Source of the DNA: Tolypeutes matacus
Taxonomy: Eukaryota; Chordata; Mammalia; Cingulata; Chlamyphoridae
Assembly: GCA_026826555.1 (NCBI GenBank)
Contig: JAKSZT010000142.1
Coordinates: 3,193,004-3,257,003 of the forward strand
Length of the DNA: 64,000 nt
Reading direction: 5' to 3'
Under the pieces are notes generated by a model that saw only the letters and a list, made by a program, of their open reading frames with translations, was not told the origin of the DNA and ran no database searches. The translations under genes were made by a program, and so were the position numbers. Of this stretch, positions 1 to 64,000 are shown in pieces. Position 1 is the first letter of the stretch. Every line of letters starts with the position of its first letter.

Positions 1-2592
1 TCACACTTCCTCTGACTCTCTCTCTTAGATTGTCAAATGAGACCAAACACATTGTCATCACAGTCAGTGCTTAATTGCTGACTAATAAACTAAATCCCTC
101 ACATTTTAGGCAATTAATTTTCTTTTGTAAACTAAAGAAATAAGTGTTCAATTTTTCAGATGGGAAAAAACTGAGAAAGTCTGACATTTTCCCCCAAAAC
201 AGAAACTATCATGTCTTCTAGTCTTTGGTCTTTTCACCATGACTAGATGCCTTGTTGTTTAGTAGACTTATTCAGATCAATATGAGAAATGGCTATTAAA
301 CAAACAAACAAAAAATAAAACAAGTATTCTAAAATGGGCTAAAATGGAAAAAGGTTGCCAGCCAAGCAGAGAGGCTTACTGGGGACTAGTTAAGATCTCA
401 AAATTACCTTTATCCATTGTGGTAAATATTGAGAAATCAATCAAAACAAATCAAAAGAAAACAAAATTGCATTTTCAAGGCTCACTCTCCCTCTCTCTCT
501 ACCTCTTTTTCTCTCCCTTACTCTCACTCTTCCTTTTTTTGGTATGTATGGCTTTGGTACATGCCTCTGTATGGCTATTGTTTCACTATGTCTTCATCTT
601 TTCACCTAATTTTCCATATTTCCCTGGTTCTTCTCTTTTCCAATTTTCTCTTTATCTATATTTCTAACTTTCTGTTCTTCTTAGAATTTACTCTATCAAC
701 AAACTTGCACACAAATAAAATGGCATATATTCAAAGTTATTTATTTGCAAAGCACAGATTGTAACATGGAAAAAATACAAAATAACATCATTTCCCCTAC
801 TTTAACTCTTTCTTTCACTTTTCATCATCTTCCACTGCATCTCTGACCAAACTGGGCATAATTTGAAAAAGAGTATATTTGACTGTGTATTGTATTTATC
901 TTGTAAAATGTATCCTTGTTATTTTAATTTTATTATGACTCAGATTATCATATTCTTCTTTTTAATATATAGCCAAAAAATTATATTAATTTGAAATTTT
1001 TTGGTCCTAAATAGTTTTTCTCTATGTAATAACCTTTAATTTACAAACAAAAAAGTCTTCTGTTTGCTGTAGCAGAATACAGAAAACACATATTCAAAAA
1101 ATAATAAAATAAGAGGATCACAATGAAGTCTTTCTTTTATTTGAGAGGGCATACTCCTAAAAGAACTCATTTGTATGACACCATGCCATTCTCTTAGTTA
1201 GAAAATACATGAAAAAAAATTTTGAACATAATATATTCTCTGTCTGCCTTTTCCTCATCAGAAATATGCAGATACTAACATACTGACCAAGGTCTTAGCC
1301 TTACTACTTCCCTTCTTATGAAACATCAACGGCTTCTCATCACTTACATGAATTGTATAACAAGATAGAAAATAACCTCCTTAGGTTTACAACTTCATCA
1401 TACCTAATAAACATACATGACGTTCTGTTATCACTGTTGCTCATAAAATCCTAAATTCAAACCTCAAAATGACCCAGTGGAGCATTACTTGACACATGCT
1501 TTGAATATTTAATTCTTAAAATGTTCTAGTCTTTTTTCTTTGTCTAATTTTAGTTAGCATTCTAATAACTCCTATCGGAAATATTCTGAAGTCTTGAAGA
1601 AGCTGTAAAACCCCAAAACACATTCTCTATTGCATCACAAATGTGCATAGCAGAGTTTAGAACTCATGGTGTTCTGATATGAGAACATATAAAGAAAGGA
1701 AAAATTCAGGAATGATCAAGTAATATCCCTTTCATAAGAAGGAGGGGGAAGGCCACATGTTTGAAAGTAACATTGGGCCCCTGGAGAGATAAAATTTCTG
1801 GATATCCTTAATATTTAAAAGAAATAGAGTGGAGGAAGATATAGAAAAATATCAATATCATTCTTCCAGGACATCTGCTTCATTGGAATGCATCAGTATA
1901 GAGGAATGCTTTAAAAATAGTAAGTGTGAACTCTAAATTCAGATAGGTAGCACCTTTAACCCACTCCCTCAAATAAACCTCCTGCTACTCCTGATGTTTA
2001 GTACTATTTTAAAGGTAATCTAAATCTTTAACTGCACTATTATTAAAAAAAAAAAAGTGAAAATATAGGTATCTGAGAGAGTCACCATCTAGATTTAAAT
2101 TTGGGTAGCTTGCAAATGATTGACTTTTTTTCCTATCTTAAATCAGAAATGAAGAAGACAAAGAGGTCAGGAATCCCAGTAAGTCAGAACATAGGCTAAG
2201 TCCAAGGGACAAACTTCCCTGACTTCATAATTTTGCAAACCTGCTGGTTCCCACACTGAGTTAGCATAAACTTCTCTTTGAATATGGTCCTTATATTACA
2301 TATAGTCTTAGAGGTTCGGAGTTAGGGACCCACAACCAAAATGATTTGATTCACAAAGCCTGGCTGAATTAGTTAAGGAAGCATTTATATGGACCGTCTC
2401 CTGAACCTCCATATGTTCTTACCCTAAAATCCACTCAGATTTAAGTACCTACCATCTCCCTTGGGAATAACTCAGGGCAGTTTCAAAAGATCTACTGACA
2501 TAGTGTCCATTTGTCTTTTTTATTAGAATTTATCTAAACACTAAGTATTTCTTGTCTTAGTTCAGTTTAACTAGATTAGAATCAGCTACTAA

Positions 2593-2735
2593 TCATTCCA
2601 TTTGATCTTCATATCAACCTTGTGGAGTAGAAAGAGTAAATATATTTCTGTTTTATGGATGAAAACTTTAGAATTAAAAAAATAAATGACTTATCCAATG
2701 TTACACAATTAGGAAATTGCAGAAATAGTAAAGTA
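2593..2735 (-). repeat. MIR SINE remnant
   Basis: On the plus strand this reads like the reverse complement of the MIR core and 3' part. The order is a segment like 'atttgatcttcatatcaac', then a 'ttttatggatgaaaactt' segment, then a 'cttatccaatgttacacaa' segment, which is the order seen in minus-strand MIR copies. It is heavily mutated, as expected for this ancient mammalian SINE. Boundaries are approximate. Confidence 0.6.
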
Positions 2736-3196
2736 ATATAGGTAGAATGTTTCTTTCTATAACATTCATTACAGTCTAAAATTTTAGCATATTAAAGGTC
2801 TGTAGAGTTCTTTGTGATATAATTTAACTACTCCACTTAATTGATAAGTCTGGGTGAAGATTTGTGCAATTGAATACACAACTTAATCAAATTGAACTCT
2901 ATAGTAATTATCAACCTTAGTATCAATTTAATATTTTTGATTGTCTTAAACTTGATACACAGTTTTCAAAACTTATGGAAACAAGTAATAGCATATTTTA
3001 ATAACTCAAAAGATAGAATCAATAATTTATCAGACATCACAGTCCTATTTTGGAACTTTTATTAAATGTAGTCATATTGGTAGGGGTGATATTAAGAAGA
3101 TTTACTTTGAAACACAATGATAAGTCACTTCATTTCCATCAAGATCATTTGTGAACAGACAAAATATATGAGGAAATGTGTAGTCATTAAAGAGTG

Positions 3197-3200
3197 GTTC
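3197..3200. repeat. ERV-1 target site duplication, left copy (GTTC)
   Basis: GTTC directly precedes the TG that opens the 5' LTR and recurs directly after the CA that closes the 3' LTR (9814-9817). A 4-bp duplication is usual for gammaretroviral integration. Confidence 0.8.
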
Positions 3201-3777
3201 TGAAGAAGTAGGCTGGTAACCAAACTGTGACCCCTAGGCAGAGGGATCCTGAGCCAACCAATAGGATAAGGGATCCTGAGCCAACGGATAGGATAAGAGA
3301 TTTTTCAACCAATAGGATCCCTTACCCTAATTAATAATCAACCAATCAATGCCTCCCATTTAGCATACCCTAATAACATAAAATGCTAATCCAATCTCCA
3401 AACCTCAACCGATGCCCTCCTGCAGATCCAGTGATTGACGAATCTGAGCATTGCAGCTTGGAGCTCCATCCCCAGGGGCAACAACACAGTGAACCTATTT
3501 CTAACACAGCCCCAAAGTCCTGAGAAGGCTTCCATCTTCGCCCCTGCCAGACAAACACCAAGCCAAGCTGCAACACCAAGCTGAACTGCAACATTGAGCC
3601 ATGCCATAGCACCAAGCTGTTTGCTTCCATCTTCACCCTAGGAGTGCTTCCACTGAGGCCTTGGTCAGATTTGAGCCACAACACTGAGCTGTAGTAAAAT
3701 AAACAGCTGACTGTACTAAGGTCATGTTTCTTCATTCTGAAATCTGTCCTGACTGAAGAATAAAAGTGGCAATAGCA
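3201..3777 (+). repeat. 5' LTR of ERV-1
   Basis: The 577-bp LTR opens with TG and closes with CA and aligns along its whole length with 9249-9813. U3 carries a short tandem duplication of a 'gatcctgagccaac...ggataag' unit (about 3245-3300) and CCAAT-type motifs ('accaatagga'). An A/T-rich TATA-like stretch lies near 3375-3385, and 'gaataaaag' lies close to the 3' end. The many substitutions and small indels against the 3' LTR show an old insertion. Confidence 0.85.
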
Positions 3778-3779
3778 TT

Positions 3780-3797
3780 TGACACCGTGACTCGGAT
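3780..3797 (+). other. ERV-1 primer binding site, tRNA-His type
   Basis: Two bases after the LTR the sequence ends in CCGTGACTCGGAT. Those 13 bases match the complement of the tRNA-His 3' region used as primer site by HERV-H-like elements. The three mismatches lie at positions 3-5 of the site. This places ERV-1 near the ERV-H type group of class I ERVs, independently of the env and integrase remnants. Confidence 0.7.
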
Positions 3798-6296
3798 CTA
3801 CATGACCAAGGCCAGTGTGACCAATTCCTAAGCAACCCCGAGATCTACAAGACAAAGATCAGCATGACCGATCCCTCTATATGACTGAGATCACCCCAGA
3901 ATCCTGGTTGGGTGAGTCCACTCCTTGTTCCTACATCCCAGGGGCCACCCCCTTGTGCCAGTTTAGAAGCAGTGGGTAGGTGGATAGAGAAGTGCATGCT
4001 TCTCTAAGTTGCACTTTCCTCCACTTGGACTCCTTTGTAGTTGGCATCCAAGGTTGTTGGAAAAGTGCATTCAGTTCCAGACTGGGATGCCCACCAGGCA
4101 ACCTCCACTTGGCCCCCTAGGTTGTTGGCCTCCAAGGTTGTTGGTGGGATGGGACAAGGAAAATCCACCCCCATAGGATTTCCTTTCAGTTGTATTTTCA
4201 CACACTGCAAAGACTTTGGCTGATCTGACTTGAAACACAAATGGATGATATTCTTATGTAATATAGAATGGCTTTGAACCAATTTAGAATTCAAAGAACA
4301 ACAGCCTTTTAAAGGGACTGTGAATTATAACACTATTTTACAGCTTTATCTTTTTTGTAAAAGAAAGGGAAAGTGGACAGAAATCCCCTACGTCCATCCT
4401 TTTATGCTACTCTCCCAGGACCCCAAGAAGAGAGAGAGAGATGCAAGGTCCTCCTAAGCAGGATATCCATGAACCCCCCCCAAGGGAAATGGGGACCTCC
4501 CCAGCTTTTGTTTCTGTTGGTGTGTTTTAACATTTTTTGTGTTTGCCATCCATACCTCTGGATGGTAATATTAAATTGACAAATGAAAATTCTTAAAAGA
4601 GCTCTATTCAAATGGCCAAAAATTAAATAAGTGCTTATATTAAGTATAGAAATCTTTGAAATGATGAAAATTGTAAGTTTTAACTTATAAATTATGACAA
4701 ACTTCTTTGTAAAAAGCAAACAAACAAAACTTGTTTTTGCTTAAATTGAAATGAATGACTTATTTTTCTTCACAGAACAGAATGAGGGATATGAGACTTA
4801 AATGGAAATAGAAAGAAGTAAAAAGTTTGTGGGAGTGCTATCTAAAATTTGATAAGTTTGTTTAAAGGAATGTGTTTTGACCTAAGATAAGATGGCTGGT
4901 TTTCATAAAATCAGAATGAAAGTATGTAGGACAAACCTTGAATGCATATGGCAAGTTGTAGAAGGTATTGGAGAAGGTAGCATTAAGAAAGGAATGTGTT
5001 CTGTGAAGGTGAAATTTGTCTTGAGATGAAGTAACTATTGTCAGTGGTTATGGATAGTTAGAAGAAGTTTGTAGAAGCATTGTTTAAACTGAAATATAAA
5101 TGGCTAGTTCCAGGAAGTCATTATTAAACAGAAACTGAATAGATGCTAATAAGAAAAAGTAACTTCGCAACAGGAAAACCTGTCAGAGACCATCTCAAGC
5201 TGCGTATTCAAGTGGTAATAAGGAAAGATAATCTTGATTCCATTAGGAATCTTCAGTTTTCTTAAAATAATGGAAAAAAATAGTTTTTCCTTTACTGCTA
5301 AAGTAAAATACCTGTTAATGAATGTCTTCACGATAAAGATGTAGAAGTAACAAGCAAAGCACTAAAAAGTTGAGTTCATTTGATATCTTACACATTGCAT
5401 TGGAAGTGTTTAAAAAATGTATAAAAATCCAAAGAGATAGACTTTAGCACTGTCAAACTCTCTTATACCAGGCCTTCAATACACTGCATTTTGCCTCTCC
5501 ATTTGAGTTCTTGGCTAGGTTGGCTACTGACCCCTAAAACAACAAAGGTATCTACTGCATCTCTTTTGCTCCTGAAGTCGATGGAGACTACATTCCAGTT
5601 TAAGACACTTGCAGCAACCAGCAATGGCTCAAAATGGCCAGATGTACAATGGAAATCACCTCCAGACTGATGCCTTTTATCGTTCCAAAGGGCGCTAGAC
5701 ACCAGGCCTGTGGAATACTGGAGCTTACCCTCCTAGCTCTCTCTAGGGTCAATAGTACTGCACCATGCTGGCTGTGTGAAGGACATACTAAGTGAAACAG
5801 TGATTACCAGAGTGAAGTAAGTAAAGCTTAAAAACAATTGGCATTATGGCCTGCTCCCATGGAATGACAACATGTATGGTGTTGCAAACCTGGAGCTTAG
5901 ATCTATTAACTGTAGCTCAAATAAAAACTTGTGCTTTGAATAGTGCATTGATTAGTATTAAGTACTGTACCTATATCTCTCCTACTCTAGATATATGCCT
6001 GATGATTATGGTGATATCTTTTCTAAATTATATGCAGAAGCATGATGAACATGTTAAAAGTCCTGGTAAACTTCATTTTCTAAGTAGTTAATGGACATGC
6101 TTAATCCAAGTCTCCCTCTTAGCCCTTACTCCAAAACCTGTCCCACTCATATCCTGGGGAGGACTGTCAAATCCACATGCCATCTGCCAGCGCTAAGCCT
6201 TTCCCACCAGTAAGGAAACAACAAGTGAGGTAGTTAGGATCCACTTCAGCTTAACCCCTTCATGATAGTCTATGGGTAACCTTTCCTCACCCAGGA
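3798..6296 (+). other. ERV-1 internal 5' region, no recognisable gag or protease
   Basis: This 2.5-kb stretch lies where leader, gag, protease and reverse transcriptase should be, but I recognise none of them. 3900-4220 repeats a 'ggttgttgg' motif. About 4560-5460 is AT-rich and unlike the rest of the provirus, possibly replaced or inserted sequence. Around 5719-5790 one frame reads ...NSTAPCWLCEG, which resembles the SU CXXC neighbourhood of gammaretroviral Env but sits far upstream of the main env. That resemblance is weak. The provirus has clearly lost most of gag and pol. Confidence 0.5.
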
Positions 6297-6548
6297 CCTG
6301 GAAATCAGGGTCTGATCAAAACCTGGCAAAAAAAACAAGACTCACTCTCAATAAAAGCCAAAATAGAAAGAACTTCACTCTGTACTTCTGATCACTCCCA
6401 CAGCTATTAAAGTTAAAGGGCTTGCTAGCTGGGTGCACTTATCTCAGTGAAGCCAGTTGCTCAAAGAAGTGTTAGCTCACCAGAAGCACCTGATGAGACA
6501 TTCGAGTGCCAGTCATTGGATGGCCTAAAACACCTCTTCAAGAAATGA
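6297..6548 (+). pseudogene. ERV-1 integrase C-terminal remnant, copy 1
   Basis: Frame pieces read PGNQGLIKTW near the start, ITPTAIKVKGLASWVH about 6390-6450, and a tail ending GLKHLFKK before a TGA at 6546-6548. These follow the layout of the gammaretroviral integrase C-terminal DNA-binding domain: a basic 'LIKTW' strand, then 'TPTAIKV.G...W.H', then the acidic-to-basic pol terminus. At least one frameshift separates the pieces. It lies upstream of a second integrase remnant with the same type of terminus, so the pol 3' end occurs twice in this provirus. It cannot encode a working enzyme. Confidence 0.65.
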
Positions 6549-6777
6549 AGCTAAAATAAACATCTTGTTAGCCATATGGGGATTTCATCCACCTTCACTC
6601 AGGATGCCAGATTTGTCTTCCTCCAACTGTGAAAGAATAGCAAGAGGGTTTTACACCTTGTCAGGTAGGGCCTATTGCTCCTAACCAGCAGAAAGTAATT
6701 ACAGAAGAATGACCATCATCCTTCAGCACCTCTTTAAGAATAAAGGTGTAAACTCTCTGAGGGGGGAGTTGAGTCAG

Positions 6778-7364
6778 GCTAGATTAGGAATAAAATACTC
6801 ATTGCATAGTTCATGGATCCACAATCTTTGGGAAAAGTCAAGCGTATAAACAAAACTATCAAAACCTCGCTGTCAAAGTTATGTCAAGAACTGAAGATAG
6901 ACTGGATAAAGGTTCTTCTTCTTTGCCTTCTTCATATCAAGACCTCTCTGAGAAAAGACATTCCCATGAGCCCCTTTAACCTTCTCTACAGACTGTACTT
7001 CCTACCGGCAGACCCCCTCCTTGACTCAGAGATTAGTAACCTCTCTCACTTTGCCTCACAGGTCTTCTCCACAGGTCTTCTGCCCTCAGGACAGGAGGCA
7101 GCTAAAGAATACCAACTGCGTGATCTTGTCTACTTGAAATCCTTCAAGAAAGGGGCAGAAGACACCGGAGAACTTGTTTGGAAGGGCCCTCACAAGGTCA
7201 CTCTTTGTACTCCAACTACTGTAAAACTAGATTCCTTCCCCTTCAAGGTTCACATCACCCATGTCAAACCCTTTATTGTTAAAGGCCCTGCTGCTGAAAT
7301 TCCACAGGCCCCTACTTATTCCTACAAGCCCATCAAAGATCTCAAGTTCCTGTTCTGGAAATAG
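6778..7364 (+). pseudogene. ERV-1 integrase remnant, copy 2
   Basis: The open frame from 6813 reads 183 residues to a stop at 7362-7364. It begins DPQSLGKVKRINKTIKTSL, the integrase catalytic-core segment around the conserved glutamate helix. It continues with an SPFNLLY box and then the C-terminal DNA-binding domain (ELVWKGPHKV, TPTTVKLDSFPFKVHITHVK), ending KPIKDLKFLFWK. The preceding frame (6778-6812) reads LGIKYSLH, so homology extends upstream across a frameshift. In the usual gammaretroviral core the conserved residue of 'GKVER' is Glu; here it is Lys (GKVKR). Zinc-binding domain, RT and RNase H were not found. It is followed by env remnants, the normal order. Confidence 0.8.
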
Positions 7365-7515
7365 TTCACTTAATGTTGAAGACCCCTCAACCTCCTCCTT
7401 GCTGGATCTTTCCATGAAGTAATTTTTAATGTTCCTCTTGTGTATCTTTCTCTTTCTCTAAGTTAAGGCATGCTTTCCTTCTCTTGCTCCTACCTATTCT
7501 TGTTGGGGTTGACAT

Positions 7516-8588
7516 TTGGAGCCACCCTACAACTCTCACATATTCCCCCCAGTAGCTGAAGAAGCCATTACCCTCTACAACTTATCTTCCTGCTGGCTTT
7601 GTATGGGCCAAGAGCAAGACCTCATTCCCTACCCCTCACCCCCATCTCTGTGTGTCAACCAACTAATAGATATAAAAAGGAGCTTACTAGTTAAAAGGAG
7701 GGGGCCAGGATACACACCATGGGAAAAAGAATTCATTGCTCTAAGCCAGAGACATCCTCCTTTCTGGGACTGAAGGAAAGTTGGCAAACCACATGCTCCT
7801 CCCAACCTGCAGACATATGGTCAGAGCTAGAGAAAGCCCTCATGTGATACAGTACAGAGAACCTTAGCTTCTTATTTACTGACACCCTATACATTGAACT
7901 AAACACTTCTGGGACCATATTCCCCATTTGCTTCTCTTATAATGGAACTGGCCCCCAGTAGGCTCCTTGTACACCTGCATACACACCATCCAAATCTCTA
8001 AGCAACCACCTAGGCTTGTATCAGGGATTGCTTGCAAACCCATCAAGTGGTCCTGGCTACCACCCAATGGGATAACTCAACTCAGGTTAGGGTAATACTA
8101 ACACCAATTGGGCATTTTGCCAGGGCAGACCCAGGAGCCAATATTCAAATACCACCTCATCAACACCACTTACACCCATAGTACTAGCCACAAGATCTAT
8201 GTTAAAAACACAACTCTAACCCGGGACCACATCAAGGGGTTACTTTTGGCCTGAAATGGGGAATAAAACCATTGTCCCTAACTTAGTATAGGGTTCTTCC
8301 TTTCCAAGTCTGAAATCCAGGTTAACATATCCACTGCCACGAGTGGAAAGTCTGGTGGTAATAGGGGTAAGCTAGAACTTGAGGTAACCATTTATTTCTT
8401 CTTGTACTTCCCTATTAATTCTGGGTTCTTCTTTATTTGTGGTGGTTCAGCTTACTACACCCTCCCTCCATCGTGGTCTGGCACCTGTGCTCCTGGCCTC
8501 CTCATAGTTGCAATGAAGATCATGAATGACACTATCCCAGTCCAGCTTCCACTCCAAGTTGTGACTGCCATAAAGAGCAAGGCAAGCC
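7516..8588 (+). pseudogene. ERV-1 env surface (SU) remnant
   Basis: An 85-codon open frame (7516-7773) includes NLSSCWLCMGQ, with the CXXC at 7591-7602. This CWLC motif marks the SU subunit of gammaretroviral and type D Env, where it forms the labile disulfide with TM. Downstream to 8588 only broken frames remain, for example 8402-8671. The position between integrase and TM fits env. Many stops and frameshifts make it non-coding today. Confidence 0.7.
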
Positions 8589-9140
8589 TTGTCCCTTGTC
8601 CCTCTCTTAGTCACTGCAGGAATACTTGTGGGGATAGTCATGGGAACCACCAGATTAGGCATTGCCTCTGATGCTATCACAAAGCTCTCAGCCCAAATCC
8701 AATGTATCAATGACAAACTAATTCAGGGGCTGCAGGAGCTGGAGGTCCACCCCAATCTCTGGCACTTTGGTTCTCCAGAAGAGAAGGGCCCTAGATTCCC
8801 TCTTGGCAGGGCAGGGAGACATCTGTGCATTCCTGGGAGAGGAATGCTGTTTTTATATTAACAAGTCAGGAAAAATCTAGAACATAATCCAAGAAGAGAA
8901 GCAAGATGCTGAAAAGTGGAAGCATGAAGACAATTCCAACTCTTTTCCCCAGCGACGGATCCTTCCTGTCCTCCTCCCACTTATAACTCCCCTAATAACA
9001 TTCTGCTCCTTCTCCTCTTTGCCCCACCCCTTCTCAATGCTCTCACCAAACTCATCTCTTCTCAATTGCAGGCCATTAAATTTCAACTTGTACTCCAAAT
9101 TTCCCTGAGGAAACTGGGTTGGGCCACCAGACCCTTTGCT
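8589..9140 (+). pseudogene. ERV-1 env transmembrane (TM) remnant
   Basis: The frame from 8589 starts with a hydrophobic fusion-peptide-like run (PLLVTAGILVGIVMG) and a heptad-repeat-like helix (SDAITKLSAQIQCINDKL). Homology then moves to another frame near 8761, reading [11 protein letters not shown] and a C-X6-CC motif (cysteine codons 8824-8826, 8845-8847, 8848-8850). A stop follows at 8878-8880. Further on, about 9000-9090, leucine-rich frames resemble the membrane anchor and start of the cytoplasmic tail (ALTKLISSQLQAIK). The arrangement is that of gamma-type Env TM, broken by at least two frameshifts and one stop. Confidence 0.75.
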
Positions 9141-9230
9141 CAAACTTTTTCTCCAACTGCCCCCCCACCTTTAACTATGCCCCTGTACAACAGGATGTGA
9201 CATACTCAGAAACTGTTTCCCATCTCCCAT

Positions 9231-9248
9231 AAAAGAAAAAGGGGAGAA
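9231..9248 (+). other. ERV-1 polypurine tract
   Basis: An 18-base run of A and G (aaaagaaaaaggggagaa) directly abuts the TG of the 3' LTR. This is the plus-strand primer site expected at this position. Confidence 0.85.
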
Positions 9249-9813
9249 TGAAGGAGTGAACTGGTAACCGAACTGTAACCCTAAGGCAGAGGGATCCTGA
9301 GTCAACCAATAGGATAAGGGATCCTGAGACAATAACTAGGATAAGAGATTTTTCAACCAATAGGATCCCTTACCCTAATTAATAATCAACCAATAAACAC
9401 CTCCCAGTTACCATACCCAATTAATATAAAATGCTAATTTAGCCTCTAAACCCTAATCAATGTTCTCATGTGAACCCAGTGATTGACCAGTCAGGGCATC
9501 ACAACTTGGGGCACCATGCCCGGGGGTTGATGAACTTATATCTAGTGCAGCCCCAAAGGCCTGAGTGTGGTTCCAACTTCACCCTGGTCAGACCAAACAC
9601 TGAGCTGCAACACTGAACAGAGCTGTAACACTGAGCCAAGCCACAGCACCGAGGTGTTTGCCTCCATCTTTGAACTGAGAGTCTTCCACCAATGCCTCAG
9701 CCAGGTTCGAAGCACAATACTGAGCAGTAATCAAATAAGCATTTGACTGTACTGAGTTTGCATTTCTTCATTCTGAAGTCCATCCAAACTGAAGAATAAA
9801 AGTGGCAATAACA
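9249..9813 (+). repeat. 3' LTR of ERV-1
   Basis: The 565-bp partner of 3201-3777, TG to CA. It retains the U3 repeats with CCAAT-like motifs, a TATAAAA at 9425-9431, and 'gaataaaag' near its end. The direct repeat GTTC follows at 9814-9817. Both LTRs and the matching duplication indicate a complete proviral insertion, later decayed internally. Confidence 0.85.
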
Positions 9814-10794
9814 GTTCAGACTTAATAAATTTCTAAGAACGTAACATTCATGAGGAAGGCATAGCACTGACAAGTGAGTTAATCATTTCCAATCTATAGG
9901 AAAATCCAATGGAGTAAAACAGTTGGAAAACACCTTCCTCACTCATTATATCTTAAAAGGGGTAAAGCAATCCATTTTCTCAGAGTTAATGGAAAGATGG
10001 GTATGGATAGGCATTGAATGGAAAGATAGTTATTAAAGTAGTTCAAAAGGAGAGAACAAAGTGAAAAAGATATAACATTGAAATAATGAGGACAAAAGAG
10101 AGAATGACAAGGAAGAGAGAAAAGTGGAAGAAAAGCAAAGGATTTAGGGAAAGAAATAAATTGTGAGAGAAAATAAAGAAGATAAAATCAAATGTGAAAT
10201 GAATAATTGAGGAAATACAGGACATGAAGATAAAAATAACAGAAAGAAAACGGATAAAGAAGAAAACTAATTAAAAAAAAAAACAGGAAGAAATGAATGG
10301 GGAAAGATGGGGAGTGACCGTTAGGATGGTAACAAAACTCCTGGCTCCAGGAGTGCATCTGACAGGGATCTGGAATCCAGGTACCTGTAGTGTTGCCAGT
10401 TGATGTTTGGGTGTCTGCATTCTGAGAAAGAAGCATATGGGTCATTCCCCATTCCAGCCTCTTTCAGTGCCAGGTGAGTACTTGCTTCAATTGAAATAAT
10501 AAGGAAACATAGGGATGGTGACAAAATACAGATGTCTATTTTAGTGAAGACTGATATCATTTATTTTCTTTATCTGACTAGAATAGAAAACTTTTCCCTG
10601 AGGATCCATTGTTTGGGGGCTTTTATTTTGGGAACATGCCTCATTTACACAGAGCAGAATACCCATGTGATGCACATCTATCCTTGATCTCTAGATCTGT
10701 GAGAAGAAAAATTTGAGATTCATAAGAACAGAAGGCACACATATGAAAATGACAGGACCCAACCCTCCACCCTACTCCCCCTCACAGACAAACA
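9814..10794. other. Non-coding DNA with AG-rich tract
   Basis: I recognise no gene. 10040-10300 is strongly purine-rich on the plus strand, so the minus-strand open frames there are low-complexity Phe/Leu/Ser-rich reading, not protein evidence. The rest is anonymous. Confidence 0.5.
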
Positions 10795-11225
10795 CATCAT
10801 GGAATCAAGTAGACTTATTATTATTCTATTATAGATTGATTATTATTCTAGCAATGGAAGAACTTTCATCATTGACATAAAGGCAGTGGCCACCAGAGTT
10901 TCTGAGTGGAAGGAGAGGGAAGAATAGATGTAATATATGGACATTTTGGGAACACTGGAATTGTCCTGCATAACATTGCAATCATGGATATAGGCCTTAT
11001 ACATTTTGTCATAACTTATAAAATTGTGCGGGGCAGAGTGTAAACTAAAATGTAAAGTATTGTCGATGGTTGGTAGCAATGCTTCAATATGTGTTCATCA
11101 ATTGTAACAAATGTACCAAACTAATGAAAGATGTTTATGTGGGAAAGTGTGGGAAGGGAAGAGGGTGAGGAATATGAGAATTCTTTACATTTTAAATACC
11201 AAATTAATTGTTTAAAAATATGATA
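10795..11225 (+). repeat. 5'-truncated L1, terminal 3'UTR only
   Basis: It aligns with 22975-23390, the distal 3'UTR module of L1-A. Landmarks in order are 'agcaatggaagaa', 'aggcagtggccacc', 'gacattgcaat'-like, 'taaactaaaatgtaaa', 'ttggtagcaatg' and 'aatgtaccaaactaatgaa'. It ends in an A-rich run. Being truncated to this module, it confirms that the distal module is the real 3' terminus of this L1 family. Confidence 0.7.
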
Positions 11226-11999
11226 AAGGATTAAACAAAAGTGGAAGTTGAGTCAATAGAAAATATTCAAATTGAAATATAGATAGGACAAAAGAATGGG
11301 AAATATAGCAAAGTACATTAGAGATATGTGAGATACAGTGAAAAAATCTTATATATGAGTAACTGAAGGTTAAAGAGGATAGACAAAAGAGAGAATGGGA
11401 GAGATGAAATATTTGAAGAGAAAATCACCAAAAACTTTCAAAAACTGGTAAAGGGCATCAACTTACATATTTAAAAATACTGTGAATCACAAACAGAGCA
11501 AAGCCAAAAGAATACCCAAATACATCCATGTAAGAGAGATAAAAATTAAAGATATATAGGGAGAATTTTGGAAGCATCTGGGTGTGTAAGACTCTGATTT
11601 GAAAGAAACAAAGACTTATAGTTAACAGAAACGTGGAAGTCAGTTGTAAAGTGCACATCTTCTTTTTGTAATAGTAAATTTTATTTTGAAAGAACTTTTA
11701 GAATTACAGGAGAAATATACTGAAAATATAGGGAATTCCCATATAACTCATACATACACCCACACACATAGTTTCCCCTATTATTAACATCTTACATTAG
11801 TGTGGTTCATTTGTTACAATTCATGAACCAATATTGAAACATTGCTACTAACCAAAGACTATAGGTTAGATTATGGTTTATATTTTGTACTGTACAATTT
11901 TAAAGGGTTTGACAAATGTAAAATATCATGTGTCCATCATTGCAGTATCATTCAGAACAATTTCACTGACCTAAATGTGGCCTGAAAGCACATATCTTT
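11226..11999 (-). repeat. Anonymous sequence followed by an old L1 3'UTR fragment
   Basis: About 11226-11660 is anonymous AT-rich DNA. About 11680-11990 resembles the reverse complement of ancient mammalian L1 3'UTR sequence ('gtttcccctattattaacat', 'ttgttacaattcatgaacca', 'actgtacaattttaaaggg'). The same type of sequence appears at 48360-48480. Boundaries are approximate. Confidence 0.5.
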
Positions 12000-12012
12000 A
12001 AAGGGTTTAAAG
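12000..12012. repeat. L1-A target site duplication, left copy
   Basis: AAAGGGTTTAAAG matches AAAGTGTTTAAAG at 23460-23472 at 12 of 13 positions and brackets the whole L1-A unit. Confidence 0.7.
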
Positions 12013-13962
12013 AGGGGAGAAGTGGCAAGATGGCATTTGTTTAACTGGGCACTCACTATCTCTCTCTCACAAAAAATGGCCAAGTTGGGGTGAGATCCTG
12101 CCTGAGTGAGCTGTTCTGGGATCCAACAGAGCGGGGTGCTTTGAGGCATTGATCTGGAAGGAGTTGGATGAAGATATAAGTTACTCAAGGTAAAACTGAC
12201 TTTCTGGTCCCTGTGGCTGGAAACTGCAAAGAGCTAAGCCCCACCCAGCCCCAAATCCCATCACCAGCAACCCAGCTGGAGAAAGAGTTCTCTGAAAGTG
12301 GCAAAGTTCTAGTGAATGGTGGAGAGGGGTTTCCTTTCTGTGGGTTTGGTTTCCTGGACCCCCTTTGAACTTTGGGAAGCATACCAACTGGCTCAAGGAA
12401 GTGGAGAGAGGCAAATCTGCTGAGGCAGCCTTATTTACCTAACTGCCCTGAGATAGAGAAATTTGCCCTAGGAGAGGGCCAAGTCAGGCAATTGATTTAG
12501 TCCTGTGATAAAAGCTATGAAAATTTCAACTCTGCTAAGGGAAGCAGGCAGTAGTAAGCACTTAATAACCTTCCAAGAGCCTATTTAGGGACCCCTGGGA
12601 GTAGGGGGTGATCTGGAGGAAGGTTAAGAGTAATTTTTCTGCAGTGAGTTCACTCATCAGGGTCCTAATTGAATTTCAAAAGGGAACTCAACCTGACCAG
12701 AAGCTGTGAGGGGGGATCTGCTCATACAGGCTATTGCATACTGCTGCCCTAGGATAAAAGCAATAAGAATATAAAGGGGGCAGGCAGGGACAGACTCCTA
12801 AGCAGCAGGAATCAACACAAATGCAAAGAGTCAAAACTGCCTGAGGGAAATTGACTGGATAGCTTTTTGAAGAGCTAACTGACCCAACAAGAATGTTTAG
12901 CTCAGTGAAGGAGTTTCCACCTTGAATATATGAGGTCCTTAGTTCAATACATGGCTCCTCTTAAAGTAGTGATCCAACAGGATACCAAATATCCAGCTGA
13001 GACTGTAAGACAGGGAAACATAGACATTATTTTTGTAATAGCTTCCCTTGGGTCTTTTATTCTTCCTAAAAAAGGTTATTATTATTTTTTAATTTAACTC
13101 AGTTTACTCACTAAAACCCACTTCAAAACCTGCAGAAGTCAGGTTGCAGGGTAATTGATTGATGAACACTGCCAGCCTGAGATACCCCTCAGGAGTCTAA
13201 GAAAGAAGGCTGTTTTTCCTTAGTTTTTGTTTGACTGCTTGCTTGTGTTTGTTTTTTGTTTGTTTTCTTGTTATTCTTTCCTCTTTCTTCCACCCGCCCC
13301 CCCCCAACATTTTTTTCAAATTAAGTGCTACTGGCTTGTTTCCTGTTTGCTGTGTTTCCTCTTGCTTGATTTCCACTTTTTTGGGTATATTGATTTTGTC
13401 TACCAACACTATCTCTTTTCCTCCCTTCGTCTTTCTATCTTTCACTTTCTGATGCTGTTCTTACATTCCATATCTCTTTGTTTAGTCTTCATTTTTTCTG
13501 GTTTATATTTCTGTCTCATCTATTTGGTTTTCTTTCTTTTATTAACTTTATTTTTTCTTTTTGTTTTTCATTTTCTCCTTCCTTCTCTTTTCAGTATTCT
13601 GTCCTTTTAATTCATTCTATATATTTTTCTCTATTCAGTTTCCCATTTCATTGTTGGTACTCCATTTTTTAATTCACATTGCTCTACACTGCTTACATGA
13701 CTCAAATATTCATTTTCCTAGGTCTTATATGGTTCTTCTACTAGCTTTTCCTACTATTATTACTATTATCCTTTTTCTTTACGTATCACTTTCTTTTTGT
13801 CCAGCCCTAATCTTTTTCCTTCAAGGGAACATAGACAACAGCAAGTAAACAGAATAAGAGGGAAAAAGTCTCAAAGAGAATACTTAACTTACACCCCAAA
13901 ACAGCAATTAAATAAAACCCTAGAGAAGCTAATCAACTGAATAAACACATCAAGACAAAAAG
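12013..13962 (+). promoter_or_regulatory. L1-A 5'UTR
   Basis: About 1.95 kb of leader and internal promoter. From about 12170 onward it aligns with the reverse complement of the L1-D leader (41791 to about 43220). Features are a GC-richer first half, a tRNA-like A-box/B-box segment at 12897-12962, and a pyrimidine-rich run at 13220-13830 directly upstream of ORF1. Open frames in the pyrimidine-rich run (13227-13848) are Phe/Leu/Ser low-complexity reading. Confidence 0.65.
12897..12962 (+). promoter_or_regulatory. tRNA-like segment in L1-A 5'UTR
   Basis: TTAGCTCAGTG resembles a pol III A box, and AGTTCAATAC, some 40 bases on, resembles a B box. The same segment in L1-D reads TGGCTCAGTGG and GGTTCAATTC (minus strand, 42764-42818), closer to the consensus. 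Its presence at the equivalent place in two separate L1 copies indicates an ancestral part of the family leader rather than a later SINE hit. Confidence 0.5.
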
Positions 13963-14834
13963 ATGACCAGAAGGCAACAAAAAATTACAAAGCATACCAA
14001 GGAATAGGAAGACATCACCCAGTACAATGAACAAACTGAAAACCAGGAAGAGATCCAGAACATTGAACAACTAATTAAAACTGTCCAAACAAATATCATT
14101 ATCCAACTTAATGAAGTGAACGAAGAGATTAAGGATATTAAGAAGACACTAGGAGAACATACTGAAGAAATGTTAAACATACATAAAAAGATAATGGATA
14201 TGGTAGTGATGAATGGTGCAATCCAGGTAATCAAAAATGCACTGAAAGCACATACATCAGATTTGAACAGGCAGAGGAAAAAAATCATGATGTAGAAGAC
14301 AGTACATCTGAAATCAAACAGATAGAACAGATAAATAAAAAAGATAGAAAAAATCCAGCAGGGACTTGGGGATTTGAATGACAACACAAAACATGCAAAC
14401 ATATGCATTATAGTCATCCCAGAGGGAGAAAAGAAGGGAAAAGGGACAGGAAGAGTGTTGGAGGAAGTAATGTTTGAAAACTTCCTAAACCTTATTGAGG
14501 GAGATGGATGTGCATGTCCAGAAAGTGCAGCACACCACAAACAGTAAAAATCCCAAAACACCTACTCCAACACAAATACTTGTCAAACAGTCCAATGCTC
14601 AAACAAAGAAAAAATACTCAAGGCAGCAAGAGAAAATAGAACCATCACATAGAAGGAAAGCTAAATAAGATTAAGTACTAATTTCTCATCTGAAACTATG
14701 GAGGCAAGAAGGCAGTGGTATGACATAGTTAATGTACTGAAAGAAAAAAACATCCAGTCAAGAACTTGCTATCCAGCAAAGATGGTATTCAAAAATCATG
14801 GAGAGTTAAAAATATACATAGATAAACAGTAATT
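13963..14834 (+). pseudogene. L1-A ORF1 pseudogene (ORF1p RNA-binding protein)
   Basis: The start at 13963 opens MTRRQQKITKHTKE and hits a stop almost at once. Further frames give a coiled-coil part (IEQLIKTVQTN, EEIKDIKKTLGEHTEEML, 14050-14220). Then comes the RRM region (NICIIVIPEGE-like, about 14395-14490) and a C-terminal piece (ILKAARENRTIT, 14610-14650). This is the N-terminus, coiled coil, RRM, CTD order of L1 ORF1p, a trimeric RNA chaperone. Several frameshifts and stops. The long minus-strand frame at 13950-14561 is its antisense shadow. Confidence 0.75.
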
Positions 14835-17602
14835 AAGAGAGTATGCCAATAAGAAACCACCCTTCACAAAATACTAAAGGGAGTTCTGCAGGTTAAAAGG
14901 GAAAAACAAGATAGAGAGAGTTGGAGGAGAGTGTAAGAACAACTAAAAAGACAAAAAGAGAAATAGCAACAACTTATGATATACATAAACCCAAAGAAAA
15001 TATGGCTAATATAAGTCATTCCTTGAGAGCAATAACACTAAACACTAATGGATTAAACTCAGCAGTCAAGCGATGCAGATTTGTAGAATGGATGAGGAAA
15101 TATATCCCATCTATACGCTCTCTACAAGAAATACACCTTAGACGCAGGGATTCAAGGTGGCTGAAAGTGAATGGCTGGAAAACAATATTACAAGCAAAGA
15201 ATAACCAAAAATGGCAGGAGTAGCTATAGCAATATCAGACAAATTAGATTTCAAATGCAAAACTATTGCAAGAGACAAAGATGGACACTATATATTAGTA
15301 AAAGGGGTAAACTTTCAAGAAGAAAGAACAATCATAAACATTTATGCACCTAACCAGGGTGCCTCAAAATACATGAGGCAAATACTGGAAAAACTAAGTG
15401 GAGAAATAGATTCCTCTACAATTATAGTGGGGTATTTTAATACACCATTATCACCATTAGGAGAAAAATCTCGACAGAGAATCAATAAAGAAACAAAGGC
15501 TTTGAATAATACATTAGTGGATCTGGGCCTAATAGACATATACAGAACACTACACTCAAATACTGCGGATATACATTCTTCTTAAGTGCACATAGATCAT
15601 TCTCTAAGATAGACCACATGCTAGACCACAGAAAAATTCTCAATGAACTCAGAAAGACTGAAATTACACAAAGTAATTTCTTTGACTACAATGGAATGAA
15701 GCAGGTAATCAGTTAAGGGCCAGAAAAAATAAATTAGGCAAAAAGATATGGAAGTTAAACAACACAGTCTTAAACAATTGGTCAAGGAGGAAATTTCAAA
15801 AGAAATCAGTAACTACCTTGAAACAAATGAAATGAGAAAAAACATAAGAAAACGTGGGCTGCAGCAATAGCTGTTCTGAAAGGGAAATTCATAGCCATAA
15901 ATACATTTAGAAGAAAGAACTAAAATTGAATATCTAACTGCACACCTGGAGGAATTAGAAAAAGAACAACAAACTAATCCAACAGTAAGTAGGAGGAAAG
16001 AAATAACAAAGATTAAGCAGATCTAAATGAAATAGAAATAAGAAAGCACCAGAAAAACTAAAACCAAAATCTGGTTCTTCAAGATCAATAAAGTTGACAA
16101 ACCCTTAGCTAGACTAACAAAGAAAAAAAGAGAGAAGATGCCAATGCACAAAATAAGAAATGAGGAAGGGGATATCACCACTAACCCCGCAGAAATAAAG
16201 AGTATCATAAGAGGATACTTTGAAAAATTATATGTCAACAAGAAGAATAATTTAGAGGAAAGAGAAAAATACAAGCAGCCTACATTGACCAAAGAATAAA
16301 CTGATGAACTCAACCGAACTTTAACAAGTAAAAATATAGAATCACTCACCAAAAACCTCCCAACTAAGAAGCAAGAGCCAGATTGCTTCACAGGTGAATT
16401 CTACCAAACATTTTGGAAAGAACTAACACCAATTCTGCTTAAACTCTTCCAAAAAATAAAAGTAGAAGGAACATTGCCTAACACATTCTATGATGCCAAT
16501 ATTACACTAATACCAAAGCCAAACAAAGATGCCACAAGAAAGGAAAATTACAGTCCGATGTCTCTAATGAACCTAGATGCTAAAATCCTAAAAAAAAAAA
16601 AAAAAAAAAAAAAACAACAACAAAAACACACCTGCTAATCATTTTCAGGAACATATCAAATCTTTATACACCATGACCTAGTGGGTTACATCTTAGCTAT
16701 GCAAGGATGATTGAACATAAGAAAATCAATGTAATACACCACATAAACAGATCAAAAGAAAAAAAAATCACATGATCATCTCTATGGAAGCAGAAAAAGC
16801 ATTTGACATAATACAGTACCATTTCCTGACAAAAACACTGCAAAAGATAGGAATAGAAGGAAACTTTCTGAACATGATAAAGGGCATATATGAAAAACTC
16901 ACAGTTAACATTATATACAATGGTGAAATTCTAAAAGCTTTTCTCTTGGGAACAAGACAAGGATGCACACTATCACCACTCCTATTTAACATTGTGTTAG
17001 AATTGCTTGTCTGAGCACTGAAGCAAGAAAAAGATATAAAAGGCATCCATATCAGAAAGGAAGAAGTAAAAAATTTTACTATTTGTGGACGACATGATCC
17101 TATACATAAAAATCTACAACAAAGCTACTAGAACTTATGAATGAGTTCAGTAAATTTGCAGATTATAAGGTCAATGAACAAAAATCAGAATCATTTCTAT
17201 ACATCAATAACGAGCAAGCTGAGGAGGAAATCAATAAAAAAATGCCATTACAATAGTAACTTAAAGTATCAAATACCTATGAATAAATTTAACTAAAGAT
17301 GTAAATGACTTATACACAGAAACATGCACAACGCTCTTAAAGGAAATCAAAGAAGACTTAAATAAATGGGAGAATTTTCCCTGTTCATGGATAGGAAGAC
17401 TAAACCTCATTAAGATGTCTATCCTACCCAAACTAATCTACAGATTTAATGCAATTCCAATAAAAATCAACACAACATTTTTTACTGAATTGGAAAACCT
17501 AAATATGAAATTTATTTGGAATGGCAAGAGACCCCGAAGAGCCAAAGATATATTGAAAAAGAAAAATGAAATTGAAGGTATCACAGTACCTGACTTTAAA
17601 AC

Positions 17603-18004
17603 ATACTACATACTCTTCTCTTTCTCTCCCTTGTTAACCTATCTTTCAAGCAATGGTTCTCAGAGACTGCTCACTTTCCTCAGATCAAATCAGTGAGGTC
17701 ATATACTGTTCATCCTTCAATGCCTGGCTTGCTTCACTCAACATAAAGTCTTCAAGATTCATCCATGTTATTCCATGTGTGGGATGTTGTGGGGGGAGTG
17801 GGACGTGGGGAACATGGGAATCCCTGTAAGTTTTGTGCGGCATTTGTGTAATCTAAGCATCTTTTAAAATATATATATATAAATAACATTTATATAAACA
17901 AATGCACATATATGCATATATAGTTATATATCATTTTACAAATATTGGTTTGTATTATGAAAAATTTGATTTTTACCCACAATAAAAAATATATATATAC
18001 TACA
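17603..18004 (+). mobile_element. Twin-primed (5'-inverted) L1 fragment with duplicated ATACTACA
   Basis: ATACTACA flanks the insert at 17603-17610 and 17997-18004, and L1-A ORF2 resumes in register across it. About 17611-17775 is L1 ORF2/3'UTR sequence in reverse orientation, matching 38400-38550 of minus-strand L1-D ('ggcttgcttcactcaacata'). About 17776-17996 is the L1 3' terminus in forward orientation ('gtgggatgttgtggggggag', 'gtaatctaagcatcttttaa') with an AT-rich tail. Inverted 5' part plus direct 3' part is the mark of twin priming. Confidence 0.75.
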
Positions 18005-18643
18005 AAGCTACAGTGGTCATAACTGCTCGGCATTGGCACAAGGATAGACATACCAGCCAATGGAATCAAATGGAGACTTCTAATTTAGATCCTTGCATAT
18101 ACAGTCATCTTATATTGGACAAGTCCACCAAGCCCACTCAAATGGGAGAGAATGGCCTCTCAAGAAATGGTGCTCGGAGAACTGTCATCCATACCCAAAA
18201 GAATGGCAGAGGAACACCATCTCACACCTTATACAAAAATCAACTCATGCAGGATCAACGATCTAAATACAAGAGCCAAGACCATAAAGACCTTGGAAGA
18301 TATTGTAGGGAAGCTTCTACAAGAAATGTCTTCATAAACTTCATACCCAAAGCACAAGCAGCAAAACCAAAAAATAGATAATGGTACCTCCTCAAAATTA
18401 AAACATTTTGCACCTCAAAGGACTTTGTCAAGAAAGTGAAAATACAGCCTACACAATGGGAGAAAATATTTGGTACCATATATCTGATAGGAGCCTAATA
18501 TCCAACATATATAAAGAAAACCTATATTTCAAAAATAAAAAGATATACAACCCATTTAAAAATGGCCAAGTGATTTGAACAGACATTTCTTCAAAGAAGA
18601 AATACAAATGGCTAAAAAAGCACATGAAAAGATGATCAATAGC

Positions 18644-18649
18644 ACTAAC
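18644..18649. repeat. ERV-2 target site duplication (ACTAAC), left copy
   Basis: ACTAAC precedes the LTR edge and recurs at 20013-20018. Removing ERV-2 restores the L1 reading '..tagcactaactattagg..'. Six bases is the size usual for betaretroviral rather than gammaretroviral integrases. Confidence 0.8.
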
Positions 18650-19194
18650 TGCCGCTTTGTTCCCGGGCCTGAGGGTGATCAGCCCTGCTGCAGCCCGGGG
18701 GGGCGACACTGGCTAGTTTTGGGCCGTCCCGTGTGCACTCCGGGAACGGCGAGGGTGAGGAGGTTCTCAGGGAGCGGCGTCGGGTTGGGGGCTCCCTGGT
18801 CTCCACGGCTCAGGTGTGGGGGGTATCTGGTAAGGACCGCGCGTGAAAGAAAGACTCAAGACCTCTGAGTGTGGGGGAAGAAGCAAAGGGAGAGAGAGCT
18901 TTATTGAGGAAGTACAGTGCATATATCCTCTTCAGGCTGGGGGCAGTCCCTCAGCCGATGGTGGAGGCTTATCATTGGGCAGTGGTTAGGGTCAGGGGTT
19001 GCTAGGGAGAAGAGGCAGAATTTGGGGGCGGCAAGGGGCGAAGCAAGGTTGTTCAAAAAAGGCAATAACTGGGGCGAGAGCTCAGATTGGTGAGAAGGAA
19101 CAAGGAAGAGGGAGAGAGGGAAAAGGGGAATGGGGGAAGGGGTTATGTTGCGCAGGCAAGGCCACAGCAAGGCCTGCAGTTTGTAGATACTGCA
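18650..19194 (-). repeat. 3' LTR of ERV-2
   Basis: The 545-bp LTR starts TGCAGTATC (minus strand) and ends GCGGCA. Minus-strand TATA-like TATAT at 18921-18927 is followed about 20 bases later by AATAAA (18900-18905). U3 is CT-rich; the downstream R/U5 part is GC-rich with many CpGs. The tight TATA-to-AATAAA spacing recalls type D/betaretroviral LTRs with a very short R rather than MLV-like LTRs; this last point is inference. Confidence 0.8.
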
Positions 19195-19216
19195 TCTCCA
19201 CCCTTATTTCTTTTTT
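19195..19216 (-). other. ERV-2 polypurine tract
   Basis: Minus strand AAAAAAGAAATAAGGGTGGA then GA, directly upstream of the LTR TG. It is purine-rich apart from a single T and correctly placed for plus-strand priming. Confidence 0.8.
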
Positions 19217-19229
19217 AGGCCAACAGATA

Positions 19230-19585
19230 GGGAGCTGGGCCTGTCTTAGGTCATAGCCGGCTGAGGCACTAGTAGCTCTTACCCGTCTTTGGGCTATCCC
19301 AGCAGCAGCTGTGCATGAACGGTAGGGACTGTGCCTGTCTTAGGTCAGAACCATGCAGAAAAAGGGGGCTGGATCTTACCCGTCTTTGGAAACTCTAGCA
19401 GCAATGATTGAGCCAAGCGCCATGGCAACAATCGGCTAGTTTCCTGTCTTAGGTTGTCCAGCGGTGCTAGTATAAGGTTCAGTTGCCCGTCATAGGACAA
19501 CAGCCCAGCAGAGCAACAGCGGCTGGTGCCCTGTCTTAGGTTGGCTACCTTTTGTGCCTGGCTAGGTTGCCTGTCATTGGCTCAC
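19230..19585 (-). promoter_or_regulatory. CTE-like RNA export element with eight half-sites
   Basis: On the minus strand two motifs alternate. Motif B, ACCTAAGACAGG, occurs four times without mismatch (plus coordinates 19530-19541, 19443-19454, 19334-19345, 19240-19251). Motif A is CCAATGACAGGCAA (19567-19580), CCTATGACGGGCAA (19483-19496), and CCAAAGACGGGTAAG twice (19375-19389, 19278-19292). Order from env to LTR is A-B-A-B-A-B-A-B. In Mason-Pfizer monkey virus the constitutive transport element lies at the same place and uses nearly the same two motifs, twice each, to build two loops bound by NXF1/TAP for export of unspliced RNA. Complementary flanks (CTGGTG/CACCAG around the first A-B pair) support local folding. 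Function here is inferred. Confidence 0.75.
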
Positions 19586-19662
19586 CAGTTCAGCTCTATC
19601 TTGGCCAAATTGTAATAGGTGGAGAGGTTTGTTTGGAAAGGGAGGAGGGACAGGGTAGGGGC

Positions 19663-19955
19663 CTAGAGGGGTGAGTGATCGGCATGGATTGGGCGATTGA
19701 AGGATTGGTTGTTGTTGGAGAGATGCAGATATTCGACTTCACGGGTTTGGATTCGCTGATAGCGGACGGTCACTGGCTTATCGAAGAGGGAGTTGCGAAT
19801 CGCCTGCAAGAGTTTTTGAAAGAGAGTAGGGCCTAGAGAGAGAAGGAGCAGAATGAGTATTAAAGGGCCAAGGAAGGGGAGGAGGTAAGGGAGGAGTTTG
19901 TCAAATCCCCAGGAGGTCCAGGTGTTGTTGCTAAGGGCTTCATACTCCTTTTTGC
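19663..19955 (-). CDS. ERV-2 env TM C-terminal part (partial, runs into gap)
   Basis: About 97 codons without interruption on the minus strand, from the gap edge to a stop at 19665-19663. It reads a membrane-proximal stretch (NNTWTSWGFDKLLPYLLPFL), a long hydrophobic membrane span (LGPLILILLLLSLGPTLF), then a basic cytoplasmic tail (KPVTVRYQRIQ) with tyrosine-based motifs further on. This matches the end of gamma/type D Env TM. No stop or frameshift is visible in the part present. The 16 residues that appear upstream of the gap when the frame is read through are LTR sequence, not env. Confidence 0.8.
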
Positions 19956-19965
19956 NNNNNNNNNN
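19956..19965. other. Assembly gap (10 N)
   Basis: Ten N separate env sequence from a 47-bp LTR start. The size is likely a placeholder. Most of the provirus would lie here. Confidence 0.9.
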
Positions 19966-20012
19966 TTGCGCAGGCAAGGCCACAGCAAGGCCTGCAGTTT
20001 GTAGATACTGCA
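19966..20012 (-). repeat. 5' LTR start of ERV-2 (47 bp)
   Basis: Identical to 19148-19194 over all 47 positions, and it ends at the 6-bp duplication. It is the first 47 bases of the upstream LTR, cut by the gap. Confidence 0.8.
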
Positions 20013-20545
20013 ACTAACTATTAGGTAAATTCAATTCAAAGCTATAAGGAGGTGCCATCTTAAATCCATTAGACTTGTGGCCATTAAAAAAACAGAGGAA
20101 GACAAGTCTGGAAAGGATGTGGAGGAATGGGAACCATCATCCACTGTTTGTGGGAATGTAGAATGGTCCAGCCATTGTGGAGGACAGTTTGGTGGTTCCT
20201 CAAAAAAGTAATAATAGATCTGCCATATGATACTGCAATATAGTTCCAGTATATGCCCAGAAGAATTGAAAGCAGGGACAAGAACAGATATATGCACATC
20301 AATGTTCATAGTGGCATTATTTACTATTGCCAAAAGTTGAAATCAACCCAAATGCCCATCCATAGATGAATAGATAAACAAAATGTGATATGTACATACA
20401 ATGGAATATTATTCCACTGTAAGAAGGAATACAGTATTAACAAACTGGATAACATAGATGAATCTTGAGTATCTTATGTTGAGTGAAGCAAACCAGGCAT
20501 TGAAAGACAAATATTACATGACCTTTTTTATATGAATTAAGCAAA

Positions 20546-23459
20546 TTGAACAGACTCAGGGACCTAGAGCCTCAAAGATAGGCTTACAGGAAATAGAGAG
20601 AAGAAGGTTGTGAGCTAATGCCTATACAGGTAAAATCTATGATAAGGTGGATGTGACTAATTGCACAGTGAAGGGCCAAGACAAAGGTGTAGTGATTTTA
20701 TTGGTTTGTGTGGTACAAGCATGACAGGGATGTAGGTTAGGGAGGATGTGTTAGATGGTCCATGGAACTGAAGGAAGAGTTTGGGGAGGGAGCAGGTGAA
20801 CACTGGGGATTGGCGGGTATGTGGTTAAACTACAATGCTGAGAAAGCTCTTTTGGCAACATGACAAGGAAGGATTACTGGTTTAGGATTTTGGATGGGAG
20901 AGCATTTGAGACAGGGCATACCTGGGGCAGTCTTCTAGAGAATGTGCAAGTCATTATTTTGTCATAGTGTTTTGTATCAGTGGGTGGAGACCCACACAAT
21001 GAGTGGGAAGGAGTTAGGCTCTCATACTGGGGAGGCCCTAAATGTTCTCAAACAGAGGGGAGGGTGTCTCTTGAGAGCATGCATGGTTCCTAATAGGGGA
21101 GGGTGGACTAATGTGTTAAGCCCTCAGTGTTGTTGCAAGTATCTATGAATCTTGTCCTTGAAGATGTAAAGCCTGGTGGTTGCCCAGGGTCCCGAGGGGA
21201 TGGTGAGGGCGGAATAGAATAGGTGGAAGAGGGATTATTTAGGGGGCAATGGAAGTGTTCTGCATGATCTTGCAATGATGGTACAAGCTATGTTAAATTC
21301 ATTAAAAAATTATAAAAGTGTAAGTTCTAAAATGTAAACCATAATGTAAACCATTGGCCATGGTTGGTAGCTATGTTTCAATATTTGTGCATCAGTTGTA
21401 ACAAATGTACCATCCACATGTAAAAACGTTATTAATATGTGAAAGGGGAAAAGGGTGATGATGTTGGATATATGGGAGTCTCCTATATAATATATGTGAC
21501 TTTACTATAACCTAAAACTTCTTTGAATACAAAATGAAAAGAAAGTAAGACACTGGGGAAGAAATGGAAGAAAATGTCACTGTACATACAGGACAACAGA
21601 TATTACAGTGATGAAAGGCAAATATAAAATCAATTATAATTTTTTTAATGTCCCAAATTATTTTTTACTTTATTTTAGTTTTAGTGTTTCTAAATTATTA
21701 CTTATTTTATTTCTTATAGTTAAAATTATCATTATTTCATTTTCCAATTAATTGTATTTGGTGATATTCTTGGCTTCATTTTTGAAGAGGTGTTGGATCA
21801 AAAAGGGTTACAACTCTAGGAGGGGAGGATCATTTGTGTAGGGTGTCAGTGATGGGGGATATATGGTTGGAAGTTTACCTGGGCATACATATAAGGTATA
21901 TAAACTTGTTTAAATATTCATGGGACATTTCCACAGTGAATAGAGATACACACAACAACTGAAAGAATGTTGAATTCCCATCCTGGGGAGCTCTGCCACA
22001 TTCTCTAATGGAACAGCACCAATCTCCCAAGTACAGGTGCAATGACTAATAAAGAAGAATGGTCCATTGATGGGCCCTTGATATTGATGACTATGCCTAT
22101 GAGCCTTTGCTCTTGAAATTGTAACTTAGCCTAGTGTTGTAGGGTGCCTAAGAGTTACCTACTGGGAGCCCCCTTGTTGCTCAAATGTGCCTCTCTCTAA
22201 GCCAAATTCAGCATACAAATGCATTACCTACCCCCTAGCATGGGACATGACTCATGGGGATGAGCCTTCCTGGCATCGAGGGATTACTACCAAGCACCAG
22301 TGGTGATGTAACTGGAAAAATTCCTTGAATAAAAGTGGGAAAATGTAAAGACAAATGAATTTATATGGTTAAGAGATTTCAAAGTGAATTCGTAGGTCAT
22401 CAGAGAGATACCGCTTAAGCATGTCTCAGCAGGATATCATAGACTGACAAAGTAGATATTACCCCAAATAGTAGGGCTCCTGAGGGCTATGGAGACACCT
22501 AGGTCCTACAGTAATGGCAGATAGCACTCGAGTTTGGTGCCTTGCCAGCAGGTCCTACTTTGGAGTTTGTGCTCCTGAGTGTGACAGAGTTGGACTCCAA
22601 TGTGAATTCTCTACACATGCCTCTTCTCTTCATGTTATTTGAACACATAGTTTGTGCTGGAGTTTGTAGGTGTACATCCAAGAGAATTGAATCTCTGGGC
22701 TGTCCATATGCCAGCTGGGGCATAAGCCTCAGGGGAGTTGCAATACCTACTCTCTTGCTTACTGCACTCACCCAGGACAACAAACAAGGAGGTGAGGATG
22801 GATAATCACCACACCAAGGACCCAAGAGAGTAAACAACTGCAAGTAAGAGGGTCCCATCTATCAGCCATATGGCATCTAAGTTTCCTTTCAATTAAAGGT
22901 GGAGTGGGCATCACAATCCCAGAATCCTCAGGCCTGGGGAATAAAATGTGGGCTAGAGTGGACTTACTGGTAATCTACTATAGACTTATTGTGATACTAG
23001 CAATGGAAGAAATTATATCATGGAAGTGGAGACAGTGGCCACTGCAGGTGCTGAATTCAGGGAGAGGGGAAAAGATGTGTAATATGGGGGCATTTTCAGG
23101 ATTTGGAGTTTTCCTAAATGACATTGCAATGACAGAAATAGGCCAGTATATATCCTGCCATAACCTACAAAATTGAGTGGGAGAGAGTCTAAACTAAAAA
23201 GTAAACTATAATCCATGCTTAGTGGCAAAGCTCCAAAATGTGTTCATTAATTGCAATGAATGTACCACACTAATGAAAGAAGTTGTTAATGTGGGGAAAT
23301 GTGGGATGTTTGGGGAGTGGGGCATATGAGAATCCCTTATTTTTTTTATGTATCATTTTATGTAATCTAAGTATCTTTTAAACATAAATTATATATATAT
23401 AATTTATATATATATATAAAGTGTATATATATATAATTTATATATATATATATATATAT
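20546..23459 (+). repeat. L1-A 3'UTR with two tandem paralogous modules
   Basis: Proximal module about 20546-21545; its end carries 'gcatgatcttgcaatgat', 'catggttggtagctatg', 'agttgtaacaaatgtaccat' and 'taacctaaaacttctttg'. A linker with 'tgtacatacaggacaacaga' follows (about 21546-21690). The distal module, about 21700-23390, ends with the matching series ('gacattgcaatgacag', 'taaactaaaaagtaaacta', 'tgaatgtaccacactaatga'), then a (TA)n tail to 23459. Minus-strand L1-D has the same proximal-linker-distal order (38450 down to 36007), so this is a family feature. Frames such as 22904-23176 are not supported as genes. Confidence 0.7.
23382..23459 (+). repeat. (TA)n microsatellite forming the L1-A tail
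   Basis: Alternating TA blocks separated by 'aatttatat' and 'aaagtg' units directly before the right target duplication. It takes the place of a poly(A) tail. Confidence 0.75.
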
Positions 23460-23472
23460 AAAGTGTTTAAAG

Positions 23473-24080
23473 AAAATGATGCCAAATAGTCTATATGAGA
23501 TAAAAGAAATCCCTTTAAATGAAAGTGAAAAAAAGACATTTTCAGATGAATAAAATGAGAGACATTTTTTTACCAAAAATATTACACTAAATGAATATTA
23601 ACAGGATTTCTTCATGTAAAACAATGTAATTCTGTAAAGAGACACTAAATTGAAGGAAAGAATGAAAATCAAGGACATTGTCAAATATGTTGATATCAGT
23701 AAATGAACATACTGAATATTTATTCTACAAAACAGTGATATGATATATTGTGGGATTTGCAATATCTATAGATAAATTGCATGGGAAAAGTTAGAACATA
23801 CCAGAAATATTATAAAAAGAATTTAAGTGTTATGACTATAGCATAAAAAAGGGAAAAAGGAAAACTGACCTTTAAAATAGCCACTAAAATAAATAGTAAA
23901 ATAATTTATAACTAACAAAGTTACAGAAGGAAATATATATATTTTAATAAAGATTATTGCAAAGGAATGCAAGAACAAAGATTAAATAGAAAATCAGTCA
24001 ATGAATCAAATTAACATAGAGAGGGAGAGGGAGAGGGAGAGGGAGAGAGAGATAGTACAGAAAATATATCACTGTATCTT
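23473..24080. other. AT-rich spacer between two L1 elements
   Basis: No gene or repeat recognised apart from a GGGAGA-type microsatellite at about 24017-24052 ('gagggagagggagaggg'). Confidence 0.5.
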
Positions 24081-24093
24081 AAAAGTAAATGGA
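24081..24093. repeat. L1-BF target site duplication, left copy
   Basis: AAAAGTAAATGGA is repeated exactly at 46245-46257. The pair brackets a 22-kb nest and shows that the 24094 and 46244 ends belong to a single L1. Confidence 0.85.
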
Positions 24094-24783
24094 AAGGATT
24101 GTGGGAAAATGGCATCAGATTAGGCAGACAAGTCTCAGCTCTCTGAAAACAAAACAATGGAAAAAGAGCAAAAAAGCTGCCCAAGGGACCTGCTTTGGGT
24201 GTCAGCAGACCAGAGCAGTGTTTCACAACTCCCAGAAAGGTGAGAAACAGAGAGATGAAGAATCTGAATTAAAAAGTTTGAGTTACTAAACTTCCTGGCT
24301 GCCAGGAAGGACTCTCCTCCCCCACACCCAAGATAATAACTGGGATGTAAAATCCCTGGCTCATTGCTCCTGACTGAAAGGGTATCAGACTTCTGTTACA
24401 AGAGAAGTGGGACAGAGAGTCGTGGGACTTTTCTTCAGTGAATTAGGCTGGCAAAGCCTGGTATGAATCTTGGCTCCAGCCAGACCAAAACAAAGGAAAA
24501 TCAAGAGATACACCTCTGTGGAAAGGTGCACCAATGAGTGCCAATTGCTGGCCTAGTCTGGAAATTGCATGGACAAAAATTGTGGTTAGTGTGTTCTTTA
24601 CCACACACCTGGGAGAAAATTTGTGTCCCATTCATGAGTCACTGGGATGATTTAGATAACTTAAGCTGCACAATTTTAAAGACAATAAGTTGAACCAAAT
24701 ATCAAAGAAGAGCTATGGAAAAATAATAACAATAGGCAAGACAGAGAAAGTGGCCATCAGAGCAAATTCACCAACATATCCAG

Positions 24784-25604
24784 ATGCATAGACATAAGTA
24801 AAAACTTACAAGCCATACCAGGAAACAGAATGAGATGGCCCAGCCAAAGGAACAAACCAAATATCTTGAAGAGATACGGGATTTAAGACAACTAATCAAC
24901 AATAATCACACACCCTCCTAAATCAATTTAAAGAATTGAAAGAAAATATGACTAAAGAGGTAAAGGATATTGAGAAGACAAGGGATGAGGATAAAGAACA
25001 ATTTAAAAGTCTGCAATGAAAAGTAACAGAGCTTATGGAAAGAAAGGCAAAACAGATGAGACTGAAAATACATTAGAGGTACATAAATGCATATCTGAGT
25101 TACTCAAAGAATTAGTGATTTTGATGACATAACAGCTGAACTGGAAAAGATAGGAGAACATGAAGAGAATGGATAAAATGGAAAGATTCTCAAGGAATTG
25201 AATGACAATGTGAAATGCAAAAACATACACATTGTCAGTTTACCAGAAGAGGAAGAAATGGAAAAGGGGCTGAAAGAATACTTAAGGAAATAATGATTGA
25301 AAACTCCCCTACCCTTATGAAAGACATAAATATGACTATACAAGGACAATGCACCCCAAATAGAATAAATCTGAAGAGACTTACCCAGAGACACCTTCTA
25401 TTCAGAATGACAAATATCAGAGATAAAGAGAAGATTCTGAAAGCAACAAGAGAAAGGAAAAGCATCACTTACAAGAGAACCACAATAAGATTAAATGCCA
25501 GCCTCACATCAGAAATCACTGAGGAGAGAAAGAAGTGGTACATATTGAAGGTACTGAAAGAAAAAACTGCCAGCCAAGAATTCTATATCTGGCAAACCTG
25601 TCCT
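24784..25604 (+). pseudogene. L1-BF ORF1 pseudogene
   Basis: Starts MHRHK then a stop. The downstream frame at 25215-25607 preserves the RRM end and C-terminal domain: ILKEIMIENSPTL, RDKEKILKATRERKSITYK and QEFYIWQTCP. The usual ORF1p coiled-coil region (about 24900-25130) is broken by stops. It would have encoded the L1 RNA-binding chaperone. Confidence 0.75.
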
Positions 25605-25837
25605 TAAAAAATAAAGGGGAGTTCAAAGTCTTCACAGACAAACAATAACTGATAGAATAAGTTAATAAAAGGTTAGAATTACAAGAGATACTATAGGGAT
25701 TGCTGCAGCTTAAAAGGAAAAAAAGGGGATGAGAGTGTAAAAGAAGAGTGTAAAAATGAAGATTATTTGAAAGGGTAAATTAAAAGGTAAAAATATAGAG
25801 AATAGTACAAAATGAAAACAGAAAGCCAAAAGTCAAA

Positions 25838-27710
25838 ATGGATGAAGTAAGTAATGCCTTTAGAGTAATAACATTGAATGTTGACGGTTTGAATCCTCAA
25901 TCAAAAGACATAGACTAATAGAATGGATAAAAAATATATAAGCCAGATCTTTGTTGTCTACAAGAGACTCATTTCAGTTGTAAGGACACAACCACATTAA
26001 AACTGAAAGGTTGGAAAAAGTTATTCCACACAAATAGAAACCAAAAAAGAGCTGGAGCAACAATACTAATATCAGAAAAATAGACTTTAAAGGCAAAATG
26101 GTTATGAAGGATGAAAGAGGGTATTATATATTAATAAAGGGAGCAAGTCATCAAGAAGTAATCACTTTACTATTTATTTAAGGACCTAACCTCAGTGCCC
26201 CAGGATACATGAAGCACACACTGACAAAGCTGAAGGGAGAAATAGTCTCTCTACAGTAATAGTTGGTGACTTAAATACACAATTCTCAGTATTGGATAGA
26301 ACATCTGGACAGAGGATAAATAAAGAAACAGAGCTTGAATAATGAACTAGACCCAAAAGACATCTATAGAACATTGCACCCCAAAACACAGGATATACAA
26401 TTTTTTTCAAGTGTTCATGGATCCTTCTCCAAGATAGGCCATATGTTGGCTCACAAGAAAAGTCTCAATAAATTAAAAAATATGGAAACTATATATAACA
26501 TTTTCTCTAATCATAATGGAATTTAGCTAAAAATCACTAATGGATGGAAAATGGGAAAATTCATAAATATGTGGACATTAAAAAACATAGTGTTAAATAA
26601 TAGTGGGTCAAAGAAAAATTTGCAAGGTAATTCAGCAAATATCTTGACCTGAGTGAAAAAAGAGAACACAACATATCAAAATATATTGGACACACTATGA
26701 CAGTGCTGAGAGGGAAATTTATAGCCCTCAATGCTTACATTAGAAAAGAAGAAAGAGCTAAAATTGAAGACCTTACTGCACACCTGGAAGAACTAGAAAA
26801 AGAATAGCAAGCTAATCCCAAACCAAGCTATAGGAAAGAAATAGTAAAGAACAGACCAGAAATAAATGAAATTGAGAACACAAAAACAACAGAGAGAATC
26901 AACAAAGAACCAGCAAAGTTGGTTCTTTGACAACATCAACAAAATCGACAAGCCAGTAGTTAGACTGACAAAGAAAAAAAGAGAAAACACACTTAAATAA
27001 AATGAGAAATGAGAGGGAGACTTTACCACTGACCCCATAAAAATAAAAAAGATCATAAGAGGATACTATGAACATGTGTATGCCAAAAAAACTAGAATGT
27101 ATTGGCAAGATGAACAAATTTTTAGAAACACATGAACCACCTAGACTCTAGAAGAAATAGAAGAGCACAACAAACCAATCATCAATGAAGTCATCTAAAA
27201 CCTGCAAAAGATGAAAAGCCCAGATGACTTCATAGGTGAATTCTACCAATCATTTATGAAAGTAACTAAAACAATCAAACATTTAGGAGTAAACTTAGCC
27301 AAGGACATAAAGGGCCTATATTCATCAAACTACAAAACTATGCTAAAAGAAACTGAAGGAGACTTAAATAAATGGAAGAACATTCCATGTTCATGGATTG
27401 GAAGACTAAGTATTGTTAAGGTTTCAATCATATGCAAAATGATTTACAGATTCGATGCAATCCCAATAAAAATCCCAACAGCTTTTTTTTACAGAAATTG
27501 AAAAGCCAAAAATCCATTTTTTTGGAACAGTAAAGGGCCCTGAATAGCCAAAAATATCTTTAAAAAGAAGATCAAAGTTGGAAGACACTCACTTCCTAGC
27601 TTAAAGCATTTTACTTAGCTAAACTGTTAAAAAAAAAAAAAATCATGGCAATGGCATAAGGACAGACAGATTGACCAATGGAATTGAATCATGAACTCAG
27701 AAATTGACCC
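25838..27710 (+). pseudogene. L1-BF ORF2 pseudogene, 5' part, RT core deleted
   Basis: The start MDEVSNAFRVITLNVDGLN marks the endonuclease, and broken endonuclease frames run to about 26560. The frame at 27211-27501 joins MKSPDDFIGEFYQSFM, which normally precedes the RT, directly to KTIKHLGVNLAKDIKGLY, which normally follows the FADD box. An internal deletion of the RT fingers and palm therefore lies at about 27258. The rest of ORF2 continues at 44475-45530. Confidence 0.8.
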
Positions 27711-30500
27711 TGTACAATCTGTGGTATTTGGAATAACCACATAGTTGTGCATTCATCACTATTAGAGCATTTTCATTATTTCAATAATAATAATAACAAA
27801 AAACAGACAAAACAAAAGAGAAAACTCCTCATCCCTCAATCTCTCTATGCTTCACCCACTGTGCATAGCTACTGTGTCTGGCTATTCTATCTAAAGTGTG
27901 TAATCATTGGCTGTTAGTATATTTCAAAATGTTGTACATTCATAAACTCAAAAATTTTAGAACAATTTTATTACTCCAAAAAGAAAGACTCCACACCACT
28001 TAATATTACTTCCTCAGACCTACATAACCACTAATCTTATTTCATATTTATAAATTGATTTATATTTACTTTTTATATTTATGGAATCATACAATATATA
28101 GTACTCATTGTCTGGTCTCCTTCACTTAGTATAATGTTTTTGTTTTTGTCTGATATTAACATTGTGCAGTATTAACTTACATATGTTCAGCTACAAAGAA
28201 AAACAGCCTTATATATGTATTGAATCAAAATTCATATTTCACATAATATATTTATATTTCAAATATAAATTTAGTTCATAATAGGGCAATTGTATAATAT
28301 ATGTCCTTTTGTGTCTGGCTTGATTCACTCAACATAATGTCCTCCAGGTTCATCCAGGTTGTAATATGTTACACAACTTCATTTCTTTTGCCGTATCATA
28401 ATAATCCATCTTGTGTATACACCACAATTTGTTTATCCATTCATCAGGTGATGGATACCTGGGTTGTTTCCAAGTTTTGGCTATTGTGAATAACACTGCA
28501 ATGACCATCAGTATGCTGATGCTTATTTGTGTCACTGGTGTCAGTTCTTCTGGGTATTTACCTAACAATGGTATTGCTGGCTCCCATGCAAGTCTATGTT
28601 CAACTTCCTGATTAACTGCCAAACAGTCCTTCACAGTGGCTGTACCATTCTACATTCCCATCAACAGTGAATAAGCATTCCTATCTCTCTACATCATCTC
28701 CAACATTTACAGTTTTCCAGCCCTTTGATAGTGGTCACACTAATAGGTGTGAAATGATACTGTAGTTTTGATTTGCATTTCCCTAATCACTAGTGATGAT
28801 GAACATTTTTTCATGTGTTCCTTTGCCATTTGTATTTCTTCTTTGGACAGATGTCTTTTCAAGTCCTTTGCCCATTTTTAATAGGATATTTGTCTTTTTA
28901 TTGTTGAGTTGTATGATTTCCTTATATATCATGGACATTACACCCTTATCAGATATATGATTGCCAAACTTTTTCTCCCATGTATTCTTTTCACCCTTTT
29001 GACAAAGTCCTTTGAGGTGCAAAAGTGTTGAATTTTGAGGAGGTTCCACTTATTTATTTTTGTTGTTGCTCGTTCTTTGGGTCTAAGGTTTAAGAAACAA
29101 TCACCTAACACAAGATCTTGAAGAGGTGTTCTTACATTTTCTTCTAGGAGTTTTATGGTTCTTTTTATGTTTAGGTCATTGATCCATTTTGAGTTAATTT
29201 TTGTATAAGATGTGAAATAGGTGTCTACTTTCTTTTGCATATGGCTGTCCATTTCTCCCAGCACCATTTTTTGAATAGACTGCTCTGGCCCAGCTGGGTG
29301 GGCTTAACAACCTTGTCAAAAATCACTTGACTCTAGATGTGAGGGTCAATTTCTGAATTCTCAATTCAGTTCCTTTCATCAATCTGTCTGTCCTTATGCC
29401 AGTACCATGCTGTTTTTACCACCGTAGCTTTAAAGCCAGGAAGTGAGAGTCCTCCAACTTTGTTCTTCTTTCTTAAGACATTTTTGACTATTCAGGGCTC
29501 CTTACCCTTCCAAATAGATGTGATTATTGGCTTTTCTATTTCTGCGAAAAAGGCTGTTGGATATTTAGGGACTGAGTTAAATTTTTAAATCAGTTTGGTT
29601 TGAATTGAGCTTAATGACATTTAGTGTTCTAATCCTGAACATGGAATTTCCCTCCATTTATTTAAGTCTTCTTTGGTTTCTTTTATTATTTTCTGAATAC
29701 ATGTCCTTTAGGTCCTTGGTTAAGTTTATTCCTAAATATTTGGTTGTTTTGGTCACTATTGTACATGCATTTTTTTTCCTGATTTCCACCTTGGATTGCA
29801 CATCAGTAGTGTATAGAAATGCTATCGATTTTTGCCTATTAATCTTGTACCCTGCCAATTTGCTGAATTTGTTTATTAATTCTAGTAGCTTTTTTGTGGA
29901 TTTTTCAGGAGTTTTTAGATACAGAGTAATATCATAAGAGAAAATGAAAAATTTACTTCTTCCTTTCCTATGTGAGTGGCTTTTATTTATTTATCTAGTC
30001 TAATTGCTCTAAATAGAACTTTTAGTACAATATTGAATAATAATGGTGATAGTGAGCATCCTTGCCTTTTCCTGATCTCAGTGGGAAAGCTTTTGGATTT
30101 CAACCATTGAGTCCAATGCTAGTTGCAGTTTTCCATATATGCCCTTTGAAATATTAAGAAAGCTTCTTTATATTCCTATTTTTGGAGTGTTTTCATCAAG
30201 AAAGGGTGCTGTATTTTGTAAAATATCTTTTCTGTATCAATCAATGATTGTGATTTTTCTTCTTCAATTTATCAATGTGGTTATTACACTAATTGATTTT
30301 CTTGTGTTAAACCACCATTGAATATCTGGAATAAACCCACTTGTTCATGTTCTAAAATTCTTTAATGTGCTTTTGGATTCTGTTTGCAAGTATTTTGTTG
30401 AGGATTTTTGCATCTATATATCTACTAGTGATATTGCCCGTAATTTTCTTTTCTTTTTTTTTTTTTTTTTTTGGTATTTTTATCTGGTTTTGGTATTAGG
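27711..30500 (-). pseudogene. L1-C 3'UTR and ORF2 C-terminal half
   Basis: 27711-28290 is the 3'UTR, reverse complement of the type at 45540-46240 and 59760-60390. From about 28290 to 30500 the minus strand encodes ORF2 C-terminal and RT sequence. The frame 29858-29658 reads MAGYKINRQKSIAFLY and later TKYLGINLTKDLKDMYSENN. The RT active-site box near 29930-29945 reads FSYD instead of FADD, so the enzyme was lost. Multiple stops. Confidence 0.8.
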
Positions 30501-30505
30501 GTGAC
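30501..30505. repeat. ERVL-like provirus target site duplication, left copy
   Basis: GTGAC here and GTGAT at 33870-33874 flank the element. Removal restores L1-C ORF2 ('ggtattagggtga' then 'tggtggcttcatagaatgag'). Five bases fits class III ERVs. Confidence 0.7.
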
Positions 30506-31100
30506 AGTAGTAGTTTGGCATTATTTATGAATTCAAAAAATAGAAAAATAAATAAATAAATAAAAATAGATATTGGATTATGTTTGTACACTAGTGTGTA
30601 TCTGGGCATGATTAAATTATGAATAGGGCTTTAATTTGGACATGTCAGTAGGACGTTGAGTGTCTGTCCCCTTCTTAGGCAGGAACTTACAGATAAAACT
30701 ACATGACAGAACAGAGTAGTTAGTTGGAGTGCTGATGCTGAGTTTTGAGCTTCAGCCCTGGGAAGGAAGTACACAGAGGATCTTAGTTGTGAGGAAGGAG
30801 AGACAACACTGGGAACAAAGAGGAGCCATTCGCCTGGTAGCCTACAACTGAGCCCAGAAAGAAACAGAGTTCAAGGAAAGAGACAAAACATTGAGAGCCA
30901 GACCATGGAGCCTTAAGAGGAAGAGGAAGGCTGAACATTGGCAGCCATCTTGCTCCAAAACATTGCAATAGACTCGTGAGGGAAGTATCTTTTGCTTTAT
31001 GGCATGGTAACTGTAAGCTTCAACCCCAAATAAATACCCTTTATAAAAACTGACCAATTTCTGGTATTTTGCATCAACATCCCATTGGCTGACTAATACA
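30506..31100 (+). repeat. 5' LTR of ERVL-like element
   Basis: Aligns with 33295-33869 throughout ('tttggcattatttatgaat', 'gataaaactacatgacag', 'agccatcttgctccaa', 'caaataaataccctttata'). The first bases are mutated from the TGTAG seen in the other copies to AGTAG. AATAAA lies at about 31031-31036. Confidence 0.8.
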
Positions 31101-31101
31101 A

Positions 31102-31121
31102 AATTTGGTACCATGAGTGGA
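31102..31121 (+). other. Primer binding site, tRNA-Leu type (diverged)
   Basis: 'aatttggtaccatgagtgga' directly follows the 5' LTR. Its TGGTACCATGAGTGG core is a mutated form of the tRNA-Leu complement used by ERVL and MaLR elements. Confidence 0.55.
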
Positions 31122-31197
31122 GTAGTGCTTTTGCAATTACCAAAATGCTGGAGCAGTTTTAAAATGAGTAAGGGGTATTTTTTGGAGAAATTGTGAG

Positions 31198-31800
31198 ATG
31201 CTTGATGGAAAAGACCTAGAGTTCTTTTCAGAGACTGTTGGTAGTAATATGGAGCTTAAAGTTATTTTTGATAAGGCCTTAGAACTAAATAATTGTGAGA
31301 TGGATGCTAAAGAAACTTTTTATGAAGACCTAGAAGTAACTTATGAAACTATTATTGGAAACTGGAGGAAAAGTGATCCATGTTTTAAAGTTGCAGAGAA
31401 CTTAGCAAGATTAACTCCTGATGTTCTATGGAAGGAAGAATTTGAAAATGGTGAACCTGAGCATTTAGCTGAAAAACTTTCCAAAATAAACCCACAGAAT
31501 GCAGTTTGGCTTCTCTTTGAAGCTCATAGCAAAATGCTAGATGAGAGAAATACACTGAGGCCTGAACTGCTGGGCATAAAGAAAACAGGAACTGATTCTG
31601 GAAATTCCAAGCCTCTGGAAATCAAGCTCCCAGACAATAGTACCCCATTTGAGGACTTAACTAAACCTGGAACTTGTACGTCAGTATTGCAGATGCAGTT
31701 ATCTTGGAAAGACTTGTGGAGAGTCTTGCTGCCTGATGGCTTGGAACCCTGCTTCCTGCATGCTAAACCAACAAAACTTTTGAGAGAGCTGTATGAATAA
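31198..31800 (+). CDS. 200-codon ORF of the ERVL-like element, function unknown
   Basis: An uninterrupted frame starting about 100 bases after the 5' LTR, the place of gag. The product is acidic and mostly helical by eye: ELKVIFDKALELNNCEMDAK near the N-terminus, then SDPCFKVAENLARLTPDVLW, EEFENGEPEHLAEKLSKINP and LLFEAHSKMLDERNTLRPEL, then a looser, proline-containing tail. I see no zinc knuckle, protease or RT motif, no signal peptide and no membrane span. It may be a gag-like protein of a non-autonomous MaLR/ERVL element, or sequence captured from a host gene. Neighbouring ORFs in this window are broken; this one is not. Confidence 0.5.
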   Translation: MLDGKDLEFFSETVGSNMELKVIFDKALELNNCEMDAKETFYEDLEVTYETIIGNWRKSDPCFKVAENLARLTPDVLWKEEFENGEPEHLAEKLSKINPQNAVWLLFEAHSKMLDERNTLRPELLGIKKTGTDSGNSKPLEIKLPDNSTPFEDLTKPGTCTSVLQMQLSWKDLWRVLLPDGLEPCFLHAKPTKLLRELYE

Positions 31801-32502
31801 AATCACTGTCAACCTGGAATAAAGGGGACATGGAAAAGAGAGTTTGAAGGAGAAAAACTTTAGGAGGAAAATCATGGAATCTGAGATCTGGAATTAAGAT
31901 ATCACCTTGGGCCAAGAGAAGAACCCCACCTATGTGTACATAGAGGGTAAGTTTGCCCCAGAAGTTAAAGAGGGTGGATATTCACACCCAATGTTTGGAT
32001 AGAGTTTGCTTACCCAGGGTACAGAGAGGATGGAGCACATTCCTCAAGGATTAAGGTGGTTAAGGTCAGCACCCCATAGGTCTGAGAGAGGTGCAACTAT
32101 CCCCCATGCATAAGTTAAGGTCAGGTGGTCAACTTGTTGCTCTGAGAGTGTTGAGCCTGTATGACAAAGTTTAAAGGAATGTTTCATTCACATCACAGTA
32201 CTAAGAGGATTAAGACTGTAATCCCAAGATTGGGTAAAATGTGGCAACCACCCCAATGTTCTTGGAGGGTGAGGTCTGGAGTTTGGTTGACACCCAGATG
32301 CTTGATCAGGGTGGAACCAAAAAAATGGCCATTGGGCAAGCCTGTGGAAAGGGTGGGTCCCCAAGTTGTCCCAAGGAGAAGAAACCATTACCATTGTCAT
32401 AAGAATGACTCTTAAGCATTGATATCAAATGGAGTATACCCTGCAGTTTTTCTGAAAGGTAGAGGACCCATGACTCATGTTTCCTTAGCAATTTCTCCTT
32501 AT
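31801..32502 (+). other. Rest of ERVL-like interior, no gene
   Basis: Non-coding. Loosely repeated blocks recur ('agagaggatggagcacattc', 'gattaaggtggttaaggtca', 'ataagttaaggtcaggtggt'), suggesting decayed tandem units as seen in some MaLR interiors. The open frames at 32161-32415 lack any domain. Confidence 0.4.
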
Positions 32503-33086
32503 GATAATGTATTAGTCAGCCAAAGGGGTGCTACTGCTAAATACCAGAAATGGGTTGGTCTTTATAAAGGGTATTTATTTGGGGTATAAGTCCACAGTTA
32601 CCAGGCCATAAAACGTAAGTTACTTCTCTCACCAAAGTCCATTGCCACTTGTTGGAGCAAGACAGCTGCCGACATTTGCCAGGGTTCAGGTTTCTTGGGT
32701 TCATCTCTTCTGGGGGCTGTATTTCTCTCTGGGCTTAGCTCCTCCGTTTCCTCCACTAAGTCAGTTGTAGACTACCAGGTGAACAGCTTGCTTCTTTTCT
32801 CCTGGGGCCTTCACTCCAACATCAAAACTCCAACATCAAAAGTCCATCAAAACTCCAACATCAAAAACTGCAACTCAAAAACTGCTCCCTCTGTCCTTTG
32901 CCTTGCCTTTTATATTCAATTCCCCCACCCACCAAGGGGTGGGGCTTAATGCCATACTGATGTGGCCCACTCAACACCCTAATCTTAACTTAATCATGCC
33001 CAGATTAACAGATCTGTTTACAAGCATGATCTAATTATATTTTTGGAATTCATAATTACGCCAAATTGCCAAACGGCTACAGATAA
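32503..33086 (-). mobile_element. Solo LTR of a related ERVL-like family with GATAA duplication
   Basis: GATAA flanks the LTR at 32503-32507 and 33082-33086. The LTR proper (32508-33081, 574 bp) reads on the minus strand from TGTAGCCGTTTGGCAATT to GACTAATACA. Its ends match the provirus that hosts it, but the middle differs. It contains a short tandem array around 32815-32885 built on 'ctccaacatcaaaa'. Confidence 0.8.
32815..32885. repeat. Short tandem array in the solo LTR
   Basis: Units related to 'actccaacatcaaaa' repeat four to five times with small indels. Confidence 0.7.
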
Positions 33087-33280
33087 TGAAAATGTTTATC
33101 CTTTGCCTGCCCATTTGTGCATTGGAAGCAGATAAATGGTTTTGTAAGTTTCAGGGGTCTACAGCAGATGGGACTTTTCCCCAAGACAAACTATATTTCT
33201 TTAAAATGATTATGACATGATTTTGTACTTGCATTGTTACTGATTTAAGGTTTTTTGAATATTGTAATGTGTTTTTGGAA

Positions 33281-33294
33281 TTCAGAGGGTGGAG
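33281..33294 (+). other. ERVL-like polypurine tract
   Basis: 'ttcagagggtggag' directly before the TG of the 3' LTR. Purine-rich after its first bases and correctly placed. Confidence 0.5.
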
Positions 33295-33869
33295 TGTAGC
33301 TGTTTGGCATTATTTATGAATCCCAAAAATAGATTTTGGATTATGTTTGTAAACTGGTCTGTGATTAAATTATGATTAAAGCTTTGATTGGGCCACATCA
33401 ATTGGACATTGAGTCTCTGCCCCCTTCATGGGCAGGAACTCACAGATAAAACTACATGACAGAAAAGAGGAGTTAGTTGGAGTTTTGATGTTGGAATTCT
33501 GATTCTGAGTTTTGAGCTTCAGCCCTGGGAACTAAACACAGAGAGGAGCTTGGTCATTAGGAAGGAGAAACAGCCCTGGGAAAAGAGATGAGCCATTCAC
33601 CTGATAGTCTACAACTGAACCCAGAGAGAAACAGAGGCCCGAGAAGAGAGACAAAGCATTGAGAGCCTGACCATGAAGCCTTAAGAGGAAGAGGAAGGCT
33701 GAATGTTAGCAGCCATCTTGCTCCAACATGTGGCAATAGACTGATGAGGAAAGTAACTTATGCTTTATGGCCTGGTAACTGTAAGCTTCAAACCCAAATA
33801 AATACACTTTATGAAAACCGAGCAATTACTGGTATTTTTCACCAGCACTCCTTTGGCTGAATAATACTG
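33295..33869 (+). repeat. 3' LTR of ERVL-like element
   Basis: The 575-bp partner of 30506-31100, starting TGTAGCTGTTTGGC. Its terminal ACA is mutated to ACT. AATAAA lies at about 33799-33804. Confidence 0.8.
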
Positions 33870-35993
33870 TGATGGTGGCTTCATAGAATGAGTTTGGTAA
33901 CATTCTTTCCTGTTCAATACTTGGAATAGCATAGTTCATCTTTGAATGACTGGTAAAATTCATCTGTGAAACAACCTGGTCCAGGCTTTATATCTTTGGG
34001 AGATATTTGATGAGCATTTCATTCTCTTCACTTGTGATTGGTTTCTTAAGGTCTTCTATTTCTTCTAAAGACTGTGTAGATGGTTCCTGTGTTTTTAGGA
34101 ATTTTGTCAAAAATCTAGGAATTTTCTAGATTTTTTTGGCATACAATTTTTCATAGTATTCTTTTATGATCTCTTTTATTTCTACGTGGTCAGTGGCAAT
34201 GCCCCCCTTCTCATTTCTGATTATATTTATTTGTATCTTCTCTCTTTCTTTATTTTACAGTCTAGTGAAGGGTTTGTCGATTTTGTTAATCTTCTCAAAG
34301 AACTGACTTTTGGTTTTGTTATTTCTGTCTATTGGTTGTTGTTTTTTTTTCTCAATTTTATTTATTTCTGCTCTGATCTTTGCTATTTCTTTCCTTTGGC
34401 TTGGTTTAGGATTAGTATGCTGTTCTTTACTAGTTCTTCCAGGTGTGCAGTTAGAGCATCAACTTTAGCTCTTTCTTCTTTTCTAATGTAAACATTGAGG
34501 GCTATAAATTTCCCTCTCAGCACTGCCTTTGCTGTGTCCCATAGGTTTGATATGTTGTTTCTCATTTTCATTTGTTTCAATATAGTTGTCGAATACACTT
34601 GAAATTTATTTTTTACCCACATATTGTTTCAGTGTTTTGTTTAATCTCCATATATTTATGAATTTTCCCTTTTTCCCTGTATTATTGATTTCCAGCTTCA
34701 TTCTGTTATGATCAGTGAAAGTGTTTTGTATACTTTCAAACTTTTAAAATTTATTGAATTTTGTCTTGTGATCCAACATATGGTCTGTCTTGGAGAAAGA
34801 TCCATGAGCAATTGAAAAGAATGCATATCTTGTGTTTTGGGTTGCAATGCTCTATAGATGTCTGTTAGGTCTAGTTCATTTATCAGATTATTCATGCTCT
34901 TTGTTTCTTTATTTATCCTCTGTCCAGATGTTCTATCCAATACTGAGAGTTGTGTATTTAAGTCTCCAACTATTATTGTAGAGACATCTATATCTCCGTT
35001 CAGCTTTGCCAGTGTGTGCTTCATGTATCTTGGGGCACTGAGGTTAGGTGTTTAAATATTTAGTATAGTAATTTCTTCTTGTTCTAGCCATCAACGGTCA
35101 ATGTTATTACCCTAAAGGCATTACTTACTTCATCCACTTTGACTTTTGGTTTTCTGTTATCACATTGCACTCTTCTGTATCTTTTTACCCTTTATTTTAT
35201 GTTTACAAATAATCCTTCATTTCTACACTCTTCTCCAAGTCTCTTGCTTTTTTCTTTTTTTTTTCTTTCAAGCTGAAGCACTCTCTTTAGTAGCTCTTGT
35301 AATTCTGGTCTTTTGTTAACATATTTTATCAGTTATTGTTTGTTTGTGAAGACTTTGAACTCACCTTCATTTTTGAAGGACAGGTTTGCTGGATATAGAA
35401 TTCTTGGCTACCAGTTTTTCTCTTTCAATACCTTAAATACTTCATACCCTGTTTTCTCCATGATTTCTGATGAGAAGTTGGCACTTAGTCTTATGGATAT
35501 TCCCTTCTATGTGATGCTTTGCTTTTCTCTTGCTGCTTTCAAAATCTTCTATATCTCTGGATTTGTCACATTGAATAGTAAGTGTCTCAGGTTAGGTCTC
35601 TTCAGATTCATTCTGTTTGGGGTGTATTGCTCTTCTTGGATAGTTATATTTATGTCTTTCATAAGTTTTCATTCATTATTTCCTCTATTATTCTTTCTAC
35701 TGCTTTTCCATTTTCTCCTCTTTCTGGGAAACTGATAATGCATGTATTTTTGCATATCATGTTTTCATTCAATTCCCAGAGATGCTTTTCCATTTTGTAC
35801 ATTCTCTTCTTTTCCTGTTCTCCTGTCTTTTCCAGTACAGAGATTCTGTCTTCAAAATCACTAATTATGTCTTAAGCAATTCAGATCTGTTCTTATTGCC
35901 TTTAATGTATTTTAAATCTCATCCATCATGTCTTTCATTCCCATACGGTCTGTTACTTTTCTTCGCAGACTTTCAAATTGTTCTTTATGCTCA
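33870..35993 (-). pseudogene. L1-C ORF2 N-terminal part and ORF1 C-terminal part
   Basis: 33870-35090 encodes ORF2 on the minus strand. The frame 35024-34698 reads STIIVGDLNTQLSVLDRT, the endonuclease 'VGDxNTxLS' box with Asp kept, and the linker before the RT follows at lower coordinates. The first part of the endonuclease is missing by a deletion near 35050-35090. 35280-35993 is ORF1 sequence (reverse complement includes ILKAAREKQSIT-like and 'IQQTCPSKMK'-like pieces). No frame is intact. Confidence 0.7.
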
Positions 35994-36006
35994 CCCAATA
36001 TCTTCT
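35994..36006. repeat. L1-D target site duplication, left copy
   Basis: CCCAATATCTTCT here and CCCAATGTCTTCT at 43614-43626 differ at one position. Joining across L1-D restores L1-C ORF1. Confidence 0.8.
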
Positions 36007-38450
36007 ATTTTTAATATACTTTTTATATTTATTTTTAAAAAGAAACTTAGATTACATAAATGTTACACACAAAATATAAGGGATTCCCAAATGCTCCACT
36101 CCCTAGTCATCCCACATTTTCCCACATCAGAAATATCCTCCATTACTGTGGTATATTTGTCACAATTGATTAACACCTCTTAGATTATTGCCACTAAGTA
36201 ATGATTATAGTTTACATTGTAGTTTACATTCTCTCCCACACATTTTTGCAAGTTATTACATGATATACAATGGCCTGTATCTGTTATTGAACTTACACTT
36301 ATTTTTCCATTCCCTCCCCTCAGAACTTCTGGTGGTCACTGCATAAACTTCCGTAATAAAAGTTCTTCCATTGCTAGGATCACAAGTCTACAGTAGAGCA
36401 ACTGTAAGTCTACTGTAGCCCACCATCCTTTCCCCAATCCTGAGGATTCTCTGATGGTGATGCTCTCTCTATCTCTAACTAAGTGGGGACTTAGGTCTCA
36501 TGGGGCAGATGGATGAGGCTTTCCTGCTTGCAAATGCAGATTATCTCTGTTCCTAGAGATGGTTCTTGTCAGTCATCTTCTCCTTGTTAGTTGTCTTGGG
36601 TCCAATGAATTGGAGAGTAGGTGTTGCAAGTCTATTGAGATTCAGGGCCCACCTGGCACATGGCCAGTCCAAAGATTTAAGTCTCTTGGACATACAACTA
36701 TCAACTCTAGTACTAACTATAGGTTCAAACAGAGGGGCAGCAGATCCATGTGTAGGGGAAAAAAAAAACTGAGTCCAACTCTATCACTCTGGGGAGCATA
36801 AATTCCAAAGTACGGCCCACTGGTAGAGTGCCAAACTCCTAAGCTGTCTGCCCTGCCTATAGTGCCTGGATGTTTCCAGAGCCCTCAGGAGACCCACTAT
36901 TTAAAGTAATATTTACTTTGGCAGTCTAAGAGTTCCTGCTGAGAAATGCGTAAGCGTAACCTCTGAAATGACCTCCCAAGGCACTTTGAAGTCTCTTAGC
37001 CATTAAACTCATTTGTCTTTATCCTTTTCCTTTTTCTCAAGGTCTTTTTCTGGTTGCATTTCTAGTTTGTGTTTGGTACTAATTCCTCAGTGTCAGGAAG
37101 GCTCATTCCTGGGAGTTATGTCCCACACTGGAGGGAATGTAATGCATTTATATACTGAGTTTTGGCTTAGACAGAGGCCAATTTTAGCAACAAGGAGGCT
37201 CTCAGCATGTAATATTAGGCACCTTATAATACGAGGCTAAGTTTCAATCTCAAAAGTTTCATGAGTACAGTCACCACAATCAAGGGCCTGCCAATGGTCC
37301 ATCTTCCATCACTATTCTCTGCCCCTGAACTAAGGGGATTCTTGCTGTCCCATTAGAGAATGTGGCAGAGCTCCCCAGGATGGGAATTTGTCTTTGGTTA
37401 TTGTGTGGATCACCTCCCACTGTGACAATGCCCCATGAACACATTCACATGTCTTTTAGATATACCCCAGGTGAGTCTCCTCCAATGCCCAGACACCCCA
37501 CACCAATGATCTGCCCCTGCCACAATTGTAACCCTTCTGTGATCCAAAAACTCTTCAAAATTAAAACCAACAAAATAAGTAAATATATTTAATAGGAAAA
37601 TGATATAATAATGATGTTTTTAAAAATACATAAAATACAAAAAATTTTGAAATAATGAAAAAAGCATAAAAATAAAATAATACAAAATTATTTTTTTAAC
37701 ATTATGTCTTTCATTACTGTAAAATCTGTTGTCTTGTATGTACAATGACATTTGTTTCCATTTATTCACCCAGAGTCTAATTTTTTTCATTTTGTTCAAA
37801 GAACCTTTGTTTACTGAAAAGTCATGAGAGAATACAGTTGTTTCCCATATATCCAAGGTCCTCTACCTTTTTCCCTTTCCCATATTAATGACATTTTACA
37901 TGTGGATGGTACATTTTTTTACAATTGATATACAAATATTGAAACATTGATATTAACTATGGTCAATGATTTACTTTGTGCTTTAAATTTTGGACTGTAA
38001 ACTTTTATAGATTTTGATGAAGATTGATGTGGTTTGTATCCATCCTTGCAAGATCATGCAGAATAATTGCATTGTCCCCAAAATTTCCCACATTCCATCT
38101 ATTCTATTTCTCCCACTCTCCCCCCTCAGGATACACTCTCTGAACATTGTAGTTGCAATCACATACCTGCAAACCCCCACAGTTCACATAATCCCTCACA
38201 CAATCCAACCCACAATTCCATGGACAGTTTAACCCACACCTCCCACCCTCCCCCCCTTAATGACAAGCACTGCCCATCCCAATAGCATCCAGCACCACTG
38301 TCACACCATTCCATTGTACAATTACACAATTCCACCATATCATAGATTTTGCTCATGTGGGCATTGACTCAACCTTCTTCTCCCTTTCTGTTTCTTGTAA
38401 ACCTAGCTTCCAGACTCTAGGTCAGTGTGTCTGCTCAGTTTGCTTAATTC
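36007..38450 (-). repeat. L1-D 3'UTR, two tandem modules
   Basis: Minus strand: proximal module 38450-about 37740 (end marked by reverse complements of 'ttgtacattc'-type and 'caattgtaaaaaaatgtacc'), a linker at 37740-37620 with 'tgtacatacaagacaacaga', and the distal module 37620-36007. The linker matches L1-A 21540-21620 closely. The many small open frames here are reverse-strand noise. Confidence 0.7.
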
Positions 38451-40790
38451 ATATGAATAAGGTCATATAATATTTGTCCTTCAGTGACTGGCTTGCTTCA
38501 CTCAACATAAGGTCTTGAAGATTCATCCATGTTATCCCATGTGATGATACTACATTCCTTCTTATAGCTGAGTAATATTCCATTGTATGTCTATAGGACA
38601 GTTTGTTTATCCATTCATCTGTTGATGGACATTTGAGTTGTTTCCAACTTTTGGCTATTATTAGTGAATAATTCTGCTATGAACAATTGTGTGCTTATAT
38701 CTGTTCATTTTTCTGCTTTCAATTCTTTTGGGTATATACCCAGCAGTGGGATTGCTGGATCATATGGCAGTTCTACAGTTAGTTTTCTGAAGAACCAGCA
38801 AACTGTCCTCCACAATGGCTGCACCATTCTACATTCCCACCAGCAATCCATAAGAGTTCCTATTCCTCCACATCCTCTTGAACATATGTAGCTCTCTGTT
38901 TTTTTAAATAGCCACCAGTCTAATGAATGTAATATGATATATCATTGTAGTTTTAATTTGAATTTCCCTAATAGGTAGTGATGTTGAGCATCTTTTCATG
39001 TGCTTTTTAGTCATTTGTATTTCTTCTTTGAAGAAGTGTCTATTCAAATCTCTTGCCAATTTTTTAAACGGAATCTTGTCTTTATTTTTGAGCTATAGGA
39101 TTTTTTAAATATATGCTGGATATTACGCCCTTATCAAATATATGGTTACAAAATATTTTTTCTTATTGATTAGGCTGCCTTTTCACTTTCTTGACAAACT
39201 CCTTTGAGGTGCAAACGTTTTTAATTTTGAGGTCCCATTTACCTATTTTTTCTTTTGTTGCTCATGCTTTGGGTGTAAAGATCATGAAACCATTACCTAA
39301 TTCAAGATCCTGTAGATGCTTCCGTACATTATCTTGGCTCTTCTTCGTTGGGAAGTTTGTAATGACTCATTCTGTCTTGTTACTTGTGATTTATCTATTG
39401 TATTCATCAATTTCTTCTTTCATCAATATAGGCTGCTCGTTTGTTTCTAGGAATTTGTCCATTTCTCCTAAGTTGTCTATCTTGTTGGCTTCCAATTTTT
39501 CAAAGCAACCTTTTATGATACTGTTTATTTTTGTGGGGTCAGTGATGGTATGCCTTTCCTCATTTCTTATTTTATGTATTTGCATCTTTCTCTCTTTCTT
39601 TCTTTGTTAGCCTAGCTAAGGGTTTGTCAATTTTATTAATCTTCTCAAAGAACCAGCTTTTGATTTTGTTTATTTTTTCTAGTGTTTTCTTATTTTCTAT
39701 TTCATTTAACTCTCCTCTAATCTTTGTTATTTCTTTCTTTCTACTTCCTTTGGCATTAGTTTGTTGTTCTTTTCCTATTTCCTCCAGGTGTGCAGGTATA
39801 TCTTTGATTTTAGCTCTATATACTTTTTAATATAGGCATTTATGGCTCTGAATTTCCCTCTCAGTACAGCTTTTGCTGCATTACATAGATTTTGATTTGT
39901 TGTGTTGTCATTTTCATTTATTTCAAGATGGTTATTGATTTCTTTTGAGATTTCCTCCTTGACCCACTGTGTGTCTAAAAGTGTGTTGTTTAACTTTCAT
40001 GTCTTTGTGCCTAATCTGTTCTCTGCCACTTCTCATTGCCAGCTTCATTCCATTGTGGTAAAAGAAATAACTTTGTTTAATTACATCATGTAATTTCATT
40101 CATTCTGCATCATTGTGAGTTGTTCTATGGCCTAGCATGTGGTCTATCCTGGAAAATGATCCTTTTGCACTCAAGAAGAATGTATATTTTGCAGTATTTG
40201 GGTATAATGTTCTGTATATGTCTTTTAGGTCCAGATCCTCTAATGTATTATTCAAAGTCTTTGTTTCATTGTTGATTCTCTGTTGTGATGTTCTGTCTAA
40301 TGGTGATAATGGTGTATTAAATTCTCCCACTATAATTGTTGAGGCATCTATTTCTCCACTTAATTTTTCTGGTGCTTGCCTCATGTATTTTGAGGCAACC
40401 ATGTTAGATGCATAAATGTTTTTATTTTTAGTTTCTTCTTGATAGATTATCACTTTTATTATTATAAAGTGTCCTTCTTTGTCTTTTACAATCATTTTAT
40501 TTTAAAGTCTATTTTGTCTGATATTAGTATAGCTACTCCTCACCATTTTGGTTATTGTTTGCTTGTAAAATTGTTTACCAACCATTCACTTTTGGCCACC
40601 TTGCATCCCTGGGTCTAAGGTGTGTTTCTTGTAAACAGCATATAGTTGGGTCATATTTCCTTATCCATTCTGCCTGTCTGTGTCTTTTGACTGGTGTGTT
40701 TAATCCATTAATATTCAATGTTATTACTGTCAAGGAATTACTTACATTAGCCATATTTTCTTTAGGTTCATGTATCCTATATGTTGTTTT
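38450..40790 (-). pseudogene. L1-D ORF2 pseudogene, RT deleted
   Basis: Endonuclease at 40790-39800: the frame 40495-40100 reads STIIVGEFNTPLSPLD (GDFN has become GEFN) and later FFLSAKGSFSRIDHMLGH. The linker before the RT is at 39585-39391 (NEERHTITDPTKINSIIKGC, EEMDKFLET-like). Around 39335-39345 the frame jumps from LPTKKS-type sequence to the C-terminal region (NVRKHLQDLEL), so the RT and thumb are absent. The C-terminal end continues to 38450. Confidence 0.75.
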
Positions 40791-40959
40791 TATATTTCTT
40801 TTTACCTTTTTAGTTGTTCTTATTCTATCATCTTACTCTCTGTCTCCTTTTTTTTCCTTTCAATCTGTGGAATTCCCTTTAGTATTTCTTGAAGTGTGGG
40901 TTTCTTATGGACATACTCTTTTAATTTCTGTTTATCTGTGAATGTTTTTAACTCTCCCT

Positions 40960-41791
40960 CATTTTTGAATGCCAGCTTTGCTGTAAAACTTCTTGGATGG
41001 AAGTTTTTCTTTTAGCACTTTAACAATGTCATATCACTGTCTTCTTGCCTACATGGTTTCAGATGAGAAATCAGCACTTAATCATTTCAAGCTTGCCTTG
41101 TATGTGAAGGGTCTTTTTCTCTTGCTGCTTTCAGTATACTCTTTTTTTATTGGGCATTGGACAATTTGACCAGTATATGTCTTGGAGTAGGCCTGTTAGG
41201 ATTTATACTGTTTGGAGTACACTGGCCTTCCTGAACATGTATGTACATCTCCCTCAATAGGTTTAGGAAGTTTTCATCCATTATTTTTTTCAACATACCT
41301 TCTGTCCCCATTCCCTTTGCTTCTCTCTCTGGGATGCCTATAATGCATATGTTTGCACCTTTTGTGTTGTCATTCAAATCTGTAAATCCATGCTGGAATT
41401 TTTCTCTCTTTTAATCTATCTGTTCTATTATTTGTTTGATTTCAGATGCACTGTCTTCCACATTGCTGATTCTTTCCTCTGCCTGTTCCAATCTGCTGTT
41501 ACGTGTTTCCAGTGTCTTTTTGATTTCTTGGTTTGTGCCATTCATCATCATCATATCTATTAACTTTTTATGGATTTTTACAATTTCTTTGGTATGTTCT
41601 CCAAGTGTCTTCTTAATAACCTTAATCTCTTTCTTCACTTTGTTAAATTGATTCATGATATTTGTTTATACACCTCTGATTCACTCTTCCATGTTCTGCA
41701 TCTCCTTTTGGTTTTTAGTTTTTTCATTGGATTAGGCCATGTCTTCCTGTTTCTTAGTATGACTTTTAAATTTTTGTTGGTGTCTAGGCAT
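40960..41791 (-). pseudogene. L1-D ORF1 pseudogene
   Basis: Minus-strand start MPRHQQKFKSHTKKQEDMA then a stop. Coiled-coil frame 41656-41411 (NQFNKVKKEIKVIKKTLGEH, LEQAEERISNVEDSASEIKQ). RRM frame 41377-41147 (NICIIGIPEREAKGMGTEGM). This is the better preserved of the L1 ORF1 copies here, yet still interrupted by stops. Confidence 0.75.
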
Positions 41792-43613
41792 CTGTTTATA
41801 TTGGTTGGTTTAGTCAGTTGATTAGCTTCTTCCTCTAATCTAAGGTTTTATTTGTTGTTGTTTTTGTGTGGTAAGGTTTCACTTTGACACTTTGTTCCTC
41901 TTATTTTATTTCCTTAATCTTGTCTATGTTCCCTTGAAAAAAAGTTAGGACCAGAGAAAAGGAAAGAGATAGGAAGAGTAAAGGAATAATAATAATTATA
42001 ATAGTAAAAGGTAAGAAAGGAACTGTACAATACCTAAGAATATGAATAATTAACATGAGTAAGAAGTACAGTGGAATGAGATATAAAAAGTGCAATAGAA
42101 ACAATGAGGAGACAGAATAAAGTAAAATGTTGAATTAAAATGCTGGAATGATGAGAAGGGAAGAAAAGAATAAAGAAAAGAGAAAAAGAAAAAAGTAAAA
42201 TAGGAAAGAAAACAGAGGAAAAAGGAGACAAAAAGACAAGAGAAATAGAAAACCAAACAAAATGAAGGGGAATGAAAGAACAACAACAGAAAACAGACAA
42301 TAGAAAGATGAAGGCAAGAAAAGGAATAGTGTAGGTAGAAAAAAAACAGTAAATGAAAGAAAAAACAAACAGAGAAACAAAAGAAGGGGAAACACAATAA
42401 ACAAGAAACAATACAGCAGCAAGTGGTTTAAAAAAAAAAAGAGAGAGAGAGAGAAAGAAAGAAACAAAGAAAAAGAACAGAAAACCAAAATAAACATGGA
42501 AAAACAGCCTTCCCTCTTAGACCCCTTAGGATCTTCTCAGTCTGCTGTTGTTCATCAATCAATCACCCTGCAGCCTTCCCTCTGAAGGTTTTCAACTGGA
42601 TTTTAGTGAGTAAAATAAGGAAAAATTTAAAAAAGAAACTTTTTTTTTTTAATATATAAGATACTAGAAAAACTAATCTAAAAAGAATATCTATAAGTTC
42701 CCTGTCATAAAGTTTAAGCTGGGTGCTCAGTAACTCAGTGGCTCACTTCTCTAAGAAGAGTTGAGAATTGAACCAGGGACTTCATATATGTAAAGCAGGA
42801 ATTTTTCCACTGAGCCAACTTGTCTTCTAAGGTTGGTTAACCTTTCAGAAAGCTATCTGCCCCACTTCCATTTAGCACGTTAGATTTCTTGTAGTTTCTC
42901 AGAATCTTGCTGACTAAGCACCTGTCACTGCCTCCTCTCTAATAAAATTTCTCTCTAGTTGGGTGGCTGGGTGTGACAGCTTGCCTGAGCAGAACCCTCT
43001 CCTCTCTCCTTGCCAAGTTGGGGTCCCTTCCAATATTCAAAGGGGACTCAACTGGCCAAACTCACCATGAAGAAACCACTTTCCAGCCTCCCAGACCCTT
43101 CTTGCTCTTAGGGAATCTTCTCTTGCAGCCCTTGGAGCAGGGAGTCAGTGGCTCCACTAGGCTATTTTCCCTGAGGGTGGGTTTTATGTGCCACTTCCAA
43201 CCACAGGAGCAAGCAACTCATGGTTTTCCTTTGGCTTCTTTATCTTTCCATACCCTCCTAGATGACTTAGAGCACCTTCCTGTTCTATATATATCCAAAG
43301 GAGCTGGCAGGGAGGAAGATGTCTGCTCTTCTCTCAATTAGATGCAGCTTGCCAGGAGTTTTATCCTCTCTTAATATCCCAGGGTTGGGGAGAGGAGGAG
43401 ACCTTCCTGGTGGCCTGGGGGTTTAATAACTCATGATTAGTTGTTTTAGTTTCTTTGTCTCTCTGTCCATCATTTTCCTGGGCATTGTGAAGCAGTGTTT
43501 TGGTCTGTTGTACTCCAAATCAGGTCTCTAAGGTAGATTTTGACTCTTATTCCATTGTTTTAGTGAGAGCTAAGCCTTATCTGCCTAACCTGATGGCCAT
43601 GTTCTCACAATCC
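41792..43613 (-). promoter_or_regulatory. L1-D 5'UTR, apparently chimeric
   Basis: The first about 390 nt (43613-43225 minus strand) align with the L1-BF/L1-C leader (24094 onward), sharing 'attaggcagat/aca' and 'cagagagatgaagaa'-type landmarks. From about 43220 down it aligns with the L1-A leader ('tcctgtggttggaa' against 'tccctgtggctggaa'), including the tRNA-like segment and the pyrimidine-rich run (42480-41930). Confidence 0.6.
42764..42818 (-). promoter_or_regulatory. tRNA-like A-box/B-box segment in L1-D 5'UTR
   Basis: Minus strand TGGCTCAGTGG (42808-42818) followed by GGTTCAATTC (42765-42774). These fit pol III A-box and B-box patterns and recall the head of the xenarthran tRNA-derived SINEs. 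Confidence 0.55.
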
Positions 43614-43626
43614 CCCAATGTCTTCT

Positions 43627-44474
43627 TAATATCCTTTATCTATTTAGTCATATATTCATTCAATTCTTTGAAGTGAATTAAGAGAGTTGTGTGATTATCA
43701 TTAATTGTAGTAAATCCTGTAACTCTTCAGGATATTTGGCTGGACCATCTATTCCTGTGTCCTAGTATGGGTTATAATTTTTTGCTGATGTCTAGGCATC
43801 TGATATGTTGGTGACTTTACTCTGATGGTCAATTACTCTCTCTTGCCTATTATTATTTTTTCAGAACTCTTCTTTGATATTTGGTTCAATGTATCCTAAA
43901 TCTTTAACATTGTCCTTCTAAATTATCAAAAGCATGCCAGGGACTCATTACTGGGGAGCAGACTTTTTTCCAGGGGTGCATTAAAGAGAGCTCTAAAAGC
44001 AGTTTTTGTTCATGTAATTTCCACACTGTCCAGCAGATGAGGGGTATATTTCTCAGTTTTCCTTTGGTTTTGTCTCTACTGAGCCGAAATTCAAAGCAGC
44101 TGCCACTGGCTGAATTCACTGAAGAAAAGCCCCCAGACACAACCTCCCTTTACCCAAATAACAGCTAACAGGTAGGAAGATGAATGCTGCCCTCTCAGTC
44201 AGCTGCAATGAGCCTGGTGTTTTACCCCTGAGTATCTCAGAGGTGGGAGAAGGGAGCCTTTCTGGACAGCCAGGATGTTTAATAACTTAGAGTTTGTTGT
44301 TTGGCTTCTTCATCTCTCTGTTTCTCACCCTCCTGGGTGTTGTGAAGCACTGTCTTGGTCTGCTGGTCTCCAAAGCAGGTCCCTCAGGCAGCTATTGGCT
44401 TGTTCTTCACTGGTTTTCTGAGAAAGCCGAGCCTTATCTGTCTAATCCAAAACCATCTTCCCACAATTCCCCTC
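43627..44474 (-). repeat. L1-C 5'UTR and ORF1 start
   Basis: Minus strand leader from 44474 to 43800, homologous to 24094-24783, then an ORF1 start at 43799 (MPRHQQKIITHTRTQE, then stop). The ORF1 frame is cut at 43626 by L1-D and resumes at 35993. Confidence 0.75.
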
Positions 44475-46244
44475 AATTGATTTTTGACAAACTTGTTAAG
44501 CCCATACAGATGGGCCAGAACAGTCTGTTTAACCAATAGTGCAGGGAGAACTGGATAGCCATATCCAAAAGAAAGAAAGAAACCCCCTATCTCACACCTT
44601 ATACAAAAATTATCACAAAATGGATCAAAAACCTAAATATAAAAACAACAACCATAAAACTCCTAGAGAAAATGTAGGAAATCAACTTCAATATCTTCTG
44701 GTAGGCGGTAGTGTCTTAAAACTTACACCCAAACATGAGCAACAAAGGAAAAATAGATAAATGGAACCCTTCAAAATTCAACACTGTTGCACCTCACAGG
44801 ACTTTGTCAAAAAGGTGAAAAGGCAGTCAATTCAATGGGAAAAGTTATTTGGTAATCACATATCTGATAAGGGTTTAATGTCCATGATATACAAGGAGAT
44901 CATAAAACTTAACAATAAAAAGACAAACTCTCTGATTAAAAATTGGGCAAAAGACTTGAAAAGACATTTGACCAAACAAGAAATACAAATGGAGAAGCAC
45001 ATGTAAAAATGTTCAACATCACTAACAATTAGGGGAATGCAAATCAAAACTACAATGAGATATCATTTCACAGCTATTAGACTGCCCGCTATTAAAATGT
45101 CAGAAATCTGTAAATGTTGGAGAGGATGTGGAGCGATAGGAATGCTTATTCACTGTTGGTAGGAATGTATAATGATACAGCCACTGTGGAGGACTGTTTG
45201 GCAGTTCCTAAGGAAATTGAATATCAACTTGCCATGGGACCCAACAATACCATTGCTAGGTATATATCCAGAAGAACTGAGACCAGTGACATGAATAGAC
45301 ATCTGCACATCAATATTCATAGCAGAGTTATTCATGATAGCCAAAAGTTGGAAACAACCCAGGTGTCCATCAATTGATGAATGGATAAACAAATTGTGGA
45401 GGGTACACACAATGGAATATTATGTAGAGAAAAAAGAAATTAAGTTGTGAGAATATGACAACATGGATGAATCTGGAGGACATTATTTCAAGTGAAGAAA
45501 GCAGACACAAAAGGACAAATACTGTATGATTGCCCTATTATGAACTAAATATATATGTGATACATAAATATATTATGGGAAATATGACTATGGATAGAAT
45601 TGCATGTATAAGAACACTTTTCTTTGAAGCTGAACAGATGTAAGTTAATACTACTAAATATTAACATTAGATAAAAAAAAAAATTATACTAAGTGAAGGA
45701 TACCAGACAATGAGTACTACATATTGTATGATTCCATTTATATAAAATGTAAATATAAATCAATTTATAAAGATGAAATCAGATTAATGGTTATGTATGG
45801 CTGTGGGAGGAATGTTAATGGGTATGGAGTCTTTCTTTTTGGAACAATGAAATTGTTCTAAAATTTTTAAGGTCATGAATGTACAATATTGTGAGTATAC
45901 TAAAAGCCATTGATTATATTATACAGTTTGGATAGGTGATATGATGTGTGAATATAACTCAGTAAAACTCCTTAATAAACAAATATATAACTGTGCAAGA
46001 ATAGCCAGAAACAGCAGCTATGTACAGCAGGGGAAACGTGGGAGCTTGAGAGGTGAGGAATTTTCTTGTTTGTTTGATTTTCTGTTTTTTATTTATTATT
46101 TTTATTGAAATAATAAAAATGCTCTAATAATGATTGAAGTGATGAATGTACAACTATGTGATTATACCAAATACCTTTGTTTGTACACTTTGGGTGGATT
46201 ATATGCTTTATTAATGTGTATCAATAAATTTGATTAGTTTTTAA
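44475..46244 (+). pseudogene. L1-BF ORF2 C-terminal end and 3'UTR
   Basis: Resumes with 'ttgatttttgacaaactt'. Frames read HGKLIFN-type antisense on the minus strand and, on the plus strand, [31 protein letters not shown] ORF2 tail (44761-45006) and KEIEYQLAMGPNNTIARYIS (45114-45377). The 3'UTR from about 45540 ends before the exact duplication at 46245-46257. Confidence 0.8.
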
Positions 46245-46257
46245 AAAAGTAAATGGA

Positions 46258-46529
46258 TTCAAAATTTCATTTACAAACTAGGATTTTAAGACTTTAGAAA
46301 AACTCAGGTGCTTTCAAGCATTTGAATGAATGAATAGAGAAAATTTGAAAACTAAATGTTGGTAAAGATAAGTTACACCACTACTAACCAAATACAAGTA
46401 CTGGAAAATGTTGGTTTAAAGCAAGAATCATTATTAGAGTAGAGAAGGTAATTTCATAATGATAAAAATGTCAAAACACAAAGGAAATGTCATAAATCTA
46501 AATCTGATGCATCAAAGGGTTTCTAATAC
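46258..46529. other. Anonymous AT-rich spacer
   Basis: No recognisable gene or repeat between the right end of L1-BF and the ancient L1. Confidence 0.5.
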
Positions 46530-46711
46530 CTGAAAGAAATTATTTAGAATTTGTATCATTTCTTTCTTAAATATTTGGAGTAATTCTCCAGTGAAACCAT
46601 CCAGGATTAGAATTTTCCTTGTTGGAATGTTTAGAACATTGAAAACAAAATCTTAGATAAATATGGGATTATTCTGGTTATATATGTCCTCAGAATGAGT
46701 TTTGGAAATAT

Positions 46712-47157
46712 GTGTGTGTTATGGTTAGGCTAATGTGTCAACTTGGCCAGGTAATTGTGTCCAGGTGTTTGGTCAAGCAAGCACTGGGCTAATTGTAATA
46801 CAAGAGTATTCATGGACTTTGGTCACCAGTGAGTTTACTGCATGAATGGCTGATTACATCTGCATCAATCAGGGAGATTGCATCAGCAATTGTATAAACG
46901 CTTTTATCCAATCAGTGAATGCCTTAAATGGGAAGTGATTTCAACATTCAGAGAGAAATTCCCATCTCGTCTTTGGACAGCCAACTTCTCCCAGAAACTC
47001 AAGACTTTCATTGGAGCCTCTGGTTTGCAGCCTGCCTGCAGTACCTCGACTTGTGCATCCCCATAGTCACGTGAAAGACTATTGTAAAATCTCATATTAT
47101 TGACAGATATCTCCTGTTGATTATGTTTCCTGAGAGAACCCTGACTAATACAGTGTG
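46712..47157 (+). mobile_element. Solo LTR-like element with GTGTG duplication
   Basis: GTGTG flanks both sides (46712-46716, 47153-47157). The unit (46717-47152, 436 bp) runs TGTTATGGTTAGGC to CTGACTAATACA. The GACTAATACA end is the same as in the ERVL-like LTRs above. It interrupts the ancient L1, whose sequence resumes in register. The orientation is set by the TG...GACTAATACA order. Confidence 0.6.
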
Positions 47158-48335
47158 CTTCAATAAATTTGTTCATTTTATTTAAGTTATGGAATCTATA
47201 GACATAGAGTTCAAAATAATAAAATATATTACCTTTTTAACATTTGTGATATTCATATTGATGGCTTCTTTCATTCCAGATAATCTCAAACTCTCTCTTT
47301 TGCGGTGTGCAAACTATCTGTCCCTCTTTCTTTTCTCTCTTTTTCAGCTCAATCAAGTAACAAGTTTATACTTTTATTGTTCTTTGCAAAAAATAGCTTT
47401 TAATTTCATCGATATTCTCTATTTTTTGCCTGTTTTCAATTGCATTGCTCTCTGCTCTGATTTTTATTATTTCCTTCATTCTGTTTGTGATGTTTAATTT
47501 GCTTTATTTTCCTAGTGTTTTTTTAAAGGCAGATGCCTAAATTAACAATTTAACATTTTTCTTTATTTCCAATTAGAATATTTAATGCTATACATTTTTC
47601 AGTAAACACTTATTTAGGTACATTTCCAAAATTTATATATGTTGTATTTTATTTTAGCTTGTTCAAGAAAGCTTATCTTTTCCTTCATACTTCCTCATGG
47701 AACATGGGTTATAAATAATTTTTTTAAAATTTACAAATATTGGAGGATTTTACAGATATATTTTAGCTATTGATTTCAGTTTAATTTCCTTATATTCAGA
47801 GATCTTACTTTGTATGGCTTTTGTTCTTTTAAATATGTTAAAGTTTGTGTTACATCCTAGAATGTCATCTATTTGGTGAAAGTTACATATGCTTTTGAGA
47901 AGAAGGTATATTCTTCTGTTGAAGGGATCTTTTATAAGTATTATTTAAGAATACTTGGTTGATAGTGTTGTTAAGTTCATTTATAGCTCTACAATCATTA
48001 TGTTTACTGAGAGAGGAGTGTTGAAGTCCCCAACTAAATTTATCAATTTGTCTATTTCTATCAGTTTTTGCTTCATATATGTTGAAGCTCTCTTCTTACA
48101 TGCAAATATGTAGATTGTTCGGTCTTATGGAGAATTGACCCCTATCATTGTGTAATGTTTCTATTTATCCCTGGTAATATTACTTGTTCTAATATAAATA
48201 TAGCCACTCCAATGTTCTTTTTATTAGTGTTTCCATGGTTCATCTTCCCCTATTTTATACTTTTAAAGTATCTCTATATTTTTATTAAGTAGATACTGGT
48301 AGATAGCATATTATATGGTCTTTCTTACCTCATAA

Positions 48336-49875
48336 TTTCTGTTTTAGAAAAAATTTTACGTTTATGAAAATTGAGAAAATATACAGAAAATAGTGCAGAG
48401 AGTCCCCATGTACCCACTCACCCATTTCCCTTATTATAAGCATTACTATGGTATGTTTGTTAAAATTAATGAACCAATATTGATATATTATTGTGAACTA
48501 AAGTCCACATTATATTCAGATTTCCTTAGATTTTTGCCTAATATCTTTTTTCTATTGCAAGTATCCACACAAGATACCACATTACATTTGTTTGTCATGT
48601 CCTTTTGGACTCCTCTTAGCTGTGACAGCTTCTCAGAGTTAGCCCTTGTTTTTGATGACCTTGAAAGTATGGGGGAGTACCAGCCAAGTATTTTATAAGA
48701 TGCCCCTCTCCTGGAATCTGTCTAATATGTTTGTCATGATTGGACTGAGGTTATGAATTTTGGGGAAGAAGATTACGGAGGTAAAGTGCCATCTTCATCA
48801 TTTTATATCAAGGACACATAATATCAACATGATTTAACATATTTATATTGACCTTATTATCTGATTGAAGTAGTGTTGTCAGATTTTTCCACTATGTAGT
48901 TACTCTTTTACTCAATGCCCCCCCCTTTCATCCAAACTCTTTGGAAGTAAATCACTATGCTCAGCCCACATTTAACTTTGGGGATACATGCTCCCCATAC
49001 ACGAGGCTGGAGTAGGTACATAAATTATTCTTCTGGAAAGGAGATTTGTCTCTCTGCCCAATCCCATTTATTTAATCATTTATTTATATCAGTATGGATT
49101 CATGGATATTGATTTTATACTTTGTGCTATAATCCAACACTATTCAGTTTGTTGTTCAAATTGTTCCAGTTTTGTCCATTGAGGGTTCTTTCAGACTCCT
49201 GTGTTCCTTTGACATAATCACACCTCATCCTTGCATCAATGTAGGGATGTGGGGAGCTTTGGTTTTATTTTGTTTGTTTGTTTGTAGTACCCCCTTGCAT
49301 TCTAGCACTACAAGATTCTCCAGGCTCATCTTGTGTATTTCCTGTACCCATACTATTAGTCATTCGTCCAAGGAGCTCTGGGTACTAAGTATGCTCACTA
49401 CTATTAGGAGCCATTGCCTCTAGGCTCTCTCAACTGGAAGAACATGAAATATCCATGTGTATACTAACCCATGTATATATACATACATATAGCTATATCT
49501 ACATGTAACCATGTGTATCTATGTTAAGTTAAACATGAGTTAATACCAATACATCTAACTCTAATCAATTACGATTATGATCAGTCTAGCCTCCTCCACT
49601 TGCTTATTTGTAAATTCCCACTCCAACAATGAGAAATCCAGCATTCACTTAACTGTTCAATTCCAGCGTAAATGTGTAAAAGTATCAAAATTGTTAACCT
49701 GCACCTTTTTGAGAAATACACTTTACCAACGAGAATACAATACTTAGTTGAAGCCTCTATAATTTTACAGAATCCAGGCATTTCCGAAGTCAATTAGACC
49801 TGCACATTTTCCACTCAACCCCTTCATGAGGCTATTTCATACACTGGTAAAACTGTTAGATTCTCTAGGGTCCTT
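48336..49875 (-). repeat. Ancient L1 3'UTR fragment inserted in older L1
   Basis: Reverse complement of an L1M-type 3'UTR: 'gtgcagagagtccccatgta', 'aattaatgaaccaatattga', 'gacagcttctcagagttag', 'tttatttatatcagtatgga', 'actacaagattctccaggct'. The older L1 breaks before it and resumes after it. The ORF-like frames at 48393-48698 and 49172-49423 are by-products. Confidence 0.6.
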
Positions 49876-51750
49876 TTTTCTTAATCAAACTGGCAATCTT
49901 GGGTTTACTTGGTGTGTTTATTCCATTTGCATTTAATATGATCATTATTAATCTGAGTAGGTTAAAACTTATTGTCAGCTGTTTTCTATTTGTTGTTTTC
50001 CCCCACTTTTTTCTGCTTTACTTCATCACTATTTAAATTTATAATCATGATTACATTTTCTACAGTATTGGCTTGTTATCTTAATAAGTTAGTGGCTGCC
50101 CTAAATTTTACATTATTCCTTTTTAATCAATCACAGTCTACTTAAAAACAACATTTTGCTGTTTTCTCTGTAGATTAAAGACCTTATATTAGTACACCTC
50201 TATAATTTTTTCTGTTGTTGTCATACATTTTACTTTTACCTTTGCAATAAACACACAATACATTGCTACTATTTTTTTTCCTTTGGACAGTTATATTATA
50301 GATCAGTTCAAAGTAAAAAAATATGAATTTCATAATTATCATTTCCAGCACTCTTCATTTCTTTGTGTAGATCTCTGTTTCTTTCTGGTATTAATGTACT
50401 CTGCCTGAAGATATTACTTTAACATTTCTTTTAGAGCAGGCCTTCTGGCAATACATTTTCTCATTTTTACTTGTGTAAGAAAGTACTTATTTCTCCTTGA
50501 CTTATGAAAGAAATTTTGCTTGATATAGAATTCTGTGTAGACATATTTTTTTGCTTCCAGTGTTTGAATATTTCACTCCATTGTCTTTTGGCTTGTATAA
50601 TCATCTGTAATTCCTTGTTCATATATATGTAATGAGAATTTTTTCTTCTGTCTAGTTTTGAGAGTTTCTTTTTCTTTTGGTTTGCATCAGTTTAATAAGA
50701 TATGCCTAGAAGTTGTTTGTATGTTTGTATTTATCCTCCTTTTTTGTTTGTTTTTACCTGACTGTTTGAATTTCTGATTTACTGTACATCTTTAATTTTT
50801 AAAAATTCACAATTATTTCTTCAAACATTCTTCTTTCCTGTACTCTCTCTGTATTCTCTTTTGGGATTCCAGTTATACATATAGAGCTCTTGAATACTTT
50901 GACTAGCCTTTTTTCACTGTTTTATCTATTTCTGCCTAAATATGAGGAATTTCTATTGATCCATGTTCATAATTATCGACTCTTTCTTCAATTGTGTTAA
51001 ATCTAATGGGCCTGTCAAAGGCATTTTTAGTCTGTAACTGTGGTTTTTAATTTCTAATAGTTCCATTTTGATTTTTTCTTAGCACTTCCTTTTTTCTGCT
51101 GAAAGTACTCATTATGTCCTATCTGTTCAACTTCTTCATTAGAACCTTAACTATATTATTAAGATTGTTTTTCAAATTCCCTGTCTAATAATTTCAACAC
51201 CTGTGCCAGAGCTGTGTCTAGTTCTCTTGATTGCCTTGCCTCTTTTTTCCTACTTTTGTATTGGCTTGCATATGCCTCATAAAATTTTCTTGAAAGCTGA
51301 AAGCCTCATGTAGGACAGTAGAGAATGAGGTAAATACATTTTATGGCTGGAAATGGGTAAGACCTTTCCTTCAAGTAGGCCTTTAGTGCAGAATTTGTGT
51401 CATTGTAGTCAGGGTATGAGCAGGTTTTGAGTTTGTCCTTATTATATCAGTGCTTCACAGAGTTCATACCCTTCCAACAATACCTTGTGTTTTAGGTAAA
51501 GTATTATTTGTTGGTAGATTTTATATAATGCTTACATCAACCTCAGCTTTAGGTCTCCACTTTGAATTATTCTTTAGAGAGGGTCTCTCAATATTTCACC
51601 AATACTTGTTACTCAGTGGTTTTTAGTTTGTTGTTGAGTGGCAGGTGGTTGTTCTATGTTGTTCTGATACAACCTCAGTCTTATACAGATACTGCGTCCC
51701 TGGGTCTTAAGAATGCAACTTTCTTAGTCCTTTTGTCCCTCTCTTTTTGA

Positions 51751-52939
51751 ATTTTTAAATCAAACATTAGTTAATGATTAATAAGTGAAAATTACAAGTC
51801 AAATTTGAATAAAATGAATAAAATAATGGAAGCAAAAATATGGTTATGTTATAAATATTCAAATCATGTTTATAGAATTATACATAATTTTTACTTGTAG
51901 GCCTTTATGACTAAAAAAACAAACGTCTACAGTAATAGATATATTGTTTCATTAATTACTTCATAAATTTGTGTGAGAAATTCCTATATTCTGTATTTCC
52001 TTTGAGAAACAAATGTTTGCTTTTTGCTTTTATATTAGCATTTTCTCTTTTTCTTTTATATGTTCAAATTCTGTAATGAAATTATCTTTCTTTTCACATG
52101 ATTTTTATACATTCTTCTATTTTCTTGAGCATTTAGTCATAATTACTTAAATTCCATTATTTTATAACTCATATTTCTGAATATCTGTACTTACTTCTAT
52201 TATGTCTTTTCTTTTTTATTGTTCTGTGATCTTCCCTCTTGATTGTTGAATACATTTTATTTTTATGAACCATTAGAATATATTTTCTTCCTCTAGGGAG
52301 CATTTCTTCTTTCCTCTTCTTGACAGATAGTGAAGCCTGATTACCTTTAATGGAAACAGAGATTTAACTTCATCATGGCTAAAGATAGACTCTTAGGAAA
52401 AGTGTAAGTGATACCACCTAAGCTTAACGTTCTTTGAAAGTTTTTACTTAAAATTAATTTTTAATTAAATACAAAGACTATTCAGATTTCTGATTTTTTC
52501 TTTAGTGAGGTTTGTTAGTTTGTATCATTCAGGAAATTTGTCTATTTAACCTAAATTTTGAAATTCATTGCCATAATGTTATTCCTAGTGCTCCCTTGTT
52601 ACCCTTTAATATGTGCAGAATCTATAGTATCATCACCTCTTAGTTCGGAATACTGGTCTTTTCTTGTGTCTCTCTTTTTTTTCTGGTCATTTGGCAAACA
52701 GAAGCAACTGGAAAAATTTTAGAAATGAGATTTCAATGTATTGCTATTTAACATTTAAATATGTTCATAGAAACGTTTACAACTAATAATTCTAATAAGA
52801 CAAATTATGTCAAGGACAAAGATCATATTAAGTATAGCAAGGAAAGTAAGAAATAGGTAATATTGCAACTGACAAAATATTTGCAGTGTTTATGCAGGTA
52901 ACAGAACTTTATTGTGGATCATAAAAGAAAAATACTTAA
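51751..52939. other. AT-rich DNA, no gene
   Basis: Nothing recognised with confidence. Parts may be further decayed L1 leader. Confidence 0.4.
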
Positions 52940-53300
52940 AGAGACAAAATTCTTTTGGATAAAAAATCAATTTTTTAAAGATGCGAATTTTTCCTATTGT
53001 AATTTCAATGTTGTGATAATCAAAATCCCAATGAGATTTATTTTAACTTTAGAAAATATTTCTAATTCATTTAGAGAAAATAATATAGAAATAGCTACAA
53101 AAACTTTCAATGAATAAATCAATTAGGAGGACTTGCCCTACTGGACATTAAAATGTACTATAAAATATGAGTAAAGATTTTTAAAAATGTGGTACTTCCT
53201 CAAAACATTATTAGACAAAACAAGGAAGAAAACAGATAGACTTGAAGAAGAGCCTGATCTATCTGTAAATTTAATAAACAATAAAAGGAAGGAATAAGAA
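52940..53300 (+). repeat. Decayed L1 ORF2 fragment
   Basis: 'aatcaaaatcccaatgagat', then 'ttaggaggacttgccctact' and 'agagcctgatctatctgtaa' follow the order of L1 ORF2 downstream of the RT thumb ('ccaatcaaaatcccaacagg', 'ggaggacttacactacctga'). Short and strongly mutated. Confidence 0.5.
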
Positions 53301-56300
53301 TTCTTGGTGGGAAGAATTATTATTTAAGTACAATAATGAAAAATTAACTCAAATCACTTAGCCGATAAATTTCTGACAGTTTAGAATTTAAATGTGAAAA
53401 AATTTCACTTATAATAAAATGAAGAATTAAAATAGTCCAAAATTAATATTTATATTTTGCCTGACTATAACAATTATCAATACTATTTCAAAAGATAACC
53501 TGCAGCAAAAAATAAACACCTTACCTACAAAAGTCCCATAATTCACATCTAATGCTATCTTTCCACACCCTCTTGAGTATTGATTGTTTTCTTCAAACTG
53601 TTGCATATTTGGTGGTGAAAAATGTGTCTCATTTTCTCTAATGGCAGAAGGGATATTTTAACAATCTTTGTTCTTCATTATTGCCAGTATCTAAGGAACC
53701 TTATTACAATCACAATACATTATTTCTTTTATGCCTTCTTTTGGATGATGTATTGAATGCTGTTGTGTTTTCTCTTTCAAAGTCCAGAGTAGAAAAAGAA
53801 TTGTTGAATGATGAAGATTAGAAATGTAGGGATTCATGATGGTTATTACTTCCCAAGTCCACAAACAAACCAGTAGGTTATACATCCCTGATTTATGTTA
53901 CTTTATTTATTTACTACACTTGATCAGACTATTTGCATTTAGAATGTTAAATGTATTTTTTGCCCATAAGTAAAAAAATACTATTTCCCAAAATTTGAAC
54001 TGAGCACAGTGCTGAGAAAGGGAACCATTAAACTGGGAAGAATTTGATTTTGTTAGAATCAGAAAAATATGAAAATCACTGTACTGATGTATATTGGGAG
54101 TTAGGAAAATAATCCAGTCATCCTGGCTATAAAACTCATTCTTAGAGAAAAGGGAAACAGATATGCTTGCATTTCTGGCAATATTGATTAGTCTGAATGA
54201 TTTTTATTCTTTGAGTGGAAAACATACAGAAAGTTGATTACTTGCTTTTAGGGATATACGGATATGCTTAATTTTACTTTATATTTTTTTGTGCAGTACC
54301 AGTGATTGAACCGGATATGCTTATTTTTTAAAGTAATAAATAATAGTCAAGGTTACATGGCTTGTTCAATCATAGCATGCTACTACTCATCAAATATTGA
54401 TGCTATCATTATATCTTTTAAGAATTATGGAGAGAAATGTGAAGAAATATAATTTCCATAAGACAACAATCTAAAAATTACAAATATTTAAACACTAATT
54501 GAGCTATATACTTGAGAAAAATCACCTTGTCTGAGACTCTATCTTTGCCATGTCCATGTTTCCTGAAAATCTACATATTTGCATACTTTGTAGAAACACT
54601 GAAGTTCTGAAGGATGTAGTTGAGCATCATTGCCTTACTCTAAGATCACAATTCATAATGAAGGCATGAAGATTCATTGCTGTGAGAAAATTGTGAAAGA
54701 TTTCCATTTATAAATTCTATTATATTGTGAAAAAAAAAGTAGTGTTCATGCTACTTGGAATCATGATGTCAAAAATAATGGTTAGAATATGAGCCAGTTA
54801 TGATAAAAATGTTTGCATTAGTAGTATAACCATGCATAGAAAGGTGCATAAATTTTAAAGTTCATTATGATTTGCTAGAGATACTGTATTTCTAAAAAAT
54901 GAAACTGTGTGATGGAAAGATTAAGATGTACATATTAAAGTCACATATATCTGATTTTGTTCCTTGGTAAACTGCATTAGGTCTGGGTCCATGGCTCTCA
55001 TAAAGGCAAGAAAAAGACTGGAGGTGAACAATGAGCCTGGAATAAGACTTGGAAAACAGACCTACATTCAAACGGGGAGAACTCTGAACCATGTGAGTTT
55101 ATATAGATCATGCACTAAACCAAATACCCTTTAGATGTAAGTACTTTTAAAATTTCATTTAGATTAGCTAATTCCACCTCAGACAATAACAAAATATCTA
55201 TGACATATCCATCATTGGGAAAGAAAAAGGTTTGATGAAACTTACAGAAAATCATGATGAGGAAATAGATCAAAAGAGGACAAGTTTACTAATACAAAGA
55301 CACTGTAAAATCAATACTTCCTTGACTTTGTTTGTTGTTGCTGTTAGATCAACAGTAGTTAAAATAATCCCCTCACTCTTTCCACATCTTTGAGGGAGAA
55401 ATGTTGAACAAGAGTAAAGTGGTCAACTTCACCAGGTCCTGGTCTCAGTAATAGAGATCTTGGTATTTCTATGCACTCATTTACTGTGAACACCTGTGCA
55501 TTTGAATATGGAACCATATTTACCATATATTTATATACTCTTTTCTATGTAATCTTTTTCATATGGTTAAAGATATTAAAGAAATATAGAGGAGTTACAT
55601 TTAAGAATCAATAAAAAAGAGAAAAACATTTTTCTAGCAAAGGAATTCACCAGCTAGTATTTACTTTCACTCAGTCTTTTAGTATAGTGCTTTATTTTAA
55701 CCATAAAAGTCAATACCAGGTTTTGCCTCCATAATCTTCTATTTCTATTGCTAGGTGGTACCTTATGAAGTTTTACATTTTAGCAAAGGACTTAGTGAAA
55801 TTCTATATTCTCACAATGGTTGATTATTAAACTCCACTAATATTACCACTAATGAATTAAGAGCATTACACTGTTGAAGACTACCTCCTCCCACCTCTCT
55901 CTCTTCCTCTTTTTCTCTTACCCTTCTATCTATCGTCTCTGTCAGGAAAAGCCCTTTATATGGTTTTACTCATTTTTAAAGGAAAACTTCTATGAATTTC
56001 CTCATAAGCCTTGATTGGTGTCAACACTTCTTATTTTAATTTTACTTGACTAAAACTATTCAATTATCAAATTAATTATAAATCATCATATATATAAAAT
56101 CAAGGTAATAGAATTATAGTTTTTCCAAACTATCATGTGAAATAGGTTCATTTTCTATCAGTGTGCTCACCTTCCACCAACCAAACTGCTTTAGTGATTT
56201 CTAGAGAAAACACTCTGGAAAACATCCCAGAGAAAGTTCACATGGCTGATACATTTAGTGAATTCACAATCCACTTAAATAATGAGAGTGCAAGTCCTTG

Positions 56301-58335
56301 CTCTGAAATTTAGGGAAAAACAACAGGCTTATTTTATTAATTCCCTCTGGTGGTTGATCACCTGTCTGCATCTTCTGTAGGTTTTCGGCCATTTTTTTTT
56401 TTTAACTGCAAATTAAATGTATATTCCTGGAGGTGAAAAAGATAACCCATATATGATCAGAATCTCTCTGTGCCTACATTTCATTGAAGCGTACACTTCT
56501 CTGCTACAACTGGTAGGAAAAATAGCAGTATTAACAGGTTGTAAATGTATAATTTATTAAAAGATGAGATATTTTATATAAAACTTGTACTGAATGTGAA
56601 ATATATTATTTTGATCATGAAGGCAACAGTGTACAAATGATTTGGGTCAACTATCATCTGGACAAAGACTTTTAGTTACAGAAGAAGCAGAGAGTTCACT
56701 CTGTGGCTGATAAATACCTTCACATTCCTCACCAGAACTGTCAGTTTTATGGATTAATCTTGAGTTTTGGAATATAAATGGGATTAGTTTAATCCACAGA
56801 ACATAAAAAAGAAATAGTTTAAAAGGTAAATTAGTGGAGAAATTAAGTTTTTCCTTGGCTAAGTTTAGAATCTATAACAAGTCTAGAATCTTCTAATAAA
56901 CTTCTAATAAAATACCAGATCAAAAAAATAATAAATACTGATTTATGTTAATACTCAATGCAGGTATTTTATTTTTATTTCTCTACATTGAGTACTTATT
57001 TTAATTCAGAAAACCTTTCTGCATGCCAAGTGGGATAAATTATTTCTTTCAATTAATTTCTTTTTACTTTCCCCTCAAGTACAATACTTATTTTCTTAAC
57101 TCAATATATGACCTCTTACTGAACACAACTAACTAATTATATTCATTTTTGACAATTTTACAAACCAAGGACTATTCCTTATTTTTCTAAACACAATGGC
57201 TCTTTCTACCTCCATCTAAAACAATTTCCTTAATATTTTTATTTGATCAATATATTTTAAAAAGCCCTCTCTCCACTTAAGAATATTAAAACTCTATCAA
57301 GTATTAAAGTATATTATTTTAATTAGGAAGATAACTATAGTATTTATTTTGGCAACCAATTTGATTTTTCACTTTCCAAAATTTTCTTTGGTGATAGGTG
57401 AACATTTTTTGTAGATTGTCTAATCCATACTTGGTTTTATGCTTTTATGAAAAGAAAATAACAAAAAATCATGAACACTAGAAATGATGCAACCCCAGTT
57501 CTTATCAAAACAACTGTCAGTTACAATTTTCATATTCATTAACTGTTCTATTTAAGGGCTTTTGTGGAAATGTAATGAAATGACTCTCACACTCAAAACT
57601 GACCACACCACCTCACTTTTTTATTCCACCCAAGGAAATAACCACAGTTGAAAGGAGTGGAGTATTTTTACATCTTTTAGCCACATGAATGGCATTGAAA
57701 TAGCTAAGCTTCCCCATTGGCAGAACATTTATTTGATCTTAGACAGTTCTTGCTTGAGAGATACCAAAACCAGGTTGAGCCAATTTTATTCCTTTATTTT
57801 TCATTCCTTTTCAGTTCACCCTTATTTGCACAATATATACTATCAAATATTTAAGTTTTCCCTTTGAGGGTGAACTGTGGCTTAAATTATAAAGACTGCT
57901 TTTCTTCTTCTTATTATAACTTATATTTAGATATATATGAGTTAAAATGATGTTTTTCAGATATTTATCCTGAAATTACTATATTCAAATTGTTATAATT
58001 AATTACTCCATCTATCATAACAGATTTAAGTCCACATATACATAGATTTAGCTATTTTTAATAAACACGCTTTTTTTATTTAGTTTTTATTTTATCAAAT
58101 GTGATCAAATTACAACTATTGTTCTATAACTTGTTTCCTTCCTATATCATTGTGTCTTGAGATATTTTAATATTTGTATATACATTTTTTTAGTCCCTTA
58201 AATTTCTGTAAGTTAATCAATAGAAGAGATAACATATTAATCAGGGCAAAATCCCCCTTTTCGTACATGTAGATTGTTTTCAGTTTTTTTTTTTTCCTGT
58301 GACATCTTTACACATATATCTTGTACCCAAGTATT
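53301..58335. other. 5 kb of anonymous AT-rich intergenic DNA
   Basis: No ORF above about 66 codons, no RNA gene, and no repeat that I can name. Homopolymer runs occur (for example T-run 56391-56403). Confidence 0.5.
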
Positions 58336-58500
58336 TCCTTTGGATTGGCATAAACTGTGTGTCTGAAAACAACAGAATTTTTTGTCCACACTTCTAAAGA
58401 TTAGAAGTTTGAAATTAAAATGTGGATGTGGCCGTGCTTCCTTCTCAGTCTGTAAGGAAAAATCTGTTTCTGGCTTCTGGCAATGGCTTGCAGGCATTCT
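58336..58500. repeat. Fragment resembling a dispersed mammalian repeat
   Basis: 'ctaaagattagaagtttgaa', 'gtggccgtgcttccttctca', 'ctggcttctggcaatggctt' resemble, in order, a segment common in older LTR/MaLR-type repeats. The family is not certain. Confidence 0.35.
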
Positions 58501-58502
58501 TT

Positions 58503-60390
58503 TCCAGAAATCGAAAAGCCAAAAATCAAATTAAGAGGCCCTGAAGAGATTTGTTAAAAAAGAATAATGAACTTGGAGGACTCTCACTTCCTGACTTTAA
58601 AGCATATTACAGTGATAAAAACAGCATGGTATTGACATAAAAGCAAATTGACCAATGTAACCGAATTGAGAACTCAGAAATTAACCCTCACATCTAGAGT
58701 CAAGTGATTTTTGATAAGGCTGTTAAGCTCACTCAGCCTTGCCAGAAAAGTCTATTCTACAAATGGTGCTGTGAGAAGTGGATAGCCATTTCCAAAAGAA
58801 AGAAAGAAGACCTCTATCTTACACCTTATACAAAAATAACTCAAAATGTTTCAGAGACTTGAATATAAAAACAACAACCATAAAACTCCTAAGAGAAAAT
58901 GTAGGAAAACATCTTCAATATCTCGTGGTAGGCAGGAGTTTTTTAAACCTTATACCCAAAGCATGAGCAACAAAAGAAAAAACAGATAAATGAGACCTAC
59001 TCAAATTCAACACTTTTGCCCCTCAAAGACTTTGTCAAAAGGGTGAAAAGGCAGCCGATTCAATTGGAGAAAATATTTGGTTACCACATATCTGATAAGT
59101 GTTTAATATCCATGATATATAAGGAGATCTTACAACTCAACAATAAAAAGACAAAATATCAGATTTAAAAATTTACAAAAGACTTTAAAAGAAAACTATC
59201 CAAAGAGGAAATACAAATGGTGAAGCAGCACATGAAAAAATGTTCAACATCACTAGCGATTAGGGAAATGCAATTCAATATTACAATGAAATATCATTTC
59301 ACACCTATTAGGTCGTTATTAAAATGCCAGAAAACTGTAAATGTTGGAGAGTATGTGGAGAGATAAGAGCACTTAATCACTGTTGGTAGGAAGGTAGAAT
59401 GGTACAGCTACTGTGGAGAACTGTTTGGCATTTCCTAAGGAAGTTGAGTATAGACTTGTCATAGGACCCAGTAATACCATAGCTAGGTATATACCTAGAA
59501 GAACTGAGAGCAGTGGCCCGAATAGACATCTGCACACCAATATTCATAGCAGCGTTATTCATGATATCCAAATGTTGGAAACAACCCAAGTGTCCATCAA
59601 CTGATGAATGGATAAACAAATTGTGGAGTATACACACAATGGAATGTTATGCAGCAGTAAGAAGAAACATATGACAACATGGATGAATGTGGAGGACATT
59701 ATTTTGAGTGAAGCAAGACAGACACAAAAGGACAAATACTATATGACTGCACTATTATGAACTAAATATATTGTGTGAAATATAAATATATTATGTGAAA
59801 TAGGTATGTAGGTAGAATTGCATATATACGGAAGTTCTTTGAAGCTGAACAAATCTAAATAAATACTACAAAATGTTAATATCAGACAAAAAAAATATAT
59901 ATATATACTAAGTAAAGAAGACCAGGCAATGAGTACTGCATATTGTATGAATCCATTTATATGAAATGTAAATATAAATCAATTTATAAAGATGAAATGA
60001 GATTAGTGGTTCTGAAGATCTGAGGAAGGATTGCTAAGGGGTGTGGAGTCTTACTTTTTGGAGTAATGAAATTGTTCTAAACTTTTCGAAATGATGAATG
60101 TACAACATTGTGATTATACTAAAAACCATTGATCATACACTTTGGATCAAATAGACAGAAAAACCAGTGGGGGAAGCATACAGAGACTGAGAGGTGAGGA
60201 ATTTTCTTGTTTGTTTGTTTGTCTGTTTTTTGTTTATTATTATTATTGAAATAATGAAAATGCTATAATAATTATTGAAGTGATGAATGCATAATTATAT
60301 GATTATACCAAATACCATTGGCTGTACACTTTGGATGAATTATACGCTTTATTAATATGTGTCAATAAAATTGATTTGTTAAAAAAATAA
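58503..60390 (+). mobile_element. 5'-truncated L1 (L1-G), type II 3'UTR
   Basis: Starts inside ORF2 with 'cagaaatcgaaaagccaaaa' and runs through the ORF2 C-terminus: 58778-58966, KKERRPLSYTLYKNN; 59413-59604, KEVEYRLVIGPSNTIARYIP. The 3'UTR is of the type found in L1-BF, ending 'gtcaataaaattgatttgtt' plus A-rich sequence. Frameshifts and stops throughout. No clear duplication found at its ends. Confidence 0.8.
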
Positions 60391-60397
60391 AAAAAGG

Positions 60398-60698
60398 AGA
60401 CACTTACGGGGAGCGGATGTGGCTCAATTGGGTGCCCACCTTGTACCTGGGAAGTCCTGGGTTTGGTTCCCAGTGCCTTTGAAAGAAGATGAGCAGACAC
60501 AAAACCAGCAGGGAGCAGTAATGGCTCAAGTGGTTGGGCACTCACCTCCCAAACTGGAGATCCCTGGTTTGGTTCCCAGCCCCTCCTAAGGAAGACAAGC
60601 AGGCAATGAGCAGACAGACAAGGTAACCATCTGGGGAGGAGGGCGGGGGTAAAAATAGTAAACAAAACAAAAAATAAAAATAAAAAAGAAGACACCTA
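60398..60698 (+). mobile_element. Dimeric tRNA-derived SINE (xenarthran type)
   Basis: Two tRNA-like heads in tandem: 60408 GGGGAGCGGATGTGGCTCAA with B-box-like 'gggtttggttccc' near 60460, and about 60513 GGGAGCAGTAATGGCTCAAG with B-box-like 'ctggtttggttccc' near 60565. An A-rich tail ends at about 60689. AGACACTTA (60398-60406) and AGACACCTA (60690-60698) are the flanking duplication with one mismatch. The head sequence is the main lineage clue in the window. Confidence 0.75.
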
Positions 60699-62089
60699 GG
60701 AAATTTTATATCAATTATATTTAATAAAGAAAAATGCTTTCATTAATACCAATTTTACTTTATGATTCTTCTAGGGTAAAAGTCTTCTTTGGTGCTGTTA
60801 GTGTCTTATCCTCGTAATTATTAGAAAATGAGATAATGTTAAAGAATACAAATTTGTGAACCACATACATAGCACATGTAAGTGTACAAAGAAATATACA
60901 AATATATTTCACATATGTTACCCTTGATATACTCATAACAATCTGTGAAGTTGAAAAGCATATTTATTTTATATTACTGGAAAATAAATCAATTTTTAAA
61001 TGAGTTAAAAGTATATTTTCCTAGTAAATGCCAAGATCAGGAAGGAAATTTAAATTTTGACTTAGTTCATTTTTTTAATATTCTGATATTCAGGTTAAGC
61101 AATGTCATCTGAATATTGATTAATTATTATGGCAGAAAACTTAAATACAGTCCAAATTTTCCATGTTCTATTCCAGTGTCCCATAACTAGAAAATGGTAT
61201 AAGTGTAAGTGTGTGTGTTTTGTGTGTGTGTGTGTGTGTGTGTGTGGGATGTGGGTGGTGTATGCATTTATGATATATATTTGATGTATGAATAACAGTT
61301 GAAAAATGTAGAAAGAGGAAAAAAAAATTAAAAGCTGGAATCCAAAAACCTATGTCAAGTTGGGACCAATATATTTTAAAAATGGGACTAAAAGTCTTAA
61401 GTCAAGACTGACAAAGTAAGAGATGTGAGCCAATGGTGTCAGTTCAATCTGTTGTATCACCTAGAATCACTTGTCAAGGATATAATAACCAGGAGAATAG
61501 TAAAGAGATAGCATGTACACAAGTGTGAAACTTCAAAGGAAAGCACTGAGTTACAGGAACTCAGAAAACAAGAAAGCACAAACTCTACTTGAAAAAGCTT
61601 TGATAGTCTGTCAGAAACTAACCACATGCAGAATGCAAAGGGACAAGAAATAACTGTTGTCAGGAGAGCAGCCACAATAATTCAGAAAAAGAGCCATGGA
61701 GCATGCCTAATAGAGGTCCAAAGTTTCTTTATTCAGGAACCAAAATATTTGATACAGAGCACAAAAAACCCTGAGTACTGACAAACATTTATGGTCCTGT
61801 CCAGAAACTTCCTGTAAAGTTCATTTTATTTTATTATTATTTTGTTTCAGGAGCAGGAAAAGTGCATATTACAGACGATAGCAAATTAAAGCTTCAGAAG
61901 TAAATGAAATAAGTGGCATATTTTGGGTGATGAAGGGGAAGGCAAGAATATGTTACGTTGATAGAAGAAATGACACTAAATGAATTTGCTGATTAGGTAT
62001 ATAATTCAAATCACATGTATAACTCTGAATAATTTAAATTGAAGAGAGAGAGATGGGTAATGGGTCATGAACTCATGATAGAAACAACA
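60699..62089. other. AT-rich intergenic DNA
   Basis: A (GT)n microsatellite at about 61207-61246. 60925-61055 may be a strongly decayed minus-strand MIR. No gene seen. Confidence 0.45.
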
Positions 62090-62410
62090 AATCCATGTGG
62101 AGAAATACCTGTAGGGATGGGAGGGGTGGGGTCTGGAGAACCCCCACCATGGCAGAAGCCAGAGTACTGGCCAGGCCTGAGCTGCCTCGGAACCTGTACT
62201 ACCCGGTTTCCCCGCAGTCTGTGGCACCCACAGCAGTGTTGTCCCAGCCTCCTCCTTCTTTGCCCACTTCTCCATGCTGTGAAGGGCCAAGGCCATCTGA
62301 GGGTGCACACAGCCACAGGGCACGGGTAGCAAGGACCTCTAGCTCCCCCAGGGGCAGCAGAGGGAGCCAGACTGGGAGAGCAATGACAATAAATTGGTGT
62401 CTGGGTGGCC
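62090..62410 (+). pseudogene. GC-rich island, possible processed pseudogene 3' end
   Basis: About 320 bases of GC-rich sequence in an AT-rich neighbourhood. It ends with 'gacaataaattggtgtctgg' (AATAAA at about 62388), then an A/T-rich tail and (TA)n/(CA)n microsatellite. This looks like the 3' end of an mRNA copied into the genome. Frames on both strands (62095-62535 plus, 62511-62065 minus) are Pro/Ser/Gly-rich, overlap each other and match no family I know, so I do not call a protein. Confidence 0.35.
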
Positions 62411-62417
62411 ATATAAA

Positions 62418-62467
62418 ATATATATATATATGTATATATGTACACACACACACACATATATGTATAT
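62418..62467. repeat. (TA)n/(CA)n microsatellite
   Basis: 'atatatatatatgtatatat' followed by 'acacacacacacaca' and 'tatatgtatat'. Confidence 0.85.
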
Positions 62468-62471
62468 GGCG

Positions 62472-62516
62472 AATATTTGATTCCTGTGGAAAGAGAGTCC
62501 ACAGGAATCAAATATT
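62472..62516. repeat. Perfect 19-bp inverted repeat with 7-base loop
   Basis: AATATTTGATTCCTGTGGA (62472-62490), loop AAGAGAG, then its exact reverse complement (62498-62516). All 19 pairs match; the palindrome stops at G/G just outside. Confidence 0.9.
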
Positions 62517-62631
62517 GACTTTCTGTATACCCTAGCCTTCAAAATTATCAAAGGTATAAATGAGGACATTTTCCAGATTATCTTCTTTTTAAAGACTTAT
62601 GGAAAACTCCTACATAGACTAGATGGACATG

Positions 62632-63180
62632 ATGAATAGCTCAAAGATGTCTGAGTTTGTTTTGTTAGGACTTACCAGCACTTGGGAACTTGAAGCTTTC
62701 TTTTCTTTCTTTTTTTATTTTACTTTTTTCATATTTGTGTTGACCTAAGCAGCATTCATGACAACAAACATTCTCATTGTGGTCACCATAATCTTTGACT
62801 CTCACTTGCACTCCACACCGATGTACTTTCTCCTTGGAAACCTCTCCTTTCTTGACATATTTATTTCCACAATCCCAAACCCTAAGATGGTCATAGATTT
62901 TCTCAGGGAGAATAAAACTATTTCCTGTGGGGTTGCATGGCTCAGATGTTCTTCTTCCACTTTTAGGGGGCAGTGAGATGACTTTTCTCATCCTTATAGC
63001 TGCTGATCTGTGCGGTTCAATGTAATTTTCAAGCCATATATGCAGATTTTAATCTCGTTTCTCAGGTCATTCCATTTCTTCTCATTTCTGTAGTATTTCT
63101 GGGTTGGATATAAATGAAGCGACTGTGCTCCCTGATAGTGTGATGTCAACTTGTCGTGGGGAAAAATGTCATTCCTTTTT
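62632..63180 (+). pseudogene. Olfactory receptor pseudogene (class II, OR4-like), N-terminal half
   Basis: The start at 62632 reads MNSSKMSEFVLLGLTSTWEL, typical of an OR N-terminus. TM1 is broken by TAA (62748-62750). The frame then gives NILIVVTI, LHSTPMYFLLGNLSFLDIF (TM2, the hallmark PMYFLLGNLSFLD) and IPNPKMVIDFL. After ISCG homology shifts frame to GGSEMTFLILIAAD (TM3, about 62966-63008), where the MAxDRYVAIC box should follow but is replaced by unrelated sequence. About 63113-63170 resembles the region before TM4 (MKRLCSLIV, then stop). Nothing after that. A G-protein-coupled odorant receptor gene lost by stops, frameshifts and truncation. PKMVIDFL suggests family 4. Confidence 0.8.
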
Positions 63181-64000
63181 AGATTAAATTATATCATTTT
63201 ATATGTGTTAATTACTTATCCCCCATTTTGATGAAGGTTCAGTCTCTGATTCAAATTACAAACACTGAAAGATACTCCCTATTTCTCAACCATTTTTAGA
63301 ATAATTGGACATATTATAATATTTATAATAATTGGACATTTATAATAATTGGACATAGAAGTTGAACCATATTCAATGGACTTAATCTGATCATATCATC
63401 CCCAGGGTGTAGAGTAATGAGATAGAATATTTCTGGATTTTCTATTTGAAGTAATTAGTGGTGGTCAAGTATGAAGAGACCCTTATCTCTTGTGGTTTGT
63501 TAAAACCATTTATCCTCTTCTCATGCTTATAATCCTCAGAGTAATCCCTATCTTTCCAAGAAAGAATAAAATAAAGACTATATTTCTGAAACACACTTGT
63601 TGCCAATTTGTAGATATGTGATGTGGCTCCACTCATCAGATATATCTACCTGAGGGAGAATTTAATTTTAAAGTGAGTCATGTATATACAAGCCTGAAAA
63701 TGTGAATTCATTTCGCTAATAACACTAGCAGGAAAGGCTGCATATTTGTAAGGTAAGCAATGTCGGTGACACTTTGCTTATTATAGCAGATGGAGAATTG
63801 TTGTGGGGTCAGTAGTAAGAGCAGGTCTCTTCAGAAATTTTTCCAATATGATTTTAGCCTTGTTCTTATAAATAACCTAAATCTTGATCCCTATAACTTC
63901 CAATAATTCTGTGATATTTCTAAAGACCTCCATCAGTCCCTACTTGCAAAACCAGACAGAATAGGTTATATAGTCTGCAACTAAAAACATCAACAGTCAC
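63181..64000. other. AT-rich DNA with a short tandem repeat
   Basis: 'ataattggacat' recurs about three times at 63300-63356. No gene recognised. Confidence 0.5.

Follow-up and report, generated by a model that had tools for sequence, protein, structure and literature searches.

Does the stretch between the env stop and the polypurine tract of an endogenous retrovirus (ERV) of Tolypeutes matacus carry a constitutive transport element (CTE), how many NXF1-binding loops would it offer, and how are its parts arranged? The locus lies on the minus strand of the window, as we call the whole 64-kb stretch of DNA that was analyzed. According to the available text of PMC4330390, the CTE is a direct NXF1 ligand with two loops fitting the NXF1:NXT1 dimer; in SRV/MPMV, each loop is described as binding one Tap-p15, and the two loops as fitting the 2-fold NXF1:NXT1 platform (PMC4330393, PMC4330390). 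The original prediction proposed four loops for the present locus, twice the MPMV/SRV number. This proposal gained support from the nested fold predicted for the aligned copies, from covariation, and from the presence of the motifs throughout the family. We consider it highly probable that the stretch is a CTE of the MPMV/SRV kind enlarged to four predicted NXF1 sites in one hairpin.

Half-sites and the surrounding provirus

Eight half-sites were found on the minus strand between positions 19580 and 19240, in the strict order A-B-A-B-A-B-A-B (Table 1). The four B sites are exact copies of ACCTAAGACAGG (starts 19541, 19454, 19345, and 19251), and the four A sites carry CCWAWGACRGGYAA, starting at the upper coordinates given in Table 1. 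The alternation of four exact B copies with four A-type copies was thus borne out. All eight sites share the 11-nt core CCNANGACRGG, of which no further match was detected on either strand of the 64-kb window. The first-order Markov expectation for this core is 0.3 in the whole window and 0.0009 on one strand of the element stretch, compared with eight observed.

Table 1. Coordinates of the element and of the provirus around it, in minus-strand order; partners and loops are those of the predicted nested hairpin.
Feature	Position	Strand	Remark
5' target-site duplication GTTAGT	20013..20018	-	
5' LTR stub	19966..20012	-	first 47 nt of LTR; 0/47 differences vs 3' LTR
Assembly gap, 10 N	19956..19965	.	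stands for remaining provirus interior
env end (TM tail) and stop	19663..19955	-	Pfam TLV_coat, E 8.7e-07
env stop	19665-19663	-	
Four-loop constitutive transport element (nested hairpin extent)	19232..19591	-	from predicted folds and alignment
Half-site A1	19570..19580	-	opposes B8, loop 1
Half-site B2	19530..19540	-	opposes A7, loop 2
Half-site A3	19486..19496	-	opposes B6, loop 3; closing pair 19496/19334 covaries (C-G, U-G, U-A)
Half-site B4	19443..19453	-	opposes A5, loop 4, apical
Half-site A5	19379..19389	-	opposes B4; letters of printed SRV-1 half-CTE strand
Half-site B6	19334..19344	-	opposes A3
Half-site A7	19282..19292	-	opposes B2; letters of printed SRV-1 half-CTE strand
Half-site B8	19240..19250	-	opposes A1
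Polypurine tract	19195..19216	-	ahead of 3' LTR; approximate limits
3' LTR, 545 bp	18650..19194	-	TG...CA ends, AATAAA inside
3' target-site duplication GTTAGT	18644..18649	-	

Primers for an SRV-1 half-CTE are printed in the accessible part of PMC4330393 as a Tap-binding probe. One printed strand contains ACCTAAGACAGG and the other, reverse-complemented, CCAAAGACGGGTAA; these letters recur in all four B sites of the window element and in A5 and A7, so the comparison with the SRV CTE that had been proposed was positive for the B core and for two of the A cores. The printed half-CTE also has AA before the B strand and TAA after the A strand, and the same letters accompany the 5'-arm B and 3'-arm A sites here. 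Judged by letter identity, the window motifs are NXF1 half-sites. A covariance search, also proposed in the original prediction, turned out negative: the Rfam scan of positions 17000-22000 detected no retroviral family, CTE or otherwise, with an E value of 1 or below, and assignment to the CTEs rests on the other evidence presented here.

The predicted place of the array, between the env stop and the polypurine tract, proved correct. The element belongs to a minus-strand provirus flanked by 6-bp target duplications, GTTAGT on each side; duplications of 6 bp are betaretroviral. Most of the provirus interior is missing, as a 10-N gap joins the 47-nt 5' LTR stub directly to the env tail, and the LTR pair, compared over 47 nt with 0 differences, gives no date. 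The env pieces of six loci, one from each of the four-loop subfamilies S1, S2, and S3 and the two-loop families T1, T2, and T3 described below, matched TLV_coat, and ERV, MLV-related, and syncytin TM proteins were among the 14 PDB matches of the S3 piece. The type of pol was read from a 1.6-kb pro-pol piece of one sister copy, the window's own pol lying inside the gap. This piece contained an aspartyl protease and a reverse transcriptase (RT), and the best PDB match of the RT was 7sr6 (E 6.9e-100, labelled "Polymerase"), which we take to be HERV-K, with HIV-2 RT (5.1e-43) behind it. Going by the 7sr6-type RT of the sister copy, the TLV_coat env, and the 6-bp duplications, the layout is MPMV-like; the combination of a beta pol with a gamma-type env is given as the MPMV layout in the accessible text of PMC11379458 and PMC3621094.

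Several further features of the locus and its relatives were recorded. The provirus flanks looked L1-like by eye, in keeping with a mammalian host, and the two flank pieces scanned had no Pfam match. A tRNA scan intended to reveal SINEs was negative. Contigs C1465, C1537, and C1745 each contain two four-loop elements on the same strand, 6.2 to 8.1 kb apart, which are possibly tandem proviruses with a common LTR, the spacing then being the provirus length. Elsewhere, the window (30609-33867) has two direct copies of a ~490-bp repeat spaced ~2.76 kb apart, as well as partial inverted copies around 32.5-33.0 kb. The CpG observed/expected ratio over positions 1-64000 is 0.11, which is lower than that of most mammals.

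Four-loop and two-loop copies in the genome

A DNA search of the animal's own genome (3.63 Gb, 5002 contigs) yielded 354 candidates, of which 40 were scored. All 40, the window's own included, covered the element at 98-100%. Among the 30 copies fetched, with the window's own counted, 25 had all eight sites and five had seven; the single losses affected B2 (L009, L029), A7 (L024), A3 (L031), and A5 (L033). Family members thus keep the motifs, the loss of which in relatives would have spoken against the original prediction. Genome-wide, the B-then-A pattern gave 888 matches (475 + 413), and the B..B..A pattern, which cannot arise from a lone ABAB array, 326; the reversed control gave 0 in both cases. 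Since an eight-site copy gives at most two B..B..A matches, the latter number means ~163 such copies or more.

The loci taken from the pattern-match lists were the first by contig number, with no random draw. They revealed at least four diverged four-loop subfamilies, told apart by spacing and letters, with two-loop (ABAB) CTEs alongside. S1 is the window's own subfamily; S2 comprises L045, L079, L083, L103, and L119; S3 comprises L062, L065, L068, L078, L084, L085, L086, L091, and L100; and S4 comprises L114-L117. The two-loop families are T1 (L039 and many more, some with a longer last spacer), T2 (L038, L090), and T3 (L034, L060). On average, 17.9% of sites differ between S1 and S3 elements, and the sequence 3' of the element differs as well. 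Within S1, the mean difference in the element is 0.7% (32 copies), a value that leans young, as 30 of these copies come from the best-scoring 40 of 354.

The sets of 46 and 51 four-loop copies used below include the window's own (L004) and were chosen for having eight sites. Sixteen loci were dropped as further cuts of places already represented, and L075, L080, and L098 were excluded from the four- and two-loop sets by their site strings. L104-L111, L118, and L120, which are four-loop by spacing, stand outside the 51-copy alignment because their site strings contained an additional, distant match or a site whose assignment to A or B hinged on one letter. L067 is part of the two-loop alignment (35 copies) and stands outside the flank count (34 copies).

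Some loci had unusual site strings or spacings. The S1-like L098 (C922:307900-309100) reads ABBAB: a missing stretch that begins inside A3 and ends shortly before B6 has taken A3-B4-A5 with it, and the outer shell remains with a lone B. In L080 (C584:5412300-5413500), an S2-type four-loop copy, no A1 or B2 core was detected, and A3 to B8 remain. In some T1-like two-loop copies, the A and B of the 3' arm are 28 to 45 bases farther apart than the normal spacing of 36; the spacing is 70 in L067, L076, L088, and L097, 80-81 in L041, L044, L070, L077, L081, L092, L093, and L095, and 64 in L072. An additional B-like site, TCTAAGACTGG or ACTAAGACTGG, lies 15 nt ahead of B4 in the four-loop copies L040 and L120 and might be left over from another half-site.

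A scan of IMG/VR with the B..A pattern gave three matches, each made of two B-type words and taken as chance. Two of them (L001 and L002) are one common short repeat, and the third (L003) lies inside a long non-retroviral open frame.

Predicted fold and conservation of the element

The order ABABABAB permits two arrangements. In the first, all sites belong to one nested hairpin. In the second, head-to-tail duplication has given two ordinary CTE hairpins (A1-B4 and A5-B8) in tandem, each working as a two-loop CTE independently of the other; nearly every motif-closing pair would form here as well. The cleanest evidence for choosing between the two is, in our judgment, provided by the letters that flank the sites, which depend on the arm. 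In two-loop copies, CAA follows the 5'-arm A (34/34) and precedes the 5'-arm B (34/34), TAA follows the 3'-arm A (34/34), and TGA or CGA precedes the 3'-arm B (30/34). In four-loop copies, the first four sites bear the 5' marks in 46, 45, 45, and 46 of 46 copies and the last four bear the 3' marks in 46, 45, 46, and 46 of 46, with near-identical S1 copies making up 32 of the 46. The resulting order 5',5',5',5',3',3',3',3' agrees with nesting; a tandem would need 5',5',3',3',5',5',3',3'.

The unconstrained alifold prediction, based on 36 distinct rows representing 46 copies, was also one hairpin, with the pairings A1·B8, B2·A7, A3·B6, and B4·A5. Its energy was -90.8, compared with -65.9 summed for the two halves folded apart. 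The structure comprises 100 pairs, six of which show two-sided changes (47 cells), and 99.3% of its cells are paired; these values were counted on the very alignment from which it was derived. With slid partners as a control, 24-45% of cells paired, and at most three pairs (17 cells) were two-sided. The halves folded apart reached 98.8% of cells paired and four two-sided pairs (12 cells), which could be read in favor of the tandem; however, the A and B strands are not opposed in the CTE manner in these folds.

When S4 was added (51 copies, 41 distinct rows), there were still six two-sided pairs, with 51 cells against a maximum of 23 cells in 500 shuffles; the number of pairs is within reach of the shuffles (mean 5.1, max 6), and the cell count alone exceeds them. 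The covarying pairs are 19548/19272, 19547/19273, 19515/19310, 19496/19334, 19442/19390, and 19441/19392. They are few and follow the subfamilies, and thus represent few independent events. The pair 19496/19334, which closes the A3·B6 loop, occurs as C-G (34 rows), U-A (six rows), or U-G (one row). In a tandem, the same change would cost 6 of 51 copies a B6-A7 closing pair, while A3-B6 covaries, keeping its own. When structures obtained from the window copy alone were applied to S2 and S3, the nested form had 91% of cells paired and 38 two-sided cells; the tandem form kept 79% (S2) and 88% (S3) of its pairs, with no two-sided changes.

The energies of the window copy point in the same direction. 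The free MFE was -123.0 kcal/mol; the best fold with the cores kept open reached -112.2, and forcing the nested or the tandem form gave -108.5 or -82.5, respectively. Relative to the MFE, keeping the cores open thus takes 10.8 kcal/mol and imposing the full nested form 14.5 kcal/mol, and the tandem costs 26 kcal/mol more than the nested form. Relative to the cores-open fold, the nested form cost 0-6.4 kcal/mol in all nine copies folded (S1, S2, S3, and the intermediate L040), and the tandem 28-45 kcal/mol (29.7 in the window copy). After shuffling of the window spacers (n = 100), the nested cost rose to 33 ± 8 kcal/mol with a minimum of 18.5; the shuffled tandem cost was 35 ± 8, and the cost of forcing the real tandem lies within this range. 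In view of the flanks, the covariation, the energies, and the best match of the inner four sites to two-loop families T2 and T3 (see below), we regard two independent hairpins in tandem as quite improbable.

Plain folding stability was discarded as uninformative for the element: the stability of the single sequence is ordinary (z -0.51), and 31 of 100 shuffles fold as well. The unconstrained MFE of the window copy has B4-A5 as its sole clean loop, the remaining sites being engaged in local or shifted pairing. The opposition of A and B in internal loops, on which the original prediction depended, was found by alifold of the aligned copies and, in the window copy alone, when forced. These predictions suggest that the A and B strands oppose each other in internal loops of one hairpin. 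In the joint alifold of the 35 two-loop copies, whose spacers are of unequal length, the CTE form was recovered for the apical loop, B2·A3, and for no other; this fold has 26 pairs, five of them two-sided, at 98.6% paired.

Comparison of the subfamilies provided a view of conservation. A site was counted as a fixed difference when the two subfamilies had different letters, each with a uniformity of 75% or more; columns below 75% were skipped. Between S1 and S3, they affected 3/88 core, 14/160 paired non-core, and 50/143 unpaired sites; between S1 and S2, 4/88, 10/160, and 40/144; and between S2 and S3, 6/88, 21/160, and 61/144, where the paired class is flattered, being defined by the fold of the alignment itself. 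With the nested fold of the window copy alone, S1 and S3 differed at 23/179 paired and 32/107 unpaired sites, and with the tandem fold at 21/153 and 34/133; the conservation of the cores is independent of the fold chosen. Departures within S1 numbered 8/2816 cells in cores, 12/5120 in paired, and 24/4576 in unpaired positions. The original prediction had attributed the exact B motifs to selection or a recent duplication. Recent duplication alone does not suffice, because the cores are near-fixed between subfamilies ~18% apart.

These data also bear on the view that the repeats have no RNA function and are an array produced by chance or by replication in a non-coding stretch. The region between env and the polypurine tract is indeed non-coding, and its folding energy is unremarkable. 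However, the motifs match a printed NXF1 half-site exactly (in the accessible part of PMC4330393), the cores and stems are conserved between subfamilies whose unpaired sites differ at 28-42%, and the A/B alternation is strict and accompanied by arm marks. A functionless array is hardly credible on this evidence.

Origin, proposed mechanism, and known systems

The two-loop families offered a clue to how the four-loop form arose. With the cores removed, the 5' arms of one T2 and one T3 locus scored best against unit A3-B4 (0.49-0.55 vs 0.29-0.42 per base) and their 3' arms against A5-B6 (0.48-0.63 vs 0.28-0.45); two T1 loci had no consistent best unit. Since the T2 and T3 arms best match the inner units, the inner half is probably the ordinary CTE, to which the outer half would have been added as a shell. 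The order of the flanks is what a second loop pair wrapped around an ABAB hairpin would produce. Spacer similarity between the units was set aside as a test of the origin: with one locus per family and the cores removed, unit-vs-unit scores were 0.24-0.42 in S1 and 0.34-0.40 in S3, against a shuffle mean of 0.22 and maximum of 0.35, and such alignment scores are weak and non-discriminating.

Candidate origins are a head-to-tail duplication that was later reshaped, an arm-by-arm duplication, and a CTE inserted at the apex of a second one. The arm flanks favor arm duplication or apex insertion over head-to-tail duplication, and they are the one line of evidence that does so. The four loops of the original prediction were supported, but the duplication of an A-B-A-B unit, if read as a head-to-tail copy, fits poorly with the flanks, which are four times 5' and then four times 3'.

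If the inner half resembles the two-loop CTEs of T2 and T3, the inner sites (A3, B4, A5, B6) might be the whole working CTE and the outer four half-sites a decaying or redundant shell, especially as two loops are enough in MPMV/SRV according to the available text of PMC7551171 and PMC4330390. Yet in the 51 copies, whose selection required all eight sites, the outer closing pairs are as intact as the inner ones; in the 30 copies fetched without this requirement, the site lost was an outer one in three cases and an inner one in two; and the outer stems covary (19548/19272, 19547/19273). We therefore consider an idle outer shell unlikely.

The preferred reading remains an element with four functional loops. 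In the proposed mechanism, one long hairpin would form in the unspliced RNA (and the env RNA) of this type-D-like ERV, with four internal loops of alternating orientation, three stems between them, and a B4-A5 apical hairpin as its cap. Of the loops, the inner two would correspond to the ordinary two-loop CTE of the sister ERV families and the outer two to the added shell. Going by motif identity, each loop may bind one NXF1:NXT1. Given one NXF1 per CTE loop and the fit of two loops to a dimer, four loops would seat two dimers, so that two NXF1:NXT1 dimers would be loaded onto one RNA with a 4:1 stoichiometry. Intron-containing viral RNA would then pass the nuclear pore without a viral export protein. 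In this scheme, the motifs, their position, the nested fold, the covariation, the conservation, and the two-loop relatives were computed here, and from them we infer NXF1 binding, the 4:1 stoichiometry, and the export activity of the element.

Work on CTE copy number, as far as its available text goes, indicates what the added loops might contribute. Four CTE copies were far superior to one for unspliced-RNA expression from constructs, and CTE number was additive for RNA targeting to the microtubule organizing centre (PMC4829213); with four copies, the titre of lentiviral vectors rose strongly, and with one or two the effect was minimal (PMC1904242). The window element equals two copies, so it may plausibly, though not certainly, surpass a two-loop CTE. 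We lean slightly toward the broader reading that this is a natural single-hairpin CTE with four NXF1 loops, selected in several ERV lineages, in which a loop pair wrapped around a two-loop CTE creates a cooperative scaffold for two dimers. If so, retroviruses would tune export strength through loop number.

The coexistence of natural four-loop elements and two-loop relatives in one genome makes the question of how many NXF1 molecules an exported RNA wants testable. The copies also form a natural variant set for refining the rule of NXF1 recognition, with near-invariant core letters and arm-dependent flanks. The literature searched, from which most subscription papers were missing, yielded no description of a naturally occurring CTE in which the number of NXF1 loops exceeds two.

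Comparison with the MPMV/SRV CTE demonstrated a common set of half-site letters (an AAGACA-type core with CC...GG closings, as printed for SRV-1 in the accessible part of PMC4330393), a common site after env and before the 3' LTR, and A and B strands predicted to oppose each other in an internal loop. The proviruses also share a beta pol with a gamma-type env (PMC11379458, PMC3621094, in the text available), pol being known here from a sister copy. However, the available text of PMC7551171 and PMC4330390 describes two loops in about 130-175 nt, whereas four are predicted here in a single hairpin of ~360 nt. The fold thus suggests a variant of the MPMV/SRV-type CTE rather than a plain member, as four loops depart from the two loops with 2-fold symmetry. 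The two-loop CTEs of sister ERVs (L038, L039, L060, and others) have the same motifs, ABAB order, arm flanks, and upstream TLV_coat env and differ in having two loops; those of T2 and T3 best match the inner half, and T1 is non-discriminating.

Among the other systems, the retained-intron CTE of the NXF1 gene resembles the window element, by its description in the accessible part of PMC4330390, as an NXF1-binding CTE-like RNA, although it belongs to a host gene and not to an ERV. The MER11-derived CTE of SERV-K/MER11 is likewise a natural ERV 3' export element, of larger size than the MPMV CTE; in the available text, its authors report no NXF1-binding loop motifs (PMC11379458), whereas the window element has them. 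Finally, engineered 4xCTE concatemers also place more than two NXF1 loops on one RNA but, as described in the text available (PMC4829213, PMC1904242), are artificial and arranged head to tail, whereas the window element is natural and its loops are predicted to be nested in one hairpin. It may therefore serve as a natural comparison for the artificial CTE concatemers of vectors and reporters.
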